Part shown: in pieces, positions 1-64,000 of the stretch | Layout of the letters: each line of letters opens with the position of its first letter | Position numbering within the stretch: the first letter of the stretch is position 1 | Origin: Rhizophagus irregularis | Taxonomy: Eukaryota; Glomeromycota; Glomeromycetes; Glomerales; Glomeraceae | DNA length: 64,000 nucleotides | Assembly: GCF_026210795.1 (NCBI RefSeq) | Contig: NC_089458.1 | Location: 620,001 to 684,000 of the forward strand | Direction of reading: 5' to 3' | Program-made: the position numbers and the translations under genes | The notes under the pieces: model-generated | Database searches by the model: none | The model's input: the letters and a program-made list of their open reading frames with translations, nothing else | Told to the model about the DNA's origin: nothing

Positions 1-181
1 TGCCAAAGATAGATTGATAAACAGAAGTAATAGCTGCGAAGACTTCGTACTTAATACCACTACTTTGTCCTCTTCCTTCACATATATAACCAGGCTGTAA
101 AAAACTATGGACATTATGAAGTTCTGGCACAATACTGCCAGTTGCAACAAGTTTTCCTGGAGTAATATGAGATTTTGACAT
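1..181 (-). CDS. N-terminal fragment of unidentified gene (truncated by window edge)
   Basis: An ATG at 181-179 opens a frame without stop to the window edge (60 codons, no intron seen). The protein starts MSKSHITPGKLVATGSIVP and has PGYICEGRGQ and YEVFAAITS. A short N-terminal PGKL box followed by a Gly-rich turn and a beta-like segment is reminiscent of the N-terminal domain of exosome cap proteins (Csl4/Rrp4 type), but the similarity is weak and I do not assign it. The upstream flank (182-300) is AT-rich with a T run, compatible with a promoter. The rest of the gene lies outside the window. Confidence 0.45.
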   Translation of the reverse strand, partial: MSKSHITPGKLVATGSIVPELHNVHSFLQPGYICEGRGQSSGIKYEVFAAITSVYQSIFG

Positions 182-855
182 TTATTTATTATGGGAAAAA
201 AGAGATTTCTAGACGAGTTTTTTTTTATTATTAAACATAACGCCAAAATTTACTATATTTATTCTATCGATCACATGCAGATCGGCAATTAATTCATTTT
301 GTTTTAACTAATTTAGTTATTCATGGTTTAATTAAAAAGATATTATATTTGCAAAAACTAATTAAAAGTAGTAAAGTTTTATATAGCAATATTATTATAA
401 AGGGTATAATATTAGATATACAAGTCAATGTTAACATGTAAACTTAATTTTATTTTATTAAATAAAATAAAATTATATATAATATAGTATTCTGTACTAG
501 AGTTTGGAACTGAATGCACCATCCAGTTTTTAAACCGATTTCATCTATTTTTTTATGATTCAGTTCAATTCAGATTCATTCTAAAAAAACTGGTTTGCGT
601 TTAAAGTAAGTGCAACCGGGTGCTCAACCTGGTGTGATATCAAAACTTTATAGTGCTAGCCCAAATTACGAAATTATAAATCATGTGATACCAGGTAAAT
701 AGTTTAGCCATTGGGATTTTTATCAGTTATAGAAAATTATGCTACACAAATTCTGGAATTGTGTTACATAAGTTTTGTAATTCTGGCCAAAATTATAAAC
801 TCGACCAATTATATGCTGATCACATTTAATTCTGGTCAAAATTATAGTGTACCAT
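182..855. other. Non-coding AT-rich interval
   Basis: No supportable gene. It contains a GAACTG/CAGTTC-rich stretch (500-600) that resembles the terminal part of the foldback element at 47,426, and two copies of a short motif (TCTGGCCAAAATTATA / TCTGGTCAAAATTATA near 782 and 832). Probably old transposon debris. Confidence 0.4.
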
Positions 856-1099
856 TAAGGTTACTGGAGAAACTAGGGGTTTTGGCAAGTTGGCGAAATG
901 CCAAAATAGCGAAACTTTGCCAAAACTATATGAAAGTCTTATTAAAAAGTTGGCAAAACTCTAGAGAAAAGCGAAACCTGACGAAACTTATAATAAATAC
1001 TGAAACTGCCAAAATCTTGCCGAAACTATAATAAAACTATAGTAAAATCTTGGAGAAACTAATCGTAAAATTTTGGAGAGGTTTAGGCAGGTAACCTTA
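856..1099 (+). mobile_element. MITE copy A (TAAGGTTAC family, 244 bp)
   Basis: The ends are inverted repeats: TAAGGTTACTG at the left, CAGGTAACCTTA at the right. The body is rich in short GAAACT/GCCAAAA words and matches 1667-1913 (same strand) and 45,148-45,393 (opposite strand) through most of its length. TA is present at each tip, so a 2-bp TA target duplication as in Tc1/mariner-type elements is possible. It encodes nothing; the open frame running through it is a by-product of the repeat. Confidence 0.8.
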
Positions 1100-1666
1100 T
1101 GTACTGTACACTTGATAAATTCATGCGGGTTGTCGGCAAATAGAATTTTGTAATTTGTCACGTATTCCATACATTTTGAAATTAGTGTAAGCTGGATGCA
1201 AAAATGGAAACTCTAATCCAAGATGTAAATCATAGTAGAATTCCATAAGTTAGTTCAACAAATATCTGTTCAATCCGTTCAATCCGTTTAATTCTTTTTT
1301 CTTAAAAACATAATTTAAATTTATTGTTTATAGTTTATTATTTAGTAATGTAAAATTTATTTATTTATTTATTTATTTTTTAATGATTTATATATACTTT
1401 ATTGATATGTAGTTTATATACCATACAAACAAATTATCATAAGCTATATCCACCCAGTAGAATGTAATCATCAAAATATGGATAAGAATAAATATAAAAT
1501 AAAAATAATTAGTATTATGTCTATTAATTATAGAATAAAAATAATTAATATTATATCTATTGAATATACTATTATAGAAATTGTTATTATTATTATATTA
1601 TTTTAAAATTTATTTATTAATTTGAACCAAATAAAATTATTATATTACTTAAAATAAACCCAACCC
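1100..1666. other. Non-coding AT-rich interval between MITE copies
   Basis: Simple TTTA repeats near 1355-1380, otherwise featureless AT-rich DNA. No coding signal. Confidence 0.5.
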
Positions 1667-1913
1667 TAAGGTTGCTTGCCGAAACCTAGGGGTTTATTAG
1701 GCAAGATGGCGTTTTGCCGAAAAGCGAAATTTTGCCGAAACTATATTAAAATTATATTAAAAAACTGGTGAAACTTTGGAGAAAGGCGAAACTACCGAAA
1801 CTTATTATAAATGCTGAAACTGCCGAAACTCTGCCGAAACTATAATAAATCTATAGTAAAATTTTGATGAAACTAATCGTAGGATTTTGAAGAGGTTTAG
1901 ACAAATAACCTTA
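1667..1913 (+). mobile_element. MITE copy B (TAAGGTTAC family, 247 bp)
   Basis: Starts TAAGGTTGCTTGCC and ends ACAAATAACCTTA, and aligns with copy A through the GAAACTG...CTGCCGAAACT...GAAACTAATCGTA...GGTTTAGACA section. It lies only 18 bp from the left end of the 5.2-kb transposon, so the two insertions are adjacent but independent. Confidence 0.8.
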
Positions 1914-2569
1914 CCCAACCCACATACTTACCAGGACCCCGAACAATACTGATATAACTCACAAATGGATTTGCGTAGAGTTTATATGAGATTAATTTTT
2001 AAACCAATAAATTGAGTTTGCGTAAATCAGTCTAATTTTGGATTAACTCATAAATTATATTTGCGTAGAATTAACTAAAATAAAAACTAAGAGTTTAGAG
2101 ATGCGTAGTATCGATCATTTTTTAATAATATTTAAATCAGTCATAATTTTTTATTTTTATTTTTTATTTATTCCTAAACTATTACAATTGTTCCTGATAG
2201 TTTCTAAAAGTAATATACAATATGTATTTACTATTTAGATAAAATCATATTTGTTCTGATTATATTGAAATTACATTGAATTCGTTATTCCCACCCCCTT
2301 TTAAATACGTCAATACATGATTGTGGGTTTTTATTGTTTACATTAAAGGTAAATTTTCATATTATATGATATTATGAGAGAATTCATGCATGTCAATTAC
2401 TTAATTCCTGTAGTTTCCCATGCATCTTACATTTCTCATATAAGTCGTTTGCATGTGATAATTTAATAATGTTTGATTTCCCATTACAAGTGAATCATAT
2501 CAGTCTATACAGATACATTTTTTTATCTAAAACACAGTTAAACACTATTAAAATCGTATTTTAATTATA

Positions 2570-5500
2570 ACAGGCTGGAAATATTCAAAAGAACGTTTGA
2601 AGAAGCATCCATTTGTTGCTAAAGTTTTACGTGCTAAAAAAGTTATTTGTATATGTGATGCGGCGATTAAACTTTCAAGAAAATGGAATGAAGATTATAT
2701 TAATTGTCATACTAGAAGTAAAGGTTGTAAACGAGTTGAAGGTCAAAAAATAATATATGATTATTTTAACGTTACTAATAAAAAATATGATGATGATGAT
2801 TCTGATGAAGAGTAGGAAGATTAGGATAGTGAAGTTGAGGACCAAGGACGCAATAGATGATGATGATATTATTGGCGTTGATAAGCATAGTAAAGATGAC
2901 AATTCAAATTTTAATATTGATCTTGATTTTAACGAAAATATTATTGATTTGGCTTCAAATAAAAGAAGAACTTGTAGTGGACTTTATTCTGCTAAAATTT
3001 CAGCATATATTGATCGTACTCCTGCAAATTTTGGTGGTTCTCGTTGTGTAGAAGTAATTGCAAAGGAAATGTGGGCAAATAGATTTAAAAAAGGATTTTC
3101 TAGAAAGAAACTTAATTATAAAGAAAAAAGAATTCTCAATCGTCAGATTTATGCTGAAAGTCAATGGTTTATTGATCGGCAAAGTAATTATAAATAAAAT
3201 TTTAATGTTTTTAACTTTTTGTATCATTTACTTACATTTATAACTTATTTATTTTATATTATTATATCATATTTTAGGCGATTCTGTACGTGCTAAAGAA
3301 TGTAACAGATATGTTGATAAAAATTGTCATGATAAAATCTGTTATACGGCATATTTATTATTATGTTCGAATACTCTATTAGCAAATCGGATTATTGTAC
3401 CAACACCAAAACTTTAAAATATAAAACACACTCCTTTATTTTGGTTTGAGAGTGATCTGATGAAAAAATATTTGCAAAATGCTAATTTGCTTCAGGTTTG
3501 GCATATTATCAAAGAAAATAGTTTACCTAATGATTCGAATATATGGCTTACTCTAGCTGATAAAGCAATGAGAGGTGTTTTTAATGATAAACCTGTATTC
3601 ACTGGACTACACACGTCAAATGACCAAAAACAGGCAAAAAAAATGGCTAGAATTGCATAAACTATTCGCAAATTTATATAAACTATTTACAAATAGTATA
3701 GGTTAATTCGCAAATAGCCAAAAACAGCCAAAAATAGCCAAAAATAACCAAAAATAGTCACTGCTTTTCGCGCCATTTTTTTGCCGATTTTTAGCATTTC
3801 GACCTGTGCTATGTCATGTAATAGTTCAAGTATGTTTACGAAAAGAAAATAGCTTGGGTATGCAAAACCTAAAATATTCAGAAGAGTTTACAAATTTTCT
3901 CGTAATCTTAACTAGTTTTAGCAACTGGGCTTTAGAACTTTTTCAGCAAAATTTGGAGGAACGAACTATTTAAAACATTAGGTATTTTGTAAATTCTTTT
4001 AATTTTGATTAACAAATTTATAATAAATTTTTATTAATATACTTTATTTAATAAAGATAATTAAGAAAGAATGAAATTGATTATCTTACCGACCCAGATC
4101 TTTGTTATAAAAATATTGACAGATTTAAGCGATTAATTGATACTTTGCATTATGAAGGTCTTATCTCTGCAATGACCGATAATACGAAGTTAAAACCTGG
4201 TCTTCATTATTCATTACAATTTGGCTGTATTATTGGATTGATATTAGATAATAGCGAAACAAAAATTACTGATTATGATCAAATTCCTTAAATAGTTAAT
4301 AAAACAAAAAATGAAAATGCTATTGCTAATAATGGTTGAACATATATTTTACAAGTAAGTTATATTATTAATTTTCTATTTATATATTAATATTACTAAG
4401 AATTAATTTGATATGTTGAATTTAGGTTCCACTGCCTAAATTTCTGCCAGTAGTTATTGCATTGATTCTGAATAATGGTTCTGATAGAGCAGTTGCAATT
4501 GCTGATCTTCACCGAAAACTTTTAATGGATATTGCACCTCAATTAAACTTACATATTTTAAGTATCAGTTCTGATGGTGCATTAGTTGAATTTCAAGTAC
4601 AAATAATGATTCAAAGTATGGCAACAAATGAGAGGTTACAACTGATTGATACAAGATTTGATATAATTTTTAGTTGTCTGATTTTACCATCAGTTGGACC
4701 TGTTGTAAGAATTCAAGATCCGAAGCACAGTAAAAAAACTTGTCAAAATGTAATAATGTCAGGTGCACGAGTTCTATCACTTGGAAGATCAATGGCATAT
4801 TTTGAACATTTTTTAATGAATGTCTGGACTCTATAATGTATAAACAAGATGTTGTGAAACTTGGATGGTGCCGCGTATAGGGCTTTTTGTTCATCAAATT
4901 TAAGAATTATATATTCGCAACATTTAGAAAATCCCAATGATGAAGAAATGTGTGGATTTTTCATTTTATTATTTGTTTTTGGTAAGTTTATCTTATCATT
5001 AATTTTTAATCATAAATACTCTAACTAAAATTTTATATATTATTAAGATGAATTGATTGATTGTTATCTTAATAGACAAATTAATCCATTAGAGCATATT
5101 AAAATGGCGATGACATCCTTTTTTTTCCTTCGTTTTTGGCGTAAACATATATTAAATTTATCAGAAATTTATCCTGATTTCATTAGTTTGAAAAAGAATT
5201 TTTTAGCTGATCAAAGTTATTCTATTCTTATATCACTAGCGGAATCGATAGTTCTTTTAGTTAAAGCTCATCGCGAATTTTATTCATCAGTTCCCTTACT
5301 TTCATGGATGCATGGTTCTGAAGCTGTTGAGCACTTTTTCGGTGTAGCTCGTCAGATAAATTCTGATTTTACCTATGCCGACCTAATTTATCTTATTCCA
5401 AAAATTGCTCAACATTCTAAAGCGTTAAGAAATAATATTATTATATATGAAAAAGAGAAATCAGTTCGTGAAGGTATAATATATCATATTATAAAATTAC

Positions 5501-6913
5501 TTTTACCTTCAATTTAAAATCATTATTAATATAAAAACTTTAATTATCTAGGGTATCACTTTGATTATAATAATATGGATTTAAATATTGAACAGCTTAA
5601 TATTTTACGTAATTGGCCAACAGATTCTGCTATACGTAGTTGTTTTAAAGATTCTTTTAGTATTGCAGAAGAATTATGTGAACCATTAGGCATAAACGTT
5701 CTATCAAAAAATAATTTGGATTTACCTTATGTAGAACCAGTAATTTTAATTTAAAATTGGGTAGACAATGATATTTCAACGAATAGTAGAATGATTGATA
5801 AATTAGATGAAAATCTACTTTCAAACGAAAATGATATTTTTATGGCTATTAATATAGCTTCAAAACAAGTTGAATCTCTTTCTTTATTAGATGATGATAA
5901 CATACTTGAGTTGGATACAACTGACCTTACTAAACAAGTGGACTTGATACAAAATATACAACCTTGTTCATCTTTAATTTCAGTAAATAATGGTATATTA
6001 ATATATCAAATTTATTTTATTTTATATAAACATTATTTGGATTATCTAACAAAAAATTACATATTTTAATTTAAATATTATTAACTTAGATATTCATTAT
6101 ACTCTTTCGGATGGACAAATAAATTTTATTAAGATGCTAGAAATTTGTACTAAACATGAAGCCTATTTCTCAAGAATATTGGAATGCAAATGTCGTGTTG
6201 AACAAATTGCAAAAAATAGTGATTTAATAATAAATCCAAATAAAGCAAGTCATATGGTCGCACATCTCATTAACAATGAAAATCCTGAAACAAGATTTAT
6301 TACACAACGTGAAAAACGTTGGAAAACAAATAGAAAAACTATGGCGGCAAAACTAGCTCAACAACATAAGGAAGAATTAGCAAGAAATAAAGAATCTAAA
6401 AATAAGAAAAAACGAAATGTTAATTCTGTTATTTGCGAAAGTAAGTTTACACATTAATTTATATATTATTATATTATGTTTTATATTAATAACAATTTAA
6501 TTTTTACAATTCTGAATATTGACTGTGCTAATATCAATACTGACAATCCTTTACTAAAAAATCAATTCGTTATTGCAATTTTTGGTTCAACATTTTGTGT
6601 TGAACGTATTGTAGCAATGTATTATTATGAGGTATATAATTACCATGCTTATCATGAAGGAGAGGTAACAGATCTTGACAATTTATCGTATATTACACTT
6701 CATGTGTTTTTGCCAATTCATCATAATATCTTTTCCGGTTTAACTATTGAAAAATCAAAAATTTTTACACACCGCCATCCTGATAATATAGTATATTATT
6801 TAGCAAATATGGATGTTGTTGTAACTGAAAATTCTTTAAGTTTGAAAGGTTTTGGAAAAATCATATATAATTATTTTAATTGTGAGGAAATAAAGGCGGC
6901 AATAGTAGTTTAA
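2570..6913 (+). pseudogene. Broken transposase gene of the 5.2-kb transposon
   Basis: A series of plus-strand reading-frame pieces can be joined across short introns and interrupted by stops. They contain, in order: a basic Cys/His-rich N-terminus (CICDAAIKLSRKW, HTRSKGCK; 2597-2815), a region with SGLYSAKISAYIDR (2940-3195), VWHIIKENSLPND (3460-3609), a part broken by a MITE at 3610-3808 and resuming at about 3812, HILSISSDGALVEFQ (4462-4830) and HGSEAVEHFFGVARQ (5053-5515), with further acidic and basic pieces to 6913. At least two GTAAGT...TAG introns are recognisable (4354-4424; 4982-5047). The SSDGA and GSEAVEHFFG motifs look like parts of a DDE-type catalytic domain. Stops at several places (for example 4291, 5753) show it is dead. 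Confidence 0.65.
3610..3808. mobile_element. 199-bp MITE nested inside the transposase gene, 3-bp target duplication
   Basis: The left end CACACGTCAAATG and the reverse complement of the right end CACAGGTCGAAATG begin an imperfect ~40-bp inverted repeat that also shares GGCAAAAAAAATGGC. The element is flanked by CTA on both sides (3607-3609 and 3809-3811). Removing the element and one CTA rejoins the transposase frame as GGA CTA TGT CAT GTA, giving TGLCHVIVQV. Size, long inverted repeat and 3-bp duplication fit a Tourist/PIF-Harbinger-type MITE. AGCCAAAAA is repeated several times at 3716-3756. Its tip is shared with the foldback element at 63,124. Confidence 0.75.
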
Positions 6914-7144
6914 TAATAGCAATATTCATAGATACTATTAAAATTTAAGGTGTAGAAAACATGTAATAAAAAGCCAAAATAAATGAGATTTTTGCAACTA
7001 AGATTTTAAATTTGCGTATTTTACATTATTTTTTAAACTAAGATTTAAGTTTGCGTAGTGTTACTATGAAAAAAAAATGTGTAGAGTTAATAGTAAACAC
7101 ATGCCGATCATTTGTGAGTTATATTAGTATTATTCGGAGCCCTA

Positions 7145-10100
7145 TAATATTAGTATAGTTATTTAATTCTTTACTTAAGTATATTATTAACATTATTCTA
7201 ATAAATTTGTAAATGTACTGTGGTTATTAAAAAAAAATAATAATAATAATAATCCAAATTAGCTAAAATTCAGTTAGCCAATTTTAAGTTAATTTGTGAT
7301 CTAATACTAATAATTAAACTTTAATCAATTTTTAACTTAGCAGTTTACTACTATTTACTTAAAATTCAGCTTAAATTTTAACTAAAATTTATTTTGTAAA
7401 TTATGAAACTAATACTATTATAATATAGAAGTATTACACCAAATTATATGTACTATTATTATTAATATTTATTTTGATAATATTAAGGTAATTATAAAAA
7501 TTAATTCATTTTTTTTTTTATTTATTAAAAATGATAAAGGAAATTTTAGTTTAATAAATAAAGAAAAAATACTATTTGCAAAATTTATTTAATCATTATT
7601 TCATATTTTTATAACTAATGGGAATTTTGGTATTAGAATTGCAAATTTAATAAATATTAATATAAAATTAGAATCTAATGAATTCAAATTTATATTTAAA
7701 GTTTATGTATTTTTTATTAAATCTGTTATAATAATATAAATATTAAATTAATAGCTATCTCTTTTTTTGTTTACCAATCAATAATACTTTATTTAGAAGT
7801 GAATTTTTTTGTAATATTATTTTTATAGAGATTGGTAGTATGTGCATTTTGATATTTAATAAAATAAAGGATAAAAATATATTAAAATTTATAAAAGTAT
7901 TATTTTAAACTTTAGGTTTATTATATATTTATAATATATTTTTTATAATCTTAATTATATGTCTAATGATCATTTTTTTATATTCTTAATTTTATATTTA
8001 ATATGAAAAAATTGGATAATAAATATATTAATATGTTAATAAAGATATAAAAACTTTTAATAATTATTTTAAAAAGGATTTTTTAATAACTTTACATAAT
8101 AGTTAACAAAATATAAGGTTATTATAACATTTATTATATAATATCCATTTATTAAAAGCCTATATTCTTACTTCTATATAATATATAAAAATCTTACTTA
8201 TATGTTATATAATCTTCAAATATCTTACCTTTAAAATATTATGCATTATTCCAATAGCATTTGGGATTTTCTACTAGGTTTGAAAATATCCAATTCTATT
8301 AATTAGCCAGCTTTTTAAAATAAAATACAATTTTTAATTACTTTTAAAAATAAAATAATTTAAAAAATTTTATTTATTACTTTAACTATATTTTTTCAGA
8401 TAGTAAACATAATATAAGTTGAACATATAAATAATTATTTTTTTAGTTAAAATTAATTTTCTTTATTTTTTCAGATTATAGATATGAGAATCTGAATATT
8501 AAATCAATTTATTTATTAATAAGTTTAATTATATCCTTATTAATTACAAATATAAATATTATATATCATTTATCTGTAATAAAATCAACTAATAATATTT
8601 TAATTTATTAATATAATAATAATAATCTTTCTATACTGCATTAATCTGTTCCAAGAAGTTCACTATATTTATTATATAATTTTGATAAAAAGACAATAAA
8701 TATAAAAGTTTTAAAAAGTATATTTAATTCATCAAACTTAAATTATTATATTGTTATTAAAGATAATATAGTTAGGGATTGGAAGTCAAATAGTCCATTA
8801 TTAGATATTAAAAAAATTGTTGAAAATTTAATATATATAAATATATCTTAATATCTGGATAAAATACATTAGTCTTTATTAATACCAATTACAATTTCTT
8901 TTAGTAAATATATATCCAAAATAAATTTATAAGTAAATTTTTTTTTTTAAAAAAAAAATTATAATTAATTAAATTAATTTTATTCAATTTAATGCATGTT
9001 TTATTATATTTAGAGGAATTAATTGAAAAATTTTCTTTAACAAAAAAAAGAATAAAATTTTTTGAGAAATTTTTATTAGATGAACAGAAAGTATTTTTAT
9101 TACAATTAAAAATTGACTTAACAGAATCAATACTCATTAATATTAATAAATTAGATTATATAAAATGTTATTAATATGATAATAGCCAATGACCTCTAAA
9201 AATTCTTTTATCATTTTCTATTAAATCAATAACAAATCCACATAAAAGAAATATTAATTATATTATAAAAAATTTAGATGTTTTGATTAAAAATAAAGAA
9301 GTAATTTCAATTTCATAGTTTGGTATAACAAATCATTTTTGAATTCCAGAGATATAGTAAATATAATTATTATTTTTATAAAAAAACTTTTTATTATTTA
9401 AATTTTAATGCTTTCTTTTATTATTTAAAAAATTTATTAAATTCCATTTAAAGATAAGTAGGCAATCAATATAAATAAGAATAATCACTATGGTAAATAA
9501 TATAGGTACATATATAATTTAAATAAGTTTAATAAGTTTTCAAAAATTAAACATTTTTTTTTTCAATTTTTTATTACGTAGTTTTATGATATATATAATA
9601 TATCACATCTATTTTTAATTCAAAAAAAAAGGAATCTTAAATTGACAATATCATGATTAAAAAAAAACAAAATTTTGAATTGTTATTTCAATTAAAGTTT
9701 AATGTTACAATATCATTACTTTGTTAAAATTTTGTAACGAATCATATTGTTTGCCCAACATAATACTTTACCTTTAACGTATTTCGACCTTAATTTTTCA
9801 CCAACACACCAAGCACCCTTGATCTTAACCTAATAACGTTCCTTCCGCATCACATGATTAAGAGAATGTTATTGATTCGATTATGTAAAATACACAACCA
9901 CATTTGAAGAATAACGAAAATATGTTATCCTCTAATTATTTTTATTAAATGAAATTTGTGATTACAAAAAACACTTAGAATAAATGAAAGGTTTTTTTTT
10001 TAAAAAAAAGGTTGTATTTAAAAATGATAAAAAATGTTCCCAACACTAAGTACATGCAGTCAAAAATATTTTGATTTCCAGTCTTTCAAATTGAAAAAAA

Positions 10101-10699
10101 AATGTCGATTTATTTTATTAGCGAATTAAAGTATTTTACTTACATAATGTGTTATCAAGCTGCAACTCAACTGCAGCTACGAAAAGAAACTATTTAATCC
10201 TACCAATAATAAACAAAAAGGTTATCATTTATAGTGATATATAAAATTACCATACCTGGAAACAATTCTTTATACTATTGCGATTTTTTTTTCTCGTGTA
10301 ATTTAAATCACATAATAAGTTTTAAAATAAAGATTCCATAAAATAAAATAAAAACTTTTCTATTATCAAAACATTGGATCGGTCACTTGTATACCCTGAT
10401 TATACAAGTTATTATACAATCTAAAACTTGGAGCTGCAATTAAAAAATTACCTATCGATTTTTCGCCAGCAGTGTTACGATAGGGGTTTCTTTTAAAAAA
10501 AAAGAGTATATTATAACGAAATAATTAAAATTACAATATATTATTAATAATTTAGTATTAACTTAAATTATATTATTTCGAATTTGGCATTATTGTGATT
10601 ACATAAGTCTTAGTAGTAATTGGCTATATAATCAGTCAATCATCTGACAATATACTGTATATAAAACCTCTTTTTCTTTTTTTTTTGAATCAAAAAAAA
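7145..10699. other. AT-rich interval, no supportable gene
   Basis: Very AT-rich (TAA repeats near 7230; T11A10 junction at 8938-8958; T10A8 at 9992-10009). Short open stretches around 8640-8850 and 8992-9171 have residue composition dictated by AT content and open frames on both strands, so I do not call them. From about 9740 the base composition becomes less extreme. This interval should hold the promoter, and possibly missing 5' exons, of the SART1 homologue, but I could not find them. Confidence 0.5.
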
Positions 10700-13193
10700 A
10701 TGCAAGTAGCTCATGATATTACAGATTTTCAGGACGGCGAAGAACGCATTTTAGTTTTAAAAGACTCAAGCATTCTTGAAAATGAAGGTATGTGTGTTTG
10801 TTATTTAAATTCTGTTATACCCTTTTATTTAACCATTTTATTTGTAGAGGAAGGTGATCAGCTAGTTTCAGTACAACTTGAAGAACAACAAAAGCTTAAG
10901 AAGAATTTAGAAAATAAAAAGAAAAAACCAATTTATACTGGTTATGATGACGAAGAATTTAATTTTGGAGGAGGAGGAATACCTAAAAAGAATTTCTTAT
11001 CACATTATGATGAGGAAATTGAAGGAAATAAGAGAATGGTAAATTTATTTAATGATTTAATAATGGATTATATTATCTCTATTATTAATGTTGATCTCTA
11101 TTTATAATTGTTCTAGGGTTTTAAATTAGGAAACGATGGTACTGTTCAATTAGATGAAGATGAACGAAGGAATAAAGTAGCAGAGAACTTAAAGTCAAGA
11201 TCAATTTCTTTGTCTTATGATAGTAATATCATTTTATTAGCTATTTTGGAAAAATTATATAATATTAGATTACAATTAATAAACAAAGTTTGTTCATTTT
11301 GTATATAGAGATGATTGAAATTAAAGATTATTATACTAAAGAAGAATCTGAAATAACTTTCAAGAAACCAAAGGTATGTGGTTTTTTTTGTTTATTTTTA
11401 AATCAACAAAATTAGATTTAAAAGATTGGTTACTATTTTTTTTAAATTGTAAATTTCATTAACCAAAATTAACATCAGTTTATGCATAATAGACTAAAAA
11501 GAAGAAGAAAGTAAGGAAGAAGGTTGTTGATGACGAAGACGAACAAACAGTAAATGATCCTAATACAATGGAAATTGATAATTCACCTTCTGTAGTAACA
11601 TCAAACCAAGCTAGAAGACAAAATTTTGATGATGTTAGTTTTGTTGATGATGATGATCTCCAACAGGCTTTAGCTAGAGCAAGAAAAATGGCAACAAGAA
11701 AAGTAACAAAAACAAATGTTGAAGAGATTGCTAGAATTTGTATGTTTACTATTTCCATTTACATAAATTTTCAAGCTTGTTAAACTAATATGATTTGTTT
11801 TATTAGTGACAGAAACTAGAGATGAAACAAATGAAGATAATGAGACACCTGGAGAAGGATTAGTAATCTCTGATACATCAGAATTTGTTAGATCTCTTAC
11901 TGTTGCTCCAACAATAACTAAACCTGTTGAAGCTGAACTTGATATACAAGATCAACAATCTAATTCTGAACCTGTGGATCAAGAAAAAGAAGAAGTTGAA
12001 ACATATGATGTTGTAATGGATGAAGTTACAGAAGAGAAAAAAGGTGGTTGGAAAGAGGCAGGAAATATAGAGGATAGTGATATGGCTCATATTCAAGATG
12101 AACCAAAATTAGTAAGTCAGTTTATTAGAATAGTAATTATAATCTAGTTATCAAATTATTTATTTATTATTTATTTAGACTGGCGTAGTTGAAGAAGAAC
12201 CTTTGGTTAGTAGTGGTATGGCCGCAACATTAGCCCTTTTACAACAGAAAGGTAATGTTTAATAACAAACTATTTAAATGGTTTGCAATATAATAATATT
12301 CCATTAAAATGTAATTAATTTTTATATAGGTTTTTCAATTAAACCCAATGAAGAGCAGCTTGAAAAAGAACGAATCCAAAGAGAGCGACAAAAATGGCTT
12401 GCTGAACAACGTAAAAAAGATCAAGAAAGACAAAATGAAAGGGAAAAGGAAAAACAAAAAGCAAAAGAAAAAGGATATCGTGGCGGTGGTCGAGATAGTG
12501 AAAGTAGTTATAGAGATCGTGAGCATCTGCGAGAAATGGAAGCAAGGTTCAAAGATTATAAACCAGATATTAATTTGGAATATGTTGATGAATTTGGTAA
12601 TCAACTTACACCAAAAGAAGCATTTCGACAATTATCACATAAATTTCATGGAAAATCTTCTGGAAAAGCTAAAACAGAAAAACGTCTCAAGAAGCTTGAA
12701 GAAGAACGTAAGCTTAAAGCTATGAGTAGTATTGATACGCCATTGAATATGGCTACGGCTTTGCAAGAGAGGCAAAAGGCTAGTGGAAGTGCACATGTTG
12801 TATTGTCTGTTGGTAATAGAGCGTACGTAATATTTATTTTAATTAAGCTAAAATGAATTGAAAATTTTACTTATTATATATTTTTATATTTTTAGTGTAG
12901 TTCCTCCAAGCATGACATTAGGTAATAATGGAAAACACTCGGGATCTTCCAAGGCATCTGGAACTGCCTCAATAAGTAGTTCCAGTATTATTACAGTAAA
13001 TGGTGGATTAACAGGTCAAAGTATGAATGCACCTGAAAGAGAAAAGGTATATAATTTTTTTTTTGCCTGGTTTGTAATAATAATTTTAATTTGTATTTTA
13101 TCTTTTTTTTTTTACATTTAGGTAACATTTGGATTGAAACGAAAAGCTGAACAAGAAATGGAAAAGCCATCCAAGAAATCTAAGGATCAATAA
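10700..13193 (+). CDS. SNU66: SART1/Snu66-type U4/U6.U5 tri-snRNP protein
   Basis: Exons: 10700-10787, 10848-11038, 11117-11222, 11309-11373, 11493-11739, 11807-12111, 12179-12251, 12330-12822, 12896-13046, 13122-13193. All junctions are GT-AG and in phase, giving 596 aa. SART1/Snu66 is a nuclear scaffold protein of the tri-snRNP needed for spliceosome activation. Family landmarks in order: DGEERILVLKDSSIL (residues ~12-27), SHYDEEIEG (~88), ESEITFKKPK followed by a Lys run (~142-160), TSEFVRSL (~255), EEPLVSSGMAATLALLQQKG (~340-360), YKPDINLEYVDEFG and the hallmark LTPKEAFRQLSHKFHGKSSG (~430-465), SSIDTPL and VVLSVGNRA. The ATG used is the first in frame, after an oligo-T leader. Compared with animal and yeast relatives, the N-terminal ~150 residues with the LRAKLGLKPL-type motif are absent; an undetected upstream exon is possible. 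Confidence 0.9.
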
Positions 13194-14476
13194 TTTTTCT
13201 GAATTTATAGATTTTTATAATAATGTTATTTACAACTGCTAGTATGAACAATAGAAGAAATAATGACAAATTTCTCTCTGTATAATAACTTAAATTGGCA
13301 ATAAATCATTAAAAACCAGCAATTATTTACTATATAAATTATTATTTAGGTAATTTATTACTACAAAAGTTTTATTATTTTGTATATTTTAAAAACATTA
13401 ACGAATATATTTATTTTGTTAATATGTATATTAATAATTTTTAAATATAATTATATAAATATATAGAGTATATTTTAATTTCTATTGTTTAATAATCTAT
13501 TAATATATATATTAAATAATTATTTTTTTTTAATTTTGAAAATAATAAATTAAACTAAACTTATTTTACTGTTTAATAAACTTTTTCTAAATGATGCTAT
13601 AAAAAAGATCCAAAATCAGTATGAATTCCCAATACTTTTTTGGAACTGTTGATGAAATTGAAAATATTTTATTGTTTTAATTAATACATAATATGTAATA
13701 TGATGGTAAAGTGGTGTTTGATTGGCATAAATGTAACCGGACTATGTATTTTATGCAGAATCTTAATAGATATAACAGGTATTATTATACCTTGGAATTT
13801 TGACTAGCAATAATATATGACTTACTTTGATTAACGGTAAAAGAAACAAAAAATTTTTCAACTGATAATATTTAAAATACTTTATTGGGTGAATTAACTG
13901 ATGCAGTTCTAAAATTTTTTTTAAACGATTCATTATAGATGTTTATAATGTATAGTTACCACTCAAATTCGAGTTTTAAAATTATTACAATACCAACAAT
14001 TAGTATACTGACATTTAAATCTGAATTTGCTATATTAATATCGCCTTTAACGTTTTGCTTCTCTATCGTTTCGGACGAAAGTGAAATAAAAAAAAGGATG
14101 CTAACCCAAAAATCAATTTATTTGTTTATGATTGAATAGAACATTGTGCTTTATCTAACTAACATTATTCACATTTTCACGTTAATTTCTTAAAATAAAC
14201 GATGTAAAAAAAAAAAATTTTTATTATTCCTTGATACAGTAAATCCAAACATAGATAAAGGATGATAAAGATTTATTCTTCAGCCCTATTAAGAATTTTT
14301 GTGGAAGTATTTTATTTTATCTATTTTTATCTGTTTTTATTTATTTTTAGTTATGTTATTTTTAGTTAATTTTTAGTTCGGACTACCATTTTACGCGCCA
14401 AAATATTATTTCGAACTACTTGTTCAAAGATTTATTATAACTATCATATAATTAATATGATTAATCAAAAAATTAA
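13194..14476. other. Intergenic interval between SART1 homologue and convergent gene
   Basis: Holds the 3' regions of two convergent genes (AATAAA-like words at 13,302 and 13,551). A 66-codon open stretch at 13,939 has no family resemblance and no support. Confidence 0.5.
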
Positions 14477-17377
14477 TCAATGTAATCGATGTTTCTTCCA
14501 GACAAAGCGAGCTATTCCATTATCAGTTTCGTCTTCAATTGGATCGTCATCATGGTCACATACTAGAGATTCCGCAGTAATATACTGCGTATTATAATCA
14601 TCTTCCCAAGATTGTTTGTTATTCTGAACCTCCGGTACTTGTGTTAATTCTTTATTAATTAAATTTGATGATTTATTATTTGTAGGCCATAGAAACTGAT
14701 TTTGAATCAATGATGGTGTTTGTGGTATTAAGTTTTGTTCAATATGAGACTGAATCCAATGTTGATTTTCATAAGGTAAATTCTTATCTAACGTCGAATA
14801 AAGATTAGAACCTTGAAAATTTTGATTATCAACCGCAAATTCTTGAGCAAAAAATTCATCATCTATACCTCCGTATGTTAGATCATTACTACTTTCGTAA
14901 TGACTTTTATAGAGAGATTGATTATTGTCTTGAAAACCATTCAAGTCACTAAATATAATTTGGTTACAATCTTCGTGACACATGTTGAAACGATTATTTA
15001 CATTACTGATGACTTCTTGACAATTACTTTGAATTGCATTTTCGGAATTGAAGAAATTAACATTCATATGTTCCAAATTAGTATTCTCTACGAATATTTC
15101 TTGTCGAATCTTTTCATCGTTTTTTACAATTTCATTTCCAAATTCGGTATTAGTATTGTTGATGCTGCCACAGTCTTCTTTCGCAAGCTTACATGATTGT
15201 CCAATCTTTGCACCTTCAGCAATAACTGCATGTGAAAGTCGATGACTTTGATATGTTGTAATTTTGTTATCTGAAGTAGATATTTTTTGATTTTTTTGAT
15301 TTTGTTGATTTTGCAACTGTGACGAAAGTAATGATTTTCGTTTAATCCAAGTTGGATCAAAATGTATGTCCATTCTCTCATTACAAAGATTGTTATCATT
15401 TTCTTCTGAAGGTATTGCACGATTATTTGGAAAATTTTTTATACTTTCATCAACTGGCAGTCGTTTTGAATCATTATCCAATTCCATATTATCATTTGTC
15501 ATCTTTTCTTGTACAGATAATGATTCATATTCATGTTTAGGCGCAGTTTCCTCAACTTTAGAATCCTTTTGATAAATACCTTGTTTATTTGTGTCAACAA
15601 CCGGCGAACAGGGCTTTGGTGAAGATTCGACACTTTGATTTAGAAAGGGATTATCTTCTCGTTCAGTCTGATTATATTTTATGTTATTACTAGCAAAGTA
15701 AGATGATGTAACTAGCTTGTCTTTTCGAGAGCGCCGTTTTTGAAATGATTCAGGACTATTTGTACATCCATTATTATTGGACAAAGAATGTATATCGCTG
15801 TGTGAAGAAGTATATTTAGATGACTCTTTTTTTTGTTCATCAATAAAATGTGAAGATATAATATTTTGTTCGTCTTGCAGTTCGGACATTTTATCAACAT
15901 GATTGTATTCCGGTGAACAACCAGTTTTCTTATTAGCTAGACTATATGACGCGTTGCTACAATTATTTGAAGATATGCTCTTTTCGTCCAATAAATCGTG
16001 AAATGATTCTGACAAAGAAGCTACCTTTGACTCTACGCGAATTATTCGTGGCTGGTTTGATTTGTTTGGCTTATTATAATGTTTATTGTTTGATATTTTT
16101 TTCCGTTTTTCCGGTAAATTCTTCATTGAATGCGGGTTCTCTTTTTTCTTTATAGGATAAATTAGTAATGAAATACTTTAATACTTTTAAATAAATAAAA
16201 TACCTTTTTTTTCGCGGAAGTACTGTAATCCTTGCAACAGGCGGAATCGTGCACAGATGAAGTTTCATCCGTATCTCGAGTCTTGTCTTGTAGATCACTT
16301 TTGCGACGAGAACCATTTTTTTGGCCTGAATTATCCTCATTTTGATTTCTTCGTTTACGGGACGGGTTCGAATTAAGAAAATCGATTTCAGAGAATACCA
16401 AATCAGGAACTATAAGCGAATTAACAAAAGATACCGCTTTATTTGTTTTCATTAAAAGGAAAGAATAATTATTCTAAATTACCTCCTTTGGTCTTTATTT
16501 TTTCCGATGCCTTTCCTTTATTAAATATCCCAAGTCCAGCTTTATTATCTGAGCGGAGCTGAAAAGTTGTATATAATAAGATGTCAAATGAAAAGAAATT
16601 TTTATATAGCGAATTTAGAAAAGTCATTATTAATGTAATTACAGTTACGCGATTTGTTCCAAGTTTATCCGAAGACCAATTCTGCTGGTTCAATAAAATA
16701 TATAATAATATGTAAAATCGTAGTATTTTTATAAATAAATCATTTATTTCATGTATTCGAACCTGCATTATTTGTGAGCTAGCAAGCAAAGAATCAACTC
16801 TTTTACAACTTTTACGACGATCCGCCTTTGAGATATTCTTTTCCTTTTTAGAGGACTTACGGTTTTTTTGATTGCAATGATCGATATTGAGAGACTTATC
16901 CTTCAAAGGTTTATCCCGGAGTTTTTCAAATAATAACGTACTCCCAATTCGGTCCTTTTTAGAGAATATCTTTTTACTATTCTGTGGTTCGGATTCTTTG
17001 ATTTCAGATAGCTTTGATTTTCGCAATTGATTTCTCGATATAAGGAGCGAACCATTTATTGATGGTAGATCATGTTCAATGGAATATCGGGAATGACCTG
17101 ATGATGAAATTTTGCTTTTTTCCGAATCTGAAGACAGCGAATGTTCTATTTAAATACAATTTAAATCGATTAAGTGGAATAATAATGTGTATAAATAATA
17201 AAAATAGAAAGTACTTTTTTCTGATTTTTGCGATTTTTCATTATTTATTATTTGCTGTTCCAAAACATAGTCTAAAATAAATTGTTCTTGGAGGGCAATC
17301 CTATCCACGAAGGACTTTGTATGTTCTTTTAAATTACTTTCTGTCAAATGAGCGTATTGTAACGGTTGAGGTGGCAT
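14477..17377 (-). CDS. Unknown Ser/Asn/Lys-rich, probably nuclear protein (844 aa)
   Basis: Six exons can be joined in phase on the minus strand: 17377-17215, 17145-16763, 16684-16649, 16558-16483, 16409-16204, 16147-14477. The N-terminus (MPPQPLQYAHLTESNLKEH ... EQFILDYVLEQQIIN) could form a short coiled coil. Basic segments follow (KKDRIGSTLLFEKLRDK, KSSKKEKN, SRKRRNQ), including a conserved-looking LRSDNKAGLGIFNKGKAS box encoded mostly by one 76-nt exon. The long last exon encodes a polar Asn/Ser/Gln-rich tail ending GIARFVWKKHRLH. Basic clusters suggest nuclear location. The overall plan (short N-terminal coil, basic middle, disordered tail) is seen in shugoshin-like chromatin proteins, but no diagnostic motif is present, so I give no function. 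Acceptor 16684 is a NAGNAG site, so a one-codon variant is possible. Confidence 0.75.
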
Positions 17378-18469
17378 TATTTTAACAAATTGCAAGCAAA
17401 AAAAAAAAAGAGAGAGAAAATTTTAGATGGGAACGCCAAGAAATAGCTTAATTAATCTGAGCTTATATTATTATGTCCGTTATTTGTTGCAATCATGACT
17501 AGTAATATATAACATTATATTTTACACCTCTCTTTAATGACAAATTTATCTCAATCTAAAACTTAATTAACCATGCATGTCTAAATTAATTTCAGTCATT
17601 AATAATTCTTTAAATTCGCATGAATATGATATTTATGAAGAAATTTCTCATTCGTAACTTGTAGAGATCAAGTGATCACAACGACTGGCCGCAGTATGCT
17701 AAATTTAGACGAAGAATAGATTTGCAACGAAAATTAGTTCTATAATGAACAACTTTTTTTTATAGAAATGAAATCTCTTTAAATTATTTAAAATGCGATC
17801 AAAATTCTTAATAGAGCGAGAAAAATTCAAATTATGTTCTCAGAAAAAGTCGTGACTATTCAATATTCACTTCATAATGAAAAGAATTTTTTTTTTTTGT
17901 TTCATAAATTTATTATTATAAGAAATCGGGAATCATAAACAATATTTGTTAATGATACCGATTATTATAAACTTAGTAAGTTTTTCTTTTATTTCAAAGA
18001 CTATATATATTACATGTAAAAAGAGGTAAAATTTACCGGGTAATAAGGGAGAAATGCTATATTATTATTATACTATACTTTTTCTGACAATTTTTAATTA
18101 TTGCTATATAAGTAATTTAATTTTTTTTTTAAAAAAAAAAGTCTTTAAATGCTATATTTATATTAGGTTTGTTTACAATTTTTTGTCTATATTTGTATTT
18201 CTTTATGTATTTTTTTATAAAATTGTCAGTTCTTGGTTGCTTGTAAGCTAATCCATATAGATAATTAATAATCATAAAATGCAACGTTGCAAATTTTGCT
18301 GATAATATTAAATTCATCATATTTCTTTCTCACTTAGACAAATTCCAAACTTTCTTTCAATTCCAAATATCATGTAATTGCTTAATTCTGAAATTTTCAA
18401 CCGTGAAAAATATTAAAATAAATAAATACATCTCCTAAAGTCCTTTCATATTGAATACATTACAATTCA
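17378..18469. other. Intergenic interval
   Basis: Upstream region of the unknown basic-protein gene and 3' region of the Sec14-like gene. It contains an A-rich leader (17,399-17,420) just upstream of the ATG and a perfect T10A10 junction at 18,121-18,140. No gene seen. Confidence 0.5.
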
Positions 18470-20422
18470 TCAGTTACGTCCTAACAAGCGGTTACCCGCT
18501 CGTCCACTCAGTGCAGTTGATAGAATTGCAGTTGTTAACGCTGTAGTGGTGCTTGCACTCCAGCCCAATTGCATGCTTACTTGCTGTGTAACTAATTTCA
18601 AGAATTCATTCATTAAGCCACCGCGGAATAAAACCACCATTACTAGATAATATAAAAATCCTGATACTCTGCTTCGTGCAATAAATTTTCTCAATAATCT
18701 TGTAAAATATAATTTTAATCTCGATCCGCGTGCAACTGGATGATGATGTAATGGTTGTCCAATAAGTTGATTATGGCGATTATAATGGTAAAGGTTATCA
18801 TGATGATCATTGTTGTCTTTATTTTCAGTGGATATGTTATTTATAGGTGTCATAGATTTATGCGACGTTAATGCGGGCTCTTCCTGATGGAAAGCAAGAT
18901 TAGGAGATGCCATCGGAGAAGCTGAGATAGACATTGGTTTTAAAGGATTTGGAGATATAATAACATTATTGTTTTTATTAATATTATTGTCGATAGGGGT
19001 TATATGGAAAGGATTATGGCGTGAACGTGGAGTCATTTTTAACCAATTCGGAACCACGTGATCCGCTGCGGGCGATGCAGGTCGGCTCGGGTACGGGGTA
19101 GAGGGCCGGCTGGAAATTGGAGTTGCTGGTCTGCTAAAAAATGGAGTAGACGGCCGACTGTGGAATGGGGTATTGTGGGCAGAGTAGAATATATCGTGTA
19201 TTGAACTCAAGGAATCATACGATGTTGCTCTGCTTAGGGGTTTCGGTAGTTTCAAAATAGGTGACGGACTTCCATAAATTTGGTATGCCTCACAAGTATC
19301 AGCATCATATTCATAAGTATCCTTCCCTCCTTGTTCTAAAGAAAGAAAAAAAAAATTTATTTGGTGTTAAATTTCTATAAGATAAACAATCGTCCGAAAC
19401 GCGGTATAATAAACATAATAGTAACATACCTGTAAGTACATTTTCTTCATCAAAATAGTTCCAAAGTTCTTGTTCTGAAGGAAAAAAGATTCGGTTTAAG
19501 GATTCTTCGGGAAGAATACGTTTTAAAATTTGCCAAATGCCAGAGTACATCCATCCATAATTCAAGACGAATACTATTAAATATGGAAGATCGCCAATAT
19601 TATAAATAAATATCCGAGTATCCAAATTGATAAAAATTCGGTAAAATACATACTTGCACCCGCGGAACCAGGAAAATGGTGCCTCATAATGTCGATCGTA
19701 AATGGGACCAATTCCACATCCTAAATATTAAAAAAAAATAAGTATGTCGATCAAAAATTTCATTGAGGAAATATTGAGGAATTTACCAGAGTGGAAACAC
19801 CAGCTCCTTTCAAATCCAACAGGATGACGTATTGCAGAACCGGTCCATCTCTTGAATTCATAGTTTTGTCTAATAACAATCTTCTGGCTACTTCAGCATT
19901 ATAAATAATAAATTTTTTCACTTCATCAATAGTAGGCGCTCCATCCTCACGTTTGTATTCACGCAGATTGACTACCGCGCAAGGACGACCAAATTTATCA
20001 GTTTTATGGAAAAAAAATAGTCCTTTTTCAATAAATAATGGATGAACGTCAGCGAGGGTGATGGAATCAACATTATGTTCTATACGCCATCTTAAATCAG
20101 AGATGAGGGCTTTCAAGGCAACATCAAAATCGAATCCAGCTCGTCTGAGGAAACGAAAAAGAGTTCCTAAATTGTAAGGAATAAATAATTTTAATTATAC
20201 GATCGATAAATATATCAATAAAAAAAAATCAATGTATATACCTCTGTCATCAAGATATTGCCTGATACGTTCAACTTGAACAAAATCTAAGCCAAATTCT
20301 TGTTGAAGTTCCGGAATTAAATCAGCAAGAGCGGTTTGTAAGTCATCAATTACAGTTTCAGATTCCTTAAATAATACATTGAATTGGATAATTTTTTCTT
20401 GAAGCAAATGACTCATTATCAT
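18470..20422 (-). CDS. Sec14-like CRAL-TRIO lipid-transfer protein with Ser/Pro-rich linker and hydrophobic tail
   Basis: Exons 20422-20242, 20166-19787, 19720-19654, 19573-19430, 19335-18470; all junctions keep frame, giving 545 aa. Residues ~1-85 are helical with FRFLRRAGFDFDVAL, the usual N-terminal lobe of Sec14 proteins. The lipid-binding CRAL-TRIO domain runs from ~90 to ~265, with KTDKFGRPCAVVNLREY, VILLDLKGAGVSTLD, HHFPGSAGASIFVLNYGWM and RIFFPSEQELWNYFDEENV. After it comes a disordered linker with four tandem motifs SRPSTP, SRPATP, SRPSTP, SRPASP, likely proline-directed phosphosites. The last ~120 residues are basic and contain the hydrophobic segment FLYYLVMVVLF, suggesting membrane association. 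Family members move phosphatidylinositol or other lipids between membranes; the ligand here cannot be told. The first ATG (20,422) was taken; a second is six bases downstream. Confidence 0.85.
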
Positions 20423-22835
20423 AAAAAGAAGTTAATATGTGTATATATATATATATATTTATTTATTTACTTATATATATATATGTATTATAATAAATGA
20501 TGTAATGTAAGATATAAAGGAAATGATAATAAAGAGTAGGAAATTTAGATCTTATGGTCACAAACAAAGACAGAGAGAAAAAAATGGAGACGGAAAGGAT
20601 GTATTTTATATAAATAAAGAGAAAGGATAAGAAACCAGTGAAATTCTTTTCTTTTTTTTTCTCTTTTTTTTTTGTGCAGTGGATGACAACAGAAACAAGA
20701 TTTTTTAAAGCTATGTTTTTAATTATGTTAAAAAAAAATTTTAAAATAAAAATAATTGAAAAATACGGAATTTACAATTTTTTTGTATTTAAATGAAAAT
20801 TTTTTTTATATATAAAATCTATAAAATCCTACTATTTAAATGAAAAAATGAAATAATGAAATTTAGTCTATAATTAGTACAAGTGTCAATGCATCATACA
20901 TCATACATTGAAATTAAGTTTACTCGATTTTTATTAGTTATATTAGTTACTATGATGCGGTGACACATTATGTACAAGGTTAATGCGTCATTGTCACACC
21001 AACTTTTTAAACGTCACAAGTAATTTTCCGTAACTTAGAATTTACTTTATTATCACATCAACTTTTGATTATCTGTTGATAAATAAATCCAAAATTCTAC
21101 TTTCCCTAAACTAGATTTGCTAATGATTACGAAAAAAACCCTTAGATAAGATGAAATTTAGATATTAATCAATCTGCGCGCTAAAGAATCCATTGTAAGA
21201 AAGTATTTCAAATTTATTTCATTATTAAACTGCATATTTCATAATTATTTATTATTTCATATCTGTTAATAATCATTATAAATTCGAGAATTTAAAAGAA
21301 AAAACGAGAACGACTTATTTTTATTTAGTGATTTACTTTATGTGATCACAAAGAGGGTAGCGAAGAAATACAACGCCTTTTTGTCCACCTGACGTGTTAA
21401 TTGTAATACTACATATTTGCTATATGTAAATTTCAGCTGAAAATCGGATTTGGAACAAAATGTCACACGAATACTCCACAACCTACTTAACCTTTCAAGG
21501 AGTACATAAAAAAAAAAACTTTTTAATTATTTGTTTGTAAAACTTCAAATGTCAATGACACTTTTACGGCTAAGTGCGCCGAAGCCTTGTCGCTCAAAGT
21601 CAGCCGACCAAACAAGACCCTTTACACAAGCTTAGGATTATTGCCTGTTATGATACATGTCAATTTTTTTTTTTTTTTCAAGAAATTGGTAATTATTGAT
21701 GAAATCTTTTTATGTAATTTAATTATCTAATTTAGATAGATGGCGGATATTTGTTATATGCTTTAGGATTATCCGCAGCAAGAGGTTTAATGTCCGATAC
21801 ATAGGTACGTCTTCGATGGCAAATAATAAAAATTGAGACATAAACGCCATCGGGTCTCTTTAGTGCGTCATATATGTCATACAAGCAGCTTTTTTTAGAC
21901 CAACTAGGAAAAAGCCGACAATTTAGTTAATTTCTGACAATCTAGTTATATTATATTATTATGCACCATTGGATTCCAATTATATCTAATATATTTGATA
22001 ATTCTAGTCAGCTCATTTAATTCTTGGTCAGCATATCAACAATGTGGTTAAAAAACAATTAGTCTCGATGTATATGTATAAAATACTGTTGATCCCATTT
22101 TATATGCATTAACACGTGACGCATATTAACTATTGGAAATTGTTTAAATACAAAAAAAGAAATTAAATTTAGTAAAGTGGCTTTATTTCTAACTAAGAAA
22201 ATTAATAAAGTTACATAAAAAGTAAGAATTCATTTGTCACGTGTATTTTGTACGTAAATCCTTTAGCAAAATAAGAATTTAATGGAACCTTTCAAAATCG
22301 CTTAGGTTATCATGATAAGATAAGAATTAGATGATCACGATATTGTGTTTTTCTTCATACATTTCATACATTTGATGTCATCACGCATAACTATTTGATC
22401 TTTAAAACAATCCCCGCGTCTATATAAAATATCACATGTTGCTTTTTTTTTGTGATTTCTCGAAGAGTACTTTTATAGTAATAACGGTAATAATTGTCGC
22501 GGCGAAAGGTCAATTATCCCGTGATTTGATATTATCTTCTTTTAAAAAAAAAATGAATTGAATTATTCTATATTTCTATAGTTCTGTTCATTTTGATCGT
22601 ACAGTACTTAATTTTAAGTGGCGACAGCCATGTTACATATTTCCTTTTTTGGGAAATTAGTAAATTTTAATGCCTACCAGAATTATGCTTATAATTTTAT
22701 ATTTCCTAAAAGGCTGAAAAATTACCGTAAATGACGTATTTTTAGATTTGTACCATATATCGTATATCATATGATACCCCCTTTTTAATTATAGTCTTCC
22801 AGCATCCTGATTCAAAATTCTCTCTACTTTTCAAA
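20423..22835. other. 2.4-kb divergent intergenic region
   Basis: Separates two divergent genes. A (TA)n/TTTA microsatellite lies at 20,436-20,485 just upstream of the Sec14-like start. The middle (20,880-22,440) is less AT-rich and contains short words such as GTCACA and CATACAT, but no open frame with coding character and no recognisable RNA gene. Probably regulatory DNA for both genes. Confidence 0.45.
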
Positions 22836-23816
22836 ATGTCAGCACCTTCAGCTTACCCAATTAAGGGGATATTTTTCTTTCTTTCAAATTGGATTTTGAT
22901 CCGAAAAATCATTTTTGTCTTATTTTTAACATTAGTTGTAGCTTTACTTGCTATATTTTTAACTTTTGGTTTTTTATTATCACTTCAAGCTAATGCACTT
23001 ATTGTTGCTGGTTGCCCAGTATGGCTTGCTTGGACGGTGTCTGTTATATTTTGTATATTAGAAGCAGGAGTTATTACTATAATATTTTATTTAATAATAA
23101 CACCAATATGGCAAGATGCTTTATTTGATGAAGTTTTAAAATTAAAGGGTTTAGGTTATGTACTTGAAAAACAAAAAAATACTTCAGAAGGCTGTTGTCG
23201 TGGCTTTTGTTCAGGAATTTCCGCAATGTATACTATTGTTGTTGTTCAGGTAAATAAAAATAATTTTATTTATTATTGTTTTTTAAAGAAATTTCTTATA
23301 TTTTTATTATTATTATAATTATTATTATTATTATTAGATTATTGCGCTTATAATTACCATGCCTTTACACGCAATTCCTCTATTCGGTACACTAATTTAT
23401 TGCTATATTAATGGATGGGTAATGGCATGGGGACATCAGATACATTATCACGTAGAGATTAAAGAATGGTCAGCCAAACAATCTCTTAAATTTGCCTGGA
23501 AGAATCGTGGTGATTATTCAATGTTTGGATTCGTTGCTGTAGCTCTTGAATTGATACCAATTGCAAATCTCGTATTCCTTTGGACAAATGTTGTGGGCGC
23601 CGCATTATGGACTGCTGATGTAAAGTTATATTTAAATTTGGATTTATGTTTATTGTATTACATAAGTAAAATTAACTTTTTTCTTTATAGATTATTCTTG
23701 ATGAACAAAAGTTATTATCAAGGGAAGATCTTACCGATGGTAGGGCTGAATCTTCATCTTATCAAGCTGCACAAAGGATGGATGGTTCCAATAAGTATGG
23801 ATCAACAGACAATTAA
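22836..23816 (+). CDS. EI24/RRT8-type multi-pass membrane protein
   Basis: Exons 22836-23249, 23338-23619, 23691-23816 with GT-AG introns, all phase 0; 273 aa. Five or so hydrophobic segments are visible: ~24-54, ~58-90 and three more after the first intron. The conserved section GHQIHYHVEIKEWSAKQSLK followed by FAWKNRGDYSMFGFVAVALE, then NVVGAALWTADV, is typical of the fungal RRT8/LDS group within the EI24 (formerly cysZ-like) family. These are ER, lipid-droplet or spore-wall associated membrane proteins in yeast; the biochemical role is poorly known. The C-terminus is hydrophilic and disordered (SREDLTDGRAESSSYQ). The second intron begins inside ...TAD|GTAAAG, and the true end is KYGSTDN rather than the read-through frame. 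Confidence 0.8.
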
Positions 23817-24491
23817 TATTTTAAATTTTAAGTGAAAAGAATAAGAATAAACTTATTGGCTTTTATTTTCAGAACATAAATATCAACAAAAAATATAAAA
23901 TCTAAAAAAAAAATAATTTTTTATTTATATGTATATTTATTTATTATTTTATTTATATTATTGCAAAGTATTTTAAAGGATTTTTTAAAAATAAAAAAAA
24001 AAAATTAGTTTGGATCGTAACTATAAATTATTATAAGAATTTTTAATATTTGAGTATAGAACTTTCTCATATAATAACAAATAATATTATAATGACTTGC
24101 ATATCATAAATCCGTAAAATACCCAATAATGACATTCGTTTTTTTGCTTCCGAATTGAATCCGGTTTAATATCTGTGTATCACTAATATGTTGCCCCTTG
24201 CCCCTATTCTCATATAATCTATAATTAATTTGAATTATGGATTTTGTATTACATTATTGTTTAAGAAAGGATTTAATAGTAAAATCCAATCCAAATCGAA
24301 TTTTTAATTGTGAATATGGGTCGGAATTTGGGAGTGCTCCCACATATATTTGGATTTCTAATTGAATAAAATTCCGCAAAAGAAATTTCTTTTTTTTTGC
24401 AGAATCGCAAATGCACTCTCCAGCAAATCCAATCTAATCCAATCCGATTGAATTTGTGAATCCACCCTATGTTGTTTCCAAAAAAAACTTA
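23817..24491. other. Intergenic, 3' side of the membrane-protein gene
   Basis: No gene. Contains a short palindrome GGGAGTGCTCCC near 24,332 and repeated CCAATCCAA/ATCTAATCC words (24,290-24,450), possibly an old short repeat. Confidence 0.4.
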
Positions 24492-25053
24492 CACTACCCT
24501 CCAAAAAGTATCCGGTCAAGCTCTTTTCGATTTTCTCAAAATTGAATATATAAATTATCATTTTTTTTTAAAAAAACCAATTCCCCTAATTCTCAAGATT
24601 AAAATGGATGTATTTTTATTGTGTTACGATGCATGTACCAGATTTGGCGATTAAAACAAATAATAACGCCTCAATTTTGCCAATGACGATCTTTACTTTT
24701 TTTGTTCACTACGCCACTTGGCTATTTTAAAATGGGAAAAACTCGTGAGTTGAGTGAGTTTTGAGCAAATTATTGGCCTTTAGAAAGAACATGAAGCTAT
24801 CAGAATTAAAATTCTTGTATCGAACAATCGTGTCTGTAATGGTACTTTTTGGAAATTTTAGGACACGACTGGATTAACAGCTAAAAGAAGAGTGGGAAAG
24901 AATTCCATCCGAAACTTATATTAATTTAATTGAGAGCATGCTACGTCGAATTGAAGCATGCATTAAAAACAATGGATGGCCAACTAAATACTAATTATTA
25001 TTAATAAAAATATAATCTTTATTATTTGACCGGATACTTTTGGGAGGGTAGTG
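24492..25053 (+). mobile_element. Internally deleted Tc1/mariner element (562 bp)
   Basis: Terminal inverted repeats of 28 bp start CACTACCCTCCAAAAAGTAT at the left; the right copy has one mismatch. Each end is flanked by TA (24490-24491 and 25054-25055), the canonical Tc1/mariner target duplication. Only the last part of the transposase survives (24887-24994): EEWERIPSETYINLIE, then SMLRRIEACIKNNGW and PTKY stop. That is the C-terminal signature of Tc1 transposases, which end in (G)GPTKY. The catalytic DDE region is deleted, so it could move only with help in trans. The near-identical ends suggest a relatively recent insertion. Confidence 0.9.
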
Positions 25054-25742
25054 TATATTACACTACTTTTAATATTACTTTATAAAATTTAATTATTTAG
25101 CTTTAAAGTGATGAAATTTTTGCTATAAACAATATAAAGTTCTAAAAATTCTCATGATTTATTATTATTCGCATACTTACGTCCAACCTTATTGACTTAT
25201 CTTCTCCCTTACAATATAATTTCTATTTTCGCTCGCATTTAAACATGCAATCCTTTAATTTTTGAGAAGTCCACTTTTCGATCATTACTATATTAAAGAT
25301 CAATTCTATTAATTGTTTAATTGCTTTAGCATTGTTGTAATTTTTTTTTTTATAACAATTAATCCAATATGAAATGTAAACAATTATGCTCAGTTTTTTT
25401 TTGTTGATAAATATCTATCGCGTTATTTCCTTTACCAACATCATTTGCCGATCAAATTCTCGAAACATCCAAGACTTTGATTAATGATCTTAATAGGTGT
25501 GTTTCTACTTTCTTGATAGACATATACTGCATTATTTTTATTGCTGAACAATCACCTGACTTATCAAGATCGATCTGAATACCTTGGGTGTATGATTTTA
25601 CATTATGAATGTTTACTTTTTAATACATTAGCACCTTTTAAATTTCCTCTTTAAGTTAATCGGCACGTCTCTTTTTAAAAAATTTTTATATATAATGACG
25701 ATTTCTTTCCAAACCTTACTGTAATGAGTGTAATCTATTCTA
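25054..25742. other. Upstream region of the FAAP100-like gene
   Basis: AT-rich promoter-side DNA with T runs (25,340; 25,394); no gene seen. Confidence 0.4.
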
Positions 25743-28700
25743 ATGGATACGAAAATTCTTAATATTTACAATTTACCTAGACCTTTAATCAATGTTATAA
25801 TAAAACATATAGGAATAAATCAAGATTGGATAGTTATTAAAATAATTCCATTTAAAATTCATGTATTTCATAAAGAGACTCTCAAAGAAATTTGGAAATT
25901 TCCTTTTGACCCAATTGATATATGTCAAGATTTTTTGTATAACTCTCCTGCAAAATCAAGTGTTAACATATCCTTTTTGGTTTTAACAAAAGATGGATCC
26001 ATATGGAGAATCCAATCTAATGTTCAAAGAAATAAGAGGTTCGTTTGGCATAACATTTTTGTAATCTTTTTAAAATAAAAGAATAATTTAAAAACTTTTG
26101 TATCAGGGATTTTGATTCTCATCAAAATAACAAAGAAGCGTTGCCAACACAATTAAGACAAATCAGGAAAATTAATGAAGTTGGCAGTACATCATCAAAA
26201 TTTTCTTCACAAAATATTTATCAGCCAAATAAGAACAGTTATTGTTTGTTTGTCCCGCCTCCTGTATTTACTGTCGGAAGTGAATATTTAATTTTCTCAA
26301 AAGAAGGACTTTGTTCATTATTCCCTTGTAATTTATTTAATGATGATGGAATTTTACTTAGAACAAAAGATGGAGAAATTGGATTTCTATCATTAATTGA
26401 TAGAATAATATCAGAAAATAGTTTATTTATTCCATTCAATGATATTGAAGATACAAAAAATGCTACATGTTTTTTGAATGATATCCTTTATAATATATTT
26501 GTTCTTTGAATATATGTTTATTATTAATTATCCTTAACATAATTTATGAAATCACTTCGTATTCATGATTCAACAAAAGAATCAGTCAAAAGGCCATCAA
26601 ATATTACACTTATTTCAAAAGAATTGGCCGAGGCTATATTTAGATCCACACAGTAATTTTGATTTATCTTATTTTTGTATTTTCAATTTTTAACTTTCAT
26701 TTATTCAAAAAAAAAAAAAATATTTAGTTATGAAACAGATCTCTTAATAACTGGCCATTCAAGTGGCATCGTATCATTTCATTATTTTTGTAAAGGTGAG
26801 GTTGAATCAGACACAGTTACTTCGCTAAAAGTAAGTAGGTAAAAAAGGAAAGAAATTGCATCATCTTCATTCATATTTGTTCACTAAAAATTTTTATTAA
26901 AATTTATAGCAACCTATTCAAGCCATTTATACATTATATTTAAAACATGAAGACCCTGAAAGAACCAAATTTGAATCTACTTTGCTTCGACCTAAACCTA
27001 ATTTGAGTAATATTCACAATGCTCTGCTTTTAATTGGGTATGTATACAACTATTCAAATTAATAATAAAACCTTAGCTAATTTCTCCTTTATCTTAAAGT
27101 GCGAAAGGAACGATATCATTATCAAGTGCTAGATATGATAGTAATTCATCTCTGACTTTGTGTTATAAAGAATACTATGTCCCCAATCCAGTTCATTCGT
27201 CCTTTGTCTATAAGGTGTTACTTCAAAAGAAATTAAAAATAATTTGAACAAAGATCTAATTATTTTCGTTATTCGTAGAATCGGTTGGTAGTAACAGCTG
27301 GAGAAGGTCGAATAATTGTCATAAATTTTGATAGAAATATGTTTTCAGATGGTATAAGAACTTTATAAAAAGGATGAATTATTACGAACATGAATATTTA
27401 TTTATTAAAAAATTAAAAATTATTTTATTATAGGAAAGCTTGTTTCTTTACACACAATTCCCGTAATTTTTCCAAAAGGAACCGTTAGGTTGTGCCATTA
27501 TATTACTTCAGAACAAAATTCATCTGATGGAATATTTTATGCTTTGACAGTCAATGGAAGATTAATTCGCTCTCAATTTTCGCTTACAAGGTCCATACAA
27601 AAGCAATTTTTGTAAAATTGCAAAATTAGAAGATATTTACATATCTTTTTTTATTTTAGCGATCAAACTCCAAAGCATATGATGAGTGTTGAACAACTGA
27701 AGAATGAAATTCAAAAACAAACGACTATTATCAAAGAATTGACATCTAAACAAGCAATATTGGACAAAATTAATGAGGTACGAATTCGGAAGAAAACGTA
27801 ATTGTTTGATATTTTGGTTTGTAATTTGCTTCATTCATATCAGGAATTGAATCCTGCGATTATCGCTCGTAATGAAGTCGTTCAGGAATTACAACGTGTT
27901 TATAAAAAACGCGAAGCCGGACAATTGGATAAAAATAATTCTCCATTAAATGTTGAATGTTTTCCGATAACTCTGCCATGTTCTATGAATGGAAGCATTA
28001 CGCAAAGGATATTTTTAAGAATTCGCTTAACAAGTAGGATTGGAATTGATTGGTCAAAATGGTGGTCATGTATCCTTAAATAAATAAGAACATATTTTAA
28101 AGTCTAAGTAATAATATGAATGTCCTTAATTTTAAGATTCTTTGTAGTACTTGTTACTATGACAAATAATAGATCTTTTCATTCTTCAAATAATGAAAAA
28201 ACTAAGCGAGAGAATTTATGTTATTCTGTGTCATTATTGGATATGACTACTACGTGGTAAAAACAAATATTCTCTTCATTTTTATTGCGATATTTATTAG
28301 AATTTTAATTTGTTTTTTCTGTAGGGAACGAGATATTGAAATAAATTTACGATTTTTACATTTTCCAATTTTCATTAAACTTGCATTGTGTTTTGCACCT
28401 CCATCACCAATAGATCATACAAACGACTCTCAATATAAACGTAAATATAGTATAAAAAATCATAGAATTCGAATAAATAACAACTCTTCTAATAATTTTT
28501 TTTTTTTAAAAAAAATTAGCGCAAGCGACATATTTTCCCTTGATGAATTTGCAATATGACATATTGGATTTTATAAAACCATGTTCTCAACACGTGTTAC
28601 AAAGATTACAAGAAGAGCGTCATTTTACAGTATATCCTTCTTTGCCTGATTTTATCACACCATTTGATAGTGATTTTTTTGCCACAAAAAATGATTTTAG

Positions 28701-29825
28701 GAGATCTATTGAAAATTTAATAAATAAATTAAATAAAGGATCTGAGGTAAAGGATTTTTTTTGTTGTTGCTTCTATTGTTGTAATTCTGATCGTTTAATT
28801 TTTTCTCATTTATATATATATACATAGAAAACTAAACCTTATTCGGATTTTATTTCCTCATTAAACATTAATTCATCATTTATAAAATTTTTATTGAGAT
28901 CAAGTGATATTGTAGAAACAATCGATTTAGAAGATAATAATAATATTTTAATTAATGATGACGAAGCTTGGAAACGATTTTTAGCAATGTTATTAGGAGA
29001 AAACGTTGAAACGTAAATTATATTTTATTACTTTCATTTTTGAGATATCATCAGTAAATAATCGACTTACAATTTATATTCCAACTTAGAGATGAGTTAA
29101 AAGAGATAATTAAATCTGTTGATTATGCAATATTTACAACATCAATAAGCCTAGAACCTGTAATATTGAATTTGAAAAAATGTAAGCTGGAGAAAATTTT
29201 TTTTTTATGAAAATCTTGAAATTATTTTACCTTAAATTCTCTTATATAGTAAATCCGATAGAATGCGAGAATAAAATTCCGATTAATTCGATTCCCGTCC
29301 AAATAAAAATTACATGTCGTACACCCGAAGTATTGTTACTTGTTGAAGAAGCGTTATTATCAAGATTACAAGATTTTTGTATTGAAGTTCAAAAGGATGA
29401 TTCCGTTGACTCAGTTGAATTAGTCTCCAGGATAACTAATAATCATTCCGGTAAGTTATTCGTAAATTAAATTTAATTCCTTTTTATTTAAAATATCAAA
29501 CTTACACAACTATGATTCTTAAAACTATTAAGAAAAACCTATAATATCAGTTGATTTAACCAATCAATTAAATCTTATAAAAGAAGATTATGATATATTA
29601 ACTAAAATGCTTGATGAAAAACCAAATGATATTAATTCTAAAGCTAACCAAGAAGGTATGAATATGCATGAAGAGAAAAATGAGATGTCATTTGATAATG
29701 CTTTTGGCGATTGGAATGAATTAGGAATGCTGGCTAAAAGATTAGAGGATAGATTTGTCGAAATTGTTAAAATCGTTAGAAAAGAATTGGAAAATAATTG
29801 GGTAAATGGAGTTGTTGAAATCTAG
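25743..29825 (+). CDS. FAAP100-like Fanconi core-complex protein (~1000 aa, ~16 exons, two U12-type introns)
   Basis: First exons: 25743-26038, 26107-26480, 26556-26652, 26728-26830; the chain continues in phase to the stop at 29,825. FAAP100 with FANCB and FANCL forms the catalytic module of the Fanconi anaemia core ubiquitin ligase that marks FANCD2/FANCI at DNA crosslinks. The layout matches that family: N-terminal beta-propeller-like repeats (LVLTKDGSIWRI, LLITGHSSGIVSFHYF, LVVTAGEGRIIVIN, FYALTVNGRLIRSQFSL), then a coiled coil (VEQLKNEIQKQTTIIKEL ... ARNEVVQELQRVYKKRE, ~27,680-27,920), a beta-rich middle, then WKRFLAMLLGENVE, IPVQIKITC and LLVEEALLSRLQDFC, and a C-terminal helical tail. 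FANCB shares the same fold plan, so that is the main alternative. Identification rests on architecture and short motifs, not on an alignment. It ends 193 bp from the convergent BTB-TLDc gene. Confidence 0.6.
26481..26555 (+). other. U12-type AT-AC intron
   Basis: The donor is ATATCCTTT, exactly the minor-spliceosome AT-AC consensus. The branch site TCCTTAAC lies at 26531-26538, and the acceptor AC is at 26554-26555, 18 nt after the branch A. Splicing G|TT joins ...CFLN to VRIHDSTKESV in frame (phase 1). No GT-AG pair that bridges the intervening stop codons in the right phase was found. Confidence 0.8.
28070..28147 (+). other. U12-type GT-AG intron
   Basis: The donor GTATCCTTA matches the U12 consensus. 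The branch-like TCCTTAAT (28123-28130) sits 18 nt before the acceptor TTTGTAG at 28147. Phase 1 splicing joins ...WSKWWS to LLVTMTNNRSF. The nearer AG (28136) would create an immediate stop. Confidence 0.75.
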
Positions 29826-30018
29826 ACATTTTTTTTTTTTATTTCCTTTTACTATATAAAAGGAAGTTTTTTGATCGAGAAATATTCGATTTAACAATTA
29901 AAATATCGTTTTCCATTTTTTTTTATATTAAAAATAATGAATTTATTCAAAAATTTTATCAAAATTGATATGAAATCTAATTTACAATGTAAATTAATAA
30001 TAAGTTACCATAACTAAA

Positions 30019-31558
30019 TCAAACGTTATGTCTCTCCTGTTTTTTAATAACCTGAAAAACTTCAAATTCTTCAATAGAAAATTGTTCAGTACTTGTACGT
30101 AATGGTTTTTCATAACTAGTTTGTTTGCATCCACAAGGCTGACCAATTTCAAAATGACCTTTAGGGAATAAATCACCTTTGCCAAATACGGGAGAACAAT
30201 AAACATTACAATAAATAGAATCTTTCGGATCAATTACTCTACTTAAAACATCTTCTTCACCAGGATCCTTTTTTAAACTAAAAATATAACTATCTTTGAG
30301 AGGAGAATTATCTTGTTGATCTTTATTTGAAGAAATGGATTTTTTACTCCAAGTTAAAGGATTATAACCACCAAGTATTTCATCTGAGTTAGCAGGTTTG
30401 ATTAATACAATAGCTTGATTACTTGTTAAAGTAGTTTGACGAAATTCTTGATCACGACTTCCGCGTACAACAAGTTTGAAATAATATGGTATATTTGACG
30501 GCGTGTAAAATGAATTCTGATCATTTGAATCTAATCTATCAATCCAACTTGCAATTTTGGCTGCATGAGAAGGCTTAATAAGAACTGATTGAATTCTTGC
30601 ATGATAATGAGTATATTCTTTTGTTATTACATACATTGGCTTAGTATTAGGAGTATACATTTTTTGAGGTAAAATCCTTTTATAAGCATGAACTTGTCTT
30701 TCAAAATCAACAGGAGACATATTACTCCATCTAATATAAGGAATTAATGGACGTAAAACTATTTCTAATCCAACACAATCTTCATCAGGCCATCTTGCAA
30801 CGTCAGGTATCATTATGGTTGTTTTTAGTTGTCCTATGCCCCATTGTACAATACGCTTCCAAAGTTCTAACTCGCCCATACCAAGATCATCTCTTTGTAA
30901 AAGCCATATAACAGTATCTTCTTCTAATGCTGTAAAATCTTCAGATTTTAATAATAACTCTGGTTCCTGATAAAGTGCTTCTTCCATTGTTTCAGCAAGT
31001 GTTGTACATGTTGGATATTTTTGTCCTGCATTATAAATTAATACAGATTGTTTACCCATCCATAAATATTTTCTTTCTAATAATTCTCCTTGTAAGACCT
31101 CAACTAAAATGTTAAGACATAATTCATCTGCTGCTCCTAAAGCACTTACAATTTGAACTTCATTAAGTTTTTCTACATCAATTGTTGATGCATAAATATA
31201 CCTATAATTTAGTTTATATTTAAGGTGCCATTTTTTTTTTAAAAAAAAAAAAGTTGCATTTAATGACGAAAAAAAATCCATTTTTAATTTACCTTAGAAT
31301 GGTATCGAATGTTTCTGGAGTGATATTAGGTTTCTTAAAAATATATTTTCCATCTTCTTTAATTGCCCATCTACTTGATAATGCTTGACGAAAATACGGT
31401 GATCTCATTCTTAAAATATAATAATGAGCTTTAAATTTTCGTGTATTTTCTCCCTCACCTGCTTCAATAATAACATCATGTTCATCATCATTTTCAAGTA
31501 AATTTATTAAATCATTTGTCAATTCTTGAAATAATCTTGAATTAACTTTTGAAGTCAT
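30019..31558 (-). CDS. BTB-BACK-TLDc domain protein (482 aa)
   Basis: Two exons, 31558-31293 and 31201-30019, joined in phase across a 91-nt intron that contains a T10A12 junction. The BTB domain is at ~20-90 (DVIIEAGEGENTRKFKAHYYIL, RSPYFRQALSSRW). BACK is at ~105-220 (LLLKSEDFTALEE, WLLQRDDLGMGELELWKRIVQWG). TLDc is at ~290-475 (YFKLVVRGSRD, IVLIKPANSDEILGGYNPL, SYIFSL, CSPVFGKGDLF, FSIEEFEVFQVIK). BTB-BACK proteins are often Cullin-3 adaptors; TLDc domains occur in oxidative-stress and V-ATPase-interacting proteins. Large families with this architecture are typical of arbuscular mycorrhizal fungi, one basis for the organism guess. Lines such as SRDQEFRQTTL differ from the usual SRDGF...FH, so the TLDc is somewhat divergent. 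Confidence 0.9.
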
Positions 31559-32171
31559 CTTTATTTATTTATTAACTTAATTTTTTATTTTTTTAAAAAT
31601 AGGGAAGAAATTGTTTAAAAATTCCAGCAATTGCACCCTTTTTTATATCGGATTGTCATTGACAAAATCGGATATTCTAAAAAAGTGATACTTCATACCA
31701 AAAGTGATATTTCGCTTTACGAAGTGATATTATAAAAATAAATATCACGTAAATTGAAGTCTCGTTTCTCTTAATGTAAAAATTAAAATTTCGCATGAGA
31801 AGCTCATACTTATGTCTGATATGATAAGAATAATTTGGTAATCGATAGGAATAGAAAGGGGAATGAATTAGATTGAATTTTGAATTGCTGGAGCTTGAGT
31901 TGTAATTCCGGTCAAATTTTGCTGGCTAAACTGATGGTTTTGCTCAAAAATTACTTTTTGGTGATACTGTGATGACGTTATCTTTTTCATTATTCGATAA
32001 AAAAGAATAGATTAAAAAAAAAGGATTTTCATTTTAGATTTCAAAAGAATGAAATATATTGTTATGGTTCTGTTACACTAATTTTCTTGCCTATTTGAGT
32101 ATTAATTTAAATAGATATATTTTCTCGAATTTTTTTTCTCTGAAAAATTCACACAAGTTAAAACAGTAAAT
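31559..32171. promoter_or_regulatory. Divergent 613-bp shared upstream region
   Basis: Lies head to head between the BTB-TLDc gene and HEATR6. Repeated AAGTGATA words are present (31,684; 31,700; 31,722). No TATA box could be singled out in this base composition. Confidence 0.45.
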
Positions 32172-35100
32172 ATGACAACTTCAACAGTCGTTAACGGTGT
32201 CTCTGCTGCTAATAACATTAATAATATATCTAATACATCAAATTCATTTAATGATATAGCAAAAAAAGTTTTAAGAGCAAATTATCCATCAGATTCGAAA
32301 GCATCACCGCCAAGTTTAGACCAAATTGTAGAAATATTACTATCAACAAATTTTAATACAAATAATACTTTTACTGAAGACTTATTAGAACTTTTAATTG
32401 CTGGTTGTCGTACAGTTAATCCTTCTGAAGAAATTTTAGCTACAAGATTCAGTAGAATTATTTTTAATTTCTGTAATAAACACTTGGTATAAGAAATTTA
32501 TTTATAATGAATTGTTTTTTTTTTCATTTATCTTTAAGTTATTTATTTCTTAATTTATTTTAATTAGGTTCAACTTAATAGTACAACTTCAGAACAACCA
32601 CCCTTGGAAATTGTACTTTTATTTTTGATCCAATCTTTTAATAATACTACCCAAACAGTTTATGCGGTTGATATATTGAGAGCAATAAGTCAAGTTTTAT
32701 ATGAAAATGGACAGAATTGTCAAAAGGTAACTCATATTTTTTAATTTTATTATTACTATTATTTTATCTCACTCTAACTAACAAAATTGTACATTATAGT
32801 TACATAAACAACTTTTAAATATTCTTTTACCACTTGCCAGAGAAGTTAATAGAAACTTAGAAACTAGACGAATGTCAATAAATTGTTTAGGCAATTTATG
32901 CTATCGTACAGGAAATAAGTTTCAAGGAAAATATAAAGATGTTTATGAATTACTCTTGACAAATCTAAACTCACCAAATCCTTCTGATGATGAAGCAGCT
33001 TATCTCAAAGTATTTATAAATATTGACTTTAAAATGATATTCTTTATACACATAAAAGACATTTTTGATTTTAACCTAAATATTTTTTTCAGATTATAAG
33101 TAGCACATTTAGAGCTTTACAATTTGTTGTAATAGAAGATAAAAATGTGTTGGCTGAACCTTTTGGATCAACTATAGAAATAATTAGGAAATATGTTTTT
33201 TATAATATTGATGATATTAAAAAACTTCAGGTATCCATAGGTAATAATATCAAAATCAAATCAAATTATATATATTTGTTTTACTGATAACGAATATTAA
33301 AGAAAGACTAAATCATTAATTTATTAAAATTTTTTTTTTATTAATATAGACCGGTCTCGAATAGAAGCAGGTAAAAGTGTACGTAACTCTGGACCGTCAA
33401 ATCAGAAACACTCAAGAAAGCACAGTCGAATGAGATCTATTGGACGTTCATGGTTAAGCTCCGATTCAGAAATATCTGATGGAGAATATTCGCAGTCCCT
33501 TCGCAAAAGGTAAAAAACAATAATCGACTTAATAGAAAATTGTAGGGATATTATTTCACAGGATATTTTTTTTTTTTAGAAACGAAGATTCTCGAATTCG
33601 AGCAAATGCTTTGGGATGCTTGCAGAGCATTGCGAGGGTAAGATTTTTTAATCTTATCACTTGACGACAAATTATTTGTCTTGTTAATATATATGTATTC
33701 TTTTTCGTAGGCTTCACCAAAGAAGTTATATCAATATTGGAGTCATTTTTTTCCCTATACAGAACCTACTGAGACATCTTCTCCGTCATTATTTACTATA
33801 ATTGCATGTGAACCTATACATACAGTTCGTATACTTGCTTGTTCCATAATCAGTACAATGATTGATGGCTCAAAGCAGTATTTAGCCGCTGCAGATGATC
33901 GGTTGAGTATTGGTTTATGTTAGAATAACTTATTTTCTTTAGATACGAATTAATTTTTTCATTACTTTAGAGAGGTTAAAACTTCTTTCACTTCATTATC
34001 TGCGAAATTGGGAACAATTGTACGAGAACTTCATGCTGGACTATGTCAAGTTATTTTGAGAGAGGATCATATTACTGTTTTAGCTCAGTTATTAAAAGTA
34101 TGTAATATAGAAATAGTGTTATTAATTCATTTTCTATTATTAATTTAATTTTTCAATATAAGTGTTGCAACGTTTTAGTGAATAATGCAGCGTATGATAG
34201 GTTATCTTCAAACTATCTATCTCGCACTTATCACACAACTGCAAATTTCTTGGTACATAATGGTATGTGACGAATTACAAACGCAACTTATTTAAACTAT
34301 GAAATTAATTTAAATGAAATTTACAGATAATGCCGTTAGACTTGCCACTATGGTTTTGGTATCAACAATTATGGATTGCAAAGCATGTATCAAAGAAGTA
34401 GATAAATTGTTATTAGATAAAGTTATTAATAGAACATCTGCCGATTTTACAAAATTACCATTTTTCCAAAATCATGAAGAAATGAATCTTCTTTCATATT
34501 TAGTGTTGGTAATTGGAAGTAAGGAACAATCACCTGTTGTAAGAATTGAATCGTGGGGAATTTTATGCGCTTGTGCAAGAACTCATTTTAGTATAGTCAG
34601 GTAGTTAATATGTTTATTTAAAAAAATTATTTCAAAAAGATATTTATCGATTTATTCATTTATTTTCGTAGTCTGAAATGGGAACATATAAATCCTCTGA
34701 TTATTGCTGATCTTGCAAGTGAAGATGAAAAAATTAGAACGGCTGCAATGACATTTTTGGTAGAATATGCCAAAGAACAAGCAGCATTTGGTGGGGGTAA
34801 TCGAAATACTGGAGGGGATGATGAGAGAATTATGGTAAATATTTTATTTTAATCAATCTTAGGAACTATTGACGTTTTCACTTATCATTCTATTTAGGTT
34901 CAAGAGGTTCAGAAAGAAATTATTCCGGAAGTATTTCTATGGTGGGATTCTGTAATTACTCAACATATCCAAGGTTCTTCAATTGATGATTGTCATGCTG
35001 TTAGAGCTTTAGCATGTGATTTTATGTCACATATTCCATCTAACGTATTTTCAGCATTATCCGTAAGTATACTTTTTATTATCATTTAATAATGGTATAA

Positions 35101-36382
35101 CCTTCTCTGATATTTATAATTTTATATAGGTAGAAAAAAGGAATTTTTGTACTAAAACATTGTTGGGATTTTCTAAATTTGAAAATCCAGGTGTTAGAGC
35201 AGCAGCATGCAGAGGTCTTGGTGTTTATATATTATTTCCTATTTTACAACAGGTATATTATTTAATTATTTATGAATTCTTTAGGAAAAATATCTTCATA
35301 TTATACATTTATATATAATAGGACACATTTGCTTCTGATATGGCACTTTCGGTTATTCAACAAATGGCAGATCCAAACATTTTGGTTAGAGTCAGAAGTA
35401 GTTGGGCATTAGGAAATTTATGTGATACAATGGTATTATTAAGGTACGTAGCTTCAAAGTATGATAAAATATTTTATAGTAGTACTTATCTACAATGACT
35501 TGTAATATTATGTTAGTAACCCTGCCAATAATCAAGGAATGTCAAATACAAATACTGAATTCTTGATCAAGGTTATGTGGACTAGAATAGTAAAGGCGGC
35601 ATTATCAGCATCAAATGATAATGAGAAAGTAAGACCTAATGGAGTTAGAGCATTAGGTAGTATAATTCATGTGAGCCCAACAAATTTCTTAGAACGAGAG
35701 GAAAGATCATTGATAAAAGACGTAGTTTTATCTTTAATTAAGAATTTTGAATCTGGAACCTTAAAGGTATACGTTTTATCCAACTAAATTTAAAAAATGT
35801 TGTCTTGTTAAAATCTCTTTTTTTTTATAAATATGTATAAAAAGGTTCGATGGAATGCATGCTATGCAGCAGCAAATATGTTACGTAATCCAAATTTTCC
35901 TATAGGATCAAAATCAAATAGTTGGTCGGTACAATTATATGAAGCATTAATAAGAGTAGTGCAAACATCAAAGAATTTTAAAGTTCGTATCAATGCATGT
36001 TTAGCATTATCGACACCAACAACTAGAGCTAAGTATGGTGATACTGTTATGTTATGTAAAATATTACAAGTTATTGTTACTTCATTGGAAAATGTTGATA
36101 ATTTAACTGGTACCGGATTCAGCGAAGTTAAATACCAAGAACAATTAAGAAATCAGGTAAGATATTTATAGTTTTAGTAAAATGGGTAACAATATGTATT
36201 TTACTAATTATCATTTTTTTTAAAAAAAAATAATTGTATTATAGTTGTTAAATACTTATCATCATTTAATTGATATTTCGGTTATAAATGATAAAAGATT
36301 TATTGAACCTTTTATCCAAAGAGTTAATGAATGGAAGGCAACCAGACAAGAATATTTAGATGGACAAAATATTCAAAATTAA
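32172..36382 (+). CDS. HEATR6: HEATR6-type HEAT/armadillo-repeat protein (~1000 aa, ~17 exons)
   Basis: Exons begin 32172-32486, 32568-32726, 32800-33009, 33093-33240, 33350-33509, and continue in phase to TAA at 36,380-36,382. The protein is alpha-helical throughout. Regions that match HEATR6 in order: RRMSINCLGNLCYRTG in the N-terminal DUF4042-like part; a Ser-rich exon SWLSSDSEISDGEY (33,350-33,509); NEDSRIRANALGCLQSIAR; LYQYWSHFFPYTE; CCNVLVNNAAYDRL; RVRSSWALGNLCDTM; NEKVRPNGVRALGSI; and VRWNACYAAANMLRNP followed by SKNFKVRINACLALSTP. The last pair is particularly diagnostic. HEATR6 is conserved from fungi to vertebrates with no established biochemical role; HEAT arrays generally act as protein scaffolds. 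Introns use normal U2-type sites; one shows a T8A9 junction (36,214-36,230). Confidence 0.9.
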
Positions 36383-38057
36383 TTATAATATCCCTATAAA
36401 ATGTATTAAATTATTCTTTTTTTGTTGGTAATATCCCTATTAGTAAATATTAATTTTTTTTGAAATAGAAACTTTGTAAATTTCTTCTTGGTTTTGTAAA
36501 TTAGAATTTATAAATAAAGGTTTACTCGGAATTCAATTTATTTTTGGCCAGCATTACAATTGTAATCATATGATTTAGACGTCCCATCTTTTTATAAATA
36601 AAAAGAAGGTATGAGCCACCCTGAAATTGAATTTAACATGAATGAACAGAGTTAGTCATATTGTATCCTATATAGGGTTCAAGTTCCAAAGTCAGGCCAA
36701 AACCTGACCCTCTGTTAACAATTTAAGTAAGATGTTTCTTGCCTGGTTTACATTCTGATCTATCTCCATGCACAAATTGCACAAAAAAGTCTTAGAACCA
36801 TCCAGTTTGCCATTGATTTATTTGCAATACCCACATGTCTTAAAAGTGTACTTCTCAATGCACTTAATAACCTTGCAATACTTATACTCTCTTAACCTTA
36901 ACTCGTGCAAAAGAAATATTTGAGATCAGGTTAATAATATTGCATGAGCTGTTTTTGATTGAATCTTTCTTTTATTCTTAAGCATTATATATAATGTTTT
37001 AAATTTAGATAGCAAAATAATTTCATATATAATTCTGATATAACCATATCAGCTGATAATAGCATTCATTTATCAAATTATGAATTTATTATATAATTTA
37101 TAGCATCTTTTTTTCCAATTAAAATCTATTTCTCTTATTTATTCTTTCCAAAGCAAGATTCTTGTTATTCTGTAATTTGTCATATTTCTTGGATAATTTA
37201 AATACTTTATCAATTCAATATTACTAATTTACTATTACTTACTCAATTAATTAACCATTAGGATTATAACCTATTATAAATATACAAATACCTGGATCTT
37301 ACAAAATTACTTTTTGTAAATTAAACATTATCTTGATTATTAATAATATCTAAAAGGATGGAAACATATTAGTAAAAATATTTCAGATGATTTATAGTTA
37401 TGCTAACCATATTATTAATCTTTATTGATTATTTTAAGATAACAATACTCTTTAAAAATACATGTTTTTTTTTTAATTTCTAATAAAAATTAAGATAATT
37501 TGTGTTTGATTCTTCTTTAATAAGTACTTTATCAAAAAATTATTTCTATACAACTTATTTATTTTGTATATACTTATCAGATCATATACAAATATATCTT
37601 TTTAAAAGTTTTTTTTACCTATAAAAATTCTTCAGTAAAACACTTTATATTATCATTTAGAATTTATTATATGTTTATTTTACAATTCCTATTCACTTTT
37701 TTAGCTTTTCTCTTTCTTTAAACATTGAATAAATCTGTATTTTTCATATTTTCAATTTTTCTTTATTATTTGATTTTCAGTTAATTTGGATTTATTATAT
37801 CTTACTAAAAATAATAATAATTAACAATAAGTTCTTGGTAAACTTACTGGATTTATTATTATTAACATTAGTATTTGAACTAAATATTATGACCTTTATA
37901 ACATGTTTAATAAAAATCCATTTAACAAATTTAAAAGCCAATTCTTATAAGTAACTACAATTTCCTTAATATTTTTTTAGTATAATTATTCTAAAATAAA
38001 TGTAAAACTTTTGCATTTCTAATTGAATAATAACCCAATAATCTTGATGAATTTGTA
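36383..38057. other. Intergenic AT-rich interval
   Basis: 3' flank of HEATR6. A small hairpin GTCAGG-CCAAAA-CCTGAC lies at about 36,692-36,709. The rest is AT-rich DNA without coding character. Confidence 0.45.
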
Positions 38058-38331
38058 GTTACATCAGGAAATTTTTTTAGGCGTAATTTAGTGTAATATT
38101 TTGAAGGTGGTGTAAAATTTCGAAATATTACACTAAAAACGTAATATTACAAAAGTTTACGCTCTTAAATTTAAATAATTATAGTAATTTAAGAATATCT
38201 CACTATCTACTGATCCAATCAAGACGATCTATAGCTCATTGGAATCAGCTCATCAAGACGAATCGAATGGTGGTAAAATCGCATCTTTATGTTCGATAGA
38301 TGGCTTTCTATTAATTTAAAACTTTATTGTA

Positions 38332-40659
38332 CAGTCAACTCTCTATAAATGCACCCTATATAAGTGCACACCCTGTTTAAATGCACTGCTCAGCTTGGTC
38401 CCGAGTTGGGGAATTAGTGCTAAATGCACCCTTTTTTCTATACACCGTGCAATGATTTTCTGATCCCGATTATATAGAAATTTCCACTTAAATGCACTCA
38501 CGTGACTTTGTGCAATTATAGTTTTGGCCGAGCCCAATGAAATTACCTAAATAAATAAAATGTAGGTTCGTGTAAATCCTTTTAAGGCTAATTATAGTGT
38601 ACGAAATCCATATTATTAAGTAATTTATCTAAATAAAGTTATTGTACTTATCTCTACCCCTAAGTAATATTTTATATATAAATACTATAACGCGCTGCGG
38701 TACGTAGTGCTGCGTTTTCTTTTTACGTCGTTTCGAAATATGCCACCTAAAAAAAAAATTACTCTAACTGATAACCAAAAGTATGAACTCTGTCTTTATG
38801 CTAATAGTACTAAAGAGAATCGAGCTCACTATGTAAATTGGGTTGAACAAAAATGGGGAGTTGAAGTTGACAAAACTACAATAACACGAATTTTACAAAC
38901 AAGAGAAAAATGACTTTCAACCGAAATTATTCAACCAAATCAAAAGCGGCATAAACCTGTCACCTATCCAGAACTTGAGGTTGCTCTAAAGGAGTTTGTG
39001 CTGAATTATCAGCACCGAGCAATTTTAAGTGATGCAATTTTAATTGAAAAAGCTAAACTAATAGCAGAAGGGTTAGGAATTTCTGAAAATAAATTGCAAT
39101 TTTCTAATGGTTGGCTTCAAGGATTTAAGAGGCGTAATGGAATTTGTCAGCAAAAGCTTCAAGGAGAAGCGGCATCTGCTGATCAAACTGCAATTCTTGA
39201 AGCTTTACCAATATTGCGTGAAAAATGTGCTAATTATTCACCTGAGAGGATTTATAATATGGATGAAACAGGGCTTTTCTATCGGTATATTATCAAATTA
39301 TTATTATAATTTATTAATATCTTTACTGAAAAATACTCTTGCAGATTAGAACCAGATCGAACATTAGCTACAAGACGCATTTCTGGACGTAAAAAAAATA
39401 AGGAACGTCTATCTATAGCTTTATGTGCAAATGCTGATGGATCACATAAATTACCTCCCCTAATAATTGGAAAATATGCAAATCCACGGTGTTTTAAAAA
39501 CATTAATATTCGCAACCTGTCAATGACATACCGAAATAATAATAAGGCATGGATGCTTACAACTCTTTTTCAAGATTGGCTTCGTGATTTTGATCGACAG
39601 GTTGGCCAAAAGCTATGAGTCAACGCGTTCTGCTATTGCTTGATAACTGTTCAAGCCACAAGATAGAGGGTTTGAATCTTTTAAATGTTGATGTTCACTT
39701 TCTACCACCAAACACAACTTCAAAGATCCAGCCAATGGATTCTGGGATAATTATGTCTTTCAAAAAACATTATCGTTATTATCATATTCAGTATGTAATG
39801 ATTGTTGATAATATTTAATTATTAATTTTTTTTTATTAATTATTTTTTAAATTATTTCTTTTATTTAGTTGGATATTAGAACAGATTGAAGCCGGTCAAT
39901 ACATACAAGATTTAAAGATGAGCGTCTTACAAGTAATTCAGTATATCATCCAAGCATGGAATGAAGTTACAACGAAACGATCAGTAATGTTGGAATCACA
40001 CTAAGATTCTTTCTAATACATTGATTTGTTACGATATCAAAGCGATAATATTGGAGCTGAGAATCATATTGAAACTGATGATACCGAAGCTGATGACCTT
40101 GTACTTAATGAAATCTCCAGGATGCTTGAAATTATAAATCTTCCTAATTCAATGGGAACGAAAGAATTCCTAAATATTCCTGAAGAAAATATTGTATATG
40201 AAGTTCCTGAGGATATTACGGAATTTATAGAAATTTTTAAAAAACAATCTGAAGAAAATACTAATGATTTGAATGATTTGGACGAAATTGATGATAGTAC
40301 TAAGATAGTAACTGTTGGTACTAATGTGGCATTGAAAAGTTTGAATACTGTGCACACATATTTACTTCAACAAGAGAATTCAAATGAGCAAATAAAATTA
40401 GTTAATACGATTGAAAAATTTGTTAGGAAAAAACAAACACAAACCACTATACATCAATACTTTATTTGATACTTGTTTTCATTATTAAAACTAATACATA
40501 ATTACATAATACATAATAAAGAATTATTAATTCATAACATAATAAATTGTTTTTGCATATTTGTAATGTAAAATTTAAATTTTTATATAATTACACACCC
40601 TTTGTAAGTGCACGTCTATGTCCGGTCCCAAGGGGCGTGCATTTATAGAGAGTTGACTG
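38332..40659 (+). mobile_element. pogo/Tigger-type DNA transposon (2,328 bp)
   Basis: Perfect terminal inverted repeats of about 23 bp begin CAGTCAACTCTCTATAAATG, flanked by TA on both sides (38330-38331; 40660-40661). CAGT... ends and TA target duplication are characteristic of pogo elements. It carries a CENP-B/DDE-type transposase gene with a few inactivating changes. Confidence 0.9.
38740..40469 (+). pseudogene. pogo-type transposase (HTH-CENPB + DDE), recently inactivated
   Basis: Starts MPPKKKITLTDNQKYELC, the N-terminal HTH of pogo/CENP-B proteins. The second HTH_Tnp_Tc5-like part contains LQFSNGWLQGFKRRNGI. The catalytic acidic residues are visible in YNMDETGLFY, LLLDNCSSHK and IQPMDSGII. 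Two introns are recognisable (39,285-39,345; 39,792-39,869). Inactivation: an in-frame TGA at 38,911-38,913, a frameshift near 39,614 (between VGQK and MSQRVLLLLD) and small indels near 39,975-40,020. The acidic C-terminal tail (40,026-40,469) is open and ends at a proper stop. Few lesions plus perfect ends imply a young copy. Confidence 0.85.
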
Positions 40660-41130
40660 TATACTATAGAGCGTTCTATCAACTGTAGAAATGCGATTTT
40701 ACTACCATTTGATTCGTCTTGATGAGCTGATTCCAATAAGTTATAGATCGTCTTGATTGGATCAGTAGATAGCGAGATATTCTTAAATTACTATAATTAT
40801 TTAAATTTAAAAGCGTAAACTTTGTAATATTACGTTTTTAGTGTAATATTTCGAAATTTTACACCACCTTCAAAATATTACACTAAATTATGTCTAAACA
40901 AATTTCCTGATGTAACGCCTATCCAGATGCAAGTTGAAATTCTGCATTAACACTATAATATAAGCAGAAGTTAATTTAGTTATTTTATATATAACTCAGT
41001 TTAAAAACAAGTAATATAAAATAAAGTTAGTTTTCTTACTTGAAATTATTTTCTATATCTACAATTCTATTGTTAATTTACACTAAATTTTCATTAGGTG
41101 TATTTATTCGTAGACGCTTAGAAGAGGTAT

Positions 41131-43150
41131 TTAAAAATTGAATAATTTAGCAATTATTGGGTTTATAGAGTAATAAATTAGAAAAAAATCACCAGAATTC
41201 GGCACTGGTATAGTCCACAAAGATTTTGGCACAGAAGGTGTAGAAATTATTAAATTTGGTTTCATTATTTCAATTTTTGATAAATTTCGTGTTTGTATAG
41301 AAGAATAATTGGTAAAACTACCTATATTTGGCAAGGTACGTGCTTATATAGACCCTGCAAATGGTCCATTGATTGGCCATTTCCATTTATTCATATTAGA
41401 TATCCCAACCAATGATTTTATCTTTTTATCAGTTTTTTCACGATTAGGATTTATTTCCCCTACTGATATACTATATAAATCTTTGATTGAATTTTCTATA
41501 TCACTGCCTTCTCTAATTTCAAACCCAATTCTAACATATCTTTTAATGGCATGCATAATCTATGTGAACCATTTTTAGTACTCAAAAAAATAATAATTGT
41601 TATATATTTATTAGATCTGACCTGTATGTAGTGAGAATCTATAGCCATTTTTGCCTTTCTAGCCTCCAAAAAAATTCAACTCTTTACTTCAATATCGTAC
41701 CAATCCTTCCAATGTGCCATTATAATCATCATTTCACTGTTGTGGTAATAAGGTCCGTTATCTGAAATTAATGTAACCCATTTTGGCTTATTGTCTATAA
41801 CTTCAAATACTGCGTGAAGTAAAGAAGCAGTAAACTATGTGTCCTGTCTTGTATCTGCTAACTAGTAGTCAAATGCGGCCACATTTAGTTTTTCATTTTT
41901 CGATTTGGTATACATCAATATAGAATGTAAAGTCCAACCCTTTTTTCCAAAAAATTCAGACTTGGATTCTCGTGCTAATTTTGGTATACGCATCTTATAG
42001 TCAACAATAAGTATAGCCCCATCATTATTTAATTCTAATAAATTTGCTTGAACTTGTGTATTAAGATATACTTTTCATGTTCGATGTGCCAAATAATGAA
42101 GTAATTTTTCTTTTTTATCGTCTATAAGTTGTATTTCTTCAGCTGGGAGAATTGATTCCAATTTATCAAAAAATGAATAAAGTTTTGGACAATGCGAACA
42201 CCTTATACTATGCATCTTATTACATTCACCAAATGCATAAGGTAAGCAGTGACCAATATATTCATCATGTTCAGTATGACCATTACTTTCAATACTAATT
42301 TCACATACATATTCTCTTTTCATATAACGTATAATTAGTTCTACATCTTGTAATAATTTATTCTATATTTTTTTTTTAAAAAAAAAAATGTAAAAAATAA
42401 TACATGCAATCTTATAATTTTAGCTAAATCATCAAATACTTCATATCCATATTCTGCACAAATTGAACACAACCCTTCCAAATCTTCACAATACCTATAT
42501 GGACCATCTTCAATCTGTCCTATAAATGCCATTCTTTTCATACTATTAAGATAAATTTCTGAAAATCTTTTCTATAATGATTCTTTTTGATCAAGCAGGT
42601 AAAGAATCAGATGATTAGTTTTTAGATCAACCTTATACAAACTTATACTAACATTTGCTTTGTCTGAAAAAAAAGCTTCAAATTAGTCTTCTATTTCTTT
42701 AGTAAAAAGTAGGCTACGTATAATTATAAGTTTTTTTATTTGTCAGCATCCTGAACTATTAAGTGTAGCATATTTTCTTGCCACATTAATAGTTGTAGGT
42801 GAAACCTAAATTAATATCATCAAATTTATTTAGAATATTTCACAAAGATAATACAAGAATATAGTTCATATTATATTTACTTCAAGTTATACATGCTGTC
42901 CAAATTATTTTGGGATGCCATAATTATAATTTGGGATGCCATAATTCATTCGGTTTATATATAATTTACTATGTAAAGTGCCAAAATAATTTGGGATGTC
43001 ATAATTGAATTTGGGATTTTACTTATAATTACGGCAGTCCAAAATAATTTGGGTGGCATGTATACTCCAAGTCTATTTTGTAATTCCTGATAAGGGGAAC
43101 TCTTTCTGATGATCATATGGACCATTTTTTCCCAAGAAAATTTCAGCAAC
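41131..43150 (-). pseudogene. Decayed transposase-like gene with DNGPYYHNSEMM motif
   Basis: Minus-strand frame pieces with stops and frameshifts. From 5' to 3': KRMAFIGQIEDGPYRYCED (42,541-42,480), a Cys/His-rich part (HTEHDEYIGHCLPYAFGECN, IRCSHCPKLYSFFDKLES; 42,323-42,130), ILIVDYKMRIPKLARES with EFFGKKGWTLHSILMYT (42,030-41,915), LISDNGPYYHNSEMM and AHWKDWYDIE (41,780-41,690), RYVRIGFEIREGSDIENSI (41,530-41,470). VDYK..., SDNGPYYHN and the later acidic helix look like a DDE integrase-type core. AM fungi have many such genes of uncertain superfamily. No terminal repeats were found. Confidence 0.55.
42898..43062. repeat. Short repeat cluster (TTTGGGATGCCATAATT)
   Basis: The motif (A/T)TTTGGGATG(C/T)CATAATT occurs at about 42,911, 42,931 and 42,989, with a partial copy at 43,009, and is bracketed by TCCAAATTATTTTGGG and TCCAAAATAATTTGGG. 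Probably a small MITE or its nested remains at the 5' end of the dead transposase gene. Confidence 0.5.
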
Positions 43151-43205
43151 TTTTTCGTTAAAAATGGCTTATAACAATAACAACTGACCTCTAGATAACT
43201 ATTTA

Positions 43206-43750
43206 AAGGTCAAACAACATATTAACAACCTCGGAGACAGTTCTTTTTTTGCTTTTTTGAAGATTAGTCTAGGAGAATATACTGCAGATAACATAAATGA
43301 AAAACACATAGTTGATACTGTTAAACTTACTGCTGGCGAGGACCTAGCACCTTATGAAGCTTTATTATCTGAATATCGAGAAGTTTTCAGTACTTTTGGC
43401 ATGAAAAACCTTAACAAGCTTTACCACTTCCTCTTTATTGTACTTATGTACTCTCAACATTTTCAACTTTTGCTTGGTCAGGGGTTGAAAACATCTGGAA
43501 GCAAAGTTTGATGACGTTATCACAACAAACCAATTACGCGTCCAGTTCTATAGAAAACGCCTTGACAGATATGGAAATTTATGCATATCCTGAATCCAAT
43601 CACAATTACAGCAGCTTGTAGCATAAATTGAATCAGAAGTAGGTCAAATGGAGGAAGAACCCTCTATTCCTATATCATCCAAAACTCTTAAAGCAGATGC
43701 CGTACCCTGTACCAAGATGCTTAGCCAACATAGAAAAATTTTATGATGTA
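43206..43750 (+). pseudogene. Unidentified decayed coding stretch
   Basis: An 84-codon open stretch from 43,257 (ISLGEYTADNINEKHIVDT, DLAPYEALLSEYREVFST) is followed in another frame by VQFYRKRLDRYGNLCIS. It has coding-like composition but frameshifts. I do not recognise the family. A remnant of a lineage-specific gene is the likeliest reading. Confidence 0.3.
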
Positions 43751-44199
43751 AGAATTTTATAATGCTTAATTTTGAGAAAATTTTATACTATGTAAGATAA
43801 TTAAATTGCATATTTTTGGTATTATTTTAAAATACTAAGAGTTTTTAGTTGCTTATTTTTCATATTTATAGAACTTTTTAAAATATTATATATTGAATTT
43901 ATAATTAATTTTTATTTTATTTTCACTAATGGTGAGTGTTAATTTTGTACTACATTTCACAATTTTATATAAATACACAAACAAAAATTTTTTTTTGATG
44001 AGATTTCGGTTTTTTTTTCAATGTTTTATTAATTATCTTTCAATAGTATCTTTTTAATTTTTATTAAACTCAGTGTATTATTTTTAATATAAAATTACTA
44101 TATTATACATGTTTATTTTGTTAAATAAAATTACTGTAAATATGGTTTACTTTAAAATATAATTTCACTACTCACCATTTTGGTTATATCAAATTATCT

Positions 44200-44700
44200 T
44201 TAATGCTTAAGTAAGTTTGTTCAGCAAGTTAAATCTACTTGTATTTTAATTTTCATAAGGCTAAGTATGATATTTATATAGAAAAGCATATTTTTTATAA
44301 CGGTAATAACTTTTAAATTTTTCACTTTTTCGTTTACAACTTCAGAGCGTAATTACACCACTTCGGTCAAATGAAATCAACTTTCTAAATTAATTGAAAG
44401 TTGTTCAGCAAGGTCGAAACTACTTATATATTAATTTTCATGAGTGTGGGTATAATACTTATGGAGAAAAGTGCATTTTTCATAACGGTACTAACTTCCG
44501 AATTTTTCATTTCTCCGTTTACAACTTCAGAGCGTAATTACACCCCTTTGGTCAAATGAAATCGACTTTCTAAATTAATTGAAAATTGTTCAGCAAGGTC
44601 GAAACTATCTACATATTAATTTTTATGGGTGTAAGTATAATACTTATGGAGAAATTTACATTTTTTGTAATAGTATTAATTTCGAATTTTTCTTTTACTG
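44200..44700. repeat. Tandem repeat, 185-bp unit, about 2.7 copies
   Basis: The word ACAACTTCAGAGCGTAATTA begins at 44,336 and again at 44,521. The sections TTGTTCAGCAAGGTCGAAAC, TATAATACTTATGGAGAAA and CATAACGGTA recur with the same spacing in each unit; the first unit is the most diverged. Non-coding, minisatellite-like. Confidence 0.75.
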
Positions 44701-44920
44701 TTTATTAACTTTATTAATTGAATATTGTTAATCTACTTGTATATTATGTTTAGTTTAGCTTCACAACATATTTAAAATTGGATTTAATAAAATATATTAA
44801 TTAATAAATATATTTTATAAATTATATGTGTTATAATAAAAATTTAATTAGGTTAGAAAAATTTTTGGGACCTTACCTATATAAGTATTTTCCAGGGTTC
44901 TGTTTGAGGAGCTTACTAAA

Positions 44921-45593
44921 ATGAATAAAATGTTTGAATGTCACTTCGAACTTGTTAACAGAGAGATCTTAGTTACGAATAAAGAGGCTGTCACCACAAA
45001 CAAGCTAATTAAGGATAAAATAGGTCTCCTTGAAAGTAAACTCAGTTTCATTAAAAAAGAGATTGAGTTTAAATGCAAATTTGTCAACAAAGAGATCTTA
45101 GTTATGAATAAAGAGGTTGTTGCCATGAACAAGCTAATTGAGGGTAAAATAGGTTGTCTGCCTAAACCTCCCCAAAATTCTACAATTAGTTTCTCTAAGA
45201 TTTTACTATAGTTTTATTATAGTTTCAGCAAGGTTTTGGCAGTTTCAGCATTTATAATAAGTTTCATTAGGTTTCGCTTTTCTCCAGAGTTTCACCAACT
45301 TTTTAATAAGACTTTCATATAGTTTTGGCAAAGTTTCACTATTTTGGCATTTTGCCAACTTGCCAAAACCCCCTAGTTTCTCCAGCAACTTTAGTCTTGT
45401 TAACAAAGAGATTGAGTTTAAACATGAATCTGTGATGGAAAGAGGTATTGATTCAGAGGTAAGAATTTGTGAGCTGAATTGAATAATTTTGTTGTTTGAT
45501 TAATTTAAATTATGTTAATTACAGAATTGGAGTTATATTTTTATTGCAATGATTATAATTCTCATTGCACTCGTTGTTCTTTGTGGAAGATAA
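44921..45593 (+). pseudogene. Coiled-coil, single-pass membrane protein gene interrupted by a MITE
   Basis: An open frame from ATG 44,921 encodes a heptad-like coiled coil made of two ~45-residue repeats (LVNREILVTNKEAVTTNKLI and FVNKEILVMNKEVVAMNKLI). At about 45,148 the frame runs into MITE copy C and stops. Downstream of the MITE the same protein resumes (VNKEIEFKHESVMERGIDSE), then a GTAAGA...TTACAG intron (45,460-45,523), then NWSYIFIAMIIILIALVVLC-GR stop, a C-terminal transmembrane anchor. Upstream, a TTTCCAG just before GGTTCTGTTTGAGGAG may be an acceptor, so earlier exons may exist. Role unknown. Unless the MITE is spliced out, the gene is broken. Confidence 0.55.
45148..45393 (-). 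mobile_element. MITE copy C (TAAGGTTAC family)
   Basis: Reverse-complement copy of 856-1099 and 1667-1913. It contains GCCTAAACCTCC..., TAGTTTCTC, TTTTACTATAGTTTTATTAT, GTTTCAGCATTTATAATAAG and CCCCTAGTTTCTCCAGCAAC. Ends ATAGGTTGTCTG and CAGCAACTTTAG are mildly decayed forms of the family tips. It interrupts the coiled-coil gene. Confidence 0.8.
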
Positions 45594-45957
45594 ACAAAAA
45601 ATTCATAAAAAAAAAAAATTAAAAAATCTAGTGAAAACTTTAATATTTTCAATAGATATGATAGGTCAAAAGCTATATATTTTTTAGTCTTCTATAATTT
45701 ACAGTATAAACTCAATAATTTTCTTAAAAATGGGTAACATTTTGCAAACTTTATTAATAATTGCAAATTAGAATTAGATGGGATATCACTTGTAAAATAA
45801 AATGCACATACATTTAAAAAATTTAAAGTAAAATCTTTATTATATTTTTGTAAAGCCGGCTGGCTAAGAAAAATGAATGTAAAAAATGGTAGAGAGCGGG
45901 ATGTTTTACTCAACATTATTATCTCTAATTAACTTTACTGTACTATATTTCGAATCA

Positions 45958-46233
45958 CTATATCCATAATAAAAACTTTTTATAGTAGCCCTTTTCCCGT
46001 AAGTTGATAGTTAACAGAATAATAGTTTTTTGTTGATCATTTTTCAAGGAAAAAGTTTTTGTAATACTTTTGATTTTATTATTTTTTAGAGAAATTTTTG
46101 TAACAAGCGATAAATTGGAAGGGACAGTTGATTCATGTTGAATTATCTTCTCCAAATTGCATTGCCTTATTTCATTACTAACACTTTTCTTATGTGTATC
46201 ATCCAAAAAAACTTCCATTTTCCTATCCTCCAA
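45958..46233 (-). other. Open frame of unknown status (91 codons)
   Basis: Starts MEDRKMEVFLDDTHKKSVSN and is Lys/Ile/Ser-rich. The residue pattern (SNEIRQCNLEKIIQHES) is more protein-like than the AT-rich background, but there is no known family, no splice context, and a further fragment at 45,916-45,692. Possibly a transposon gene remnant. Confidence 0.25.
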
Positions 46234-46242
46234 TTAGTGATA

Positions 46243-46621
46243 CCTGGCTAAACTCTTTTTACCAAAAATTTCAGTTTTGTCACCAACCAGTTTCGGTTTC
46301 GTCATTGACTAAACTATATAGTAATAATTTTTAAGTTTAAATTTTAATTATATAAAATTATAATTTTATTATAAAAATATATGAAATTATATTATATATA
46401 TAATAGTTTTATATATTTCTTTAAAAAATATTATATTTTAATATAAATTTATTATTATTTTTTTTTATAAGTAATTATTAATAATTAAAAATCCATGGAA
46501 ATCTATAAAAAATCCATGGAAATACTATAGAATATTGAATTTCGGCATTTCGTCTTTTAATTTTAAATGTCTAAACTATTTCGGTTTAGTCAAATGACTA
46601 AATATTTCGGTTTCGCCCAGG
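46243..46621. mobile_element. Possible MITE with CCTGG/CCAGG ends
   Basis: The left end CCTGGCTAAAC and the reverse complement of the right end CCTGGGCGAAACCG are imperfect inverted repeats around a very AT-rich body that includes two adjacent copies of AAAAATCCATGGAAAT. No clear target duplication. Confidence 0.3.
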
Positions 46622-46699
46622 ATCTCTACCTCCAATAATTTCTGATCTCTCAAACAAGATGGCAGAAAAGTGGTCTTATTATACTGATCTGTAATGCAT

Positions 46700-47055
46700 T
46701 AACAACTACTTCACAAATGACTCTGGTTGGCTATTTGCTTTCTTCATCACCATTCCTTAGTTCAGCTTTTAGTTCAGCAACTTCTTCATCATGCCTAACA
46801 TTCTCGGCTGAAGAATCTGCTTTGTTTTTCTCTAACTCCTCGATTCTGGCCTTAAGTTTAGCATCACGCCTCTCTCATTAGTTCTTAAAGTCTTTGCATT
46901 CCTACGCTTAAGTTCAGCTATCTTAGCATCAAACAGTGAGAACCTGTTTTAAGATCAAGGATCACAGTATTCTCCTTTCTTAGTTCTACATTCTCAGCCT
47001 CAAGTTTTGTAATACGCTATCTCAGGTCAGTTGGGTTAACTTCATTAACTGACAT
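46700..47055 (-). pseudogene. Decayed coiled-coil family gene (MSVNEVNPTDLR)
   Basis: On the minus strand from 47,055 a frame starts MSVNEVNPTDLR, then hits a stop, and resumes RITKLEAENVELRKENTVIL. Later pieces in other frames are LKARIEELEKNKADSSAENV and EVAELKAELRNGDEES. Heptad-rich proteins starting this way form an expanded family in AM fungi (from memory, unchecked). Stops and frameshifts make this copy dead. Confidence 0.5.
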
Positions 47056-47425
47056 GTTTGATAAATTTTTTTATGATAAAGAAATGTTTCAATGTTATGT
47101 GTGATGAATGCAAAGTCTCGCTTTATTAATACAAAGACAAAAAATAAATACAATGATCAGGACGTAACTCTGCTGATACATGAAGACTATACTAATAATG
47201 ATTGTGTAATACATACAGCTACTTCTTAATAAATTTTTTTGTCCTTGCTTTCCTACTATCTGGTGAGTCATTAACTTTGACCCTATCCTTCAACAAACTT
47301 ACGATTACCTCTATAACCTTTTTAACACCTTAGCGAAATTTTGCATCATTTTCCATTATTTTTTTGGTAAGTACTATGTGATAGTCATTTTTTGAGCAAT
47401 AAATCCTTTCCGGTGTATATATAAT

Positions 47426-48632
47426 AAAGCTCCAAACTGTTCAGGCTAAACTGGGAAACTGATCCAAAATTGGCTTAAAATTTGGTTCAGTTCAGTTCAG
47501 GTATTAGAACTGAAAAACTGGCAGTTCAGTTCAGTTTAATCTGATTTTTTATAAAAATGCGAAAAATCAAATAGCTATCTATCTAGCAATCGTATAAAGT
47601 CAAGCCATATATCATTGGATTCGTCTCGATAAGACACGTCGAATGGTGGTAAAATCATATTTCTAGCATTGATATACCACACATTAACCTACCCTAAAAT
47701 GATTTATAAATAATTGAATTAAAGCGACGAAACCATCTATTAAATAAGTGGGGGAGATATGATCTTAAAGACCTATTCACGGTCCTCATAGACAAATCCA
47801 ATGAATATAAATTCGTCTGTATACAATCACTGTATGGCAAATAATGTCAAGTTTCGCATTTTTTAAAATTTCCGAGCGTTAAAAATTAAAAATTCTGATA
47901 CATAAATTTATTCGTTGTCCAATGATCGTACAAATATGAATTAGGACTCATTGGATTCGTCTCGATGAGATGAGTCGAATGGTGGTAAGATCACGTCTCT
48001 AGCATCAATAGATAGCTTGCTAATGCCAATTTTTTATAAATCATTTAGCATAACTGAAATTAACATATGATCTATTGATGCTAAAGACATGATCTCACCA
48101 CCATTCGACTCATCTTATCGAGACGAATCCAATGAGTCCTAATTTATATTTGTACGATCATTGGACAACGAATAAATTTATGTATTGGAATTTTTAATTT
48201 TTAATGCTTGAAAATTTTAAAAAAATGCAAAACTTGACATTATTTGCCATACAGCGATCATATACAGACAAATTTATATTTATTGATTTGCTCATCCGAC
48301 ATCAGTTGAATGGTGCAAGATCACGTCTCTAGCACGATAGATGGTTTACTAATTCCAATTATTAATAAATTATTTAGCGTAGATTAACTTGTGATCTATC
48401 AATGCTAGAGACATGATCTTACCACTATTCGACGCGTCTCGTCGAAACAAATCCAATAATATATGGCACAACTTTGTACGATCACTAGATGGACGGCTAT
48501 TCAATTTTTCACATTTTTATAAAAATTAGATTAAACCGAACTGGACCGCCAGTTTTTCGGTTCAGTTCTTATGGATTTTGGCTCTAATCCAAACCGTCTA
48601 TAATCCAGACCAAACTGACCTGTTTGGAGCCT
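47426..48632. mobile_element. 1.2-kb foldback element made of nested palindromes
   Basis: The two ~600-bp halves are inverted copies around a centre near 48,035. The tips are AAGCTCCAAAC and GTTTGGAGCCTT with TA outside each. Each half contains a GTTCAG-rich tip, one shared core (47,611-47,676 / 48,396-48,462), a linker with CTGTATGGCAAATAATGTCA and ATAAATTTATTCGTTGTCC, and a central core (47,946-48,012 / 48,069-48,141). Each ~200-bp block around a core pair (about 47.62-47.81, 47.94-48.15 and 48.26-48.46 kb) is itself palindromic, so there are three small hairpins inside one large one. It encodes nothing. Confidence 0.8.
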
Positions 48633-48792
48633 TAGTACATGAGAAAGTACCAATTTGAGGCTAAATGAAGAAAGACACAAGTTAAGCAGATAATTTTATA
48701 GGAATTTGGAAAACAGCTATTTATTATTATTATGGAGTCAGTATAATATGACAGATAATAATGATAGTGAATATCCAAAAATCCTATCCTAG

Positions 48793-48916
48793 TATATCAT
48801 ATTAATTGTCTTCACTGGCCTAGATCAGGAAATGGAAAATGTGCACATTGTAATAGTATTATTACATATAAAACATGGTGTCAGTCATGTAATTCTAATA
48901 TTCTTATTCAATTATA
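48793..48916 (+). pseudogene. Zinc-ribbon remnant (CAHC...CQSC)
   Basis: A frame with NGKCAHCNSIITYKTWCQSC followed by NSNILIQL stop. Two CxxC pairs 13 residues apart resemble the short zinc ribbon found in front of kinase or Sel1-type proteins in AM fungi. No downstream domain survives. Confidence 0.35.
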
Positions 48917-49171
48917 AATGTTACTGAACTTGTAAGGTAAAAATATATGTAATTTAAAAATGTAACTGGAAAGGTGGTAAAATTACTTAGTAGAAGAAAA
49001 ATTTGGAGTAAGGTGAATTTACATATAAATCTTAAAAATTTTACGGTGACCTCTATTAGAAGTAAACGGCATCCTTTTATATCCCTTTTATTTAATGAGT
49101 CTTTTATATCTTACATTCTTACTTCATATATTTCAGTTTTCATTGATTCTATTATACATTTATCCTAGTAT

Positions 49172-49575
49172 TTTGCATGAATCAAATTAGACTGAATTAG
49201 GATAAATTTGGAATTTAATTCAATTGAATCAAATCTAAAAATTTGAATTCAGATCTGAGACAAATCAATTTAAATCTGATTCGAGATTTAATTCAAATTT
49301 AATTTGATTTGATTTAGATTTGATCTGATTTAAGTCCAAATCAAATCAAATCAAATTTCAAATTATTAAAACAGATTTGTAATTTGATTTGATTTGATTT
49401 GGATTTAATTTGATTTGAATTAATTTAATTCAATTTAAAAATTTGATTCAAATTTGAATTTAATTTGAAATTCGATTTGATTTAGTTTAAAAATTTGATT
49501 TGAATTTGAATTTGATTTAAAATTTAATTTGATTTAATTTGAAAATTTGATTCAAATTTATTCAAATTTAATAAT
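49172..49575. repeat. Pentamer-like repeats (AAATC/GATTT, AATTTG)
   Basis: Irregular tandem runs of GATTT and its complement AAATC (for example AAATCAAATCAAATCAAAT near 49,339) alternate in orientation over 400 bp. The alternation could fold into long hairpins. No coding content. Confidence 0.7.
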
Positions 49576-49849
49576 TTAATTTATTATTTATATTACAATT
49601 TACAAGGATTTTTAGTTAGCAATACTTATTAAAAAATATTTGCAATATTAATATTTAATATTGTTATTGATATTATATTATATTAATTATTAAAAAAAAC
49701 TAATTATTTGAATTTCAAATAAATCACAACAGCAAATTCTAATAATTGTTAAAATTAAAAATTAAAAATTAGTTAGTTAAAATTTTTACAATGATCCTAA
49801 TATTATTAAAATTAAAATTAATTATTCAAATAAATCACTTAATGAACTC

Positions 49850-51020
49850 GAAACATTAATTTTAAGCACATGCAAAATCTTATAATTTTTCCTGCCAATT
49901 TGTTATGCTTATTAGTAATTAAATTTTTACTAATTGAAAAACATTCTTTTGAAGGAATACTGGTAAAAGGTATAGCCAAATAATTCCTCGCCATTTTAAC
50001 AAGTCTGGGAAACTGGATTTAATTTACTTTTTACCATTGAAGTGGATCAACACTTTCATCACAAACTGGTGATAAAGGGTATATTTGAAATTTATCAATC
50101 TCTTGAATACATTTTTATTTAAATACTTTTGATGTAATTAAATTTTTATATTCATTATTCAAAGAATTGCTTAAAGTTGAATTTGAATTTGAATTAAAAT
50201 AAGTAAAATTATAAATATTTAAAAATCTAAAAATTAATATTTAAATATTGTTAGTATATATATTAATAATATTATAAATTATAATTAAAATAAATTTTAA
50301 AATATTAAAAATATTAACTTTTTGTGAATTTCCTTTCTCTGATTATCATTTCATATTTTGTAATATAATTTAAAAATTAAATTTAATTACTTAAAGTTAA
50401 TAAACTATCTGTTATCTCCAATTCAGATATAACCTTTTTATTAATGTGAAATTTCTTTATTTAAAGTCTACCAGACAAAGTGATTTGAAATGAAGAAATA
50501 TATGCTAGATTTAAATTTTTAAATAAATCTAAAACAAAGGGATTTTTGACAACTTTAAAAGGAATTCCTACCATTACCCATATCTTTAATAAAGAACAAT
50601 CAATATGGTTATTTATTTCAGAAGGAAGTAGCTCATTTGAACTAAAATAGTTTACAATTTTGGTTTGTTTATACTAAAGCTTTGGAATTTGAATTTGATC
50701 TTATGAAAAATGCATCTTTCAGATATAATTTACTGTATTTTTAGTAAGTTTATCATATTAATATTTGCTAATATCTTTGAGATATGCCAAATATTTATTT
50801 GCTAAGTGGTTTTTAAAGCTACTGACCTTTCCCTTGACTACTTCTTTTTGCAATAATAATATATAACTTTATAATGACTTGAATTTAATTCTTTTTCTTG
50901 AGTAAGATATTGCTATACTTCATTAAATTTTGGGTCTTCTTTATTAGTTTTCTTTCGTAAAAGAGGAATTTCAAATAAAGTGTTATTACTATGCTTTTGT
51001 AAATCAGTTTTAACTGTTTC
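49850..51020 (-). pseudogene. hAT transposase relic
   Basis: Minus-strand frames, broken by many stops. The C-terminal dimerisation domain of hAT transposases is recognisable at 50,050-49,860: DESVDPLQW, FPRLVKMARNYLAIPFTSIP, SKECFSISKNLITNKHNKLA, GKIIRFCMCLK. Upstream pieces (50,640-50,450) include LKIWVMVGIPFKVVKNPF and ITLSGRL, also hAT-like, and a faint BED-finger-like VSSFKNHLANK near 50,800. Terminal repeats not found. An old, dead insertion. Confidence 0.75.
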
Positions 51021-52180
51021 TATTATAATGAATTATAGGTCATAACACGAAAAGAAGTAAATTTTATGTTTATCAAATTTATTATAATTTATTATAAAAA
51101 TGGGATCAGCAAATATATTGTACTTCACAAGTATATATTTAAAAATTTTTTTAATAAAAAAGTATTTTTTGCAGAGATAAGATACAATTTATTATTAAGT
51201 TACGTCAAATACAATATATTATACATTACACTTTGCATCAAATATCATTAATTATAGTATTGGCTAGCATTATGTTAAACATCACAAGTTGTAACATACA
51301 TTATTCAGACATTACGCATTATTATAATCCATGAGAAAAGATAAGACTGCACTTCTATTCATTATATATATAATATAGTAAAAGAAAAGAAGAGCAACAA
51401 ATAGTTAATTTTGATTAACTATTTAAGTAATATTACCTTATTTACCTATGGTTATACTTAGTTAATTTCTTTTTTTTTAAGATATATGTAATTTTATTAA
51501 TTATAAAATTGTATATTTTACAAATATTATCTAATAAATTGAATTTATTTCTATTTTTTAAACTTTACTAAAGGTTTTTAAAAATACTAAATTAATTGAA
51601 TTTTTTTTTTATTTTATATTTACTAAAAGTAATAATTTTATTAATATTTATTTACTTATAATATAAAATTTTTTAAAATAAATAGAAAAGAAAAATAAAA
51701 AAGAAAAGTAAAATGAAATGAAAGAAAATTTTTTGTTTACTTTAAAAAAAATTAATATTAATAGTAAAAACACAATATTACCTAAATAAATCTTTAGAGT
51801 AAAGTATTATTAATAGATTTTTTTAAAAAAAAACTACATCTAATAAAGACAAAATTTTTTTTAGTTATATAGTAATGGAAATCAGTTGTTTAAAAGATAA
51901 TAAAAAAGAAATTTTAATAAAATACAAAAGTAATTATAAATTACTATATAAGTATTTTACTATTTTTAATAAATATACAAATTGTTTTTATTGCAATAAA
52001 TAAGCAATATGTTTTTTCTTTTTTTGCTAAATTTAAATCAAATAAAAGTAAACTTTTCAGAATAAATTTTTTAGTTTAAATATACAATTTTATTATGTAA
52101 TTTATTTTTTTTGAAATTTTGAAGAGATATTAATACTAAAAAAATTTATAGTTTAAAATTAAAATTAGTTCAATTATTTT
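51021..52180. other. AT-rich interval
   Basis: Extremely AT-rich; T7A9 junction at 51,818-51,833. No gene seen. Confidence 0.5.
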
Positions 52181-52786
52181 TTATTTTTCTAGTTTTTTTA
52201 TTGATTCATTATCACCCAATTCATGATTTTTATGTAATTGTATTTCTACATAAATAATTATTATTAATTAATAAATAATTAAAATATTTAAAAACAGAAT
52301 TTAATAACTTACTGAATCTGTATTCTAAAGGATCTTTTTCTATTATAACTTGAGCAATATTTTTTTGTAAAATTGATGCTACTTCATTAGCTTGATTTAT
52401 ATACTATATAAATTCATAATTTAAATGCAATGAAATAGAATTATAAATTAAAAAAGTAATAAACTTTCGTATCTAACCTCCTGTATTTTGTTTATGTCAA
52501 TTTCATCTTTGTTATTTAGAAATTTTTCATATGTTTCACGTTTTGCCTCTAAACAGAAATAAAAAATCTATATATTCATATTGTAAATGAAGGGATAAGA
52601 TTTAAAAATAAAAATACCTCTTATTGCAAATGTATCACCTTTTAAATAAAAAATCGTTTATAAAATATATAATTTTTTTAATTATCAAAGAAATCTTTTT
52701 ATCATACCTTTGAACGTTTCTTTTTGAATTCTCAGTAATTGTTTATAAGCACGAAATACAGCATATCGAGTATTAAGTGTTGTCAT
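52181..52786 (-). CDS. MZM1: MZM1/LYRM7-type complex III assembly factor (108 aa, five small exons)
   Basis: Exons 52786-52708, 52638-52618 (only 21 nt), 52548-52478, 52403-52313, 52245-52181; every junction is GT-AG and in phase, giving 108 aa, close to human LYRM7 (104) and yeast Mzm1 (123). The protein has AVFRAYKQLLRIQKETFKGD (LYR-type helix start), AKRETYEKFLNNKDEIDINK, EVASILQKNIAQVI, and a C-terminal HKNHELGDNESI that matches the end of fungal Mzm1. MZM1 is a mitochondrial matrix chaperone that holds the Rieske iron-sulfur subunit before insertion into complex III. The canonical LYR tripeptide is LLR here (QLLRIQ). The exons are too short to stand out as open frames, so the gene is easily missed. 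It is divergent from the SUN gene. Confidence 0.85.
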
Positions 52787-53435
52787 GATTTCTTAGTGTG
52801 TGGAAAAAATTTTTTTTTTCCGTCAAATTTGATCGTCACCGATATATTTACACATATGGTTTAATTAATTAATTAAATTGCAGATTAATTAAAAGATTGC
52901 CTACCACACGAGGGGTCGACTACTATAAGTTTCTTTTTTAGGATACTAATAAACTCTTATTATTTTCTTATACTTGTTTAGAATCAAGATAATTTCCGGA
53001 GATATTCGGAAATCATTTGAAATCATTTTCAGCCGACCACGTATATTTATGTCAATCCTTATTTTTATGATCTTTACGTGTCAAAACGTTAACATATTAT
53101 TCCTAACGTACCCCGGTTACTATTGCAGCAAATTATAAATAAATGAAATTCTTATTTTTACTTCTTTTTTTTTAAAGTTATCTTTTTGCATTTAAAGTGT
53201 GGGAAAGTTTCTTACATAACATACATAACTCTTCCTTGTGGCGTATTTATAAAAAAATTTTGTTGCCATTTGTATCCGTATATATTTATTTCAATAAAAA
53301 CCGTATTTGTATTTACCTAATTAAGTTAGTTCGATTATTTACTTAAAAGAAAGGTTTTTCCCGACAAAAAAAAGCTATTTTTAATTTTAAAGAAAAGCAG
53401 GGAACAAGTTTATAAATTGTATTTGAAATAGAATA
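52787..53435. promoter_or_regulatory. Divergent 649-bp shared upstream region
   Basis: Head-to-head promoter region of MZM1 and the SUN-domain gene, with a T run at 53,166-53,176. No specific factor site can be assigned. Confidence 0.45.
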
Positions 53436-55797
53436 ATGTATTGGAATGGATTCTTATCGACTTTAAATTTTATAATAATGTCAATTGGTCCATTCTTTGC
53501 TCCCACTCATACAATAGAACCTATATCGATAGTAAATCATATTGGAGAATCACCGGCTGTAAATCCTCTAAACAAAATAATTTGGACAAGTTCACATTGC
53601 CAAGATTTTTTGGCTGGTGAAACGAAAAGTTTTAACGAACCAACAATATCTTCAGCTGTAAATACTGCTGCAGTGAATGTTCAAAGAATACACAATAATG
53701 GAAGAAAACAAAACTTAAATAAGAATAGATCAAAAAAGAATCGAACAGAAAATTCATCTCGTACAATGAACAATATATCCACTAATATATCAATCAATGA
53801 AAACTTTAATCCTGTAGACAAGAATAATAATGAGAATCATGATTCTCCAGATCAAAAAAGACCAAAAAAACGAATCAGTAAAACACCAGAGAACTCACAA
53901 ACCATAGAATCTTTAGATGAGGAGGGCGACATTGGTGCCGTATTCGAGAATGTTGATTCTTCTCATGGGTTGATTTCAGAATATGATACTTCGGATTTAT
54001 CAAAATTAAAAGAACGTTTTAATTATGCTTCAATCGATTGTGGCGCTAATGTATTAAAAGCAAACAAGGAAGCGAAGGGTACTTCTGCTATTTTATCTGA
54101 AAGCAAAGACTCTTATTTACTCAATGATTGTTCTGTAGAGAATTATATCGTTGTAGAATTATGTTATCCAATTCTTGTGGATACCATTGTATTAGCGAAT
54201 TTCGAATTTTTTGCTTCTACTTTCAAAGACATTCGAATGTCTATAAGTAAATGGTATCCACCAAAAGAGGATTGGAAAGTTATTGGTGAATATCGTGCAA
54301 AGAACTCTAGAGAATTACAGGTTTACTATAATTTTGATCTCGTTTATAATTGATTTCATTCTGCATATTGGTAACTAATGATTTTTTTCTCTTTAGATTT
54401 TTAATATAAAAGCTCCTATAATGTTTGCAAAATATATTCGTATTGATTTTAAGACACATTATGGACGCCATCATTATTGTCCAGTTAGTTTACTTCGTGT
54501 TCATGGAAATAGTGAGACAGATATGTGGAATAAAGAACAGGAACAAGCTTCATCAACATCACAAGAAGGAAGTCAATTGAATGATGAACCCGATGATGAT
54601 CAAATCTTATCAGCTTCTATTGAATCAACTGAAGAAGGTTTAAACGAATTATCAAAAGAAATTCGAAAAAATTCGGAATATCTTGACAATTTGAAAGATG
54701 AACTTCCAGCTCACATGAATCAAGGAAATGGAATTACAAAGTTAAATAATCAAAACATGGGTGTTAAAGCATATCTAGACAAGATTAAGAGAATTTTTGA
54801 ATACGGAGTTTGTCCTAAGAATGATCTTTTAAATATTAAGATCTTTCAGGATGATTCACTTATAATAAATCCTGGAATATGTTATATTGATCAATGCCCT
54901 ATTGTTGTTACAGAATCTGATATTCTGTCCGATAATTATAATGTTCAAGAACCTGACAGGCGAAGAAGAGAATCAACAAAAGAAAAACCAACTCGTAAGC
55001 ATTATAAAAATGATAACAATGGTAAAATTAATTTACCAATCGGCGGACCAAATCAGAGTACATATATGTTTTTATATAGAGGTATTCTTACACTTGAATC
55101 GACCACCAAGCGATACATTGAAGAGCAAAGTAAAATATTCAAGGAAATTTTTGAAAAAGTCAACTCTCATTCAAAGAAATTAGATTTAACTATGGATCAT
55201 TTCACTAACACAGTTGGGAATCTGGTGTGTATAATTGAAAGGTTATTTTTAAATGTTTATTAAATTTTATTGATGTTACGATAATAATAACTTTTTTGGC
55301 TTTAGAAAAAACATTACGAGCAATTGCTTCAAACCACCTTTTCGGAATTTCATACTAATCAAAGTAGACTAGAGGAAGATTTAAAAAATCTTACTTCAAA
55401 TGTTCATTTACTAGCTGCAGAGGTATTTACATTTTCCTAAGAAAATTTTTTTTTAACTCTATTAATATTTTTATTATTTTATTTTTCAAAATAGGTCGTC
55501 TTCTTGAAGAGACTTCTATTATTTGTTTTTCTTTCATTTCTGATCTTTATAGGTGTAACTCGCGACTGGGTAAATATACGAATATCTTTACAGGACCTTC
55601 ATGCTGCAATGAACGCGCGAGCGTTGGCACTTAAACTCAAAGCAATTCCAAAAAATAAGCTACGAAAAAATAAAGATGAATGTGAGTTTCTTAAACTTAT
55701 TATTTTAAAATTAAACAATTCGCTTTTTATTTATTTTATTTTATTTTTTTCAATAGTTTACGATGATGATAATGTTCACGATATTTATAGCGAATGA
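53436..55797 (+). CDS. SLP1-type SUN-domain membrane protein (685 aa)
   Basis: Exons 53436-54320, 54397-55224, 55306-55422, 55495-55681, 55757-55797; frames join exactly. The N-terminus MYWNGFLSTLNFIIMSIGPF is a probable signal sequence. A Lys/Asn-rich disordered part (residues ~85-170) precedes the SUN domain at ~190-345: FNYASIDCGANVLKANKEAK, SKDSYLLNDCSVENYIVVEL, ILVDTIVLANFEFFASTFKD, MFAKYIRIDFKTHYGRHHYC-PVSLLRVHG. An acidic linker and a coiled coil (LEEDLKNLTSNVHLLAAE) lead to a transmembrane helix (LLLFVFLSFLIFIGV) and a short acidic cytosolic tail YDDDNVHDIYSE. This order (signal, SUN in the middle, coiled coil, C-terminal TM) is that of the SLP1/Osteopotentia mid-SUN group, ER proteins acting in folding of membrane or secreted proteins, rather than C-terminal SUN nuclear-bridge proteins. 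Confidence 0.88.
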
Positions 55798-56377
55798 TGA
55801 TGTTATAAATTGTTGTTCCGATTTAATCGACTTAATTATTGTAATAATAATGTACGCGAGGAGAAAACATAATTATGTAACTTATTCTAACCTCTGGGAT
55901 AAATCAAAAATCTAAAAACATTTAACATAAAAATAGAGATGAACAATTTATTTTAGTTTAACATTTCTTTTAACTTTATTGTTTAATAATGTTAGAAGTA
56001 TGTAGGGAGGGATTTTTTTTTTCTTTGTAAATTATTTTATTACCAAAAGTAGTTTTTATACCATCCTTTTTTCGGACATTTCATATTGTATTATTTTAAA
56101 TTTTTATGAATTTGTATAAAGCTTTATTGTTTTTCCTATTAAAAAAAAATAGATAATATATGATTTGTTCCAGCAGGTTATATCTTACATCTTACATTTT
56201 ATTATCTAATTAATTTTTTTTAATTATACAAGTTAAAAAATTATTATTTTTACTAACGAAAAAAAATCATAAGTATAAAAGTATTTTTTAATACAAAAAA
56301 CTTCAATTAATAAAAAAAAACATTAATGCTGAATATTAATTTTAGCTATACATACAAAGATACATAATAATAATAAA
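55798..56377. other. Convergent 3' region
   Basis: Between the tail-to-tail SUN and channel genes; AT-rich, no gene. Confidence 0.5.
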
Positions 56378-59300
56378 TTAAATTAATTTAAGTGTAGCAC
56401 CTCTTTTAAGTTTTAGAGTGGATGATCTTTTTACTTCTGATATATCATCCATTCCTTCGGGTTTTTGTAAAGGATGGTTTACCTACATAATTTATGAATA
56501 GATTATTTATAAGGTTCGGTAATATTAAAAAAATATATAGAGTGTATAGTAAATGTTACATACGTCTTCTGATTGTTTTTCTTCACTTTCTTCTTCACTT
56601 TCTTCTTCCTCTTCTTCTTTATCTATTTTCTCATACCTCTTTATACTATCAGGATTTGCGAAATAATAAATTAACGAAGGAAAATAATCTTTTCTTCTTC
56701 TTTGTGCTGGTGTAAATGTATACATTTCAAGTTCTGCAATAATCTGTTAGTTTATAGATAAACTCAATTAATATTTTCACACTTATAAACACACGTACCG
56801 AATAATAATAATAATTAAATACCTCAGCTTTTTGCTTAAGCCATGCTTGTTTACCACTAAGTTTAGTTTCAGTTACCACATCAGACATAAGAGCAATTAA
56901 CACGTTCAATAATACTATGGCACTAACAAAAGTGAAAACTACTATCATTACAATTATTGTAACCCTCTCTTTTAAATGATCAACCGGCCCAAATTCTCCA
57001 ACCTAATTAATAAGAAATAAAAATTTAATTAAATCAAATCAAATCAAATCAAATTAAAAAAAAAAGACTCACCAAAAATAGATAAACGGATATGAGAGAA
57101 GTATTATATTTATCAAAATCCGATCCTGGATCACCTCCATCTCTTAATAAAATATGTAATATATGCGCAAAAGCAAATACCATTCCACCTATAATTACTA
57201 TTACCCAAAAAACTTTTCTAAATATTTGAAATATTATGAAAATCGGTACTCCAATATTTCTAAACATTCTTAATTGTAATATCTAAAATAAACAAATTAA
57301 ACAAATTAAACAAATTAAACAGATTAGAGAATAATAAACCAATTCAAACCAAAATACATCATCTACTTACAAAGTTTAAGTAAACAAACATCATAGCAGT
57401 ACCACGTAACCCTTCAGATGGCTTTTCATCTCTTATATATTGTTCAGCAACAACCATAGGAAATACACTACGAGCCAAATCTAACAAATTATAAGGGTTA
57501 AACCAATAACTTCCTAATTGTCCAAACATTTGCATTAATTCCAATCCAAAATATGCAGATCCAATAAATAGTACAATTATCATAGCAATTTTTCTTATTA
57601 TATTATCCTCTTTAATCGATACTCCAATCAAAAATGCAGTCGCATAAAATAAATAAGCGGATAACAAAAAAAATGCTCTTATTCTAGCAAATTTTCTCCA
57701 TTTAAAATTAATTATAGCTTCTATAGCAGGTTCACCAAACATTTCATATCTACCCGATAAAGCTTCTTCAACAAAAGGCGATTTATGTTTACGATATAAC
57801 ATATAATTCCATATTCTACGCATGAATGGAAACTTACTCGTTTCAACAGGTTCTTGCATACTTTTTGGTGTAGGTTTATATACAGTAAAGTCTGGAAGAG
57901 GTACAACACATTCTCTAGCTGGATGTGTTTTATGTGGTATTCTAACCAATTCAGTTGCACTTTCTATCTGTCTATCAATTTCTTTCTCACTTTTTGACCA
58001 CCACGTCATTAATCTTTGCCATAAATTTTCTTCGGCTTCACGTTCTAATTCTTCAAGTTTCGCGTAAGCATAATTTTCTTCTTGATCTGTTCTAATAATA
58101 TCATCTCTAACAGGTAAATAGCTAATTCTTCTCATAAATTCTAATGCAAAATCTGGATAAACTGTTCTCAATGATGCAAATGCTGGTACTACAGTTATTG
58201 TCCATGATATAGGATTTTCTTCACATCTTCTACAGTAGTAATCTAATAATAAATGTACAACTTCTGTCTTTCCAAGGTTAATTGCTCTAGATAATGCTGA
58301 TTTTGTTCTATCAGGGTCATGAAATCTTGGTATATGCTTATCAGTTTTCAAATGTTCTTTGATCAACTTATCAGCATATGAACAATCCACTTTAATTAAT
58401 ATCTCTAATGGTGATTGACCATCAACTATATGATTGAACACATGTGAATGATTGTGTATCGCATCACAAATTACCGTTTGACATTGTGTAAGTAATTTCC
58501 TAAAATGATCGCGTATACTTTTAGAACTAATTTGAATCCAATTTAATCTTTCAATATAAGCCAAATAACCTAATGATCTTGCAGCATTTGACACAATATC
58601 AAAAGTACCAGATTCATTCTCATCTGGCAATAAAAGATCAAATCTGAATATATTTTCGGATTCTACGACAACTGTCATTAACCTTATAGGAGGTTTACTA
58701 AGTTCTGGTGGTTGGTGAATGTTTACCCTATAATAAATAAAATTATTTAATTAATAAATTATATTTAAAATTAAATGATTAAGAGAATTAATTATTTACT
58801 TTGAGGGACTTCTATGATCTTGCTCATTAACTTGGCATCGAAGTGCTACCACGTACCGACCATCATCAGATCTCCGAAGAGTGGCATCATCGATGGTGGC
58901 GTATATCATTCTTGAAGTTTGGCCCTTTTTATTCTAAAAAATCAATAAATCAATAATAAATTCTCAATATAATTTGGATAAAAATTCGATATACTTATAT
59001 ATATAACTATACTCACCTTTACTGGACGACACCAGATAAATTGTAAACGTGGAGGTTCGCCGTTTTTAAATATCCAAATTTGTACAGTATAATGACCAAT
59101 AAATAAAACTCTTTCCCTATTAGGATCTAAACAAAATCCAGATTTAATAGGAGCATAAATAAGCCAAGGTTCAATACGTAATTCTACAATAGGATGATCG
59201 TCATGAAGCATTGATTCATTTTTAGAACCAGAAGGATATTCATATAATAATTCTTTACTATTATACTCATAAATTTTATTAAAGCCACTTTCCAAAAAAT

Positions 59301-60757
59301 GATGTTTGCCAATAATTTTTTGTTTTGAATTTTGAATTTGATAAGATTTTGGAGTTTCAATTTCGTGTAACTTAGGTAAATCATCCTTAAAGGTTACATA
59401 AATATTTTTTCCATTTGGTTCAAATAAACAAGTACTTTTAATATTATTAAATTTTTTAACAATTTCACAAGTATAAATATCCCAAATCTGAACACAATTC
59501 TCTGCTGAATCTGTTCCAGTCGAGCAAGTTGTTATTATATGTTCATCATCTTCTAACCAATGAATTTCTAATTTATTTAAGTTAGTTAACGACACGTCAA
59601 TTTTGTTTGTATTATGTAATGATGAAGCGAACACAAGTCCTCCTTCGCACAGAAATATCGTTAAAACTCCTTTTGAAGTCCATGCTGCTAACATTTGTTG
59701 ATTATGTGATAACGCAAATAAAGTTGGTGAGGCATCCGCGTCAAGAAATGAATCATTTTGCACACATTTAAAACGTGAGACCAATTGTCCTGTCGATAAT
59801 GACCACAACAATGCTGTATCCCACTTTAATTCGAAAAAAAAGGAAAAAGAAAAAAATTATACATATATATTTTTATTTATAGAAATTATTAAAAAATTTG
59901 ACCAATCTTTTTTTTTTTACTTTGATTCTTACCTGTTCAACAAAAATAAAATGTCCAGGTAAAAGAGAATTTTTAACAGTATTAATTTGAGACCAAGGAT
60001 GAGGTATAACTTGCAAAGTATCAGTAAAATTATTAATCACAAGTTTATGCCGAATTTTCCAACTATCAGTTGAAATGACATATATAAAATTAATTTCATC
60101 AGTTTGTGAAGTAAAATTATTATTATTTTCAACATTTTCAACATTACATATAACAAATGATTCGGAGTCCTCAGTAAATTTAATGGTTCCAGTTAATCTC
60201 ATTAAATATCTACGAAAAACTGGCCTATCACGTGGTCTTTTCACAATGTATGTATAAAATTTTGTAGCTTTATTTGGTGGAGGATGAACCAATTCGAATG
60301 CTGTAAGATCTTCTTCGTCTTGTGGTAATTTTATTAAACTTAAAGCTACATATTTTCCATCATTAGATAGTGCAAAATCTATATTTGTCATTCGTAATTT
60401 TTGTGTGAATGATGATACAAAACTTTTTCTATACTCCCAATAATCCCGAGGTTTCAAATCTGTTGACATTGGATTTGAATGCCATATTGGCTCAATTTTA
60501 CTTATTGCTCTTTCTTCATATAATCCTCTATTTTTTATTTGCCATATAACTAATTTTCCTTCCTTTGAAGCATAAGTTGCTATATGTTCTCCATTTGGAG
60601 AAAATGTTACTACATCTATTACTTGTCTAAATGGTAATGATGAATAATCTAAAGACGTCATTTCTACATTTGTATCCATGTTAATATAATCATCATCTGA
60701 ATTAAATGATGGTGTTGTTTGAATTAATGAATATTTCTTTTCTTGATTTTCTTCCAT
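56378..60757 (-). CDS. WD40 propeller fused to TRP-like ion channel (1265 aa)
   Basis: Exons 60757-59933, 59823-59017, 58933-58800, 58727-57371, 57282-57073, 57002-56823, 56743-56564, 56482-56378, all in phase. Residues 1-~590 form a WD40-like propeller (VVTFSPNGEHIATYASKEGK-LVIWQI, FALSNDGKYVAL, WDTALLWSLSTGQLVSRF, CVQIWDIYTCEIVKKF, VQIWIFKNG). Next is a helical, ankyrin-like part (SPLEILIKVDCSYADKLIKE; ALSRAINLGKTEVVHLLLDY). The channel domain spans ~930-1165 with about six hydrophobic helices (FFLLSAYLFYATAFLIG; IAMIIVLFIGSAYFGLEL; VFWVIVIIGGMVFAFAHIL; VIVFTFVSAIVLLNVLIAL-like S6), and a pore-loop candidate DPGSDFDKYNTSLISVYLF|VGEFGPVD. The tail has TPAQRRRKDYFP and an acidic run. Such cytosolic-propeller TRP-type channels are expanded in AM fungi (family knowledge). 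Ion selectivity cannot be read. The terminal exon acceptor (56,483) and the CTAACAG|ATT acceptor (56,744) were chosen because they alone keep frame. Confidence 0.85.
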
Positions 60758-63123
60758 TATAAATTAAATTTTTTCTTAAAAAAAAACCAAAAACAAAAAC
60801 AAAAAAGAAAAAAGAAAAAAGAAAAAAGAAAAAGAAAAAGAAAAAGAAAAAGAAAAGGAAGTAAATAAAATAATTTTTTTTTTGCTCCTTAAATTTACTG
60901 TATATATCCACAATAAATAGTATAGAACAATTAAATGGAAAATTGGAAAATTTTTTACTTTTTTTGATATAAATTTTTGTGAAAGGGTGTACCAAGCGTA
61001 AATGTGTTGATAACCGCCCGCCATAACGCCAATCTTAACCAAACTTCAAATATAACATCAAATGAAATTACTTCCCGCTAAAAAAATTTGCGAGAAGGAA
61101 AATTTTTGAATTTTAGATAATATACAGTTTAATGTTATGTACATTGTGTACTTGCTTGTTAGATAATTTTGTTGATGGCTAAGCTGCAAATGATCATTTG
61201 TGGCTGAGCGGTAATAATCCGATCAATAACATTTCTTGTATTTTTAGGCAGTAGTTGAATGCGCCTAAATTCCACCGCAGCAATAAAGCACTGACCGTGT
61301 AACACTCTAATTATGTAATCAGAAACAAATAAGGCGAGTCTTAGCCTTGTGGAAATTAGATTAAACAAAAATTCTTTTAAGGAACTTCTGCTCAAATAAG
61401 GTAAAGAGTAGTTACTCAAAGACTTTTCAGGTTAATCCTTGCGCTAAGCAAAGCATCATTTACACATGTTCATAATTTCCATTATGCAGCATTATAAAAT
61501 TCTGACAACCATATAATATAAATCATCCCTTATAAGACGAAATCAGGAATAACTTTTTGCAATTAGTAGACACTGTAATATTTCTACATATAACCATAGA
61601 AAAGCATTGTGAGATTTTACACTTGATATGAATGATACAATAAATATGTGACCGCTCCTAGGTTTTCCAACCATGCAAAGAAATAATTTTGAGTTTATAC
61701 GGCAAAATGAATAAATAACAAAATCATGATTGCGAATTTTGATCATATGTGAAGAAATAGTGTACCCCATAAATATGAATTAATTCGATCAGATTATTTC
61801 TGAAGAGATAGAATTTTAAATGATACAAAAGTTATTTATTTATTTATTTATTTTATGGATAGTAAGGAGGAAGACAATGAAAATCACAAAACTATTCTAC
61901 CGAATATGACTGGAAAACATTATAGAACCTCGCCCACAACAGCGAACGTATTTTCTAAACATCTATTTATTTATTTATTTATTTATTTTATGGATAGTCA
62001 GGAGGATTACATTGATTATTTAAAAGCTATTCAAAAGAAAGGAACCAAATATAAAAAAACACAATATAGAAACTTCGCTCATAACCAGGGAAATCCCTTG
62101 AAACAAGCCAAGCCCTAACTAGAAATATATATATATAAAAACTGACTAAAGACCCAACCGAATTTAGACAGTGAGTATTTTCTACTACACTGATAATTTG
62201 TGGACAGATAATTTAAGATGAAAACCCGAATCATGTGACTTTTCGTCGACTACAATTTTGCTAAAAAAAGTTAAATTAATATAATGTTATTTTCACAAAT
62301 TTATACAATTATCAAACTATTTCTATTAAGGTATAACTTCTAATAAAGGTTACAAAATTTTTAATTATAGTTGCTAATTCAGTACTAATTATTTTTGCAG
62401 CAGTTAATATAGGAACTTTTTATTGTCAAAGATGTTATTTTATGCCTTTTTACTAACCAAATCATTAGAACTTTAGGAAAATTCATTTAGGAAAAATCTA
62501 GAGTAAGACTAATATTATTAGTATTTTATAAATATTTGGCTAAACTTGCAAATGTAAAAAAATTAATAAATGAATAAAATGGCCAATATTAATACTATCA
62601 ATATAATATTCAGCATTCAAATAAACTATAAATTATTAGATTTGATTACTGGATATCAAAAATACTTTTATTATTAACTATTTCAGCTTTTAAAAGATAA
62701 AGTCAAATTAATTTTAATTATTTTAACCATTTTAAAAGTTGAAATTAACCTAATTTTGATTTCATATATAATCATAATATAAATATTATTATTATATATA
62801 TACTGTAGAATAAATTTCTTTTAAATTATTAAAAACTATTGTTTAAATAGGTTTATTAGAATCCAAAAATATATATATAGGAATTAAATAATAAAAAATT
62901 TTTTTACTTTAAGTTATACACAAAGACTTTTTATATAAGTAATATATATAATAAGTGATATTTAATATTAAAAATCCTACAAAAACATGCAAATAAAATT
63001 TAAATATTAAATTTATATTAATTATATAAACTCAAATACTAATATAAAAAAATAAAATTTAATTTTTAAAAATTTTCTTTAATTAATACTAAATATTACA
63101 ATATAATTAGCTAAATAATAAAA
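60758..63123. other. AT-rich right-hand interval, no supportable gene
   Basis: Immediately upstream of the channel ATG is an A-rich AAAAAG microsatellite (60,781-60,857). At 61,838-61,873 and 61,968-62,006 a (TTTA)n run is followed both times by TTTATGGATAGT(A/C)AGGAGGA, a short duplication; an 87-codon open stretch from 61,855 spans both. It has no known family. The remainder to 63,123 is AT-rich. Confidence 0.45.
60781..60857. repeat. A-rich microsatellite (AAAAAG)n
   Basis: Runs of AAAAAC, AAAAAAG and AAAAAG units directly 5' of the channel gene start codon (minus-strand reading: T/C-rich leader). Confidence 0.9.
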
Positions 63124-63620
63124 CACAGGTTGAAAAGTAAAAAATCGGACATCAATCAGTCACCAATCGGTCACCAATCAGGTAGCTGGTTGGTGACCGA
63201 TTGGTGACTGATTGGCATTTTTGCCAAATATCATCACCAATCAGGCAGTTTGCTAACTTTTGATCCAGTGATCAGAAAAAGATGAAATATAGCTCATTGG
63301 AATTGTTTCAACAAGACGAATCTAATGGTAGTAAAATTGCATTTTTAGAATTAATAGTTAATAAAAAATAAAATATATATGAAATATTTTTATTTTTATA
63401 TTTTACTTAATTTCTCATTAGGTATTAATCCTAAAAATGCGATTTTACTACCATTAGATTCATCTTATCGGAGACATTCCAATGAGCCTATATTTCATTC
63501 TTTTTTGATCACTGGATTAAAGTTAGCAAACTGCCCTGATTGATGACGGTATTTGGCAAAATGCCAATCAGTCACCAACGGCGACGATTGATGCCTGATT
63601 TTTCACTTTTCGACCTGCGG
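63124..63620. mobile_element. 497-bp foldback element with CACAGGTYGAAA tips
   Basis: The left tip CACAGGTTGAAAAGTAAAAA and the reverse complement of the right tip CCGCAGGTCGAAAAGTGAAA begin ~230-bp inverted arms. Both flanks read TAAAA, a possible target duplication. Within the arms: repeated ACCAATC(G/A)GT words, GCCAAATA, TTTGATCCAGTGATCA, and the shared core (63,288-63,350 and its complement 63,423-63,488). Non-coding. The tips match the 199-bp MITE at 3610. Confidence 0.8.
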
Positions 63621-63986
63621 TAAAAGCGTTTTATTTCGATAATAAAATATTTATTAAATCCATGATTTTTAATTTTTTATGTAGTTTGTCTATATTAACA
63701 TTGCAAAAATTACATGTATAAATTTAATTTTAACAGCATAAAAAGAATATTTGACGTATATTACATACTGTAATCAAATAATAAATAAATATTTTTCAAA
63801 TTTAAAAATCTTTTATATATTAAATAAGATGTAAAAGTCATCTTTAATAAAAATTTTTCAATATATATCCAATTAGTATCCAATTTTAATAAAAATTGAC
63901 TCACAAAGACTTTAAAATATTTTGAATTTATGTGCAAAATTTCAGTATATATTATTATGTGGGATGGAGTAAAAATGTACTATTAC

Positions 63987-64000
63987 TAAGGTTGCTTGGT
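63987..64000 (+). mobile_element. Start of a further MITE copy (TAAGGTTGCTTGG)
   Basis: The last 14 bases repeat the left tip of copy B at 1667; the element is cut by the window edge. Confidence 0.45.

Follow-up and report, generated by a model that had tools for sequence, protein, structure and literature searches.

In minor splicing, the 5' splice site is read by U11 while U12 pairs with the branch site, one A being bulged out, and U11 is displaced by U6atac, which is brought in paired to U4atac. The distribution of this machinery among fungi is uneven. According to PMC10639083 (Larue and Roy 2023), minor snRNAs and U12-type introns have left no convincing trace in the two largest groups of fungi, and for the arbuscular mycorrhizal fungus Rhizophagus irregularis the same source counts 205 minor introns (0.272% of 75,377), reports all four minor snRNAs and orthologues of RNPC3, ZMAT5, SNRNP35 and SNRNP25, and gives the order of minor intron phases as 1 > 2 > 0. 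Earlier work had described a few U12-type introns in Rhizopus oryzae and Phycomyces blakesleeanus (PMC2846911); the numbers per genome, about 4 and about 20, respectively, are far below that of R. irregularis (PMC10639083). As to the internal geometry of U12-type introns, a review (PMC3584512) places the optimal distance from the branch site to the acceptor at 11-13 nt.

The intron considered here, at positions 26481-26555, is the second of a gene located in the window, by which we mean the whole stretch of 64,000 nucleotides of R. irregularis DNA that was analysed (Table 1). Both this kind of intron and its occurrence in this species have been published, so that we have here a good example rather than a discovery: compared with the 205 minor introns already known, its signals are of the same kind and the snRNA set is identical, and the implied novelty is low because the minor introns of R. 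irregularis have been published (PMC10639083). Both subtypes, AT-AC and GT-AG, are represented in the gene, as they are among the U12-type introns of Rhizopus oryzae and Phycomyces blakesleeanus (PMC2846911).

Table 1. Coordinates of the host gene, of its two predicted U12-type introns and of the candidate U11 loci
Feature	Position	Strand	Remarks
Host gene	25743..29825	+	Hand-built model, 17 exons, 16 introns, 969 aa; one frame open throughout
Exon 2, coding, upstream of the AT-AC intron	26107..26480	+	
Intron 2, predicted U12-type AT-AC, 75 nt, phase 1	26481..26555	+	Sequence and in-phase join; genome pattern match C30:646481-646555
Putative U12-type 5' splice site ATATCCTTT	26481..26489	+	Complementary to the U11 5' end (5 nt) and to U6atac (6 nt)
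Putative branch site TCCTTAAC, branch A at 26536 or 26537	26531..26538	+	7 nt complementary to U12, one A bulged
Acceptor AC	26554..26555	+	18 nt past the last branch-site A (26537)
Exon 3, coding, downstream of the AT-AC intron	26556..26652	+	
Intron 10, predicted U12-type GT-AG, 78 nt, phase 1	28070..28147	+	5' splice site GTATCCTTA; acceptor TAG; genome match C30:648070-648147
Putative branch site of intron 10, TCCTTAAT	28123-28130	+	
U11 locus	L002:1501-1641	-	
U11 locus, contig of the window	L003:1501-1627	+	

The need for an intron is evident from the reading frame. The frame that opens at 26087 and contains exon 2 runs into a TGA at 26507-26509, and removal of 26481-26555 joins exons 2 and 3 in phase 1, stop-free; phase 1 is the commonest minor-intron phase reported for R. 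irregularis (PMC10639083). The first nine nucleotides of the intron agree with RTATCCTT, an agreement with TCCTTRAY is found close to the 3' end, at 26531-26538, and the termini are AT and AC, the AC at 26554-26555 being the first after the branch site, with no AG until 26579. The sequence-only reading, from which this analysis started, had placed the stop, the letters and coordinates of the intron, its two signals, its AC end and the exact in-phase join of the exons just so, and all of them are borne out. In length (75 nt), the intron falls inside the 62-82 nt range of the U2-type introns of the host gene. With the U12-type AT-AC introns of animals and plants it shares the 5' splice site, the branch site, the AC end, phase 1 and the lack of a pyrimidine tract, which is absent all the way from the branch site to the acceptor. 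Unlike their optimum of 11-13 nt, it has 18 nt between the branch site and the acceptor (PMC3584512); the earlier figure of 18 nt is thus correct, while its description as textbook spacing is not.

With a probability of about 0.92, we take 26481-26555 to be a minor-class (U12-type) AT-AC spliceosomal intron that ends with the AC at 26555. What the genome displays directly is the signals, a join that keeps the phase, and snRNA genes that are present and complementary to the signals (see below); from these we infer the splicing event itself. In the proposed sequence of events, U11 would recognise the 5' splice site at 26481, U12 would base-pair with the branch site, one A bulging out, U4atac-paired U6atac would be delivered and would then take the place of U11, and excision at the AC of 26555 would restore the reading frame.

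A genomic reality check is whether the fungus possesses the components that such an intron demands. This check had been proposed along with the U12-type assignment and, once run, it did not speak against the intron: U11, U12, U4atac and U6atac as well as SNRNP25 have matches in the genome, so that the minor-spliceosome reading is supported by the signals, by the snRNA genes and by the SNRNP25 match. Specifically, one match each was found for U12 (68.9 bits) and U6atac (79.9 bits) and two for U11 (71.9 and 55.5 bits), all above the Rfam gathering scores; U4atac, with one match at 55.0 bits, barely passes its cut-off of 53, so that the set of four minor snRNAs is complete, if only just. None of the four gave a match in 14 control genomes, a weak control because these genomes, judging by the nine of them known by name, seem to be prokaryotic. 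The ubiquitin-like domain of SNRNP25 is matched by two adjacent stretches on another contig, C13, with 50.4 and 30.4 bits (cut-off 22.8). The Pfam models of SCNM1 and PDCD7 found no match in the genome and were silent in the controls too, hence this result is not proof of absence.

The predicted snRNAs are complementary to the signals of the intron, the pairings being exact complementary matches computed without a shuffled control. In intron 2, 7 nt of U12 are complementary to TCCTT(A)AC, one A being bulged; at the 5' splice site, 6 nt of U6atac are complementary to TCCTTT and 5 nt of the U11 5' end to CCTTT; the corresponding values for intron 10 of the same gene are 6 nt for U12, 5 nt for U6atac and 4 nt for U11. 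U4atac and U6atac have a 15-nt perfect complement in common.

Inspection by eye of the regions upstream of the snRNA genes revealed some common features. The U12, U4atac and U6atac loci (L001, L004 and L005) have ATCCCATAA in common about 47-65 nt upstream of the start of the Rfam match, followed by a TATAA-like box about 20-35 nt upstream, and the U11 locus L002 carries a similar upstream GTCCCACAA; this shared element is possibly a common snRNA promoter element. The two U11 loci are alike across the RNA, about 40 nt of upstream sequence and part of the downstream flank. At L003, again by eye, the element further upstream is not clearly recognisable, and the U11 gene there is possibly a variant or a pseudogene.

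How likely is it that the signals of the intron came together by chance? Neither of the two motifs is enriched singly: on both strands of the window, RTATCCTT was observed 9 times with 7.38 expected and TCCTTRAY 8 times with 11.70 expected. Only two pairs of these motifs, however, are spaced as in an intron, 42 and 45 nt apart, and these belong to introns 2 and 10. In the window, the AT-AC composite was counted once where 0.005 were expected, and the GT-AG composite once where 0.0025 were expected, both expectations being derived from 400 first-order Markov simulations (2 events and 1 event, respectively). What is unlikely by chance is the pairing of the motifs where the frame needs an intron, not the motifs taken one by one.

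Genome-wide, the AT-AC pattern, composed of exact motifs with gaps of 30-60 and 8-20, has 13 matches versus 4 for the reversed pattern, whereas a scrambled pattern of equal composition has a single match, as does its own reversed control. The GT-AG pattern yields 14 rows (13 distinct places) versus 6 for the reversed control, and thus is, by itself, only mildly enriched. Ten of the 13 AT-AC matches were examined for the position of the AC: in 6 of the 10, an AC ending lies 11-13 nt past the last branch-site A; in two, the only AC is further off, namely in the intron 26481-26555 (18 nt) and in another match (19 nt); the remaining two have ACs at 5, 8 and 17 nt and at 9 and 23 nt, respectively. 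True introns and chance occurrences are probably mixed among the AT-AC matches.

It had been claimed that the stop could not be bridged by any GT-AG pair, and this claim went too far. Enumeration of donors from 26330 to 26506 and of acceptors up to 26639, with only the in-phase and stop-free combinations retained, produced 54 bridging pairs, among them 48 AT-AC, 5 GT-AG (26421-26579, 26421-26585, 26421-26621, 26469-26585 and 26501-26632) and one GC-AG (26462-26632). Since AT and AC are common, AT-AC ends and phase alone mean little; among the 48 AT-AC pairs, ATATCCTT is read at donor 26481 only. The five GT-AG pairs have to be taken seriously as rivals. Scored with a matrix built from the 14 U2-type introns of the host gene alone, their three GT donors reach 0.9, -0.64 and -2.23, values that are equalled or beaten by 53, 71 and 86% of the GTs in the window, and of their five acceptors, four lie between 1.94 and 2.83, inside the range of the gene (-5.7 to 8.42), and the fifth lies at -7.82. 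Because the accepted donor at 27215, when left out of its own matrix, scores -1.8, below two of the three rival donors, and because four acceptors are within range, the scores alone do not exclude the GT-AG rivals. Their lengths are more telling, namely 117-201 nt versus 62-82 nt for the 14 U2-type introns of the gene.

The most plausible version of this alternative is that a U2-type GT-AG intron, either 26469-26585 or 26421-26585, spans the stop and that the U12 motifs are coincidental. Both of these bridges are in phase and stop-free, their donors (-0.64 and 0.9, respectively) outscore the weakest donor accepted in the gene, and the acceptor they share scores 2.83, inside the range of the gene; nevertheless, these donors are of a quality that 53-71% of the GTs in the window match or exceed, and at 117 and 165 nt the two bridges are much longer than the 62-82 nt of the U2-type introns of the gene. 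Moreover, the coincidence would have to produce a U12 composite, which has roughly a 1-in-200 chance per window, in phase exactly where an intron is needed, and would have to do so again for the second U12-type intron of the same gene. The GT-AG bridges are thus disfavoured mainly by length and by the chance argument, to which the splice-site scores add weak support, and we consider a U2-type intron at this place very improbable.

If the minor-class assignment is accepted, the position of the 3' end deserves a separate comment, given the long spacing. The same U12-type intron could end non-canonically, for instance as AT-AT at 26552, either always or as an alternative; this end would also be in phase and, being 15 nt past the last A of the branch site, would come closer to the optimum. 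Among the non-canonical termini of minor introns in animals, AT-AT ranks second in frequency (PMC10639083). However, just 3 nt beyond 26552 there is a canonical AC, between which and the branch site neither another AC nor an AG occurs, and the other U12-type intron of the gene has the same 18-nt spacing; a 3' end other than the AC at 26555 appears, accordingly, improbable.

This second U12-type intron, intron 10, is of the GT-AG subtype. Here too, exactly as in intron 2, 18 nt separate the last A of the branch site from the end of the intron, and an AG that occurs 7 nt past this A is skipped; judging from the sequence, its use would lead to an in-frame stop. With two U12-type introns in the host gene, the minor spliceosome would have to act twice to yield a full-length message.

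The host gene model was built by hand from the sequence, and one could ask whether the stop at 26507 is genuine, the locus being a decayed gene copy, the source of a short protein or the product of an assembly error. Yet the removal of sixteen introns leaves a single open frame of 969 codons, and no other copy of the gene turned up: when residues 1-639 of the 969 were used as the query against the 146.7-Mb genome, all 12 of the 12 matches fell at this locus (C30:645743-648439). We regard a genuine stop as exceedingly improbable and retain the AT-AC intron. Elsewhere in the window, a domain scan that took in 8 of 19 reading frames recorded a stretch of the SART-1 family at 12308-12853 (PF03343, E 5.7e-37), SART-1 being a tri-snRNP splicing factor, and, on the minus strand at 30022-31293, BACK and TLD domains in a reading frame that neighbours the gene.

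As to the function of the host protein, no Pfam family scored above the cut-off. A search of the PDB with the whole protein listed FAAP100, a protein of the Fanconi core complex, with an E-value of 2.3 as the fifth of seven matches, and a search with a 384-residue piece listed it with 0.91 as the second of three, in both cases below unrelated proteins; the sub-threshold match is colinear, residues 327-500 being aligned with 335-515. The FAAP100 family is absent from the Pfam matches at E-values up to 10, where the HMMER filters drop most weak matches, and neither the family profile nor the solved FAAP100 was matched at a significant E-value. For the first 290 residues, the sole PDB match was a pilin at E 0.59, which we rejected as unrelated. 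A distant relationship of the host gene to FAAP100 may be suggested by the colinear match, and we treat it as only a lead.

A literature search for FAAP100 and minor introns together found no paper; a term search of the main text of a paper on human minor introns (PMC6717393) did not find FANC; and in a survey from 2024 that dealt with the Fanconi genes of early-diverging fungi (PMC11061109), FAAP100 occurs at two places of the main text, a gene table and the introduction, at neither of them as a gene found in a fungus. One may picture the host gene as a homologue of FAAP100 in a fungus, with a complete message that depends on two rounds of minor splicing, each with the unusually long spacing of 18 nt; this seems to us unlikely. 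Should it be true, the minor spliceosome would set a limit to the repair of crosslinks in an arbuscular mycorrhizal fungus.

Irrespective of the identity of the protein, the occurrence in one gene of one AT-AC and one GT-AG U12-type intron, both with 18-nt spacing, would bear on how strictly the branch-to-acceptor rule is observed in fungi, and the locus lends support, from a single gene upwards, to the retention of minor snRNAs and U12-type introns by a glomeromycete.
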